A stretch of 46,178 nt of DNA, from contig JAHENZ010000062.1 of assembly GCA_018609755.1 (NCBI GenBank), positions 1-46,178 on the forward strand. Reading direction: 5' to 3'. The notes under the pieces are model-generated. The model worked only from the letters and a program-made list of their open reading frames with translations. It ran no database searches and had not been told where the DNA came from. This document shows, piece by piece, positions 1-46,178 of this stretch. The number at the start of each line of letters is the position of its first letter. The stretch's first letter is position 1. Origin of the DNA: Salinivenus sp. (GTDB lineage Bacteria > Bacteroidota > Rhodothermia > Rhodothermales > Salinibacteraceae). The translations under genes were made by a program, and so were the position numbers.

Positions 1-32
1 CCACGCTCCCTGAAAACTTTCCACGATCGATC

Positions 33-875
33 ATGAGCAACACTCCCCTCGACGGCATCACGGTCGTCGGCTTCGAGAGCCGTATGTCGGATACGACGGC
101 CGACCTCATCCGGAAGCACGGCGGCGAGGCCCTGCCCGCGCCGTCCATGCAGGAGGCCCCACTCGACGATCACGACGCCGTGTTCAACTTTGCCGAGGGT
201 CTCCTCAACGGCGAGTTTGATCTGGTGTATTTCAACACAGGGGTCGGCACCCGGATGGTGTTCGACACACTGGAAACCAGATACGACCTGGACGACGTGC
301 GGGCGGCGCTCCGAGAGACGATCGTGGTTTCGCGCAGCCCCAAGCCGGGTGGGGCGCTCAAAGATCTCGACGTATCAATCGACGTGAAGGCCCCGGAGCC
401 GCACTCCTGGCGGGAAGTGTTGGATACGCTCACGTCCCACGAGACGACCGCGCCGCTGGAGGGGAAGCGGATCGCCATCAATGAGTACGGGCAGCCCAAC
501 GAGGAGCTTAACGACGGGCTCCGTGAGGCGGGTGCTGAGATCGTGCGCGTGCCCATCTACCGGTGGACGCTCCCCGACGACCTCAAGCCCCTAAAGAACG
601 GCATCCGTGCGCTGATTGGGGGAGAGGCGCAGGTCGCACTCTTTACCAGCCGGCAGCAGGTCGTGCACATGCTCCAGGTGGCCGCCGACGAAGGGTGGGA
701 GGATGCCCTGCGTACGGCTCTGGAGGACGCGATGGTGGCCTCCGTGGGACCGGTGACCTCCGAGGAGCTTCGAAAGCACGACCTTCCCGTCGATTTTGAG
801 CCCGACCGCCCCAAACTTGCGATTTTGATTAAGGGCATGGCCGAATACGCCCCGCAGTATTTCAAACCGGCCTGA
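33..875 (+). CDS. hemD: Uroporphyrinogen-III synthase (HemD family)
   Basis: 280 aa, slightly longer than the usual ~250. The enzyme cyclises hydroxymethylbilane to uroporphyrinogen III in the cytoplasmic tetrapyrrole pathway. The protein shows the two alternating alpha/beta lobes of HemD. Lobe one opens with a GITVVGFESR strand and contains a YFNTGVGTRMVF segment typical of the family; lobe two has LFTSRQQVVHML followed by VASVGPVTSEELRKHDL, the conserved 'FTS...V..IGP.T...L' signature. Sequence conservation in HemD is low, so the call depends on this order of motifs. The ATG at 33 has no longer in-frame alternative inside the window. No other haem gene is adjacent. A strongly structured spacer follows before the rhodanese gene. 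Confidence 0.85.
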   Translation: MSNTPLDGITVVGFESRMSDTTADLIRKHGGEALPAPSMQEAPLDDHDAVFNFAEGLLNGEFDLVYFNTGVGTRMVFDTLETRYDLDDVRAALRETIVVSRSPKPGGALKDLDVSIDVKAPEPHSWREVLDTLTSHETTAPLEGKRIAINEYGQPNEELNDGLREAGAEIVRVPIYRWTLPDDLKPLKNGIRALIGGEAQVALFTSRQQVVHMLQVAADEGWEDALRTALEDAMVASVGPVTSEELRKHDLPVDFEPDRPKLAILIKGMAEYAPQYFKPA

Positions 876-909
876 TTGTAGCGTCAGAGTCTCTGACGAC
901 CGAGTAGCA

Positions 910-953
910 CTCTTCGCCCGTTTTCGGCGCATTCGGCGCCGACGGACGAAGAG
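910..953. other. Long stem-loop between hemD and the rhodanese gene
   Basis: Outer arms CTCTTCG (910-916) and CGAAGAG (947-953) enclose CCG/CGG and then an inner perfect 7-bp stem TCGGCGC (924-930) / GCGCCGA (936-942) with loop ATTCG. A smaller hairpin CGTCAGA/TCTGACG sits just upstream (about 881-897). Neither is followed by a T-run on either strand, so they are not classic intrinsic terminators. They could be a processing or stability element, or a repeat. Confidence 0.6.
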
Positions 954-999
954 CACGCACCCAACCATCGATTCATCACACAAACACACGAAGATCCTT

Positions 1000-1857
1000 A
1001 TGAGTGAATATGCAAATCCCGACGTTCTGGTCTCGACCGACTGGGCGGCAGATCATCTCGATGACGACAACGTCCGCTTCGTCGAGGTCGACGTAGATAC
1101 GTCCGCCTACGAGGACGGCCACATCCCGGGTGCCGTGGGGTGGAACTGGAAGACCCAGCTGGCCGACACCCAGGTCCGCGACCTGGCGTCGAAGGAAGAC
1201 TTTGAAGAGCTCCTTCAAGAGTCCGGCATCGACAACGACACGACCGTCGTCCTCTATGGCGACAATGACAACTGGTTCGCCACGTGGGCCTTCTGGCAGC
1301 TGACGTACTACGGCCACGAGGACGCCAAAATGCTGAACGGCGGCCGCAAGAAGTGGCTTGCCGAAGATCGGGAGCTCACGACGGAAGAGCCGGACTATCC
1401 GAAGGGCAACTGGACGGCCGAGGCACCGGACAAGTCGATCCGCGCCTTTTCCAGTTACGTCCTGCAGAACCTCGACCGTGACGACCTGGAGTTGGTCGAT
1501 GTCCGCTCGCCTGAAGAATTTAGCGGCGAGAAGCTCGGTCCTGAAGGTCTTGATGAAGGCGCGCAGCGCGGTGGCCACATTCCAGGCGCCCACAACATCA
1601 GCTGGAGTGAGGCCGTGAACGAGGACGGCACCTTCAAGACGGCCGACGAACTGAAGGACATCTACGAGTCACGAGGCATTACGCCCGACAAGGAGACGAT
1701 TGCCTACTGCCGCATTGGGGAGCGCTCCAGCCATAGCTGGTTCGTGCTCTCGAAGCTGCTCGGCCACCCGAACGTCCGGAACTACGACGGATCCTGGACG
1801 GAGTGGGGCAACATCGTTGGTGTGCCCATCGAACAGGGCGCCGACCCGAACGCGTAA
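1000..1857 (+). CDS. sseA: Thiosulfate/3-mercaptopyruvate sulfurtransferase (tandem rhodanese)
   Basis: 285 aa, the normal length for a two-domain rhodanese. It transfers sulfane sulfur from thiosulfate or mercaptopyruvate to cyanide or a thiol acceptor. Domain 1 (about residues 8-130) is the inactive rhodanese fold with a VLYGDNDNWFATWAFW segment in place of the active loop. Domain 2 (about 150-280) carries the catalytic loop CRIGERS with Cys237, followed by HSWFVLSKLLG and YDGSWTEWG, both typical of the SseA/CysA family. The CRIGERS loop favours thiosulfate over mercaptopyruvate (family knowledge; CGSGVTA is the usual mercaptopyruvate type). No signal peptide is visible, so it is cytoplasmic. 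It lies among other thiol and redox genes. Confidence 0.92.
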   Translation: MSEYANPDVLVSTDWAADHLDDDNVRFVEVDVDTSAYEDGHIPGAVGWNWKTQLADTQVRDLASKEDFEELLQESGIDNDTTVVLYGDNDNWFATWAFWQLTYYGHEDAKMLNGGRKKWLAEDRELTTEEPDYPKGNWTAEAPDKSIRAFSSYVLQNLDRDDLELVDVRSPEEFSGEKLGPEGLDEGAQRGGHIPGAHNISWSEAVNEDGTFKTADELKDIYESRGITPDKETIAYCRIGERSSHSWFVLSKLLGHPNVRNYDGSWTEWGNIVGVPIEQGADPNA

Positions 1858-1877
1858 CCGAGGTCTTTTGACCTGTG

Positions 1878-1917
1878 GGACCACCTCGACTAACCTCCGG
1901 GGTGGTCTCTTTTTTTG
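1878..1917 (+). terminator. Intrinsic terminator after the rhodanese gene
   Basis: GACCACC (1879-1885) pairs with GGTGGTC (1901-1907), then a T-rich run to 1917. It lies about 20 bp after the rhodanese stop and just before the SelW-like gene, so that gene is probably transcribed separately. Confidence 0.85.
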
Positions 1918-1936
1918 TTTCTGATACTACAACGGT

Positions 1937-2221
1937 ATGGCCAACAGCCCTCGGATTGAAATTCGGTACTGTCATCAATGCCGGTGGACGGCCCGCGCGG
2001 CCTGGATGGCGCAAGAGGTGCTGGCGACCTTCACGGACGCCATTGGCGAGGTGGCCCTGGTGCCGACCACTGGGGGAACGTTCGAGATTTGGGCTGACGA
2101 TCGCCTGCTGTGGTCGCTTGCAGAGAACGATTGTTTTCCACAGCCGAAAGAGTTGAAACAGCGTGTTCGCGACGCCATCGATCCGGAGAAAGACCTCGGG
2201 CACGCGGATCGGGAGGAATGA
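1937..2221 (+). CDS. SelT/SelW/SelH (Rdx) family thioredoxin-like protein
   Basis: 94 aa. The protein begins with an IEIRYCHQCRW strand containing a CxxC pair (Cys12, Cys15), followed by the family signature in which R-A-xW-x-x-QE follows the CxxC, then a TGGTFEIWADDRLLWS segment matching the 'GxFxVxxdgxxlwsr' core and a final F-P-x-P-K-E-L-K-x-x-V-R-D motif. This is the Cys version of the selenoprotein W fold; no UGA is used. Family members are small redox proteins thought to act with thiol partners, but the reaction is not established. It is downstream of a terminator and close to rhodanese and OsmC genes, which fits a thiol-redox role. Confidence 0.85.
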   Translation: MANSPRIEIRYCHQCRWTARAAWMAQEVLATFTDAIGEVALVPTTGGTFEIWADDRLLWSLAENDCFPQPKELKQRVRDAIDPEKDLGHADREE

Positions 2222-2278
2222 GGGATCCCGATTGTCCTCACTAATGCACGACGACCGCTCATTAATATCCGTTATTGC

Positions 2279-2512
2279 ATGTCGAGCTTGTCTTTCCAAA
2301 TTGAGCGATTCATCGTCAAGCAACTGGCCTGTGAGCAGGTCCCAGAGACGATTGCTGAGAAGGTTCAGAGTCAGTTTCTCCGAAGCATCGACGCCGATCA
2401 GATTCGGGCGTATGATCCAGACGAAGATGGATCTGCCTTGAATCCGGATCTGCGCGATTTGTACCAGCGTACCCGGAACGACTTTGTCGGCGAGGAGCAG
2501 GCGGAGGAGTGA
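2279..2512 (+). CDS. Small acidic hypothetical protein
   Basis: 77 aa, family not recognised. It has an amphipathic N-terminal helix (FQIERFIVKQLACEQVPETI) and a DPDEDGSALNPDLRDLY stretch, and ends in acidic residues. The codon pattern matches the neighbours and it fills the gap between two supported genes in the same direction, so it is probably real. It starts 57 bp after the SelW-like gene and ends 18 bp before the Rieske gene, suggesting one transcript. Confidence 0.6.
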   Translation: MSSLSFQIERFIVKQLACEQVPETIAEKVQSQFLRSIDADQIRAYDPDEDGSALNPDLRDLYQRTRNDFVGEEQAEE

Positions 2513-2530
2513 GATCGAACCTTCGTCGAG

Positions 2531-2923
2531 GTGGCTACGACGGACGTGTTTGAGGACGAATCCATTTACTGCGTAGAGGAGAAGGGAATTGCCATCGCTC
2601 TGATTGCGAACGGCGATCAGTATTCCGCGCTCGCCAACCGCTGTACGCACCAGGGCGGGCCGCTCTGTGGAGGGGAGCTCTTCGACGATATAGCGTTACT
2701 CAGTCGCGTTGGGTGTTCAATCGGCCTCAACTGCTGACTCGAGACGCGCCTCACTGAAGCCGTTGCAATCAAGCAGTTTGAGTAACGCTATACCGTCGAG
2801 TGTCCCTGGCACGGGGCAAAATTTGACGTACAGACGGGAGAGCCCGCCAGTCCTCCTGCTGTTGAAGGGGGCGATACTTTTGAGGTGCGGGTGCACGACG
2901 ACACCATTGAGGTGAAACTGTAG
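2531..2923 (+). pseudogene. Rieske-type [2Fe-2S] ferredoxin gene, interrupted by a 102-bp inverted-repeat element
   Basis: The 5' part (GTG at 2531, same frame up to 2689) encodes the first half of a Rieske ferredoxin with the first cluster motif, CTHQGGPLCGGELFDD. A 102-bp insertion then brings an in-frame TGA (about 2735). From 2793 the second half resumes, encoding CPWHGAKFDVQTGEP and ending in IEVKL with TAG at 2921. Removing 2691-2792 gives one continuous frame of 96 aa, LFDD-TVECPWHG, with both C-x-H and C-x-x-H ligand pairs. Such small ferredoxins pass electrons to oxygenases or serve as general redox carriers. As read here the gene cannot make a full protein. Product of the intact ancestor: confident; present function: probably lost. 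Confidence 0.88.
2689..2792. mobile_element. MITE-like element with perfect 14-bp inverted repeats, inserted at TA
   Basis: TATAGCGTTACTCA (2689-2702) is the exact reverse complement of TGAGTAACGCTATA (2779-2792). If TA is the duplicated target, the element proper is 2691-2790 and one TA (2689-2690 or 2791-2792) is the duplication. It has no coding capacity. TA duplication is characteristic of IS630/Tc1-mariner elements and of the IS427 group of IS5. Precise excision restores the Rieske reading frame, which is independent support for an insertion. Confidence 0.87.
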
Positions 2924-3002
2924 ACGGCTGCTGCGGTAGCCCTGGGCGGCCATTTCGTCTGCGATACTCGATGATATGCGATACTGACAATCTCTGATCG
3001 TC

Positions 3003-3431
3003 ATGAAGGTGCAACTGGAACGCATTAATGATGCCATTCAGTTTCGGGCGAAGAACGAGTCGGGGTACGAGTTTTCGATTGCCTCCGCTGAGGAACTGGA
3101 GGGCGTAAGTCCAATGGAGATGGTGGCCATGAGTCTGGGCGGATGCAGCAGCGTCGACATTTTGTCCATTTTGGACAAGCAGCGGCAGACGGTGGAGAGG
3201 TACGACGTCGACGTAGAGGCGGAGCGGGCCACCGACGAGGTGCCTTCTGTGTTTAAATCGATGCACGTGACCTATCACGTAGAGGGTGACGTCGACCCTG
3301 AAAAAATGCGCCGGGCCATCGAACTGAGCCTGGACAAGTACTGCTCCGTCTCGCACATGCTAGAGGAGACGGCTGACATTTCGTACGCGTTTACCGTTAA
3401 CGGGACCGAATACGATGGACACACCCGATAG
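3003..3431 (+). CDS. OsmC/Ohr-family peroxiredoxin-like protein
   Basis: 142 aa, the usual length. OsmC-family proteins reduce organic hydroperoxides with a reactive cysteine pair at a dimer interface. Both cysteines are present: Cys48 in MSLGGCSSVDIL and Cys114 in DKYCSVSHML, matching the YhfA-like branch (C-s-xx-D-x-x-x-I-L and K-Y-C-S-V). The last codons overlap the start of the MetZ-like gene by 17 bp, so the two are translationally linked. The ATG at 3003 follows an intergenic stretch with a repeated TGCGATACT word. No signal peptide. Confidence 0.88.
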   Translation: MKVQLERINDAIQFRAKNESGYEFSIASAEELEGVSPMEMVAMSLGGCSSVDILSILDKQRQTVERYDVDVEAERATDEVPSVFKSMHVTYHVEGDVDPEKMRRAIELSLDKYCSVSHMLEETADISYAFTVNGTEYDGHTR

Positions 3432-4602
3432 CCAGAACGACGATACCACCAGTATTCGGACGCAGGTGGAGCAATCGGGGCAGCGCGAGCACGCTGTGCC
3501 GATGTTTCTCACGTCCAGCTTTACGTTCAACGACGCCGAACAGGCCCGCGCGCTCTTCGCCCAAGAGGAAGAGGGCAACATCTATTCTCGGTTCACCAAT
3601 CCGAACGTCGAGGAGTTCGTCGAGAAAATGTGTGCCCTTGAGGAAGTGGAGGAGGGACTCGCCACGGCCTCCGGCATGGCCGCCGTCTTCACAACTTTCG
3701 CCGCGCTTTTGGAACAGGGCGACGAGGTCCTGGCCTCCCGCTACCTCTTCGGGTCTACCCACAAACTACTGACGCAGGTCTTCCCGAAGTGGGGCATCAG
3801 CCACACGTATGGGGACCTCGAGGACTTGACGGAGTGGGAGGACCTGGTGACGCCCGACACGAAGTTCGTGTACGTCGAAACGCCGTCGAACCCCACGGTC
3901 GACCTCATCGATCTTGAGTGGATGGGGGACTTTTGCGACCGCCACGATCTGATCTACATCGTCGACAACTGCTTCGCATCGCCTGTGCTGCAAAAGCCGG
4001 CACGGTACGGGGCCGACATCATTATCCATTCGGCAACCAAATACATCGATGGGCAGGGGCGAGGTGTGGGGGGCGTCGTGGTGGGGAAGGAGGAATACCT
4101 CGACCCGATCCAGTCGTTTGCCCGGCACAGCGGGCCGGCCCTCTCTCCGTTCAACGCGTGGATGTTCAGCAAAAGTCTGGAGACGCTGGACGTTCGGATG
4201 GAGAAGCATAGCCGGAACGCGCTCGACGTGGCGCAGCACCTTCAGTCGCGATCGGACGTAAAGTTTGTCCGGTATCCTTTTCTGGAGTCGCATCCCCAGT
4301 ACGATCTCGCGAAGAAACAAATGCAGGGCGGGGGGGGCATTCTCAGCTTTGCGGTGGAGGGGGGCATCGAGCGAGGCGCCCGCTTCCTGGACGCGCTGGA
4401 GATGTGTTCTCTTACGGCCAACTTGGGCGACTCGCGGACGATTGCCACGCATCCGGCCAGCACCACGCACAGCAAGCTCACCGAGGAGGAACGGCGAGCG
4501 GTAGGCATTCTTCCGGGCCTCGTGCGCATCTCCGTGGGCCTGGAAGCAGCCGAGGACATCAAAGCCGATCTGGATCAAGCTCTGGACCGGAGTGCGGAAT
4601 AA
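3415..4602 (+). CDS. metZ: O-succinylhomoserine sulfhydrylase / cystathionine gamma-synthase family PLP enzyme
   Basis: 395 aa, a normal length for the Cys/Met metabolism PLP family. It replaces the succinyl or acetyl group of an activated homoserine with sulfide to give homocysteine. PLP contacts are visible: SGMAAVFTT (phosphate loop), YVETPSNPT, VDNCFASP, and the Schiff-base lysine Lys209 in SATKYIDGQGR. The C-terminus has the conserved SLGDSRTIATHPASTTH segment (here NLGDSRT...) and LVRISVGLE. GQGR after the lysine favours the MetZ branch over gamma-lyases, but substrate cannot be fixed by eye. The start overlaps the osmC gene by 17 bp. The next gene is convergent. Confidence 0.87.
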   Translation: MDTPDSQNDDTTSIRTQVEQSGQREHAVPMFLTSSFTFNDAEQARALFAQEEEGNIYSRFTNPNVEEFVEKMCALEEVEEGLATASGMAAVFTTFAALLEQGDEVLASRYLFGSTHKLLTQVFPKWGISHTYGDLEDLTEWEDLVTPDTKFVYVETPSNPTVDLIDLEWMGDFCDRHDLIYIVDNCFASPVLQKPARYGADIIIHSATKYIDGQGRGVGGVVVGKEEYLDPIQSFARHSGPALSPFNAWMFSKSLETLDVRMEKHSRNALDVAQHLQSRSDVKFVRYPFLESHPQYDLAKKQMQGGGGILSFAVEGGIERGARFLDALEMCSLTANLGDSRTIATHPASTTHSKLTEEERRAVGILPGLVRISVGLEAAEDIKADLDQALDRSAE

Positions 4603-4636
4603 ACAAAAAAGCGCGTGCCGATTTCTCGACACGCGC
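4601..4636 (-). terminator. Intrinsic terminator of the beta-barrel gene
   Basis: On the minus strand, GCGCGTG (4636-4630) pairs with CACGCGC (4617-4611), followed by a T-run (4610-4601 read as TTTTTTGTTT). It lies about 47 bp beyond the stop of the minus-strand gene and immediately after the convergent metZ stop. Confidence 0.85.
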
Positions 4637-4682
4637 CCGGTTCACTTTCCACCCTCCACAATCCGGAGGTAGGATGGTGAGA

Positions 4683-5201
4683 TTACAGGTCGATCGCGGC
4701 GCCCACGCGAATGGGGAGGTAGTGCGTGTTCTCCACTTCCGTGAATACGAGCACATAGTTGGGCTCCACCATCAGGCTGGTTCGGGGCGAGGTTCGAATA
4801 TTCAAACCCGCACCGAACTGAAGGCCGAGATCCGTTTCGTACGCGTTCTCTACACCGAGGCGGAAAAGCCCCCCACCGGCGATTGCGTACGGCATGGCCC
4901 GGCTCGTCATCATCGGGCCGTTCAGCTTCAGGTTGCCGGTGGCAGACCACGACGCGAAGTCGTCAATGCCGGCGAAGTCGTTGTTGAATCGATCCAGGTT
5001 GCCTCGGACCACACCCTCAAGCTGAGAGGTGATGGGAATGCCGATGCCGACGCCGACGTTAAATCCTGTCTTGTAGGCGTCGTTTAGTCCGGAAGAACTC
5101 GGGAATCCTGCCCCGCCGTGGACGTAGGCCGTTTGGGCCATGGCCGGCGCTGCGGCAAAAACGAGAGCCGCAAGGAATCCCAGTATCGTTAACCGTTTCA
5201 T
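4683..5201 (-). CDS. Outer-membrane beta-barrel protein, secreted
   Basis: 172 aa. A clear Sec signal peptide (MKRLTILGFLAALVFAAAPAMAQ, cleaved after AMA) precedes a chain of alternating amphipathic beta strands rich in Gly and aromatics (NVGVGIGIPI, LEGVVRGNL, LQFGAGLNI, TSLMVEPNYVLVF) ending in an LPIRVGAAIDL strand. This resembles small OmpA/OmpW-like 8-stranded barrels. The family cannot be named with certainty and the role is unknown. It is monocistronic, with its own terminator on the downstream side and a 420-bp gene-free region upstream. Confidence 0.78.
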   Translation of the reverse strand: MKRLTILGFLAALVFAAAPAMAQTAYVHGGAGFPSSSGLNDAYKTGFNVGVGIGIPITSQLEGVVRGNLDRFNNDFAGIDDFASWSATGNLKLNGPMMTSRAMPYAIAGGGLFRLGVENAYETDLGLQFGAGLNIRTSPRTSLMVEPNYVLVFTEVENTHYLPIRVGAAIDL

Positions 5202-5621
5202 ATGAGTCCTCCGCTATGGGAGAGTGATTGTCGAAGAAGGCTCGATTTGAAGAGTTCCTCTCTCAGAATCGAGATGTGGACCCAATAACGCGAAACGTCC
5301 TGGAATCCTACGTCCCTGTTTGGCGCGTCTTGCGGTGCGTCCCGCGGAGATAGAAAGACTGCGCCGGGGGATTGGATCGCTGCGTCTTCCGTGGACTTTG
5401 TCCCCGTGCAGGGTGGAGGGTTGAATCTGGAGGCGTCTGCCAATGGCTTGAGGATGCGGACGATGGACCGTACCCTTGGGTTGATCACCGGCACCGGGAA
5501 TCAGATCGACTTACTGATCCGTGTCCAGGTAGGGAACCACTTCCTTGCTATGCCGGAAACCGTTTGGGATCGAAGCTCGAGTCGTCTGTAGAAACCCATT
5601 CACGTATCAGTAGCTTCCCTC
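5202..5621. other. Gene-free stretch between divergent genes
   Basis: 420 bp between the beta-barrel gene (minus) and the TRAP genes (plus). Short open frames exist here on both strands, but they have no recognisable motif, no clear ribosome-binding site and overlap one another. The region presumably holds the two divergent promoters. No convincing inverted repeat or RNA gene was seen. Confidence 0.5.
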
Positions 5622-6185
5622 ATGGACCGATGGCTTCGCTGGGCCCGCCGCATCGACCGTGTAAGCGAATGGTCGGGGCGGGGGCTGTACTGGCTAACCC
5701 TTGGCATGGTGGGCGTTGGGGCCTTCAACGCTATCGCCCGGTACCTCGACCGCTATACTGGTCTTGGGCTAAGCTCCAACATGTGGATTGAACTGCAGTG
5801 GTATCTCTTTAGTCTCGTGTTTCTGCTCGGAGCGGCCTACACGCTGAAGTACGACGATCACGTGCGGGTGGACGTGTTCTACGGCCAACTCTCGTCCCGA
5901 GGAAAGGCATGGATCAATTTTCTGGGAACGGCGCTTTTCCTTTTGCCCTTTTGCGCAGTCATGCTCTGGATGTCCATTCCGTTCGTCTCCAACTCGTGGG
6001 CCATTCTGGAGTCGTCGCCTGATCCCGGCGGATTGCCCCGCTATCCGATTAAGACCGTCATCCCGTTGGCGTTACTTCTCGTCATGCTGCAGGGCGTATC
6101 GCTGATGATTCGAGAGGTTGCCGTCCTTCGAGGCGTGGAACGTGATAATCTGCATCAGGAAGAGTCTCGTCCACGCATCGGCTAA
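5622..6185 (+). CDS. dctQ: TRAP transporter small permease subunit (DctQ type)
   Basis: 187 aa with four hydrophobic segments (about 20-40, 58-80, 98-120, 145-165), the topology of the TRAP small subunit. The conserved E-L-Q-W-Y-L-F-x-x-x-F-L-L-G-A-A-Y-T-L segment followed by H-V-R-V-D-V-F is diagnostic. It pairs with the DctM subunit encoded 51 bp downstream to form the membrane part of a tripartite, ion-driven solute importer. No solute-binding protein gene is next to it, so the substrate is unknown; several families with this large variant import keto acids or polyols, but that is only inference. Confidence 0.9.
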   Translation: MDRWLRWARRIDRVSEWSGRGLYWLTLGMVGVGAFNAIARYLDRYTGLGLSSNMWIELQWYLFSLVFLLGAAYTLKYDDHVRVDVFYGQLSSRGKAWINFLGTALFLLPFCAVMLWMSIPFVSNSWAILESSPDPGGLPRYPIKTVIPLALLLVMLQGVSLMIREVAVLRGVERDNLHQEESRPRIG

Positions 6186-6236
6186 GCCTTGTTCCTGATT
6201 TTCTTGCGGTCGTTGTCGAACAGGTATTGATCCGCG

Positions 6237-7583
6237 ATGGGAACTGAAATCCTTGCTCCGTTGATGTTCGCCGGGGCACTTGCGCTCATTTTTTCCGGTT
6301 ATCCCGTAGCGTTCGCATTGGGAGGAACGGCCCTATTGTTTGCCGGAATTGGAGTAGAGACGGGCATGCTGAGTTGGGCTCTCCTGCAGGCGTTGCCGTC
6401 CAGGATTTTCGGCATCATGTCCAATTTCATTTTGCTGGCGGTGCCCTTCTTTATCTTCATGGGCACGATGCTGGAAAAATCCAAGCTGGCGGAAGACCTC
6501 CTGAAGACCATCGGCCAGCTGTTTGGCGCAGTGCGTGGGGGATTGGCCATTGCCGTCGTGTTCGTCGGTGCGCTACTGGCGGCAGCGACCGGCGTAGTGG
6601 GGGCGTCCGTCGTGGCGATGGGTCTCATCTCCATGCCGGTGATGCTTCGGTACGGGTATTCCGGCGAGCTGGCGTCGGGGGTCATCACCGCGTCCGGCAC
6701 GCTGGGCCAAATCATTCCGCCAAGCATCGTACTCATTGTATTGGCCGACCAACTGGGCATCAGTGTAGGGGATCTGTTTATCGGGGCGCTCGTGCCCGGC
6801 GTCGCCCTCGCCAGCCTCTATGCGGCCTACGCGGGAGGGGTTGCGCTCTTCTGGCCCGAGCAGGCGCCCGCTCTCCCCGAAGAAACCCGCGACATTGCGC
6901 CCCTGCACCTCCTGCGCCGAGTCGCCCTCGTGATGCTGCCCCCACTCATTTTGATTGTCCTCGTGTTGGGCAGCATCTTCCAGGGAATTGCCACGCCGAC
7001 CGAGGCGGGAGCACTTGGAGCCGTAGGGGCGATCTTACTGGCCGTCGCGAACGGCCGCTTGTCACTGTCGGCCCTCCGGGAGACAATGGACGAGACGATG
7101 CGGCTCACGTCGATGGTCATGTTTCTGCTCGTCGGATCGACCGCGTTTTCGCTGGTCTTCCGAGGGTTGGGGGGAGACTTTTGGATCGAGGACCTGCTCA
7201 CGAATCTGCCGGGCGGCGTGATCGGCTTCCTCATTATTGCCAACTTGTCCATTTTCCTGCTCGGCTTCTTCATCGACTTCTTCGAGATTGCGTTCATCAT
7301 TATCCCTCTCCTGAAAGCGCCGGCCGCCGAACTGCTGCCCCCCGAATTTGGGGGAACGGCGAGTGCGGCGCTCGTCTGGTTCGGCGTGATGGTGGGGATG
7401 AATCTCCAGACATCCTTTCTCACCCCGCCCTTCGGCTTTGCACTCTTCTACTTACGGGGGGTCGCCCCGGACGAAGTCTCGACCATGCAGATCTACCGCG
7501 GGGCAGTGCCCTTCATTGCCATCCAGGTGGTGGGCCTGCTGCTGATGATGCTGTATCCGGAGATGGTGACCTGGGCGCTATAG
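6237..7583 (+). CDS. dctM: TRAP transporter large permease subunit (DctM type)
   Basis: 448 aa, the usual length, almost entirely hydrophobic with about 12 membrane segments. DctM signatures are visible: FSGYPVAFALGGTALLFAGIG near the N-terminus, FILLAVPFFIFMG, a GVVGASVVAMGLISMPVMLRYGY segment, ASGTLGQIIPPSIVLIVLADQ, and the late NLQTSFLTPPFGFALFYLRGVAP motif. It forms the translocation channel and uses a Na+ or H+ gradient; in a halophile Na+ is likely (inference). Cotranscribed with dctQ. The next gene converges with it, with a 55-bp gap and no clear terminator. Confidence 0.93.
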   Translation: MGTEILAPLMFAGALALIFSGYPVAFALGGTALLFAGIGVETGMLSWALLQALPSRIFGIMSNFILLAVPFFIFMGTMLEKSKLAEDLLKTIGQLFGAVRGGLAIAVVFVGALLAAATGVVGASVVAMGLISMPVMLRYGYSGELASGVITASGTLGQIIPPSIVLIVLADQLGISVGDLFIGALVPGVALASLYAAYAGGVALFWPEQAPALPEETRDIAPLHLLRRVALVMLPPLILIVLVLGSIFQGIATPTEAGALGAVGAILLAVANGRLSLSALRETMDETMRLTSMVMFLLVGSTAFSLVFRGLGGDFWIEDLLTNLPGGVIGFLIIANLSIFLLGFFIDFFEIAFIIIPLLKAPAAELLPPEFGGTASAALVWFGVMVGMNLQTSFLTPPFGFALFYLRGVAPDEVSTMQIYRGAVPFIAIQVVGLLLMMLYPEMVTWAL

Positions 7584-7638
7584 CGTCGTCGGCCTCAAGA
7601 CGTTAGAGTGCGGCCATTCATGGAGCCCCCAGAGGCGT

Positions 7639-9420
7639 TCAGGAATGTGCGGCGAGCTGCCACAGGAGGGAAAGCGGAAGGTCGTAGGAAAGGATGAGGG
7701 CAACCATGCCGCCTAAAACCAGGACGAGGGGGCTTGGGAGGACCAATGGGAGTACTCGTGCCCACGAGAGACCGCTCACGGCTTTGTAGTCGAGAAGAAC
7801 GCGGCTCGTCACCGTTGCGAGGGTTCCGACTCCCCCCGCGAGCAGAAGAAGGCCCAGGTCATCGGCCGCGACGGGCGGGGCGGTGGCTGCGATGAGGGCC
7901 AGGAGCATTCCCACGAGGGCAGGCCAGCAAGGCCACACCACCAGCATCAGGCCCTGCAGCGCGGAGAATGAAGACTTCGTACGCGCCGCGAGAATCAAGA
8001 ATCCCATCCATACGCTGAGAAGGAGAAAGGAAATCGTTCCCACTACGAGCCCGGCCATAGCAGGAGCGGTCAGGCCGTTGGCCAGCGGTTTCTGAAGGTC
8101 AGAGGGGAGGGCTTCTAAAATAAAGACTGTGGAAGGTTGAGCCCTAATGATCTGGGCGGAAAGGGATGCGATCATCCCCACTGCGAGGGCGGCCACTGTC
8201 AGAAGCAGGATGTTGACGGTTGAATTTACGTCCCGCTCTTTCTGGAGTGCGTCGCGGTAAAATCCGTGCGCAGCGAAATACCGGTAGGCCGTTTCGCGAG
8301 CGAAGGGCCGTCGCGCGTACAACACGCCCAACAACCCGAGGAGGCCCCAACCAAGAAGAACAAACACGTGCGGAGCGGCGGTGGGGGGAGTGCCCTTAGG
8401 GAAGGCAAATACTCGTTGGGTCCCCGTGTAGAAGCCTCTCATGACGTTTCCAGCAGGACGTGGGGGGCCGGTGGAGGGATGAAGACCGTACCGACGCGTG
8501 TCGAGAAGCGGCGTCGGACGATCCTGCCACCGGTAGACGAACACAGGGGGAGTAGATGGTGGGGGATCGAGAAGGGACCTGAGTGCTCGTTCCAGGTGCC
8601 GGGCGTGCTGCTCGGGAGAGTGGGAGTTCTGTAGGCCGGGAGGACTCTTCGGGTTGATCCAGGTCCCAAGGGCCCCAATTCCTCGCGATGTTGCATCGGT
8701 CCAAGACTGCCAGCGATCGACAGGATGTTCAACCCCACGAGTGTCGAGAAGCGGAAGATCGACGCTTTCGGCACAGCGATCGGTAGAGGACGAGAACGGT
8801 GTGACGTAGTACGTGCGAAGTGGTGAGGTCTCGTGGATGGTTTGTGTCCACTGCTGGAGCACGTCACAGGTTGCTGCGCGGGTCGAGTTGACGTTTGTCG
8901 CGAGCCCGACGTATCGAATCGATTCGTAACGCTGGCTGAGGTCCCGGAGGCGGGAGAGAAGGGGACGAACCTCTGATAGGGAGTCGGCAAGTGAGGAGGT
9001 GGGCACGTAGGCTACGGGCAGGTCGATGAGGAGATGGAGCCCGAGGGCGTCTGCCCGGGCAAACACAGTGTCAGTGCTTGGGACGTTTAGCAGTCGGAGG
9101 GCACGCACGCCGGCTTCGTTGATGCTCGCCAATTCGCGAAGGGCTCGTTCGGGGGACTCGGGCGGTCGCCAGACCACTCCGTACTGCGAGGAATCGGGGC
9201 GGGCCTGTTGGGTTGTGCTGTCGATGCGGTTCTTCTGAGAAGTATCCTCAGGGGGGGGCTGACCGTGAACCGGTGCTCCGGCGACCCAGAGGCTGACCAA
9301 CGTGAAAAGGGCAATGTGAAGGGGGCGAATCACGGGCCGTGGACCGAAGGCGGACAGAAAAGAGTCCATGTACACGGGGCTGCACGCATGGTAAGGATCG
9401 AAAGGAATGTAGCTGTACAA
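7639..9420 (-). CDS. Two-part membrane protein: periplasmic TIM-barrel-like N-terminus and multi-pass C-terminus
   Basis: Up to 593 aa; the ATG corresponding to residue 18 (position 9369) is an equally good start and places the hydrophobic signal (LHIALFTLVSLWVAGAPVHGQ) closer to the N-terminus. Residues about 75-330 look like a glycosidase-type barrel: a VVWRPPESPERALRELASINEAG segment, then short strands (ALRLLNVP, HLLIDLPVAYV, IRYVGLATNVN, RTYYVTPF) resembling family-2 glycoside hydrolase catalytic domains. No catalytic Glu pair could be assigned. The C-terminal 250 residues hold about six membrane helices, reminiscent of Yip1-like domains. Function not known. Confidence 0.7.
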   Translation of the reverse strand: MYSYIPFDPYHACSPVYMDSFLSAFGPRPVIRPLHIALFTLVSLWVAGAPVHGQPPPEDTSQKNRIDSTTQQARPDSSQYGVVWRPPESPERALRELASINEAGVRALRLLNVPSTDTVFARADALGLHLLIDLPVAYVPTSSLADSLSEVRPLLSRLRDLSQRYESIRYVGLATNVNSTRAATCDVLQQWTQTIHETSPLRTYYVTPFSSSTDRCAESVDLPLLDTRGVEHPVDRWQSWTDATSRGIGALGTWINPKSPPGLQNSHSPEQHARHLERALRSLLDPPPSTPPVFVYRWQDRPTPLLDTRRYGLHPSTGPPRPAGNVMRGFYTGTQRVFAFPKGTPPTAAPHVFVLLGWGLLGLLGVLYARRPFARETAYRYFAAHGFYRDALQKERDVNSTVNILLLTVAALAVGMIASLSAQIIRAQPSTVFILEALPSDLQKPLANGLTAPAMAGLVVGTISFLLLSVWMGFLILAARTKSSFSALQGLMLVVWPCWPALVGMLLALIAATAPPVAADDLGLLLLAGGVGTLATVTSRVLLDYKAVSGLSWARVLPLVLPSPLVLVLGGMVALILSYDLPLSLLWQLAAHS

Positions 9421-9478
9421 GCGAAGTAGTGGGAAATGGATGAATTCAATTGACGATGATTTCCTCGTTTATTGCTTT

Positions 9479-9701
9479 CTAGTGGACTGTTACATGTCAT
9501 TTAGCGTCACAAGCGATCTCAAAATTCCTCAGGCAGGTCGCTTCGAGCGCAGTCGAGAAGCCTCTCCGAAGTCGGAGGCTTCGCCTGGAAGATTTCTCGA
9601 CGTAGGCAATCGCAGATTGCCATGCTCGAAATGACATGCCACAATCTGGAATTTTGAGATCGCGGCTTCAACCCGCAAGTTCATCTGTAACGGTCCACTA
9701 G
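9479..9701. mobile_element. MITE-like element 1, CTAG-bounded, with nested inverted repeats
   Basis: Left end CTAGTGGACTGTTACA (9479-9494) matches the reverse complement of the right end TGTAACGGTCCACTAG (9686-9701) with one mismatch. Inside, GCGATCTCAAAATTCC and GGAATTTTGAGATCGC form a second perfect 16-bp inverted repeat. CATGTCATTT/AAATGACATG is a third pair, but its order crosses the second pair. A hairpin around GAAGCCTC...GGAGGCTTC lies in the centre. The TCGAGAA...CTCGAAATGACATG words resemble dispersed intergenic palindromes of other genomes (recollection, not checked). Non-coding. Confidence 0.8.
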
Positions 9702-9871
9702 TGGGATTGCACAACTGAAAAGCGAGAAATCGCAGATATCGTGACGCTGTTCCCGTCTCTATCTCCTGCGCGGAATATGCTCGGTATCGACCGCTGCCAG
9801 CATACGCTGACGATTGTGGCGTCAGATGACCGACGCTCGAAACCACCAGAGTAGTTGTGCAAGGTCACTAG
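9698..9871. mobile_element. MITE-like element 2, CTAG-bounded, sharing its left CTAG with element 1
   Basis: Left end CTAGTGGGATTGCACAACT (9698-9716) and right end AGTTGTGCAAGGTCACTAG (9853-9871) are inverted repeats of 19 bp with three mismatches in the middle. The element is 174 bp, non-coding, and begins in the same CTAG that ends element 1. This suggests that one element inserted into the target site at the edge of the other. Confidence 0.78.
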
Positions 9872-10317
9872 GTTGATATGTACATGGTCTCTTTCTCGCA
9901 TTCACTACCTGACGACTGGGTGAGCGTAGAGAGACACCGCTAGAGACCCTAACACGTCGAGTCAGCCTCAGCCAATTCTCGCGATTGGGGCGCGAGCGTA
10001 GCCGCTGCAGGTTTCCTCGCGTATTTTTTAACGTGGCTGTGTTGAAGGAATAAACTATGTTGGTCCTGCAGGATCCCCCTATCTCTTTCTGAGTAATACT
10101 TAAGTTATTTCACTATACATTCCTTGCAAATGTCCCTGATTGGGATGTTTTATATGTATACTTCTGAAGTAACCCCTATCAGGTTTGCAGAGTCTTTACG
10201 ATTCTGAGTGGCGACCTTCCGGGTCATTTTTCGTGTATACATGTGGGAGGTCATTTCAGTTTAGGACCGAGTTCCCTCACGTCCATAGCATCCTTTCCAA
10301 AAAAAGCATGGTAACCT

Positions 10318-10854
10318 ATGAAACGCTTTTCTCTTCTCCTCGCTTCGTTTATCCTCGCCATTGGTCTGATGGCCCCGACCACTGCACAGGGGCAAGCGAG
10401 TTTCAAAATTGGGCCTCGCCTTGGAATTCCGCTGGGCGACCTTTCTGATGTAAGCTCTGTGTTTATCGGAGGAGACGTTCGCGTCACGACCGAGGCGCTT
10501 CCCGTGGTGCCGAACGCGTCGTTCGATTACTATCTCACGGACGTCGACGGCTACTCCGTTTTTGCCGTGGATCTGAATGCGCTCTACGAGTTTCCCATCG
10601 AAAATGAAGCGTTTGCACCGTACGCAGGAGGAGGACTCGCCATCACGAGCTTTTCCTTCGACAACCCAAGTGTTTCCTTCGGGGGACAGACCTTCGGCGG
10701 CGGGACTACTTCTTCAACCGAAGTGGGGCTGAACCTCGTGGGAGGAGCTCGCTTCCCGCTGGGGTCAATCGAACCGTTCGCTCAACTCAACGCCACTCTT
10801 GGGGGCGATGCGCAGCGACTTGGACTCACTGGGGGACTTCTCTTCAGCATTTAA
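10318..10854 (+). CDS. Outer-membrane beta-barrel protein, secreted
   Basis: 178 aa. The signal peptide MKRFSLLLASFILAIGLMAP ends near AQGQA. The mature part begins with FKIGPRLGIPLGDLSD and continues as short amphipathic strands (VFAVDLNALYEF, FAPYAGGGLAITSF, VGLNLVGGARFPLG, IEPFAQLNATLGG) ending in LGLTGGLLFSI, as expected for a small barrel of the OmpW/opacity-like type. Function unknown. It has a strong terminator immediately downstream and sits alone after the repeat-rich region, so it is probably monocistronic. Confidence 0.8.
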   Translation: MKRFSLLLASFILAIGLMAPTTAQGQASFKIGPRLGIPLGDLSDVSSVFIGGDVRVTTEALPVVPNASFDYYLTDVDGYSVFAVDLNALYEFPIENEAFAPYAGGGLAITSFSFDNPSVSFGGQTFGGGTTSSTEVGLNLVGGARFPLGSIEPFAQLNATLGGDAQRLGLTGGLLFSI

Positions 10855-10881
10855 CCAGCCGATGGCTTGAATTGATCTGCA

Positions 10882-10922
10882 CCCGCCGTTCCGGGGGTTG
10901 CTCGGAGCGGCGGGTTTTTTTT
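10882..10922 (+). terminator. Strong intrinsic terminator
   Basis: CCCGCCG...CGGCGGG (10882-10888 with 10908-10914), extended inward by TTCCG/CGGAG to about 12 bp, followed by eight Ts. Belongs to the beta-barrel gene ending at 10854. Confidence 0.92.
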
Positions 10923-10926
10923 GTGG

Positions 10927-11196
10927 TCACTCCTCGTCGGGCGGCGACAGGTGCGCGATGGTCGCGCCCCACCCACTGGCGTCGGTTGCTTTGTTGTAGT
11001 CGTAAACGAGGGGATGATCGTCTAGGATCGACCGCACGTGTCGGCGGAGCGTGCCGGTGCCCTTCCCGTGAATGATCCGAACCTGGGTCAAGCCCTTTTC
11101 GTGACAGGCGCGAAGGTACTCCGGGACCAGGTCGCCCACGTCCGAGAGGTCAAAGAGGTGGAGATCCAGTTCGCCGTCAATTGGGTATTCCTGCAT
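10927..11196 (-). CDS. Small Smr-domain (MutS2 C-terminal-like) protein
   Basis: 89 aa from ATG at 11196. Smr domains are nucleases or nucleic-acid binders and occur at the end of MutS2 or as free-standing proteins. The diagnostic motif HGKGTGTLRRHVRSIL is present, preceded by an L-D-L-H segment (ELDLHLFDLSDV) and followed by a glycine-containing G-W-G-A-T-I-A end strand that matches the family's GGxGxTxV. An open frame continues upstream of 11196, but those residues show no domain and the Smr fold starts at this ATG. The gene converges on the terminator of the preceding gene. Confidence 0.85.
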   Translation of the reverse strand: MQEYPIDGELDLHLFDLSDVGDLVPEYLRACHEKGLTQVRIIHGKGTGTLRRHVRSILDDHPLVYDYNKATDASGWGATIAHLSPPDEE

Positions 11197-11416
11197 GGGA
11201 AGAGGGTATAACGGGGAGAGATTTTCCGTATGCCCGACGGGGCGTTCGTTGTCTGAGCCAATCACAGTGGAGCAGGCAGAGCCGATTGGCCAGCATTCAA
11301 ACCACAAAGTAAAAACTGGGACCCCTTCCATCCACGGGAGGCTGGAATTGTACCCACCGATTCCTACCTTGGGTCGATAGGCAAAGAGCCGTTCCTCGCA
11401 CATACTCCACGCGTAA

Positions 11417-12466
11417 ATGTCTTCCAGTACTCCTCTTCGCATCGTACAGTACGGCCTGGGTCCAATCGGTCAGGCCGCTGCTCGGAGCGTTCTCGAAAAG
11501 CAAACGGCCGGCCACGTGGAACTGGTCGGTGCGATTGATGTCGATCCCGACAAAGTAGGGCGGGACGTTTCCAGCCTGCTCGACGAGCGGCGTCCGGCGA
11601 CGGGCGTGATCGTGTCGGATGAAGCGGACACTGTACTCGAAGAAACAGAGCCGGATGTGGTTCTCCATACCACGACCTCGTTCCTGGACGGGGTCGGAGA
11701 CCAGCTCATGCAGTGTATGGAGGCCGGGGCGGATGTTGTGTCCTCGACCGAGGAGCTCTCCTTTCCGTATGATCGGCACCCGGATCGGGCAAGTGCACTC
11801 GACCAGGCGGCTCGTGATGCCGGGGTGGTGCTGGTGGGAACCGGTGTAAACCCGGGCTATGCCATGGACACGTTGCCCCTCACGGCCACCGGGGTCTGTA
11901 CGGACGTGGATGCAGTGCACGTCCAGCGCGTGGTGGATGCCGGGGAGCGGCGCGGGCCTCTACAGAAAAAGGTGGGCGCAGGGATCTCTACAGACGCCTT
12001 CAAAGAAAAGAAAGCTGCGGGCGGATTTGGCCACATCGGACTGCGTGAGTCCTTGCTCATGGTGGCCCGGGGATTGGACTGGTCTCTCGACTCAGTGGAG
12101 GAGACCTTGGACCCCGTGCTCGCAGATCAGGCCATTGAGACTGCTCATGCCTCTGTGGACGCGGGGGACGTCGCGGGAATTCACCATGCCGCTGCCGGTA
12201 TCATTGACGGAACGGAGTGCATTACCCTCGACCTCAAAATGTACGTCGGAGCCGACGAATCCTGTGATTCCGTGCAGGTAGAAGGTACACCGCCGATGGA
12301 TTTAACCGTCGATGGGGGCATTTTCGGGGATACGGCGACCATTGGAATGCTCGTGAACGTGGCTCCGCTGATGGAGGAGGTTTCGCCCGGCCTGAAAACC
12401 ATGATGGATCTACCCGTGCCGCGAGCCTTTGGCACCTCTCCGACGCTAGCAGGCTGTTGCGCATAG
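11417..12466 (+). CDS. 2,4-diaminopentanoate dehydrogenase-like / DapB-N-domain oxidoreductase, C-terminus altered
   Basis: 349 aa. A Rossmann motif GLGPIGQAAARSV (from residue 13) and a long C-terminal catalytic part (GTGVNPGYAMDTLPL, FGHIGLRESLLMVA) match the dihydrodipicolinate-reductase-like family that includes diaminopentanoate dehydrogenase of ornithine fermentation. Substrate is unknown here; other ornithine-fermentation genes are absent. The last codons lie inside an inverted-repeat element: after TSPT-L the sequence enters the CTAG repeat and reads AGCCA-stop. Removing the element gives TSPT-L-D-stop, so the insertion swaps one residue for five and probably leaves the enzyme intact. 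Divergent from the Smr gene across 220 bp. Confidence 0.8.
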   Translation: MSSSTPLRIVQYGLGPIGQAAARSVLEKQTAGHVELVGAIDVDPDKVGRDVSSLLDERRPATGVIVSDEADTVLEETEPDVVLHTTTSFLDGVGDQLMQCMEAGADVVSSTEELSFPYDRHPDRASALDQAARDAGVVLVGTGVNPGYAMDTLPLTATGVCTDVDAVHVQRVVDAGERRGPLQKKVGAGISTDAFKEKKAAGGFGHIGLRESLLMVARGLDWSLDSVEETLDPVLADQAIETAHASVDAGDVAGIHHAAAGIIDGTECITLDLKMYVGADESCDSVQVEGTPPMDLTVDGGIFGDTATIGMLVNVAPLMEEVSPGLKTMMDLPVPRAFGTSPTLAGCCA

Positions 12467-12612
12467 ACTCACCTTCACACTTGCTTCTAAAACTACCAAA
12501 TACATTGGCTATAATTTGGCAGGTGAGGGAAATTTTCCCTTTCAGGATATATGTAGCGCAAAAAAATTTGCTCGGGGGAGCTTCCAAACCCCAATGCGCA
12601 ACAGGTTGCTAG
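12446..12612. mobile_element. MITE-like element 3, CTAG-bounded, at the 3' end of the dehydrogenase gene
   Basis: CTAGCAGGCTGTTGCGCAT (12446-12464) and ATGCGCAACAGGTTGCTAG (12594-12612) form a 19-bp inverted repeat with two mismatches. The interior is AT-rich with a GGGAAATTTTCCC palindrome and no coding capacity. The element is 167 bp and begins in the second-last ancestral codon of the upstream gene. It ends 21 bp before tspO, so it also supplies the region directly upstream of tspO. Confidence 0.82.
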
Positions 12613-12633
12613 ACTGATACTCCCGCTCCTTTT

Positions 12634-13128
12634 ATGCCACGATCCAGTCGCTGGGGGCTGCCGCCGTGGTCGCAGGCCCTCTTGTTTGTGTTGGGGTGTG
12701 AAGCCGTGGGACTGCTCGCCGGGTGGATCACGCAGACGTCGGTAACGACGTGGTATCCCACCTTGGCGAAGCCAGGGTTTACCCCGCCGAACTGGCTCTT
12801 TGCCCCCGTATGGACGGTGCTCTACGCCGTCATGGGGATTGCAGCATTTCTCATTTGGCAAACGTCTTCGGATCAGCCCGCTGTCCGAACGGCATTGCTG
12901 CTGTTTGGTGGGCAACTCGCACTGAATGGCGCATGGTCGTTTGCCTTTTTCGGGGCGCAGTCCCCGCTCCTCGGCCTCCTCGTGATTACGGCACTCTGGG
13001 GCGTATTGGCCTGGACGACCGTGCGTTTTTTTCGGATCCGATCCCTTGCCGGGGCCCTTCTGGTGCCGTACCTTGCCTGGGTCACGTACGCTTGGGCCCT
13101 GAACGCCGCCATTTGGTGGTTGAATTGA
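12634..13128 (+). CDS. tspO: TspO/MBR family tryptophan-rich membrane protein
   Basis: 164 aa with five membrane helices, the TspO fold. Hallmarks: WYPTLAKPGFTPPNWLFAPVWTVLYAVMGIA, the family's most conserved block, and a W-x-x-x-F-F-x-x-x-S-P segment (NGAWSFAFFGAQSPL), with many tryptophans. TspO proteins bind porphyrins and other hydrophobic ligands and modulate tetrapyrrole or stress responses in the membrane. The start lies 21 bp past a mobile element, so its promoter may have been affected. The neighbouring SDR-DUF2867 gene is convergent with a 16-bp gap. Confidence 0.93.
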   Translation: MPRSSRWGLPPWSQALLFVLGCEAVGLLAGWITQTSVTTWYPTLAKPGFTPPNWLFAPVWTVLYAVMGIAAFLIWQTSSDQPAVRTALLLFGGQLALNGAWSFAFFGAQSPLLGLLVITALWGVLAWTTVRFFRIRSLAGALLVPYLAWVTYAWALNAAIWWLN

Positions 13129-13144
13129 AAGAAGTGGGTCGGCG

Positions 13145-14692
13145 CTACTGCTGCATCTCGGCGATGGGCGGCTCGGAGGGATCGGGGCGGTCCGCTTCTA
13201 GGTCGCGCTCCTCGATCCAGGATTGTAGGGCTCGAAGCTGCCCGGCAAAGAGCAGACCGTGCAGAGGGCGGACTAAATTCCAGTAGAGCGTGCCCAGGAG
13301 TCCCTTGGGTTCGAAAAACACAGTCTGATTGATCTGGGTTCGGCTGGAATCGTCGTCCGCTGCCGTCACGTCAAACTGAAGCCAGGCCCGACCCGGGAGC
13401 TGCATTTCGGCACGTAGGCGCAGCAGACGGTCCTCGTTGAGGGCCTCCACGCGCCAGAAGTCCACGGCGTCGCCGACCCGAAGGTGGGCGTGGTGCCGCC
13501 GTCCCTGACGAAAGCCGACGCCCCCCACCAACTGATCGATCCAGCCCCGGAGCCGCCAGAGGGCATCCCCATACAACCAGCCGGTGTCGCCTCCGAGACG
13601 GCAAAGGGCATCGAAGGTCGCATGAGGGGACGCGTCCACAGTAACCGAGCGCACCTCCCGGTACAGGCCCTCCGTCATGTCCAGGGTGGTCTGGTCCGAC
13701 GGCTGGGGGGCGGATGAGACGGCACTGTTCCAGACCGTGGGCAGCTCGTCAGATTCGACGCGACGCAAGGCAAGCCGGACGGCCGCTTCAAACGCGATCG
13801 GCTCCACGTCCGGAAATAGGCGCCGGGCCTTCTGCGGATCGTCCACCACAACCTCGTTGTCGAGGCCTTCGATCAGCGGCCGGGCGATGCTGTTCGGCAC
13901 GGGGGTCACCAGGCCGACCCAGTGCGAAGAGAGTCTCGGCGTGAGGAAAGGGACGTTGACAACCCGCCGGCGCAGTCCGCGAACAGCCGCATAGATTTGG
14001 AACATTTCGGCGTAGGTGAGCACGTCGCTGCCGCCAATTTCGACAATTTCTCCGGCGCTGTCGGGACGCTCAAGTGCCGCGATGAGGTACTGCAGCACGT
14101 TTCGGACGGCGATGGGCTGGGTGGGGGTCTGTACCCATCGCGGGCAGATCATGAGAGGGACCCGCTCCGTGAGGTAGCGCACCAGTTCGAACGAAAGGCT
14201 GCCGGAGCCGACAATCTGGGCGGCCCGAAACTCGGTGACGGGAATGGAGCCGTCTCGTAGAACGTCGCCGGTTTCGATTCGGCTTTGCAGGTGCTTGGAC
14301 TGGCGTGCTCCCTTCGGTCGCATTCCGCCCAGGTAGATCAAGCGGCTCACGTTCGCGTCTTCGGCCGCCGTCCGGACGTTTTTGGCGGCCTGCCGGTCGC
14401 GTTCGGCAAAGCTCTCCTCGCCGGCCCCGAGCGAGTGGATCAGGTAATAGACCGCATCGATGCCCTGCATGGCCGGGGGCACTGTATCAGCCTGGAGGGC
14501 GTCGCCTTCAATCACGTCCACCTTGTCCCCCCAGGGCTGCGCGCGGAGGCGATCCGCGTCCCGCACGAAGCAAGAGACGGAGTACCCCTCTCGAAGGAGG
14601 CACGGGACCAGACGCCCGCCGACGTATCCGGTGGCACCGGTCACGAGGACGGATGTCGAAGACGGCGGAGCCATGTGGAGTTGCACTTTCAT
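13145..14692 (-). CDS. NAD(P)-binding SDR-like protein with C-terminal DUF2867 domain
   Basis: 515 aa. Residues 14-300 are an atypical SDR (NmrA/NDUFA9-like) domain with nucleotide motif TGATGYVGGRL (18-28), VYYLIHSLG and a Y-L-G-G-M-R-P-K segment. The rest (about 330-495) matches DUF2867: GDTGWLYGDALWRLRGWIDQLVGGVGFRQGRR, then VGDAVDFWRVE and a late QTVFFEPKGLLGTLYWN, a SRPBCC-like ligand-binding fold. Proteins with this pairing are common in halophilic and marine bacteria, often near photolyase or carotenoid genes; their reaction is unknown. A second possible ATG six codons downstream (14674) would give a slightly shorter form. Confidence 0.87.
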   Translation of the reverse strand: MKVQLHMAPPSSTSVLVTGATGYVGGRLVPCLLREGYSVSCFVRDADRLRAQPWGDKVDVIEGDALQADTVPPAMQGIDAVYYLIHSLGAGEESFAERDRQAAKNVRTAAEDANVSRLIYLGGMRPKGARQSKHLQSRIETGDVLRDGSIPVTEFRAAQIVGSGSLSFELVRYLTERVPLMICPRWVQTPTQPIAVRNVLQYLIAALERPDSAGEIVEIGGSDVLTYAEMFQIYAAVRGLRRRVVNVPFLTPRLSSHWVGLVTPVPNSIARPLIEGLDNEVVVDDPQKARRLFPDVEPIAFEAAVRLALRRVESDELPTVWNSAVSSAPQPSDQTTLDMTEGLYREVRSVTVDASPHATFDALCRLGGDTGWLYGDALWRLRGWIDQLVGGVGFRQGRRHHAHLRVGDAVDFWRVEALNEDRLLRLRAEMQLPGRAWLQFDVTAADDDSSRTQINQTVFFEPKGLLGTLYWNLVRPLHGLLFAGQLRALQSWIEERDLEADRPDPSEPPIAEMQQ

Positions 14693-15031
14693 TCAGCACC
14701 TACGGTAGAATAGCACCACTGAATACGTGCCGTGAGGCAGTCGGGTTGCTTTCCCACCCCCTGCTGGACGAGGAAACAGAATCTTTACTGGGGGTCCATT
14801 ACGAGAATATTCCATCGGAGCGAAAACCACGACGGTCCCACAGACATCCTATCCCCACACGTGTTTTTCAGAAAGCAAACGCACGTGTCTCCATTCCATC
14901 TGAAAGCATATCTATGAGGATCGACCCGGCCCACAATGGCCACGGTCGTCCACTGTTCTGGGAACGTGCCGGGATATGCGTCTCAGATGGGCAGATTCAA
15001 CGTCACACCCACTCACGAATCCCACTAGCTC
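14693..15031. other. Gene-free stretch between divergent genes
   Basis: 339 bp. It contains ACACGTG...CACGTGT (about 14857-14893), a loose inverted repeat. It ends with AATCCCACTAG just before the next ATG, which matches the outer 11 bases of the left repeat of MITE-like element 2 in reverse; no partner was found. No RNA gene seen. It probably holds two divergent promoters. Confidence 0.45.
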
Positions 15032-15232
15032 ATGGCTGAAGTTGAAGACACCCAAACGTGGCCCGAACTCGCGATCAGCCTCTACGACAAGTTGACGGGA
15101 CGCGGGGCCGAGATCACGTACGAATTTGAGGACTTCGAACTCTTTGTGCCCAGCAAGGTCGGAGGCGATTCAGAATACGCCCATTGGAAAATGAATGGGA
15201 CCCTAAAGATTCGCACGAAAGAAGATGAGTAG
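15032..15232 (+). CDS. Small acidic hypothetical protein
   Basis: 66 aa, family not recognised. It is rich in Glu/Asp with aromatic residues alternating in the middle (EITYEFEDFELFVP, then YAHWKMNGTLKIRT), which suggests a small beta fold. Codon use matches the neighbours and the pattern of residues looks like coding sequence of a halophile rather than chance. No signal peptide or membrane segment. Confidence 0.6.
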   Translation: MAEVEDTQTWPELAISLYDKLTGRGAEITYEFEDFELFVPSKVGGDSEYAHWKMNGTLKIRTKEDE

Positions 15233-15238
15233 GGAGAC

Positions 15239-15424
15239 TTGGGATTGCTCTTTGATCCGAACCCGCAGCTCAGCGAGGCGTCCTTTGCGGGGGGCCTCGT
15301 TGGGACTGTGTGGCTTTTCGCGTCTTTCGTGTCGGCGAGTTCTGTTGCTTTCGTCGGGACGCTCATTCAGTTCATAGCGCGAGTGGACCTCCTTTCCACC
15401 ATTGCCGAGCGTGTACCGGCGTAG
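15239..15424 (+). CDS. Possible small membrane protein (TTG start)
   Basis: 61 aa from a TTG that begins 6 bp after the preceding stop. The middle is hydrophobic (GGLVGTVWLFASFVSASSVAFVGTLIQFIA), enough for one or two membrane passes. No family recognised, and the start codon is weak. It could be chance. Confidence 0.25.
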   Translation: MGLLFDPNPQLSEASFAGGLVGTVWLFASFVSASSVAFVGTLIQFIARVDLLSTIAERVPA

Positions 15425-15527
15425 AATCTCGTCCTTCGAATTTGGCGTCGATCTGATTTCGGAATAATAGGGAAGAGCAGTGCCTGATTTTAGTACGTCT
15501 CCCTCCTAACATCTCGTCTTCAGTCCA

Positions 15528-15950
15528 ATGGCCCAACCTCTTGAAGTCCTTGCCGACCTGCGTCTTGCCGTCGAAGGAGAGGAGATCGACATCCAGGCGG
15601 AAGGCAACCGCATCATCGTGGATTTGCCCAGCTTGCAAGCGGGACGCCGGATGTTGGCTGCGGAGCCGCTGGCTCGGAACCGATCACAAGCCACCCGTCG
15701 CGTGCAGGAGGCGCTCCGAACGTCTGGACTTTCGGTCGAGGTGCGTCTAGAGGGCGCCCCGTTTCTACGAATGGGGAAAGGGGTTCGCTCCGGACGCCTT
15801 GAGCGTCTCGTGGGATTGCCTGGTGTTGAGGTGGAGCCAGCCCCGGCGGTTCGTGCCGCTGTCCGGCGCCGCCCGGTCCTTACGACCGTCGTCGTGCTTG
15901 GACTCGCGATTCTGATCGGCACCCTGCTGTTTCGTGCCCTTCGATCGTAA
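15528..15950 (+). CDS. Hypothetical protein with C-terminal membrane anchor
   Basis: 140 aa. The soluble part (1-110) has a regular alpha/beta pattern (DLRLAVEGEEIDIQAEGNRIIVDLPSLQ..., then VQEALRTSGLSVEVRLEGAPFLRMG). It is followed by an Arg-rich stop and a single C-terminal membrane helix, VLTTVVVLGLAILIGTLLF, ending in RALRS. This tail-anchored layout puts the domain in the cytoplasm. Family not recognised. Confidence 0.7.
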   Translation: MAQPLEVLADLRLAVEGEEIDIQAEGNRIIVDLPSLQAGRRMLAAEPLARNRSQATRRVQEALRTSGLSVEVRLEGAPFLRMGKGVRSGRLERLVGLPGVEVEPAPAVRAAVRRRPVLTTVVVLGLAILIGTLLFRALRS

Positions 15951-16051
15951 CAGTTTTGGGATCCCGCTCAACGCAGTCCTTGTTCACCTGTCCTCTTGTC
16001 TCGATCGATGAGAGGATGATCGCGTCCCTGCTGTAGTACCGACTGCGTACC

Positions 16052-16975
16052 ATGGATTTCCGACTCGCGGCCCGTCTCTGTACATTCTTGCTTCCCGTCG
16101 TTCTTGTAAGCGGATGTGGGGGAACCGCCGCTCCGTCGTCCGACGCTCCCTCGATTACCGACGCCTCGTATCTTACCGCCGATGTGTGGAACGACGGGCA
16201 GGCGGAGGTCGCCTTCTATCAGGTGGAACGGACGCGGGATCAGTACGGGGAGGCAAACCGGCAGCGCTTCGTCGCCGGCACGTATCTGGTAAAGCAGCGC
16301 TTTCATCCGGAGGAGATGACGAAAACGACGGACGGGACGGGGACGTCGGCGTTCAAGTATGCCCTCTTCTACGAGCTAGAGAGCGGTTCGTACCAGTACA
16401 AGCGCAACTGGGTCGTCAACGCCCGCCAGAACGACCTCCGGCCCTTCAAGCAGTCCTTCACGAGCTTTGACTGGTGCTCGAATCTGTACCGGGAAGCGGC
16501 CTTCCCTCAAAACGGGCCGATTGAGGTGCGCATGCGGAGCGATGATTACGGCAATCGGCGAACTTCCTTTGCGGCCGAACCTCAGTCGTATCCGCCGGCG
16601 CAGCTTCCCCTACTCGTCCGAGGACTGGACTTTGGCTCTTCGGATACCCTCAGCTTTCAGGTGACCGTACCAGACAGCACCGAGCACGTGCCCGCGCAGG
16701 CGATTATCCAGGGGCGAGACTCGGTCGAGACGGCGGCCGGATCGTTTGCGGCCGAGCAGATTACGGTTTCGTACGAAGAGCCGGTTCCGTCTATGATCGG
16801 AGAGACGAGTGACACACGTGAGACGTACTGGCGTGCGGTCGGGCCGCAGCGGCGTCTTCTCCAGATCGAAGCGGCGAGTGGGCGCTACCGAATGCAGCTC
16901 ATCGAGCACATGCGAAGTCCCTACTGGCAAGAGAACATCTGGTCCCGATTGAGCCGAGTGGAAGAACGCCCGTAA
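16052..16975 (+). CDS. Secreted lipoprotein of unknown function
   Basis: 307 aa. The N-terminus is a lipoprotein signal: LCTFLLPVVLVSGCGG, with the lipobox VSGC (Cys22). The mature protein repeatedly mentions tyrosine- and charge-rich strands: EVAFYQVERTRDQYGE, GTYLVKQRFHPEEMT, FKYALFYELESGSYQYKRNWVVN, YREAAFPQNGPIEVR. It looks like a DUF3108-like beta protein in which a later segment carries an AEQITVSYE strand. Function unknown; membrane-attached on the periplasmic side or outer membrane. The next gene (peroxidase) converges, 11 bp apart. Confidence 0.75.
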   Translation: MDFRLAARLCTFLLPVVLVSGCGGTAAPSSDAPSITDASYLTADVWNDGQAEVAFYQVERTRDQYGEANRQRFVAGTYLVKQRFHPEEMTKTTDGTGTSAFKYALFYELESGSYQYKRNWVVNARQNDLRPFKQSFTSFDWCSNLYREAAFPQNGPIEVRMRSDDYGNRRTSFAAEPQSYPPAQLPLLVRGLDFGSSDTLSFQVTVPDSTEHVPAQAIIQGRDSVETAAGSFAAEQITVSYEEPVPSMIGETSDTRETYWRAVGPQRRLLQIEAASGRYRMQLIEHMRSPYWQENIWSRLSRVEERP

Positions 16976-16986
16976 AGGGAGGGAGG

Positions 16987-18687
16987 TCACCCGCCGAGGC
17001 CCCCGGTCACGAGCTGGCCCACGCCAAACGATTCGTCCTCCGTCGTAAACTCGGAGGCCGGCTGGAAGCGTGGATGGGCGTTGAGATAGGACGTCGGATC
17101 GGCCCGAAGTAGGCGAACCACCGCGTCGGCTAGCAATTGCCCGCCGACCGGCCCCAGCCGATCCTCATTGGATTGTTGAAACTGGTGCTCAGCCTCGGCC
17201 AGAACGTAGTACAGTAGGGGCGTTTCTCGAAGGCCCAGTTTCCGCAGAGCGGAGGTGTTGGGCAAGGTTTCGGGCTGCCCCAGTGCTCGGGCCACTGTTT
17301 CTCCCGATGGAAGCCCCGCGCGCTTGCCCTCCAGAAAAAATCGGACCGCCACGGAGCGCCGGGCCGGACGGGGATCTTCAATCAGAGGAAGATTCAGGAA
17401 TGCCGGGGTGATCTTCGTGTCAATCAGTTTACTCGGCTGCGTGGGCAAGTCTCCCAGTTCGAAGAACCGTGGCCAGTCCACCGAGAGACGAGACGGGATC
17501 GACTGGGCTCGACGGCGAAGAAGCGTGTCCGAAGTATCTCCGGCAGGCACGAGGGTGACATTAGCGTCTTCGTTAATCCGATATTTGAGCCGGACCTGCG
17601 AATACACGTACCGGAGAACGCCCTGGGCGACCTCCAGTGGGAGGCTCTGAGTGGAAGTGACGTCAGCGTTCTGATCGAGGGCTGCTTCCACCGTGTCGTC
17701 GCCGACAATTTGGGGGAGAAAGTCGTGAAGGATCGCCCACTGATAATGCCACTGGACCTGCTGCCGTGCGCGTTCGAACAAAGCGAGCCCGTGATCTCCG
17801 GATTCCGCTACCAGATCCACCATCGCGTTGTGGAACCGGAGGAGGCCCAGGTGGAGTTGGGCCAGCACGACGTTCTCGGTGTTTCGTGGATCGGCGATCA
17901 GCGCGCGACCCTGACGGTTACGGGGGAGATCCTGCTTCGTCCCGCTGGGACTGTCGAGCAGTCGCCCGGAGAAATACTCCTGTTCGTAGAAGGTGTACAG
18001 ATGCGGTGCCATCTCCGGCCCGGGGCCGTACAGCGAGTTGAGATGAAGCATGGACGACGCCTGTGAGCGGGGAGTCGACGGCTGCCTCCGGCTCGCCTGC
18101 TGGACCAGGTCGTACGTCAGGTCGTGAATAAAAAACTGGGCGAAGAAGGTGAATCCCGCCGCCAGGTTGGGACTGTCGTACGAGTTCTCGGCCCAGAGGG
18201 ATTTCCGTTCGCTCATCGGACCGTCCGGCTCCCCAAGGTGCTCGAGCATCTCGTCGGGCGGACTGTGAGGGGGAAAGGCGTCAAAGCGGCGGGGGAAGGG
18301 CAGCTTGGACCCGGAGGGAGCAGAGGCCTCGGGGAGGTCGTGCCCAAGCGCGGCCGAGTAGGGCGGGACGGCGCGGGGAGCACTGGTCGGCACAATCCGG
18401 AGCCGTCCCAGATCGTAGGGGGAGGACTCGACCGTGAACGGGTCCGTTTGATGAATGACCGAGGACCGCCCGTTAATGTACGCAGTGAAACGAATTCTCG
18501 GCGGATCGGTCTCGTCTAACGGTTCATTGATTGTGAGGCTGAATGCCCCGTTTGCGTCCGTCAAGGTACCGCCCAGCCGTCGGTCTTGTGGGGCATCCAC
18601 CGCGTAGGCCTCCACGAGCAGGCCGACGAGTGGGGCATCCGAGCTTGCTTCGAGAAGGGAACCTGTAATCGTATACGAAGAAGACAA
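16987..18687 (-). CDS. Animal-type haem peroxidase family protein with N-terminal beta-sandwich domain; proximal His replaced by Tyr
   Basis: 566 aa, no signal peptide. Residues 4-98 form a transthyretin/carboxypeptidase-regulatory-like sandwich (TITGSLLEASSDAPLVGLLVEAY ... GGTLTDANGAFSL). The rest is the peroxidase-cyclooxygenase superfamily fold. It has distal His188 in FFIHDLTYD, the catalytic Arg268 and ester-forming Glu271 in DPRNTENVVLAQLHLGLLRFHN, and the downstream R-Y-V-Y-S-Q-V-R-L-K-Y-R-I-N helix. In active members that helix reads R-F-G-H-S with His as proximal haem ligand; here the codon at 17602-17604 gives Tyr362. Either a Tyr-ligated haem enzyme (as in catalase) or a non-enzymatic relative. 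Family call firm, activity open. Confidence 0.85.
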   Translation of the reverse strand: MSSSYTITGSLLEASSDAPLVGLLVEAYAVDAPQDRRLGGTLTDANGAFSLTINEPLDETDPPRIRFTAYINGRSSVIHQTDPFTVESSPYDLGRLRIVPTSAPRAVPPYSAALGHDLPEASAPSGSKLPFPRRFDAFPPHSPPDEMLEHLGEPDGPMSERKSLWAENSYDSPNLAAGFTFFAQFFIHDLTYDLVQQASRRQPSTPRSQASSMLHLNSLYGPGPEMAPHLYTFYEQEYFSGRLLDSPSGTKQDLPRNRQGRALIADPRNTENVVLAQLHLGLLRFHNAMVDLVAESGDHGLALFERARQQVQWHYQWAILHDFLPQIVGDDTVEAALDQNADVTSTQSLPLEVAQGVLRYVYSQVRLKYRINEDANVTLVPAGDTSDTLLRRRAQSIPSRLSVDWPRFFELGDLPTQPSKLIDTKITPAFLNLPLIEDPRPARRSVAVRFFLEGKRAGLPSGETVARALGQPETLPNTSALRKLGLRETPLLYYVLAEAEHQFQQSNEDRLGPVGGQLLADAVVRLLRADPTSYLNAHPRFQPASEFTTEDESFGVGQLVTGGLGG

Positions 18688-18758
18688 GGGGCGAGGAGCG
18701 TTTGCTGGAAGAGTGTATGACCAGTGTACAAATTCGAAGACCCTCTAGTTGTAGCCTA

Positions 18759-18891
18759 ATACCAGTTCCGAAGGATCGGTATCCATTATTGCTTTGGTCA
18801 GAATGGAACGTCCGTCACGAGGCGCACCTCGTGACTCTTTCGGTCCGAAACTCTCTCAACAAAGTGCACAACCATCCTCGGTATCTGGTAT
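18759..18891. mobile_element. MITE-like inverted-repeat element with central hairpin
   Basis: Left ATACCAGTTCCGAAGGATCG (18759-18778) and the reverse complement of the right end (18872-18891, CCATCCTCGGTATCTGGTAT) agree over about 20 bp with small gaps. The centre holds a perfect hairpin GTCACGAGG CGCA CCTCGTGAC (18814-18835). No target duplication is obvious. It lies in the divergent spacer between the peroxidase and the M50 protease genes. Length and symmetry suggest a non-autonomous element; alternatively a structured regulatory region. Confidence 0.5.
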
Positions 18892-19098
18892 AACTTTTCG
18901 AATCCTCGTTCTCAACGCAAGTGGAAGCTCCACAAATTTTTGACCCATAGGGAGCCACTCAGTTTTCTGCTCAGGTGGCTGTAGGCTTCCGATCTGCATC
19001 GAATGAAGTGGGGTGAAAGAACGTCACGGCGTAGGGAAACGCCTTTGCGGATGCCTGCGTTATGCGAGTCCGCACTCTCGACAACTGTCAAAAAGCGG

Positions 19099-20277
19099 AT
19101 GAAACGATCACTTCGGATTGGGTCCGTGGCTGGAATTGGCATTTTCCTGCACTGGACCTTCTTTCTCCTCATCGCCGCTATTTTCGGGTACTACTACGTG
19201 CAGAGTCAGAGCGTAGGGGCGGCGCTTGCGGGAATGGGACTCATCCTCGCTGTCTTCTTGTGTGTGGTGATGCATGAGTTGGGGCATGCCCTCACGGCCC
19301 GCCGGTTCGGGGTCGGGACCCGAAGCATCACGCTTTATCCCATCGGGGGCTTGGCACGGCTGGAGCGTATTCCCTCCGAGCCCATGAAAGAGTTTTGGAT
19401 TGCGATTGGTGGGCCGGCGGTCAACCTCGTGATCGCAGCCGTTCTCGCTGCCGTGCTACTGGTTGTGGACGGCACCTTCAATCCGGACGCCCTCCAGGCT
19501 CCGGGGCAGCATACCGTTGCGTCCCTCATGTGGATTAACGTCGCCCTGGCAGGATTCAACATGCTTCCGGCCTTTCCGATGGATGGGGGGCGGGTGCTCC
19601 GTTCCCTTTTGGCCCTCCGCCAGGACTACGCCCGAGCGACCCAGACGGCCGCCAACGTGGGACAGGCCATGGCCATTCTCTTTGGGCTTTTTGGATTGCT
19701 TTCGTTCAACCCAATTCTTCTCTTTATCGCACTGTTCGTGTATGTTGGGGCCCAGCAAGAGTCTCAGCAGGCGGTGTACCGCGCGTTTACGGAGGGAATG
19801 CCCGTCCGACAGGCGATGGTTACGCGGTTTACTACCCTCGACGTGGACGATACCTTGGATGATGCCGTGAATGAACTGCTGGCCGGAACGGACCACGATT
19901 TCCCGATCGTTGAAGGAGAGAAGATCGTGGGCCTTCTGCGGCGGAAACAGCTCATTCAGGCCTTGTCCGCCCACGACCGTGACACGCGAGTTCGAGACGT
20001 TTCCGCCGAGGATTTCTTCACGACGGAACCCGGGGCCCCCCTCGATGAGGTGTTTCAGAAGATGAATGCAGAGAGTTGCACGACTGTGCCCGTGGTCGAT
20101 GGGGGCCGGCTCGTAGGGTTGCTTACCCTTGAGAACGTCGGCGAGCTCATCATGATTTCGAGTGCCATTCAGGGGCGGTCACCTGCTCCCATTCGGCGAT
20201 CCGACGTGAACGAAGACACAGTGCGAAACGTAGCGGGCGACGATCATGCTTCTTCGGAATCAACGACCCTTCCCTGA
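19099..20277 (+). CDS. Site-2-protease-like M50 metalloprotease with two CBS domains
   Basis: 392 aa from ATG at 19099; an upstream in-frame ATG at 19003 would add 32 residues of unlikely composition, so the start placed before MKRSLRIGSVAGIGIFLHWTF is preferred. The catalytic zinc site is HELGH (59-63) within a membrane helix, with the third ligand in LPAFPMDGGRVLRSLL (Asp162). About six membrane helices are followed by two CBS repeats (about 245-300 and 305-365), as in Rip3-type intramembrane proteases where CBS domains sense nucleotides. It probably cleaves a membrane anti-sigma factor or similar, but no substrate gene is adjacent. Confidence 0.92.
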   Translation: MKRSLRIGSVAGIGIFLHWTFFLLIAAIFGYYYVQSQSVGAALAGMGLILAVFLCVVMHELGHALTARRFGVGTRSITLYPIGGLARLERIPSEPMKEFWIAIGGPAVNLVIAAVLAAVLLVVDGTFNPDALQAPGQHTVASLMWINVALAGFNMLPAFPMDGGRVLRSLLALRQDYARATQTAANVGQAMAILFGLFGLLSFNPILLFIALFVYVGAQQESQQAVYRAFTEGMPVRQAMVTRFTTLDVDDTLDDAVNELLAGTDHDFPIVEGEKIVGLLRRKQLIQALSAHDRDTRVRDVSAEDFFTTEPGAPLDEVFQKMNAESCTTVPVVDGGRLVGLLTLENVGELIMISSAIQGRSPAPIRRSDVNEDTVRNVAGDDHASSESTTLP

Positions 20278-20516
20278 GTACCACTCCGGTTTGGAGTCCG
20301 GAAATCTGGATTCTTCTCAGCTAGCGACCCCTTTGCCGAATGGTAGAGCCTACGAGTATTCTTGGACCGTGGCACGCTCACGGTATCCTCACGCTCTACG
20401 TCACGCATTTCCGCATCCGCTCTCCTACATTGGACGGCGGCTGTAGGAACATCTCACGAACGGGTGTTCTCATGCTGGGTTGATCGACTCTCTTTTTCGT
20501 TCAGCGCTGCTCGATC

Positions 20517-21947
20517 ATGGACCGACGGACGAAGATTGTTTGCACCCTCGGCCCGGCCTCTACGGACCCGGACACCATTCAGGCCCTCGTCCGGGCGGGA
20601 ATGGACGTGGCCCGGATGAACTTCTCTCACGGCACGCACGAAGAGCACAAGGAGCGTGTACGCCGGGTGCGAGAAGCGGCACAGGCGGAGGGAGAAGTGG
20701 TAACGATACTGCAGGACCTCCAGGGCCCGAAGATTCGGGTCGGGGAAATGAAGGATGGATCTGTCATGCTCCGCCAGGGGCAAGAGGTGACCATCACCAC
20801 CGAACATCTCGAGGAAAGCACCAGTGAGCGGATTTTCGTTGATTACGAAACGCTGCCACAAGATGCCCAGGTGGGAGGACGCATCCTCATTGACGATGGG
20901 CTGCTGGAGCTGAAAATTACGAGTGTTGAAGATTCGGAGCTACGAGCCGAGGTGATTGAAGGGGGACCCCTTCGTTCACGGAAGGGCGTAAACCTGCCGG
21001 ATCTTTCGCTCTCCACCCCTTCACTCACCGAGAAGGACCTTCGAGACCTCGAATTTGGTCTCCAGCTCGACGTGGATCTCATCGCGCTCTCGTTTGTGCG
21101 CAAGCGAGCCGACGTGGAGGCCCTGAATGAACGCATTGAAGAGGCCGGAAAAAACATCGGCGTAATCGCCAAGATTGAGAAGCCCGAAGCGGTCCGAAAC
21201 ATTGACGACATCGTGCAGGCCGTGGACGGCATCATGGTGGCGCGGGGGGACCTTGGAATTGAAATGCCCATGGAGGAGGTGCCCAGTACACAGAAGAAGC
21301 TCATCAGTACCAGCATGTCGGCCGCGAAGCCCGTGATTACGGCCACGCAGATGCTTGAGAGCATGGTCGACAATCCGCGACCGACTCGGGCGGAGGCCAG
21401 TGACGTGGCGAATGCAGTGCTGGATGGAAGTGATGCCGTCATGCTCTCGGCCGAAACGGCTGTGGGGCACGATCCCGTCCGCGTGGTGAAAGCCATGAAT
21501 CAGATCATTCGAAAAGCAGAGGAGCACTGGCAGGAGCACCGCCCGTCCCTGGCCATGACCCCTGGGCGGTTGGAGCAAAGCGAGAGCGTGACGGAAAGTG
21601 TGAGTTACACGGCCTGTCGGCTTGCCGAGCAGGTGGGGGCGAAAGCCGTGTGCTGTCTCACAAATTCTGGGGCGACCGCTCGGTCCATTGCCCGGCACCG
21701 GCCCAGCATGCCCATCTATGCTTTTACCGACGACGAGCAAGTCGTAGGACAGTTGGGGACGCTCTGGGGGACGGAGGCGTTTCACATCCCCTTTCAGCAG
21801 GATACGGACCAGGGGATTGCCCGAGTACACAGCGTGCTTCGGGATTATGGCCTCGTCGATCCAGGGGATCACGTGGTGCTCACCGTGGGCATGCCGCTCC
21901 CGGCGAAGGGACGGACCAATACCGTGCACGTGAGTCGCGTCAAGTAG
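20517..21947 (+). CDS. pyk: Pyruvate kinase
   Basis: 476 aa, typical length. Transfers phosphate from phosphoenolpyruvate to ADP, the last step of glycolysis. Start block RRTKIVCTLGPASTDPDTI and DVARMNFSHGTHEEH are canonical; the active-site segment IEKPEAVRNIDDIV and GIMVARGDLGIEMP carry the Lys and metal ligands Glu/Asp, and PTRAEASDVANAVLDGSDAVMLSAETA is the substrate-binding signature. The C-terminal regulatory domain is complete up to the end. ATG at 20517 lies after a 239-bp spacer with no obvious terminator for the previous gene. Confidence 0.97.
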   Translation: MDRRTKIVCTLGPASTDPDTIQALVRAGMDVARMNFSHGTHEEHKERVRRVREAAQAEGEVVTILQDLQGPKIRVGEMKDGSVMLRQGQEVTITTEHLEESTSERIFVDYETLPQDAQVGGRILIDDGLLELKITSVEDSELRAEVIEGGPLRSRKGVNLPDLSLSTPSLTEKDLRDLEFGLQLDVDLIALSFVRKRADVEALNERIEEAGKNIGVIAKIEKPEAVRNIDDIVQAVDGIMVARGDLGIEMPMEEVPSTQKKLISTSMSAAKPVITATQMLESMVDNPRPTRAEASDVANAVLDGSDAVMLSAETAVGHDPVRVVKAMNQIIRKAEEHWQEHRPSLAMTPGRLEQSESVTESVSYTACRLAEQVGAKAVCCLTNSGATARSIARHRPSMPIYAFTDDEQVVGQLGTLWGTEAFHIPFQQDTDQGIARVHSVLRDYGLVDPGDHVVLTVGMPLPAKGRTNTVHVSRVK

Positions 21948-22111
21948 CCCTCGGGAGCGGTCGTCTCTTCTCGCTCTTCACTGCGATGAGGACGGGGGCA
22001 GTGATCGTTCAGGGTCGGCTAGAGGATCTTGTCTAGAGCGATCTCATTCCACACAATGCTACCGCCCGTCCGACCAGCGGACCGATCTGGTCATTTCCTG
22101 CACGTACCGTC

Positions 22112-25100
22112 ATGGGCCGTTTTGGTCTCCCACCGTCTCGACTTGACGACTCCCGCTGGCTGTTGATGCTTCTGGGCGGACTCGTGGCGATGGGAATCGC
22201 CGGATGTGGAGAGACTTCTTTTCTTGGCCGACAGTACAGCAACTTTACGGCCTACTACAACAAGTTTCACAACGCGGAGGCGGCGTTCGAAAAGGGAGTC
22301 CAGTCCCTTGAAGAAAGCACACGCCCGGTTGACCGGTCGGAGTACGTCTCGATTTTTCTCGATCCCGGAGAGGAGGGAACGGGGAGCAACTCCTCCTTCG
22401 ACCAGGCCATCCAGAAGAGTGCAGATGTGCTCCGTGAGCATCCGGAGTCGAAGTGGGTCGACGACGCGCTTCTGCTGATTGGAAAGTCGTATTATTATCA
22501 GAACAACTACATCGGGGCGGCTCAGAAATTTCGGGAAGTTCTTGCCCTGGACTCCGAACGTCGCCTGGAAGCCCGCTTCTGGCTGGCTCGGACCCTGGTG
22601 GCGAACGAACAATATTCGGCTGCCGACGAGGTCCTTCGTGTGTTGGAAACAGATCAGGGACCGCTCGACAATCGGTGGACCGCACAGTTGTTGCTCGTCC
22701 AGGCAGAGCTCTTGGTACAGCAAGAAGAATGGACGGCTGCAGCGAACGCTCTGGAGCGGGGCTTGTCGGGGGACCTTCCGGAGCGACCCGCGGCACGAGG
22801 GGCGTTTCTGCTTGGGCAGGTGCGGGAGACGATCGGGGCTCCCGGCCAGGCCCGGTTGGCGTATCAGCAGGTTCAAGACCACGATCCGTCCTATAATTTG
22901 GGACTTGCGGCCCGGCTTAGTGACATCGAGCTTCAAGGAGCGCACGGAAATGCCAAGGAGGCCCTCGACCGTCTGGACGATCTCGAGTCGGATGACAAGA
23001 ACTTTGAGAAGCGAGGAGAAATCGCACTCGTCCGTGCACGTGTGTACCGAGCGATGGGGCAGTACGACCGGGCCCGCGCAACACTCAGGGGCATGCTCTA
23101 TCAGGAGGAGGCCCCGTCCGGCACCGTGGACGGCCGTCTGCACTATGATCTGGCGACCCTCTACCGCGACGCCTACAAAGACTTTAGCCGAGCAGCGGCC
23201 CACTTCGATACGGCGAGTACCGGTCTTCAACAAGGGGGCCCCCGGTCGCAGGCGGAGGCACAGCGACTCCCCGAGGCGCCCGTAGACGCAACGGAACAGG
23301 CCGACCGCTACCGAAATCTGGCGGAGCGCGCAGGGGAGGTGGCCCGGATGGACTCGCTCCTTCGAATTGGCCGACTGAGTGACGAGGAATTCGAGGCATT
23401 CGTTCAGGAGCTACGCCAGAAGCGGCTGCAAGAGCAAGAAGATCGTCAACAAGCTCGGCAGGAGACGGGCCGGTCCCAGCGATTCCGGGAGCGGGGACAA
23501 GCCCTCGGCGATCGACAGCGGGGAGCTTCTGCGGCTGACACCCGTCAGTCCGACGCTGGATTTCTTTTTCACCAGGACCCAGCGCGCGTGCAGAAGGGAC
23601 GCCAGCGATTTCAAGAAATTTGGGGCGACCGACCGCGCGTGGACAACTGGCGTCGCCGGAATGCGATCAGAAGCTCCCAGACGGCGGACGCCGACGAGAC
23701 GACAGAGCAGCCTTCGGAATCAGATGAAGCGGTCGCTCCGTCTCCGACGGCCAGGGCAGAGGGAACTGCTCTCGATCTTTCGGGCATTCCTCGGGACTCC
23801 TCCAGCCAGGCAAAGATGGAAGCGGAGCGGGCCGTCGCCCGATACGAGCTTGCCAACTCTCTCTTTCTGGCCGCCGGACGCCCCGACTCCGCTGCGACCT
23901 GGTACCGGCGGATTCTTCAGCAGAATGCGGAGCATCCCGTTGCGAAGCGGGCGCTGTATGCGTTGGCGGAGGCCTACTCGGCCCAAGGCGATACGACGGC
24001 GGCACAGCAGGCCTACCAACGCCTCGTCGAGCAGCATCCTGACACGCCGCTTGCCATGCGGGCCCGGCAGCGTCTCGACCGATCGTCCACAACTTCTGGT
24101 CAGAACGAGGTCGCCATCGCCGATTCCGCCTATGCCGATGCATACAACCGTTGGCAGGAAGGGGCCTGGCGACCGGCCCTCGACAGTCTTCTTTCCATCG
24201 CGGGTCGACATCCGGGGACGCAAACGGCTCCTCGTGCGCTTTTGGCATCGGGCATTATTTACTGGCGGCAAACGAAAATCGACTCCACGACGGTCCCCCG
24301 TTCATTAGTTACCCGTTACCTTCAACGGTTCGCTGACCGATCACTGGGCGAGAGCCCATCCAATCCTTTGGAGCGAGGAGAACGAACAGGGCAGGGGGAT
24401 TCTACGGTCTCCTCTGCGACCTTACCGGATGCGCTCGGAGCGCCTACAGACTCTCTCGCCTCTGGCCCACGAGGAGACTCGGCGCAGGCGGAGGGTCTAG
24501 CCACAAGTACGAGGCGGGATTCGATTCGTGCTACGTCCTCTGCGACACCACAGACGGATTCTATTCGCCAAGCCCCATCGGACACGCTGCAGACTGGGAC
24601 CGTGTCGTCTCGGGAAGTCCCCACTCGTGTTCGAGCCGGGAGGGATTCAATTCAGGATGCGCCCGATAGCGTACGGGCTGGGCCGAATGAGGGAGACGTG
24701 CAGGCGGGGGGGGCGGCGTCCCCGTCAGCTGGAGCGGCAGACGTGTATGCTCCACTGAAATCCCTTCTCGATCATCTGACGAAGCAGTACGCGGACGCTC
24801 CTCAGGCCGAACGGGCACGGACGATCCTGGCTATGATCGAGGAGCAGCGGTCGCCGTCTGACTCTGCCCGCACGGACTCAGGGACGGTTGCAACCGCCGA
24901 TTCCGACTCTGCCGGGCGGTCGAGGTCTGAGGACGCGCGCCTGGGGAATCGTGTCCCCTCCGTTTCCTCAGACGGGGCGGATACGACTCGCACCTCACGG
25001 TCCAGCGACCGTCAAGAAAACGCCCCCACCGATGCAGACTCCGCAGGCAGGGAGGAAGATCAAGCGGCTCTGCCGGCGCCCGGCGATCCGGACACCCAGT

Positions 25101-25399
25101 CTGAACGCCCGCGACCGAACGAAGCAGTGGACCGCGGGGGTGGGTGGACGATTATTGTCGATCGATTCTCTTCCTCACGAGATGCCTCCCAACAGGTCTC
25201 AAGGCTGAGGCAGAAGCTTGGGAGCGAGTGGAACGTGCAGCTTCTTCAGCGGGCCGGTACGGAGGATGAGGAGGTTCTCCTCGTGGTCGGCCGATACGCT
25301 ACAGAGGCGGTTGCAGGAAAGGTCAAGGCTCGACTTCAGGAAGAAGTCTCAGGACCCCTGGAGGTATACCAGCGGACGTCAGGGGACAGCCAGCCCTAA
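22112..25399 (+). CDS. Large TPR-repeat lipoprotein with C-terminal SPOR domain (SprE/PorW-like)
   Basis: 1095 aa. A lipoprotein signal (LLMLLGGLVAMGIAGCG, Cys32) leads into a YSNFTAYYNKFHNAEAAFEKG segment, the hallmark start of the SprE/PorW tetratricopeptide lipoproteins that support the type IX secretion/gliding apparatus of Bacteroidetes. About 60-450 is TPR-like helical repeats; 450-560 and 760-1000 are low-complexity, Ser/Asp/Arg-rich linkers; another TPR block lies at 570-740. The last 80 residues (WTIIVDRFSSSRDASQQVSRL...) are a SPOR domain, which binds denuded peptidoglycan. Thus an outer-membrane-anchored protein reaching the wall. Role in secretion is inferred from the start motif only. 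Confidence 0.83.
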   Translation: MGRFGLPPSRLDDSRWLLMLLGGLVAMGIAGCGETSFLGRQYSNFTAYYNKFHNAEAAFEKGVQSLEESTRPVDRSEYVSIFLDPGEEGTGSNSSFDQAIQKSADVLREHPESKWVDDALLLIGKSYYYQNNYIGAAQKFREVLALDSERRLEARFWLARTLVANEQYSAADEVLRVLETDQGPLDNRWTAQLLLVQAELLVQQEEWTAAANALERGLSGDLPERPAARGAFLLGQVRETIGAPGQARLAYQQVQDHDPSYNLGLAARLSDIELQGAHGNAKEALDRLDDLESDDKNFEKRGEIALVRARVYRAMGQYDRARATLRGMLYQEEAPSGTVDGRLHYDLATLYRDAYKDFSRAAAHFDTASTGLQQGGPRSQAEAQRLPEAPVDATEQADRYRNLAERAGEVARMDSLLRIGRLSDEEFEAFVQELRQKRLQEQEDRQQARQETGRSQRFRERGQALGDRQRGASAADTRQSDAGFLFHQDPARVQKGRQRFQEIWGDRPRVDNWRRRNAIRSSQTADADETTEQPSESDEAVAPSPTARAEGTALDLSGIPRDSSSQAKMEAERAVARYELANSLFLAAGRPDSAATWYRRILQQNAEHPVAKRALYALAEAYSAQGDTTAAQQAYQRLVEQHPDTPLAMRARQRLDRSSTTSGQNEVAIADSAYADAYNRWQEGAWRPALDSLLSIAGRHPGTQTAPRALLASGIIYWRQTKIDSTTVPRSLVTRYLQRFADRSLGESPSNPLERGERTGQGDSTVSSATLPDALGAPTDSLASGPRGDSAQAEGLATSTRRDSIRATSSATPQTDSIRQAPSDTLQTGTVSSREVPTRVRAGRDSIQDAPDSVRAGPNEGDVQAGGAASPSAGAADVYAPLKSLLDHLTKQYADAPQAERARTILAMIEEQRSPSDSARTDSGTVATADSDSAGRSRSEDARLGNRVPSVSSDGADTTRTSRSSDRQENAPTDADSAGREEDQAALPAPGDPDTQSERPRPNEAVDRGGGWTIIVDRFSSSRDASQQVSRLRQKLGSEWNVQLLQRAGTEDEEVLLVVGRYATEAVAGKVKARLQEEVSGPLEVYQRTSGDSQP

Positions 25400-25559
25400 T
25401 GGGCCCTCTGAAGATTCACGTCAGATCAGCCGACCCGACCAGGGGAACCAGAAAGTAGACCTCCGGTTCGGGGGCTCCTCCTACTAGACGCACGATGGAT
25501 TTCTGTTGCTTCGGGAGATCTCCGCCCGTTCGACGGGCGATCGATTGGAACACAGTCCT

Positions 25560-27662
25560 ATGTCTGACTCCAGCTCAAAAATGCCGGATCCGGATTCGTC
25601 TGCTGACGAGGAGGCGTCCGGATCGTTCTTTCGCTCCCGGTTTGCCCTGTGGATCTACCTAGCCATTTTTCTGGCCCTCGTCGTCCACCTGGTTCTGTAC
25701 TGGGATGGAGGGGAGGAGGCTCAGATTGAGTACAGCACGTTTTTGGAGTACGTCGAGTCGGGTCACGTGGCGCGGGTTGAGATCGTCAACGACACCCGAA
25801 TTGAGGGCACGTACACGGAGGCGGCGGTGCGTTCGGGAAGTGTTCAAGTCACAGAGCGCCGAGGGAGTGATTTTCTCGGTTCGCTGACGGACTCGGGCCG
25901 ACTGCAATTTACGACCACGAAGCCGTCCGACCACGAGCTTACGGCGTTTCTCCGTGACTACAACCAATCGGTTGAGGCTAAGGAGGAAGCGCCGGTTCGC
26001 TTTACGGCACGAACGGAGGAAAACTGGCTCGGCACTGCTGTCCTCTGGTTGATTCCCCTCGGTCTCCTGGCGGTGGTCTGGATCTTCTTCCTGCGGCGCA
26101 TGAACCCCGGGTCGCAAATGCTTAACATCGGGAAGAGTACCGCGACCCTCTTCGACGCCTCCGACCAGGAGCCGGTGACGTTTGATGAGGTGGCCGGACT
26201 GGAAGAGGCGAAAGAGGAGGTGGCCGAGGTCGTCGAGTTTCTTCAGTTCCCGGAGAAGTTTACCCGGCTCGGGGGGGAGCTACCAAAGGGCGTCCTGCTG
26301 GTTGGACCTCCCGGAACTGGAAAAACCCTCATGGCGAAGGCTGTCGCGGGAGAAGCCGGTGTGCCCTTCTTTTCTATTTCCGGCTCCGACTTCGTGGAAA
26401 TGTTCGTCGGAGTGGGGGCCAGCCGCGTGCGCGACTTATTCAACAGTGCCAAAGAGAAAGCGCCGTGCATCATCTTCATTGACGAGATCGACGCCGTCGG
26501 GCGCTCTCGGGGACGGAATAACCGGGTGGGGGGAAACGATGAGCGGGAGAATACGCTGAATCAGCTTCTCGCGGAGATGGACGGGTTCGACTCCGACGAG
26601 GGCGTCATCATCATGGCGGCTACGAACCGACCGGACGTGCTCGACTCGGCCCTGCTCCGTCCCGGCCGTTTCGATCGGCAGATTCTGATTGAGAAGCCCG
26701 ATCGGCGGGCGCGGGAGAAAATTTTTAAGGTCCACGTCCGAAACTTGCTGCTGGACGACGCGGTTGAGCTCGAAATTCTTGCGGGACAGACGCCCGGCTT
26801 CGCCGGGGCCGAAATTGCGAATGTCTGCAATGAAGCAGCCCTGCTCGCGGCCCGGAAGGACAAGGACGTGATCGAGATGGAGGACTTTGAGCAATCCATT
26901 GACCGGGTGATTGCGGGACTCGAGAAGAAAAACAAGATCATCTCGCCGGAAGAGCGAGAGGTGATTGCGTATCACGAGTCGGGCCACGCAATCGTTGGGT
27001 GGTTTTTGGAGCACACCGATCCCGTCGTCAAAGTGTCGATCGTTCCACGCGGCATGTCGGCCCTGGGGTACGCCCAGTATCTCCCGGAAGAGCGCTATCT
27101 GTACTCGACCGAAGCCCTGCTGGACCGGATGACGATGGCGTTGGGCGGGCGCGTGGCGGAGAGTCTCATCTTCGACCGCATCACGACCGGGGCGCAGAAT
27201 GACCTTGAGCGGATTACGAAGATGGCCTACGCCATGGTGACCGATTATGGGATGAGTGATCGGATCGGCAATCTCAGTTTCAATCTCTCCGGGCGAGAAG
27301 ACGACGCCCCGATGTTCGACAAGCCGTACTCCGATGCGACGGCCGAGGCCATCGATCAGGAGGTGAAGCAGATCATTGATGAGGCTCGCACCCGTGCGCT
27401 CGACCTGCTTCAAGAGAAGCGGTCACAGCTGGAGGAAATGGCCGAGGCCCTTCTGGAGCGAGAGGTCCTTGGGCCCGAGGAACTTCTCCGAATTCTTGGG
27501 GAGCGTCCGCACGGAGAATACGTGGAGGTAGGCCGCCGGGGCAAGTCCCTAGAGAACTCCACTTCGGCCGAAAATGAGCGTTCTACGGAGCGAGATGGAA
27601 GTTCGTCTGAATCCGAGTCCATCGAGTCGGCATCCGAAACTCAGGAGAATAGCCGACCGTAG
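25560..27662 (+). CDS. ftsH: ATP-dependent zinc metalloprotease FtsH
   Basis: 700 aa from ATG at 25560; a TTG at 25506 would add 18 residues but ATG precedes the usual acidic N-terminus. Membrane-bound AAA+ protease that degrades misfolded membrane proteins and selected regulators. Two membrane helices (about 32-48 and 160-178) flank a periplasmic domain. Walker A GPPGTGKT (249-256), Walker [10 protein letters not shown], the second-region-of-homology [20 protein letters not shown], and the zinc motif HESGH (472-476) are all present. The C-terminal 50 residues are Ser/Glu-rich, an acidic tail common in halophiles. A terminator follows. Confidence 0.97.
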
Positions 27663-27698
27663 GCGAGAGACGCGATGTTAAGATGACGGGGAACCATC

Positions 27699-27723
27699 GG
27701 CGAGCCATGCTCGCCTTTTTCTC
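27699..27723 (+). terminator. Intrinsic terminator after ftsH
   Basis: GGCGAGC (27699-27705) pairs with GCTCGCC (27709-27715), loop CAT, then TTTTTCTCT. It separates ftsH from the str operon. Confidence 0.85.
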
Positions 27724-27734
27724 TGTCGAGACAT

Positions 27735-27790
27735 TATTTTCCCAATCGGTATATTGGTATAACCCGGTATACTAACAGGTGTCTTCCTTC
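27735..27790 (+). promoter_or_regulatory. Candidate str operon promoter region with three GGTATA repeats
   Basis: AT-rich island between the ftsH terminator and rpsL. GGTATA occurs at 27748, 27756 and 27766; the last overlaps TATACT (27768-27773), a good -10-like hexamer. No clear -35 at standard spacing. The repeated hexamers could be alternative -10 boxes or an activator site. Confidence 0.4.
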
Positions 27791-27957
27791 AGGGCCCGTT
27801 GAGCGGCGCTGAGCAGGGATAAATTCTTTTCATTCCTTCTTCGCTGGGGAGGTGGAATCCTTTGGGGCCTCAGAGACTACCATATTTCCTGTGTCCGCGA
27901 CGGGCGACAGTCGAGGGCATGCCATTCACCGACTTGAGTGAAAAACGAGACTCCGAC

Positions 27958-28332
27958 GTGCCGACAATTCAGCAACTTATTCGGAAGGGGCGAGACACGG
28001 AAGAGAAAAAGAGCGATGCCCCTGCGCTCGAAGGTAGTCCTCAACGGCGTGGCGTGTGCACTCGCGTGTACACAACCACACCCAAGAAGCCGAACTCCGC
28101 GCTTCGAAAAGTTGCGCGTGTGCGTCTGACGAATGGAAACGAAGTGACGGCGTACATTCCGGGAGAGGGGCACAATCTCCAGGAGCACTCCATCGTCCTT
28201 GTGCGCGGAGGTCGCGTGAAGGACCTTCCGGGTGTGAAGTATCACATTGTTCGAGGGGCACTGGATACAGCCGGCGTTGAGGATCGCCGTCAGGGCCGCT
28301 CGAAGTACGGTACGAAGAAGCCGACCGATTAA
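27958..28332 (+). CDS. rpsL: 30S ribosomal protein S12
   Basis: 124 aa from GTG at 27958, exactly the standard length, starting (V)[11 protein letters not shown]. It forms part of the decoding centre. The signature block [19 protein letters not shown], with the Lys residues that decide streptomycin sensitivity, and [33 protein letters not shown] are unchanged. The frame stays open upstream, with an ATG at 27919 that would add 13 residues ([13 protein letters not shown]); this start cannot be excluded. First gene of the str operon, followed by rpsG after 150 bp. Confidence 0.95.
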
Positions 28333-28401
28333 CGGCTTCGTGAGTAGCGCTGGCTTTGGGTGATGGGTCTGGATCGCTCCCGCACAGCGCTATTCGGTTC
28401 C

Positions 28402-28440
28402 GGGGCCGACCGGTTCGGCTCCACCGCCCAGGCGGGCGGA
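28402..28440 (+). promoter_or_regulatory. Stem-loops in the rpsL-rpsG intercistronic region
   Basis: GGGGCCGA (28402-28409) pairs with TCGGCTCC (28415-28422) with one wobble; directly after comes CCGCC-CA-GGCGG. In E. coli the rpsL-rpsG spacer is the S7 translational-repression site, so these hairpins may play the same role. Inference from position only. Confidence 0.35.
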
Positions 28441-28482
28441 CTCTTGAGTAACTGAGCTTTCGACGAACGACACGCCTCCACC

Positions 28483-28953
28483 ATGGCACGCGACAAGGCA
28501 GCCAAGAAGCGTACCACCCAGCCCGATCCGATGTATCGAGACGACGTTGTGTCTCGGTTCGTGAACGCCGTGATGCGGGATGGTAAGAAGAGTTTGGCCC
28601 AACGTATCGTGTACGACGCTTTCGACGTGATCGAGGAGCGCACAGGTGAACAAGGGCTGGAGGTATTCAAGAAGGCCGTCAACAACGTTGCGCCGCTCGT
28701 GGAAGTTCGGAGTCGGCGTGTGGGAGGAGCGACGTACCAGGTGCCCATCGAGGTTCGCCCCGATCGGCGTGTTACCCTCGCCTTCCGTTGGATTATTCAG
28801 TACGCTCGCGCTCGGAAGGAGAAGAGCATGTCCAACCGACTTGCCAGTGAACTTATCAATGCGGCCCGTGGAGAAGGCGGAGCGGTGAAGAAGAAGGACG
28901 ATACGCACCGTATGGCCGAGTCGAATAAAGCGTTTGCCCACTTTAGTTTCTAG
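28483..28953 (+). CDS. rpsG: 30S ribosomal protein S7
   Basis: 156 aa, standard length. Primary 16S rRNA binder that nucleates the head of the 30S subunit. Conserved: [33 protein letters not shown], the [25 protein letters not shown] block and the final [10 protein letters not shown]-like end. Second gene of the str operon, 78 bp before fusA. Confidence 0.97.
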
Positions 28954-29031
28954 CGCGTCACCGAGGACACTGTCGTTCAGGCACACTGCTTGGGCAACGG
29001 GCTCCCTTGAGCACGCAACCAACACACTACT

Positions 29032-31239
29032 ATGGCTACTAAGGACAACAACGAAGGCTTTCCGCTTGAGCGGACGCGTAATATCGGCATCATGGCGCAC
29101 ATTGATGCCGGAAAGACCACCGCTACCGAGCGCATCCTGTTTTATACCGGTCGTCTCCACCGCATGGGGGAGGTTCATGAGGGGGCCGCAACCATGGACT
29201 TCATGGAGCAGGAAAAGGAACGGGGGATTACAATTTCCTCGGCTGCCACGACCTGCTACTGGGATGACCACCGGGTAAACATCATTGACACCCCGGGTCA
29301 CGTTGACTTCACCGTTGAGGTGGAGCGGTCGCTTCGCGTGCTCGACGGGGCTATCGCCTTGTTCTGTGCCGTAGGCGGTGTGGAGCCGCAGTCCGAAACA
29401 GTGTGGCGCCAGGCCGACAAGTACAATGTGCCGCGGATCGGGTTCGTCAACAAGATGGACCGAACCGGGGCGGATTTCGAGAACGTTCTCGAAATGATGG
29501 AGGATCGGCTCAACGCCAATCCGATTCCGCTGCAGATTCCGATTGGTAGCGGCGATATGTTTCGTGGGGTCATCGACCTCATTCAAAACAAGGCCGTGGT
29601 ATGGGACGAGGAGTCCCAGGGCATGAAGTGGGATGTCCTCGAGGTTCCTGACGACCTGAAGCCTGAGGCCAAACAGTGGCGGATTAAACTCCTTGAGAGT
29701 GTTGCAGAGTACGACGACGAGCTTCTCATGAAGTACCTTGAGGGCGAGGAGGACATTCAGCCCGAGGAATTGGAGGCCGTTATCCGAACCGCTACTCTCA
29801 ATCGCGACATCACTCCGATGTTCTGCGGTTCGGCCCTCAAGAACAAAGGCATTCAGCGCCTGCTCGATGGGGTTATCAAGTTTCTCCCGAGCCCGAACGA
29901 CGTGCCGCCGGTCACCGGTCACGACCCGGACAAGAAGCGACAGGTAGAGAGCGCTGCTAAGAAGGCTGCGAAAGAGGCGGCTGAGGAGGCCGATGACGAC
30001 GAGGAGGTCGAAGAGCCCGAGGTCAACGAAGAGGAATACGAGGTCGTCCGGCATCCGCGGGAAGACGAACCGTTCAGTGCCGTTGCTTTCAAGATTACGA
30101 CCGACCCGTACGTTGGAAAGCTTACCTTCATCCGCGTATACAGCGGCACGCTGGAGTCCGGCTCGAAGGTCTATAGTCCGACTCGGGACGAAACCGAGCG
30201 CGTCGGGCGTCTCTTGTTCATGCACGCCAACAGCCGGGAGGACGTGGACATCATCCGTGCCGGCGATATTGCCGCAGTCGTAGGCCCGAAGAACTTGAAG
30301 ACTGGCGACACGATCTGCGATCCGGAGAATCCGGTGGTGCTCGAATCGATGGAGTTTCCGGAGCCGGTGATTCGGATTGCTGTGGAGCCGAAGTCGAAGG
30401 CCGATCGCGACAAGTTGATGAACGGCCTGGTGAAGTTGGCCGAGGAGGATCCGACGTTCAACGTCTCGACCGACGAGGAGACGGGGCAGACCATTATCGC
30501 CGGTATGGGCGAGCTCCACCTCGAAATCATTGTTGATCGCCTCAAGCGCGAGTTTAAGGTTGAGGCCAACGTGGGGCAGCCCCAGGTTGCGTACCGCGAG
30601 GCCATCACCCGGACGATCGACGAGCATTACGTTCTCAAGAAGCAGACCGGTGGGCGCGGCCAGTTTGCCGAAGTCTACATGGAAGTCGGCCCGAACGAAG
30701 ACGGAAAGGGGCTTGCATTTGAGAACGAGATTAAGGGTGGAGTTATCCCGAAGGAGTTTATCCCGTCGGTTGAGCGCGGCATCGAGAGCGCGATGGAAGA
30801 TGGTCCCATTGCGGGATATCCGATCGAGGGCGTGAAGGTGCGTCTCTACGACGGAGATCACCACGAAGTTGACTCCGACCAAAACGCGTTTGAGATTGCA
30901 GGCCGCCTTGGGTTCCGCGAGGCTGCACGCAATGCCGATCCGGTTCTTATGGAGCCGGTGATGGATGTCGAAGTGATTACGCCTGAGGAGTACATGGGCG
31001 ACATCATCGGGGACCTCAACAGTCGACGGGGGCGGATTGGGAAGATGGATCAGCGCAACGACGCCCAGGTCATCAACGCCGACGTGCCGCTCTCCGAAAT
31101 GTTTGGGTACTCGACGGATCTCCGTTCGATCTCCCAGGGGCGAGCCATCTATACGATGCAGTTTGAGACCTACGAACCGGTCCCGGACGACATTGCGAGC
31201 GAGATTCTTGACGAGGACACGGTCGAAGCTGCGGCATAA
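29032..31239 (+). CDS. fusA: Elongation factor G
   Basis: 735 aa, about 30 longer than E. coli EF-G (704). Translocase GTPase of the ribosome. G1 AHIDAGKTT (22-30), [27 protein letters not shown], and the domain III-V blocks ([30 protein letters not shown]) are intact. At residues about 300-343, between the G domain and domain II, there is an insert of Ala/Lys followed by a run of Asp/Glu ([19 protein letters not shown]). This acidic insert explains the extra length. Third gene of the str operon; tuf starts 74 bp later. Confidence 0.97.
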
Positions 31240-31313
31240 GGCCTCGTCCAGGGGAAGGCGCCCTTTCAGATTGACATTTTCGAAGTTCCAGACACTTACC
31301 AACGACACACGCC

Positions 31314-32504
31314 ATGGCGAAGGAAGCCTTTGACCGAGAAAAGCCGCACGTAAACGTAGGAACGATCGGGCACGTGGACCACGGAAAAACGACGCTCACG
31401 GCCGCGATCACGAAGGTGCTTGCCGAGCGGGTAGGGGGAGCGGCGGCCAAGACGTTTGAGTCGATTGACAACGCGCCGGAGGAGCGGGAGCGCGGCATTA
31501 CGATTGCGACGTCGCACGTGGAGTACGAGACGGAGAACCGGCACTACGCCCATGTCGACTGCCCGGGGCACGCGGACTACGTCAAGAACATGGTGACGGG
31601 GGCGGCGCAGATGGACGGGGCGATCTTGGTGGTGGCCGCCACCGACGGCCCGATGCCGCAGACGCGGGAGCACATTTTGCTGGCCCGTCAGGTGGGGGTG
31701 CCGTACCTGGTGGTGTTCATGAACAAGACCGATCTCGTTGACGACGCGGAGCTTTTGGAGCTCGTGGAGATGGAGGTTCGGGAGCTGCTGACCGAGTACG
31801 AGTTTCCGGGAGACGAGGTGCCGATGGTACGGGGCTCGGCCCTGAAGGCCTTGGAGAGCGACGAGGAGCACGAGGAGAAGATCATGGAGCTGATGTCGAA
31901 GGTCGACGAGTACATTCCGACGCCGGAGCGGGACGTAAACAAGCCGTTCTTGATGCCGGTGGAGGACATTTTCTCGATTACCGGTCGAGGGACGGTAGTG
32001 ACCGGCCGGATTGAGCGGGGGAAGGTGCAGCTGCAAGACGAGGTCGACATTGTCGGGATGCAGGAGGAGAAGATGGAGTCGGTGGTCACCGGCATCGAGA
32101 TGTTCAACAAGACCCTGGAGGAGGGGGAGGCGGGAGACAACGCGGGGATTCTCCTCAGAGGCATTGAGAAGGAGGACGTGAGCCGAGGGATGGTGTTGGC
32201 GGAGCCGGGGACGGTGACGCCGCACAAGGAGTTTGAGTGCGAGGTGTACGTTCTGTCGAAGGAGGAGGGCGGTCGGCACACGCCGTTTTTCGACGGGTAC
32301 CAGCCGCAGTTTTATTTCCGGACGACGGACGTGACCGGGTCGATTCAGTTGGAGGAGGGGGTAGAGATGGTGATGCCGGGGGACAACGCGACGTTTGAGG
32401 CGAAGTTGATCCAGCCGGTCGCATTGGAGGAGGGCCTCAGGTTTGCGATTCGGGAGGGAGGACAGACGGTCGGTGCCGGGGTCGTGAGCAAGATTCTGGA
32501 CTAA
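31314..32504 (+). CDS. tuf: Elongation factor Tu
   Basis: 396 aa. GTPase that brings aminoacyl-tRNA to the ribosome. G1 [11 protein letters not shown] (19-29), the switch I region [56 protein letters not shown] and NKTD are all conserved, as is the domain III end. Strong codon bias towards G/C-ending codons, as expected for a highly expressed gene. It ends the str operon here; rpsJ does not follow. The terminator is displaced by an inverted-repeat element. Confidence 0.98.
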
Positions 32505-32529
32505 CGCCCATCTCGGCCTCCGTCCTTTA

Positions 32530-32664
32530 AGAACCTGTTTTAATTTTTCGATCGCGCTACTCTCGCGGTCTCTTTGTCATGCATTTCGCCTCTGAGAGAT
32601 GGATGAGCGTTGAAAACCGATTGGAGTAGACAATCTGCCATCGTGTGAAATTAAAACAGCTTCT
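32530..32664. mobile_element. MITE-like element between tuf and its terminator
   Basis: AGAACCTGTTTTAATTT (32530-32546) and AAATTAAAACAGCTTCT (32648-32664) are a 17-bp inverted repeat with one mismatch. The 135-bp element has no gene. No clear target duplication is seen. It starts 26 bp after the tuf stop; the intrinsic terminator begins 31 bp beyond its right end. Confidence 0.65.
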
Positions 32665-32694
32665 GAGGATCGAAATACAGATTGTGCCTGTTCG

Positions 32695-32729
32695 GGTCCC
32701 TCTCTTCTTGGGAGGGACCTTTTTCTTTT
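32695..32729 (+). terminator. Intrinsic terminator of the str operon
   Basis: GGTCCCTC (32695-32702) pairs with GAGGGACC (32712-32719), followed by TTTTTCTTTT. It lies 190 bp after the tuf stop because of the inserted element. Confidence 0.9.
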
Positions 32730-32791
32730 CCCGGGGGCATCAACACGTCTGCCTCCGCTCTTTTGTTGGTCCAACAACCTGAACGACAATA

Positions 32792-33586
32792 ATGACTTCG
32801 TCCGACACGTCGACTCTTCTCCTTACTGGTGCCACCTCCGGCATCGGGCGAAGTGTGGCCCATCGTTTCGCCCAGCAGGGATGGACGATCGGGCTTCTCG
32901 GTGAGGATGCTGCTGCATTGAACGAGGTCGCTGACCAGCTATCGGGGGCCTCTGCGGTGTTTACTCGGCCCCTGGATCTCACCGACGAGGCGGAAGTCCA
33001 AGAGGTCGTTTCGGACGTAGGGGCGGAGATGGGCGGCCGACTGAAGGTATTGGTGAATGCCGCCGGCATTATGCAGTCGGGTCGCTTCGAACAGCTTGGC
33101 CTGGAGGCCCATCGCGAACTCGTCGATGGCAATCTCTGGGCGATGCTGGCGGTGACACACGCCGCCTTTCCCTTGCTACGCGAGACGGAGGGGGCTCGGG
33201 TCGTGAGCATTGCCTCTGCCTCCAGCATGTACGGCACTCCGGACCTCGCCAGTTATTCTGCCGCGAAGGCCGGGGTTCGCTCCCTCACCCAGGCCCTCAA
33301 TCTGGAATGGGCGCACCACGACATCCACGTGTGTGACGTAGTGCCGCCGTACGTGGACGCCCCGCCCTCCGGGAGCGATGCAGACGAGTCGGTGCCCATG
33401 CGACCGCAGCGACAGCTCGCGCCCAACCTAAACCCCGAAGACGTAGCCGACGTGGTGGTGGAAAGTCTTGCCGGCGACCGCATCCACTGGCCAGTCGGCA
33501 AGCAATTTCGGTGGATTTACCGTCTTTCGGACGTGCTGCCGGCGCCGGTCGTGCGCCTTCTCATGCGCTACGTCTCCGGATTTTAG
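32792..33586 (+). CDS. Short-chain dehydrogenase/reductase
   Basis: 264 aa classical SDR. Nucleotide motif TGATSGIG (12-19), NAAG (89-92), and catalytic Y-x-x-x-K as Tyr155-Lys159 in ASYSAAKAGVRSL, with serines at 142-145. The C-terminal part (VVPPYVDAPPSG, then ALAPNLNPEDVADVVVESL) follows the YdfG-like pattern. It oxidises or reduces an alcohol/carbonyl with NAD(P), substrate unknown. Preceded by a strong terminator, so transcribed separately from tuf. The last bases overlap the convergent msrA end by 4 bp. Confidence 0.88.
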   Translation: MTSSDTSTLLLTGATSGIGRSVAHRFAQQGWTIGLLGEDAAALNEVADQLSGASAVFTRPLDLTDEAEVQEVVSDVGAEMGGRLKVLVNAAGIMQSGRFEQLGLEAHRELVDGNLWAMLAVTHAAFPLLRETEGARVVSIASASSMYGTPDLASYSAAKAGVRSLTQALNLEWAHHDIHVCDVVPPYVDAPPSGSDADESVPMRPQRQLAPNLNPEDVADVVVESLAGDRIHWPVGKQFRWIYRLSDVLPAPVVRLLMRYVSGF

Positions 33587-34281
33587 CGGAGGTTCTTCAC
33601 TGCGAGCGCCGCATCCGTGCCCGCAGCGTCGCCCCAAATCTCGCGGAGCCGGGCGTCTCGCCGGCAACCCTCACGGTAGTTGTTGTAGCGCGTCGGGTTT
33701 TTCTTGTAGAAGTTCTGGTGGTACTGCTCCGCCGCGTAGAAGGCGTCGAGGGAATGAACCTCCACCGCAATCGACTGGTCGAAACGGGCCGACACTGTTT
33801 CTTTTGATTGCTCTGCGAGACGACGTTGCTGAGCGTCGTGCGCGAAGATAGCGGGCCGGTACTGAGAACCGCGATCGCAGAACTGGCCGGATCCGTCAAA
33901 GGGATCCACGTTGTGCCAGTAAATGCGCAGAAGACGCTCATATTCGACCTTCGTCGAGTCGTAGATCACCTGCACAACTTCGGTGTGTTTGGTGTTGCCA
34001 CTGGCGACCTGCCGGTACGACGGGTTGGCAATTTCGCCCCCAGCGAACCCAGAAATCGTAGACGCAACTCCGTCCACTTTGTCGTATGGAGGCTCCATGC
34101 ACCAGAAGCATCCGCCCGCAAACGTTGCAGTGTCGGCGACCGCAGCCGGAAGGGTTGAGTCTGGCGACATGGCGGAGGTGCTTCCCGCATCGGACGACGG
34201 GGTGCAGGCGAGGAGAAGCGCGCCGAGGAGCAGAGGACCGAAAAGTGCAACGTGTAGGCGAAGAGTCTGAGAAGAGACCAT
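33583..34281 (-). CDS. msrA: Peptide-methionine (S)-S-oxide reductase MsrA, lipoprotein form
   Basis: 232 aa. Repairs oxidised methionine with a catalytic Cys in GGCFWC (Cys58, resolving candidate Cys61), followed by the family motif GFAGGEIANPSYRQVASGNTKHTEVVQVIYD and YRPAIFAHDAQQ. The N-terminus (MVSSQTLRLHVALFGPLLLGALLLACTPS) is a lipoprotein signal with Cys26 as lipidation site, so this enzyme acts outside the cytoplasm, on periplasmic or membrane proteins. Convergent and overlapping by 4 bp with the SDR gene. Confidence 0.93.
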   Translation of the reverse strand: MVSSQTLRLHVALFGPLLLGALLLACTPSSDAGSTSAMSPDSTLPAAVADTATFAGGCFWCMEPPYDKVDGVASTISGFAGGEIANPSYRQVASGNTKHTEVVQVIYDSTKVEYERLLRIYWHNVDPFDGSGQFCDRGSQYRPAIFAHDAQQRRLAEQSKETVSARFDQSIAVEVHSLDAFYAAEQYHQNFYKKNPTRYNNYREGCRRDARLREIWGDAAGTDAALAVKNLR

Positions 34282-34371
34282 AGCGATGCGTGTGAGACAG
34301 TATGCGTGCGTTAGAATACTCTTGCAGGACGTTTCAACGAGGGGAGGTCCTATCGGTGCCCCTCTAATTGG

Positions 34372-34497
34372 TTAAGTGGCTGTCGTCTCACCATTGTTAC
34401 GCCCCAGGTCACGCACGGCCTCCTCCAAGCGAGCGCTGCGATCATAGCGGGGGACGCCGAACGAATCTTGGGGCGGAGTCCGGAGGTGTTCCCCCAT
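34372..34497 (-). CDS. Possible 41-aa protein
   Basis: 41 codons from ATG at 34497 on the minus strand. Polar protein with a DSFGVPRYDRSARLEEAVRDLG segment likely to form a helix. It lies 70 bp downstream of the 172-aa gene in the same frame. High third-position GC fits coding, but there is no recognised family and no clear ribosome-binding site; chance is possible. Confidence 0.28.
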   Translation of the reverse strand: MGEHLRTPPQDSFGVPRYDRSARLEEAVRDLGRNNGETTAT

Positions 34498-34566
34498 CAA
34501 TCGTGTGCTGATGATGGACGAACGTTTTCTCGTCCGGTGTTTGGCTATCCGAAGGCGGGGCAGGGG

Positions 34567-35085
34567 TCAGATTTCGCCATATTCATCCTCAAGCTGTAGT
34601 GCGCCGTCGTCGAACAGCGACGTGCGGAAGTATGACCAGGAATCGCCGTCCGCTTCATACTGCAGGGTGTGAAGCGCCACCCACGTTGACACCTCTTCGC
34701 TGAAGTCGCTAACCACGTCGTCGATGTATACGGGGATCAGAATTTCGTTGAGAGCCGACTGGACGTGGTCGAGTGCGGCATCGGAGATGGCCGCCGTCGA
34801 CTCTGTGCGGCAGTCTTCGAACGTAAGATCCTTGCCATCAGCGTGGATCGAAAAGACGGGGCTCCCCGTCTCGGCATCGACATCCACGAGAGCCACCGTG
34901 TGGGTCGTGTCGGTCGCCGGTCGCGGATTTCTGCCTGTAAAATGAAAGAAGGGACGGTTGTTAGTACAGAATTGCACTTCCGGCGAGGTGGCAGGATCGT
35001 CGGCCCGGACCCGGAGACCCGTCGAGTGGTCTTCAAGCGAGTCCGTTTGAGTCCAACGTCCATTCTGGAGTGCAAACGTAGTCAT
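34567..35085 (-). CDS. Acidic hypothetical protein
   Basis: 172 aa, family not recognised. It has an alternating strand pattern in the first half (VALVDVDAETGSPVFSIHADG) and helical, Asp/Glu-rich second half with VSTWVALHTLQYEADGDSW. Predicted cytoplasmic, strongly acidic, typical of this genome. It starts 25 bp after the aldo/keto reductase gene in the same direction, so the two may share a transcript. Confidence 0.65.
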   Translation of the reverse strand: MTTFALQNGRWTQTDSLEDHSTGLRVRADDPATSPEVQFCTNNRPFFHFTGRNPRPATDTTHTVALVDVDAETGSPVFSIHADGKDLTFEDCRTESTAAISDAALDHVQSALNEILIPVYIDDVVSDFSEEVSTWVALHTLQYEADGDSWSYFRTSLFDDGALQLEDEYGEI

Positions 35086-35110
35086 GCGGAGGTAGAGATT
35101 GGAGAAAAGC

Positions 35111-36103
35111 TTAGCGGTCGCCGTAGGTATGCTCCGACCGTTCTTCGGTGCGGTCGGTGGCTGGAGGGGGCGCAGGCGAAAGTTCGCTTATGGCGTCGCG
35201 GAGGTCGGGCGTCATGTCAATCTCCAGAGCCGCGAGCGAGTCTTCCAGTTGGTTCAGGTTGCGCCCGCCGATAATGGGAGCGGTGACGGCGGGGTGGTGT
35301 TGCACCCAGGCGACTGCGAGAGGAACCGGGTCGTACCCGTGGCGTTCGGCAAAGTCCACAAACCGATCGGCCACCGCGTAGTGCTCGTCGGCCCCGTAGC
35401 GCGTCTGGTACATCGGATTCTCGACGAGTCGTCCCTCGTCCGGACGAGTGTCCACGCCGTATTTTCCCGTAAGCAGGCCGCCGCCAAGCGGACTGTACGG
35501 GAGTACGCCGAGGTCTTCGTTCTGTGCCATCGGCAGAATTTCCACCTCCGCCTGCCGTTTCGCAAGGTTATACATCGGCTGGAGTACGTGAAACGGCGAC
35601 CACCCTTCTCGGCGTTGGAGTCCAAGCCCCTTCATGACCTGCCACGCCGCAAAGTTGGACGCCCCGAGATAGAGAACCTTGCCCTGACGGACGAGGTCAT
35701 CCAGGGCCCGGAGCGTCTCGTGGAGGGCCGTCTTGGGATCGAAGCGGTGAAGAAAGAGCACGTCGAGCCGGTCGGTCCCGAGCCGGTGGAGACTGTTCTC
35801 GACGGCCCGCACGAGATGGTAGCGACTTCCGCCTCGGTCATTGGGGCCGTCCCCGGTGGGAAAGTACGCCTTCGACGTGATGACGACCTCGTCTCGGCAA
35901 TCGGTGATCAGATCGCCCAGAATCCGTTCAGACGTACCCTCTGCGTACACGTTCGCACAGTCGAATACGTTAATGCCCGCGTTCCGGCATCGGGCGAACA
36001 TGGAGTTAGCGGTCTCAGGGTCGGCGTCCTCCCCAAACGACATTGTGCCGAGACAGAGCGGCGAAATTTTAACGCCGGTCGTTCCAAGATAACAGTAGTC
36101 CAC
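35111..36103 (-). CDS. Aldo/keto reductase
   Basis: 330 aa from GTG at 36103 ((V)DYCYLGTTGVKISPLCLGTMSFG); the frame is open further upstream but that part lacks AKR features. NADPH-dependent carbonyl reductase on a TIM barrel. The tetrad is visible: Asp48 and Tyr53 in FDCANVYAEGTSERILG, Lys78 in VITSKAYFP, His119 in LDVLFLHRFD. The later part (YSPLGGGLLTGKYG, IIGGRNLNQLEDSL) matches the AKR11/12-like group. Substrate unknown. Divergent from folK across 207 bp. Confidence 0.9.
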   Translation of the reverse strand: MDYCYLGTTGVKISPLCLGTMSFGEDADPETANSMFARCRNAGINVFDCANVYAEGTSERILGDLITDCRDEVVITSKAYFPTGDGPNDRGGSRYHLVRAVENSLHRLGTDRLDVLFLHRFDPKTALHETLRALDDLVRQGKVLYLGASNFAAWQVMKGLGLQRREGWSPFHVLQPMYNLAKRQAEVEILPMAQNEDLGVLPYSPLGGGLLTGKYGVDTRPDEGRLVENPMYQTRYGADEHYAVADRFVDFAERHGYDPVPLAVAWVQHHPAVTAPIIGGRNLNQLEDSLAALEIDMTPDLRDAISELSPAPPPATDRTEERSEHTYGDR

Positions 36104-36310
36104 GTGAGGTTGAGAAAGGGGGGGGAAAGAGCGGTTGGAGTCGTGATGATATGGGCTGCGAACCTGAGGGTCAATCTCAGCGGGCGAGAGAAGAGGGCTC
36201 GTAGGACAGAGAGCTCCTATCACAAGACTCGGGATGAAGAGGACCTTTCCGTACTCCAGGTGTCTAATAGCAGTGCGATGTACGCTTTTCTCAGGGACGC
36301 AGCACGCAGA

Positions 36311-36829
36311 ATGAAAACGGCCTTCCTTGGACTTGGCTCTAATCTTGGTGACCGATTGTCGCACCTCCAGGCGGCCCTCGACGGGCTGCAGCGACGAGAG
36401 GAGGTGCGGGTCATGGCCGCTTCGCCCGTGTACGAGACGGAGGCCCACACGAAAACGGCCGACGAGAGCCAGCGGTCGTATTTGAATGCGGTGGTGCAGG
36501 CCGAAGTCGCCAGTTCCCCTGAGCAGCTTCTCCGCATTGCTCACGTTCTTGAGCAGGACGAGGGACGATCGATAGAGACTAGGGGGCAGTGGGCCCCGCG
36601 TCCCCTCGACGTGGACCTACTGGTGGTGGGAGACGTGGTCTCTGAGACCGACCGCCTTACGCTTCCGCATCCACGTCTCGCCGAGCGCCGTTTTGTCCTC
36701 CAACCCTGGGCCGACCTTGCGCCCGAGTTTGAGGTTCCTCCGCCGCAGGAAAAAACCGTACAGGCCTTGCTGGACGCCTGCTCCGATTCCACGTCCATAC
36801 GACAGGTCGAAGAACTGCTTCGACTGTAG
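36311..36829 (+). CDS. folK: 6-hydroxymethyl-7,8-dihydropterin pyrophosphokinase
   Basis: 172 aa from ATG at 36311. Transfers pyrophosphate from ATP to hydroxymethyl-dihydropterin in folate synthesis. Motifs: FLGLGSNLGDR at the N-terminus, ASPVYETEA, and the metal-binding APRPLDVDLL with Asp100 and Asp102. It ends with HPRLAERRFVLQPWADLAPEF, typical of HPPK. A much longer open frame extends upstream but is antisense to the aldo/keto reductase and is not coding. No folB or folP adjacent. Confidence 0.93.
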   Translation: MKTAFLGLGSNLGDRLSHLQAALDGLQRREEVRVMAASPVYETEAHTKTADESQRSYLNAVVQAEVASSPEQLLRIAHVLEQDEGRSIETRGQWAPRPLDVDLLVVGDVVSETDRLTLPHPRLAERRFVLQPWADLAPEFEVPPPQEKTVQALLDACSDSTSIRQVEELLRL

Positions 36830-37079
36830 GAAGAGGGATTGCCGGCAGTCGACGTTCCGCGGTGACGTATTCGGAAGGAGAAAACCGAGGGAGCGTGAAA
36901 TCCACAGCTTCTTCTGTTCTGAAGAGGCTCCAACGATCCGATTCCGTGAACGGAGTGGAGACGATTTTCGTAGAGCATCGGTGCAATTCACGCTCACCAT
37001 CCCGCCCGTCCGTTAGCGCGGATAGCATATTTCAAAGCGAACCGCCCTCTGCATCCATCCGCTGGGACGCAGTTCACGT

Positions 37080-37307
37080 ATGGAGTATCTGGTCAGTGCC
37101 GTCATCATTTATTTTATACTCCAGACCGCTGGCAATCTCGTCTACATTCTGCGTGGAGGGGGCGGCCAGCACGAGGTGTCGTCTGCAGATCCAAACCACA
37201 ACTGGGAAGGCCCCTCGCCGCGGCAGCACACGGAAGGAGTGACCGATCGTCCGACATTTTGGGGAGAAGACATTGAGGAGGCCAACTGGCGAGACGTGAG
37301 TGATTGA
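37080..37307 (+). CDS. Small single-pass membrane protein
   Basis: 75 aa. One N-terminal membrane helix (YLVSAVIIYFILQTAGNLVYIL), then a glycine hinge and a polar cytoplasmic tail ending in RPTFWGEDIEEANWRDVSD. It resembles the small membrane proteins that often follow folate or division genes in Bacteroidota, but no family is certain. It lies 250 bp after folK in the same direction. Confidence 0.65.
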   Translation: MEYLVSAVIIYFILQTAGNLVYILRGGGGQHEVSSADPNHNWEGPSPRQHTEGVTDRPTFWGEDIEEANWRDVSD

Positions 37308-37347
37308 GGATGGTCTCGCATCTCATTCGAGATGGCCCGCCCCATTC

Positions 37348-38067
37348 CTACCGAGGGCCGAACGTAAAGGTAAGAATTGTTCGGGTGGCCACGGGCGTTC
37401 CCTGTGATTCAGCAGGGCGGAAGAGCGATCGTTGGGCTGCGGTGAGGGCCGCCTGGTCCAGGCCATACCCGAGGTCTTGCACTGGGCGGGCCGACCCGTC
37501 CTCGTAAAGGCGCCATCGCTCCGTGATCGATGCACTTTGAACGGCCCCAGTCTCGCTGACCTGAACCTCCACCTTAATACGAGCGCGGACTTGTTCCTTC
37601 TGGGCATCCAGGGGGTAATCGGGCTGTACGTTTTTCAACAAGCGTGCTTCGGTGTCAGGTTGCCGCGCAGCGGTGACCTGTGACGTTCCGTCCTGTAGCT
37701 TTTCGTCATCGTCGGGGTCGTCAACCTGCAGTTCCCCTTCTCCGAAGGTGAGTTCTTCTTTGACCAGCACCTCGTTTGGCACCACCACAGGAGGAAGGGG
37801 CGCGGGAGGAGGCGGGGACTTCTCCTGTGCTTGACTCGTCGGCTGAATTTCGCGGATCTGGATGGGGGCGGATGGACGGTCTCGGAAGAGGGAGGGCGAA
37901 TCTGTCCCCGTTCCGGCCGGCCACCACCGGACCAGAGCGACGGCCATGCCAAGCACAAGCACCAGTGCCCCCATCACACGCTGGTAATATGTGACGTGTG
38001 AGAGTAACATGGAGGAGGATCGATGCTGAGTACGGTGCTCATTGGTCTTGAAAATCAGCGCTCGCAT
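37348..38067 (-). CDS. TonB-family energy-transducer-like protein
   Basis: 239 aa from ATG at 38067; another ATG at 38010 is possible and an upstream one at 38163 would add 32 residues. A single membrane helix (VMGALVLVLGMAVALVRWW) is followed by a proline-rich spacer (KSPPPPAPLPPVVVP), an acidic stretch and a TonB C-terminal domain (PDYPLDAQKEQVRARIKVEVQVSETGAVQSASI ... AALTAAQRSLFRPAESQG). Such proteins pass the proton-motive force to outer-membrane receptors; no ExbB/ExbD or receptor gene is near. Convergent with the small membrane protein gene. Confidence 0.85.
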   Translation of the reverse strand: MRALIFKTNEHRTQHRSSSMLLSHVTYYQRVMGALVLVLGMAVALVRWWPAGTGTDSPSLFRDRPSAPIQIREIQPTSQAQEKSPPPPAPLPPVVVPNEVLVKEELTFGEGELQVDDPDDDEKLQDGTSQVTAARQPDTEARLLKNVQPDYPLDAQKEQVRARIKVEVQVSETGAVQSASITERWRLYEDGSARPVQDLGYGLDQAALTAAQRSLFRPAESQGTPVATRTILTFTFGPR

Positions 38068-38173
38068 TCTGTTTCCAGATGCACCTTTGGAGGTTGGGGG
38101 GACTCTGCTGCAAAGACCTGAGGAACGCAAAAAGAAAAGATGGGAAAACGCCGGATCACTCATAGCCCCGATG

Positions 38174-38204
38174 TTGTGAAACCTTACGAACGTTTATACA
38201 TTGG
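38174..38204 (+). promoter_or_regulatory. Candidate carA promoter
   Basis: TTGTGA (38174-38179) and TATACA (38195-38200), spacing 15. TACATTGG (38197-38204) also resembles the Bacteroidota -7 element TAnnTTTG. A start near 38210 would give a leader of about 200 nt before carA. Confidence 0.4.
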
Positions 38205-38237
38205 CGAGCCGAAGAATCTCAGCAGGGTTCACCGATC

Positions 38238-38324
38238 ATGAAATCAAACTGCCCTGTGCGCTGGATGCGTGTGTCCCACTGGACTTATGAATCTCCGCTC
38301 GGATCTCCCCGGATTCCGAGCTAA
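38238..38324 (+). CDS. Candidate leader peptide of carA (28 aa)
   Basis: Short frame from ATG at 38238 to TAA at 38322-38324, containing two Trp, four Arg and five Pro/Cys-type residues, beginning MKSNCPVRWMRV. It ends 8 bp before the first arm of an intrinsic terminator, and its last codons form a separate hairpin (38297-38321). That position is the typical layout of a translated attenuator leader. No run of a single regulatory amino acid codon is present. No strong ribosome-binding site seen. Confidence 0.4.
   Translation: MKSNCPVRWMRVSHWTYESPLGSPRIPS
38297..38321 (+). promoter_or_regulatory. Leader hairpin upstream of the carA attenuator
   Basis: GCTCGGA (38297-38303) pairs perfectly with TCCGAGC (38315-38321). 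The loop carries CCCC (38307-38310), which could pair with GGGG (38352-38355) of the terminator, while CCGA (38316-38319) could pair with TCGG (38347-38350). This would be a weak alternative, mutually exclusive fold. Confidence 0.45.
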
Positions 38325-38332
38325 GCCTGTTC

Positions 38333-38365
38333 CTTCCCCTCCTGATTCGGTGGGGAAGTTTTTTT
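38333..38365 (+). terminator. Intrinsic terminator in the carA leader (attenuator)
   Basis: CTTCCCC (38333-38339) pairs with GGGGAAG (38352-38358), then seven Ts. It lies 53 bp before the carA start. The nearest upstream plus-strand gene ends about 1 kb earlier, so this terminator most likely controls read-through into carA. Confidence 0.88.
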
Positions 38366-38417
38366 GTAGGTTTCCCCGGTTGCTCCGTCCCTTTTGCGCT
38401 GAACCGATCCCCAATCT

Positions 38418-39587
38418 ATGACCGATCACACGAACGACACGTCCCCCCAAGCGTCTGATCCTGCCAAACTCGTCCTCGAGGACGGCACGTCGGTCCGTGG
38501 CACTGCCATTGGGGCGCGAGGGCTCACGGGGGGAGAGCTCTGCTTTAACACGAGCATGACGGGGTATCAGGAAATCATGACGGACCCGTCCTACTACGGG
38601 CAACTCATGATGATGACGTATCCTCACATCGGAAATTACGGCGCCTCTGACATTGACATGGAGGCCGAGGAACCGATGGTGGCTGGTTTCATCGTCCGAT
38701 CTTTCACCGAGCGCCACTCCAACCGGCAAGCCGATGAGACACTGGATGAATTCATGCGCGAGCACGGTCTCGTCGGTATTTCCGGAGTCGACACGCGGGC
38801 ACTCGTCCGCCACATTCGAGACAAGGGCGTGATGAATGCTGTCATCTCCAGCGACGAGCTCGACGACGATGTCCTCCTTGAACGGGCACGAGAGTGGCCC
38901 AGCATGGACGGCCTGGAGCTCGCGTCGAAGGTGACCACCGACTCGCCATACATTTACTGTGAGGGAACCGGGCCTCGCATTGCGGTCTACGACTTTGGGG
39001 TCAAACAGAACATCCTCCGTTCGTTTCGGGCACGCGGCGCCACCGTTCGGGTCGTGCCTGGGGAGACCCCCCTCGACGACGTCCTGTCGTGGGACCCCGA
39101 CGGCTTGTTCTTTTCAAATGGACCGGGCGATCCGCGGGCGATGGCGGATGCGATTGATCGCGTCGGACGTGCTCTGGAAACGGGACTCCCCATTTTTGGC
39201 ATCTGTCTCGGCCATCAGCTGATCTCCCTCGCTCAGGGGTTTGACGTCTACAAGATGTTCGTCGGGCACCGCGGCGCCAATCATCCGGTGAAGAACCTGG
39301 ACACCGAACGGGTCGAGGTGACCACGCAAAACCACGGATTTGCCGTCGACGAGAACTCGATTGACGACGGCAAGGCGCGGGTGACGCACGTAAACCTGAA
39401 CGACGACACGGTCGAAGGGCTCCGGTTCAAGACCTTCCCGGGCCTCTCGCTGCAGTATCACCCTGAAGCCTCTCCGGGACCGCACGACAGTCATTACCAC
39501 TTTGACGCCTTCATGGACATGGTGGCGAGTGAACGAAACGTGTCTGTTCCCGATCAGCCCGCCGAACCCGTTCGCGCTGTGAGATAG
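38418..39587 (+). CDS. carA: Carbamoyl-phosphate synthase small (glutaminase) subunit
   Basis: 389 aa, normal length. Hydrolyses glutamine and channels ammonia to CarB for carbamoyl phosphate (pyrimidines, arginine). The N-terminal CPSase domain (LVLEDGTSVRGTAIGARGLTGGELCFNTSMTGYQEIMTDPSY) is followed by a class I amidotransferase with nucleophile Cys263 (FGICLGHQLISLAQG), then His348 and Glu350 (QYHPEASPGP). Preceded by a leader with an intrinsic terminator. A TonB-domain lipoprotein gene separates it from carB; no terminator is seen between them. Confidence 0.97.
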   Translation: MTDHTNDTSPQASDPAKLVLEDGTSVRGTAIGARGLTGGELCFNTSMTGYQEIMTDPSYYGQLMMMTYPHIGNYGASDIDMEAEEPMVAGFIVRSFTERHSNRQADETLDEFMREHGLVGISGVDTRALVRHIRDKGVMNAVISSDELDDDVLLERAREWPSMDGLELASKVTTDSPYIYCEGTGPRIAVYDFGVKQNILRSFRARGATVRVVPGETPLDDVLSWDPDGLFFSNGPGDPRAMADAIDRVGRALETGLPIFGICLGHQLISLAQGFDVYKMFVGHRGANHPVKNLDTERVEVTTQNHGFAVDENSIDDGKARVTHVNLNDDTVEGLRFKTFPGLSLQYHPEASPGPHDSHYHFDAFMDMVASERNVSVPDQPAEPVRAVR

Positions 39588-39686
39588 CTCGGACGTGGTT
39601 CGGATGAGTGGACGATGGCTCTACCCACCACTTTCACTGTTGACCTGTCGGGTACACGCTACTTCAAAACTCAGTTTTTCCACACG

Positions 39687-40145
39687 ATGATGTCGTCTCT
39701 TGGGAAGAATGTACGCTTCTTTTGCCTGCTTTCTGTAGCGCTTGGCATCGTTCTGACGGGGTGTGGGTCGTCGGGGCCGATCGTTGGGGGCGACATCGAA
39801 CGACGGGTATATTTGCTGGAGGGACAGGACGTTGACGAACCGCCCGAGATTGATGGTGGATACGCTGAAGTGGAACGGCTGAAGCAGTATCCCGACGCTG
39901 CCGAAGAAGACGACGCCTACGGCGTGATCTGGCTGCAGTGCACCATTTCTGCCAGCGGCGTCGCTACGCGCATTCAGGTGGCCCAAGGGGGGCATCCTGC
40001 GCTCGAAACGGAAGCCTTGAATGTTATTCAGCAGCTCCAATTCCGACCGGCCACTCGAGGCGGAGCACCGGTCCAGTCCCAGATTCAAGTTCCCATTATC
40101 TTTCAGGGGCCGTACGCTCAACCAAAGGAGAACAGTTCATCCTGA
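39687..40145 (+). CDS. TonB-C-terminal-domain lipoprotein between carA and carB
   Basis: 152 aa from ATG at 39687 (an ATG at 39615 would add 24 residues). Lipoprotein signal FFCLLSVALGIVLTGCG with Cys26. The mature part has a VDEPPEIDGGYAEVERLKQYP entry, a characteristic TonB-type 'P..Y' start, and ends with the C-terminal fold (WLQCTISASGVATRIQVAQGGHPALETEALNVIQQLQFRPATRGGAPVQSQIQVPI). There is no membrane-spanning anchor or proline spacer, so it is probably not an energy transducer but a stand-alone TonB-domain lipoprotein. Unusual neighbour for carAB. Confidence 0.85.
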   Translation: MMSSLGKNVRFFCLLSVALGIVLTGCGSSGPIVGGDIERRVYLLEGQDVDEPPEIDGGYAEVERLKQYPDAAEEDDAYGVIWLQCTISASGVATRIQVAQGGHPALETEALNVIQQLQFRPATRGGAPVQSQIQVPIIFQGPYAQPKENSSS

Positions 40146-40266
40146 GAGATTCTCTCCTCGAAGCGTCCAACTGTAGGAGCTATGGGGATGCCCTTGGGGT
40201 CCCCTCTTCTCTGCCAGCCACCGACTTTGCGAATCCTTCCGAGACACGCGCTCACACACGCCAGCT

Positions 40267-43095
<2,829 letters not shown>

Positions 43096-43530
43096 TCCCT
43101 GTCCCGTGCCCGTTCGTAATTGCCGAGTCGCGAACCTGACGTTCGTCAGCGTTCGAGGATGATTTCGGGGCGTCGGAATAGGGGCGCTGGACGATGATGG
43201 GTGTTCTTGAGGAGGAAGGAATCGACTGCATCTCTCTGGAGGCCACCATCCCCGTTCAAGTGTCCACTCTGGAGCGGGGGCGTCCCCTGATCTGTGAAGG
43301 ATGTTCATGCAGTGCGTTGAACTTCCCTGAGGTGAAAAGGTAAAGATGAGACGGTCGCGCTAGGGGGGAGTCGTCGTCGCACCTGACCTGGCGGCTGCCT
43401 CCGACTCCGGTCGTAGATCCGCTGGATGGGGGGGCGATCCGTACAGACGGATCGGACGACGACGTATATGGCCTCGACTACCGGGAAAACTTCTTACGGA
43501 TCGGTAGACCCTTTTGCATAACAGCTGTTT
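43096..43530. other. Gene-free stretch after carB
   Basis: 435 bp. Contains a stem-loop CGAAC-CTGAC GTTC GTCAG-(C)-GTTCG (43131-43155) shortly after carB, without a T-run, and a perfect GATCCGT ACAG ACGGATC hairpin (43436-43453). The word ACGGATCGG is repeated at 43447 and 43496. No gene recognised. Confidence 0.5.
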
Positions 43531-44265
43531 TTGCTGGTGATTGCACGCGAAGGATACGTTATCGTCGCGATTGTGACCGGTCTCGCGGTGCTTCTCACAA
43601 TCGGTGCGTGGCAGCTGGACGCATGGCTGTGGCGGGGACCGCTTCTGGCTCTCGCCGTCGGCGGCCTTGCGTTCACCCTGTTTTTCTTTCGGGATCCGGA
43701 GCGCACCCCGCCGTCGGACGCCGAGCAGAACGGACTCATCGCTCCTGCGGATGGGCGCGTCGTTGAGATCGTTGACGAAGAGGACGACCTCTATATTAAC
43801 GGTCCCGTCCAGCGCGTCTCCATTTTCCTCTCGCCCCTCGACGTCCACGTCAACCGCATCCCCGCTCGTGGCGTTATTGAATACGAGAGGTATCGTCCAG
43901 GCGACTATCTCGTGGCCTGGCACCCGAAGGCCAGCGAAAAGAATGAGCGCTCCGAATTGGGGCTTCGCCATCCCAGCGGAACGAAGGTGCTCTTCAAGCA
44001 GATTGCGGGGGCCGTCGCCCGCCGGATTGAGTACCACGTCGGGGAAGGGGACACGGTGGCGGCGGGACAGCGCTTCGGTATCGTCAAGTTTGGCTCGCGG
44101 ATGGACGTTCTCGTGCCTCCCCACGTGGACTTGACTCTCGAAAAAGGGGAGCACGTCCGAGCGGGAGAGACGGTGATTGGATGGCTCCCGGACGCGGACA
44201 CCACGGATGAAGCCCATGCCGAAGCCTCTGCGACAACACCGTCGGATGCCCCCGCCACCCCGTAG
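43531..44265 (+). CDS. psd: Phosphatidylserine decarboxylase (short, archaeal/Bacteroidota type)
   Basis: 244 aa from TTG at 43531 (GTG at 43537 also possible); no ATG precedes the N-terminal membrane helices. Makes phosphatidylethanolamine. Self-cleaves at a Gly-Ser to form the pyruvoyl group; here KFGSRMD with Ser189. Also FFRDPERTPPSDAEQNGLIAPADGRVVEI, VSIFLSPLDVHVNRIPARG, typical of Psd. Two hydrophobic segments (about 9-26, 33-50) anchor it. The next gene is pssA, which makes the substrate, so the pair forms a two-step PE pathway. Confidence 0.93.
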   Translation: MLVIAREGYVIVAIVTGLAVLLTIGAWQLDAWLWRGPLLALAVGGLAFTLFFFRDPERTPPSDAEQNGLIAPADGRVVEIVDEEDDLYINGPVQRVSIFLSPLDVHVNRIPARGVIEYERYRPGDYLVAWHPKASEKNERSELGLRHPSGTKVLFKQIAGAVARRIEYHVGEGDTVAAGQRFGIVKFGSRMDVLVPPHVDLTLEKGEHVRAGETVIGWLPDADTTDEAHAEASATTPSDAPATP

Positions 44266-44412
44266 TGTATTGCCATTCGCACCCCTTGCACCCTCCGTCA
44301 ACGTCGCTCTGGCGAATGAAGCTGATTTTGATTGGGATACTCCCGATCGTCCGGTTTGAGTAACGCTGACTTGTCGTTCATCGACTGTTCTGGACTCATC
44401 GTTTCCTGCCTG

Positions 44413-45291
44413 ATGTTCGACTCGCTTCGGTCTGCATTTGCCAGTAAGTCCGCCCCGCGGGACGAGGCGCCGTCCCGTCCGACGCGCATCCGCCGGCGCC
44501 TCAGTGCCTACCGGAAGGCCCGCCGTCGCAAGCGGAGCGACCGTCCGCCGCCCCGCGTGGCTGTGCCGTCGTTCTTCACGCTCTTGAACCTGCTCTGCGG
44601 CTTTCTCGCGCTCACGCAGGTACGGGAGGGCGCCTTCGTCATGTGTTGCTGGCTCATCGTTCTGGCCGGGTTCTTCGATCTGATGGATGGAATGATGGCG
44701 CGGCTCACCGGGGCCGACAGTCCGTTCGGCGTTCAGCTCGACTCGCTGAGCGACGTGGTGTCATTTGGCGTTGCGCCGTCGTTTCTCGTATACGCCTATG
44801 CTCTGGATGCCTCCGGGCCGCTTGGCATGATCGTGTCGGCCCTGCCGGCTCTTTGTGGCAGCGTGCGCCTGGCCCGCTACAACGTCAACAAGGACAAGAG
44901 CGACGACGGCTCGGAGGGCTTTGAAGGACTCCCCATTCCCGGGCAGGCCATCGCGATTGTGGCCCTCATCCTGGCGGCAGAAAACTCGGAGTGGGGGGCC
45001 TACCTCGCCCTCGACAGCTTGCAGGTGCTGCTGCCGATCGTGGTGGTGCTCTCGGGTCTCATGGTGTCGAGTATCCAGTTCGACTCTATTCCGACCCCGA
45101 CGATTCAGTATGTTCGCGCGCATCCGAAAAAGACGACGGCCTACGCCTTGGCTGGACTCCTGATCGTGGGAGCGCAGGAGATTGGTCTCGTGATTGTGCT
45201 GGCGCTGTACCTTACCTATGGCATGGGCCGCGCCGTGTACCAGCTCATTGATGCGCTCACCACGCCCGCTCCGGAAAATATCACCGAATAA
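44413..45291 (+). CDS. pssA: CDP-diacylglycerol-serine O-phosphatidyltransferase
   Basis: 292 aa from ATG at 44413 (a start at 44332 would add 27 residues). Condenses CDP-diacylglycerol with serine in the membrane. CDP-alcohol phosphotransferase motif D-G-x2-A-R-x8-G-x3-D-x3-D spans Asp92 to Asp114 in LMDGMMARLTGADSPFGVQLDSLSD. Followed by VVSFGVAPSFLVYAYAL. The N-terminus is very basic (RRRLSAYRKARRRKRSDR), a possible membrane-surface anchor, then about six membrane helices. It lies 147 bp after psd. Confidence 0.93.
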   Translation: MFDSLRSAFASKSAPRDEAPSRPTRIRRRLSAYRKARRRKRSDRPPPRVAVPSFFTLLNLLCGFLALTQVREGAFVMCCWLIVLAGFFDLMDGMMARLTGADSPFGVQLDSLSDVVSFGVAPSFLVYAYALDASGPLGMIVSALPALCGSVRLARYNVNKDKSDDGSEGFEGLPIPGQAIAIVALILAAENSEWGAYLALDSLQVLLPIVVVLSGLMVSSIQFDSIPTPTIQYVRAHPKKTTAYALAGLLIVGAQEIGLVIVLALYLTYGMGRAVYQLIDALTTPAPENITE

Positions 45292-45330
45292 CTGACCGCA
45301 TTTTTCTCCTCGACTGACCGACGCACTCCC

Positions 45331-45609
45331 ATGTTCAAGGCCACGATCTCCATCACGCTTCGCCCGTCTATTCTCGATCCCGAAGGGAAGACGGTTCACC
45401 ACGCCCTAACCAATCTCGGCTACGACGAGATCGATCAGGTCCGCATGGGCAAACGAGCGGAGGTCTGGATCGACGAGGAGGATGAAGAGGACGCCCGCCA
45501 GGTGGCGACGGAAGCCTGCGAGAAGTTGCTCGCCAATCCGGTGACCGAGAACTTCGAAATTCAGCTTGAATCCGTTTCGGAGGAGGAACGGGAGGAAGCA
45601 ACTGCCTAA
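45331..45609 (+). CDS. purS: Phosphoribosylformylglycinamidine synthase subunit PurS
   Basis: 92 aa. Small structural subunit that bridges PurQ and PurL in the fourth step of purine synthesis. The sequence FKATISITLRPSILDPEGKTVHHALTNLGYDEIDQVRMGK is the PurS hallmark; the second half (DEEDARQVATEACEKLLANPVTENFEIQ) completes the ferredoxin-like fold. The acidic C-terminus is halophile-like. It lies 39 bp after pssA; purQ and purL are not in the window. Confidence 0.92.
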   Translation: MFKATISITLRPSILDPEGKTVHHALTNLGYDEIDQVRMGKRAEVWIDEEDEEDARQVATEACEKLLANPVTENFEIQLESVSEEEREEATA

Positions 45610-45665
45610 GCATGCTTTGCGCGTTTCCACGCTCACATTTCTACGTGTAGATCCGCACGCCATCC

Positions 45666-45998
45666 ATGATGCCTACACACCACACATTCGGTGCCCCTGC
45701 TGACCCCGACGTAGAAGAGGCTCCTCCTGAGGTCGAAGAGCTTGAGAAGGAGGATGACGGCACGGGCTCGGACGATCCTTGGTTCGTCGTCCTCTTCAAC
45801 GACGAGGTCCATACCTTTGAGGAAGTGATCGGCCAGCTCGTGAAGGCCACCGGCTGCAGCCGAGATAAGGCTGAAGATTTGGCGTGGACCGTTCACAATG
45901 AGGGCAAGGCCACTGTCTATGAGGGCACCTTTGAGGAGTGTTTTGAGGTCCAGAGTGTCCTCAAAGAGATTCAACTCGTGACCGAGATTCAGGGATGA
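45666..45998 (+). CDS. clpS: ATP-dependent Clp protease adaptor ClpS
   Basis: 110 aa. Delivers N-degron substrates to ClpA/ClpC. After an acidic, disordered N-terminus (DVEEAPPEVEELEKEDDG) comes the ClpS core DPWFVVLFNDEVHTFEEVIGQLVKATGCSRDKAEDLAWTVHNEGKATVYEGTFEECFEV; the N-D-x-x-x-T-x-x-x-V pocket and the V-H-x-x-G-x-A-x-V strand are conserved. Either of two adjacent ATG codons (45666, 45669) could be the start. It follows purS by 56 bp. Confidence 0.92.
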   Translation: MMPTHHTFGAPADPDVEEAPPEVEELEKEDDGTGSDDPWFVVLFNDEVHTFEEVIGQLVKATGCSRDKAEDLAWTVHNEGKATVYEGTFEECFEVQSVLKEIQLVTEIQG

Positions 45999-46046
45999 TC
46001 GAGTATGTACGTATGTATGTGTGAAGGTGGGTAGGTAACTGCACTG

Positions 46047-46178: not shown

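Follow-up and report, generated by a model that had tools for sequence, protein, structure and literature searches.

In Escherichia coli and Salmonella, the pyrBI attenuator operates through pyrimidine-dependent slowing of RNA polymerase and ribosome-coupled read-through, and in the amino-acid leader-peptide attenuators of trp, his, and ilv a leader, a hairpin, and a terminator precede a biosynthetic gene. For carA itself, the carA motif of Polynucleobacter is described as an extended, imperfect hairpin of beta-proteobacteria that has 30 representatives and a proposed regulatory role (PMC8632094). The main text of a survey of attenuators makes no mention of Salinibacter or Bacteroidetes (PMC2965389), and our literature search, with subscription journals mostly outside its reach, found no published description of a carA attenuator in the class analyzed here. 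The carA product is a precursor common to pyrimidine and arginine synthesis (carbamoyl phosphate), and a carA leader controlled by attenuation provides a compact, testable case beyond the usual model bacteria.

The window, that is, the whole stretch of 46,178 nucleotides that was analyzed, belongs to genome G000 of genus group g1 (Salinibacteraceae, Rhodothermales). Its carA leader (38174-38417, plus strand, as are all features below unless noted) presents a promoter, a terminator, and carA in this order. The promoter-like pair TTGTGA ... TATACATTG (38174-38203) comprises a -33-like TTGTGA (38174-38179) and a -7-like TATACATTG (38195-38203), of the -33/-7 type of Bacteroidota, and transcription is predicted to start at about 38210. 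No sigma-70 site was listed here by a generic promoter scan of the window, whose consensus does not cover Bacteroidota-type promoters. Among 13 genomes of the same genus, 12 retain the promoter pair, in a GAAAC-N-TACWTTG-like form located 111-134 nt upstream of the terminator. Between promoter and terminator there is a 28-codon frame (38238-38324, with its ATG at 38238 and its TAA at 38322-38324) and a 7-bp hairpin, GCTCGGA/TCCGAGC (38297-38321), whose surrounding region (38290-38325) has a fold z of -3.5 that none of 200 shuffles equaled.

The intrinsic terminator (38333-38365) is formed by a 7-bp stem with a 5' arm CTTCCCC (38333-38339) and a 3' arm GGGGAAG (38352-38358), a 12-nt loop (38340-38351), and a run of seven T (38359-38365). 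The fold z of this stretch is -2.4, equaled by three of 200 shuffles. A generic terminator scan did not report it, because the 12-nt loop exceeds the limit of 8 used in that scan. Downstream of the T-run, 52 untranslated nucleotides (38366-38417, beginning with GTA) lead to the ATG of carA at 38418, and carA (38418-39587) encodes the carbamoyl-phosphate synthase small chain (Pfam PF00988 and PF00117). All these elements, from the promoter pair to carA, had been reported in a previous sequence-only reading of the locus and were found at the same positions.

To determine how far this arrangement extends, carA was sought in 100 related genomes, three of which (G025, G045, and G094) were left out owing to weak matches and no usable carA, giving 97 readable leaders of Rhodothermales. 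An intrinsic terminator was identified in 84 of them, from 15 families (80 by the stem finder, G041 and G083 by eye, and G085 and G072 by model and pattern), located 24-185 nt upstream of the carA match in the 76 leaders listed. No terminator was found in the other 13 leaders, which correspond to all six of family f14, five of f15 (G050, G071, G081, G087, and G090), and G019 and G023 of f1, two genomes with uncertain carA starts (carA is broken over two frames in G023 and contains a stop in G019). The consensus stem is (R)CCUUCCC...GGGRAGG(Y), followed by five to nine U, including U7 runs, with a variant CCUCCCC...GGGGAGG in part of the genus of the window. In a set of 39 representatives, most genera contributing a single one, two-sided compensatory changes are present at five of nine pairs and 93.5% of the cells are paired, values that were not reached, either of them, by any of 500 shuffles. 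Conservation is stronger in the 5' arm, where C4, T6, and T7 are invariant in 39/39 representatives, than in the 3' arm, and the partner of the two U positions varies between A and G (A-U versus G-U, 25:14 and 27:12). The loop measures 3-13 nt across the order, and this variation disfavors a reading of the palindrome as a DNA operator. Directly downstream of the T-run, a purine-T-purine triplet (GTA, GTG, ATG, or ATA) is present in 57 of 82 leaders, and also in f21 (L152 and L153). In G041 and G051 (leaders L102 and L103), two genomes of the same order, the best carA shares only 43% identity with the query and is nevertheless preceded by the same terminator; perhaps the carA gene was replaced there under an old leader.

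The pattern proved to be particular to carA. The strict pattern CTTCCC-N2-22-GGGRAG-N0-2-T7 was present at 13 distinct places in 13 of 41 whole genomes, all of them 45-109 nt upstream of carA, and a control pattern had no match in the same 41 whole genomes. Covariance model R1, searched in 100 genomes, had a match in 76 of them, which lay at carA in 73; in G036, G039, and G070 the sole match was elsewhere. Within the order, R1 matched 12 places away from carA, and the ten that were inspected by eye (all except G029:C6 and G032:C60) resemble gene-end terminators, which led us to reject a regulon of similar terminators. As a control, R1 was searched in 80 named carA loci, and it matched 8/11 loci of Rhodothermia or Balneolia and 0/69 of the others. 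The leader of G000 is matched at 38329-38370, with a score of 29.3 bits when the window alone is searched, and is missed with strict whole-genome filters.

The gene upstream of carA encodes a TonB_C-domain protein (37348-38163, minus strand; Pfam PF03544) and is divergent, which leaves the terminator without a co-directional upstream gene that it could serve. A simple gene caller was applied to 28 leaders for which a long upstream stretch was available, and the nearest neighbor was divergent in 22 of them; in the remaining six, including G000, where the caller missed the TonB gene, it was a short frame of low score, 241 nt or more from the terminator. The previous assertion that the terminator serves no other gene is thereby upheld. 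A second TonB_C-domain protein is encoded between carA and carB (39615-40142), so that two such proteins flank carA. Given a promoter, terminator, and carA that are conserved, an upstream gene that is divergent, and a sequence constraint particular to carA, our analysis agrees with the earlier proposal of an attenuator: the comparison of leaders shows class-wide selection on the promoter, on the terminator, and on the way in which they are ordered, and the carA leader is very probably a transcription attenuator, a regulatory switch that extends class-wide.

The sequence-only reading had also assigned the 28-codon frame to a leader peptide and had suggested a comparison with related leaders, and this part is only partly supported. 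The terminator is kept among relatives but the 28-codon start is not: the ATG at 38238 has no counterpart in the closest relative, G009, which shares the reading frame farther on. If a peptide is made in the window, an in-frame ATG at 38265, common to G009 and G002, would fit the relatives better than that at 38238; it opens a 19-codon ORF, MRVSHWTYESPLGSPRIPS (38265-38324), whose stop lies 8 nt before the terminator stem, and the 20-codon frame of G002, MRLPPLPISAEPLGRERPPR, ends at the same stop distance. Frames of equal length with a stop near the stem (3-28 nt before it) recur within several clades (20 codons in G003, G004, G007, and G010; 17 in f3; 16 in f4; 18 in f10; 19 in g33; and 23 in G080, G083, and G089), the chance of a conserved frame in a single clade being roughly 0.07 to 0.7 by column shuffles. 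Across the order, an ATG frame reaching the terminator occurs in 19.2 of 39 genera versus 18.1 in dinucleotide shuffles (genus-weighted), with no excess, and an order-wide leader ORF was rejected because its frequency is at shuffle level. Over 19 pairs, the codon-position bias (73:78:89) was not significant (p = 0.12), and the codon changes comprised 43 synonymous and 121 non-synonymous ones. In family f15, only ~25-40 nt separate the -7 box from the stem, too few to accommodate a leader ORF, yet the terminator is still kept in 8/13 of its genomes. A second ORF, for which the 3' arm of the terminator would act as a Shine-Dalgarno sequence, was also considered, given that the T-run is directly followed by an ATG in 17 of 82 leaders; it was rejected because the window has TTG followed immediately by TAG.

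Regarding structure upstream of the terminator, the 38297-38321 hairpin has counterparts with compensatory changes in G009, G002, and G008, as judged by eye and in part with RNAalifold. A general conserved second hairpin before the terminator was rejected, as it is real in the group of G000 but not order-wide (mean z of -0.27 +/- 0.16 at positions -60 to -16). Neither the test for a second hairpin nor that for pairing revealed a sensor element shared by every leader. The base composition of the leader is rich in C and poor in G in 33 of 39 genera (10 of 39 for an upstream control), which fits an open, translated stretch or a CTP/UTP-demanding one and proves neither. The T fraction of the last 12 nt before the stem is 0.28-0.29 versus ~0.21 before them, a small enrichment.

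Outside the order, R1 gives no carA match in the sister families f16, f17, and f20, and its matches there are located elsewhere (16/16 genomes examined). The carA leaders of these families nevertheless carry a terminator of their own, in 16/16 leaders of one set and 16/16 of another that adds f21 (32/32 in total, with the terminator of G161 cut by the contig end). Their stem is mostly a different conserved one, AAUCCGAC...GUCGGAUU; the form AATCCGRC...GYCGGATT followed by ~T8 is present in 28/32 sister leaders (the f20 variant being counted and G228, G229, G197, and the cut G161 excluded). It is unusual for a terminator in front of a single gene to be preserved almost to the letter throughout an order, and for the neighboring families to have another stem that is just as conserved. 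In other classes of the phylum, sampled as one genome per family with the same finder, a terminator was present in 6/24 genomes, counted regardless of the upstream gene. In the leaders of f16, presumably the Balneolaceae (the name is a guess), the frame that starts at an invariant ATG, 30-33 nt upstream of the stem, continues through the terminator in 15/15 leaders (4/2000 column shuffles); in a wider leader set, two f16 leaders (L126 and L143) have no such ATG. This sister-family frame is the best support for a leader peptide, which within Rhodothermales is only suggested. Six leaders of the Balneolaceae type (L129, L130, L131, L136, L150, and L154) also have a recurrent hairpin upstream of the terminator, with the invariant ATG in its 3' foot, and CAAAGCT...AGCTTTG farther upstream. 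The arms of this hairpin co-vary by eye (CTACG/CGTAG, GCACG/CGTGC, CGCGC/GCGCG, and ACCC/GGGT), in an alignment too poor for a pair count, and it is possible that it corresponds to a structured sensor.

The allosteric domain of CarB elsewhere senses UMP and ornithine. In the window, carB (40267-43095) encodes a 942 amino acid protein that matches positions 1-918 of a 1058-position CarB model and shows no C-terminal allosteric (MGS) domain in Pfam, as had been noted earlier. Since CarB here is devoid of this UMP/ornithine-sensing domain, control at the level of the gene may carry the load, and it is possible that transcriptional control compensates for the absent domain. A short CarB is also present in genomes with no terminator, such as G049. 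The open CarB frame has at most 1004 amino acids in 22/24 genomes examined (the exceptions being G057, with 1138, and G296, with 1064), and a short CarB devoid of the allosteric domain seems to be the rule in this class.

As for how such a switch might work, we give roughly even chances to ribosome-coupled attenuation of the pyrBI kind at carA. Polymerase would start near 38210 and, by default, stop at the U7 tract (38359-38365), short of carA, a course suggested by the sequence and backed by its conservation. A ribosome following close behind on a short leader frame would block folding of the hairpin and allow read-through, as in enterobacterial pyrBI; such a frame would end at the terminator or run through it, and in the window it would be the frame at 38265-38324, with its stop 8 nt before the stem. 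When pyrimidine nucleotides are scarce, polymerase would slow down and the ribosome would catch up, raising carA expression at low UTP or CTP. In E. coli, an intrinsic terminator is reported to be repressed when the ribosome reaches a stop codon less than ~27 nt upstream of it (PMC4824070), so the ribosome would be the simplest source of read-through. Neither an antiterminator fold nor special codons would be required, and leaders with no antiterminator pairing, together with a G003-type frame that contains no Arg codon, fit a mechanism that needs neither. A pure ribosome mechanism leaves the conservation of the stem sequence unexplained, above all that of the 5' arm. This strict conservation is the best argument for, and leaves room for, a trans factor that reads the hairpin. 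The hairpin could then be a sensor site: a trans-acting protein or small RNA would recognize either the single-stranded 5' arm CCUUCCC or the hairpin once folded and would thereby control read-through, the frames being incidental. Such a factor would account for a nearly invariant 5' arm facing a 3' arm that drifts between A-U and G-U, for a strict pattern found only at carA among 41 genomes, for f15 leaders too short for a frame, for leader frames at chance level across the order, and for the lack of an antiterminator; but the loop varies in length, the stem is wholly different in the sister families, and PyrR, the most obvious candidate factor, does not co-occur with the terminator, and we consider this explanation possible though rather unlikely. 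It is likewise unlikely, in our estimation, that the terminator hairpin itself is recognized, with CCUUCCC read by a trans factor or by ribosomal RNA, so that sensing and termination would share the same 35 nucleotides and each order would have its version of the stem, in a sequence-specific terminator family devoted to carA.

PyrR-type attenuation, in which PyrR with UMP would bind the leader and favor termination, has in its favor a PyrR-family protein over the cut-off in 95/100 genomes, that of the window included (G000 and most related genomes have two paralogues, in G000 at C1:6613-7152 and C207:1843-2322). The PyrR RNA element RF00515, however, was found in 0/100 genomes, with positive results in the Bacillus, Thermus, and Lactococcus controls, and the protein and the terminator are uncoupled: the terminator is present in all five genomes with no PyrR over the cut-off (G014, G021, G031, G037, and G048) and absent from the six f14 genomes that were read, which have PyrR. 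We therefore rejected PyrR regulation, which is scarcely credible here. More broadly, no Rfam 15 riboswitch, T-box, or leader family matched the window over its gathering score, the leaders of the relatives having been searched with RF00515 only. Attenuation by arginine, through stalls at control codons and an alternative antiterminator fold, is suggested by arginine being one end product and by frames that are Arg-rich near their end (RRFRGG in f3 and RPRRR in g33). It is contradicted by the Arg-free G003-type frame, by an Arg-coding frame of the terminator that is not kept in the sister family, and by the two terminator arms, neither of which pairs with the leader more than expected by chance (mean z of +0.11 each, 39 genera); an antiterminator was rejected on this last basis, and with it the alternative hairpin-terminator pairing envisaged in the earlier reading, and arginine attenuation seems very improbable to us. 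Finally, the terminator could be unregulated, either a partial stop of constant strength that determines how much CarA is made or the ordinary terminator of an upstream gene. The sensor search that came out empty agrees with this, and in f17, where a co-directional small gene ends ~100 nt upstream of the terminator, the terminator could serve that gene; but the neighbor is divergent in the window and in most relatives, and a plain stop would not be expected to show gene-specific sequence conservation in 15 families, which makes an unregulated terminator improbable.

Compared with known systems, the carA leader shares with the trp, his, and ilv attenuators the order of leader, hairpin, and terminator before a biosynthetic gene, and differs from them in that common control codons and antiterminator pairing were not found in the carA leaders. 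Like the PyrR-dependent pyr attenuators, it would represent transcription attenuation of a pyrimidine gene in genomes that mostly encode PyrR, but with no PyrR RNA element among the 100 genomes and with PyrR and terminator presence uncoupled. The Polynucleobacter carA motif is also a structured leader directly upstream of carA, and its description sets it apart from the short terminator with U7 found here in the class Rhodothermia (PMC8632094). The pyrBI attenuator resembles the carA leader in its promoter-proximal intrinsic terminator before an early pyrimidine gene, in its independence of an antiterminator, and in a frame that reaches the terminator, as in several clades of carA leaders. In contrast to pyrBI, the system described here precedes carA, its stem sequence is conserved across an order, its frame is not general, and its U-rich pause region is weak. 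The carA attenuator is new as a family, and of a known kind.
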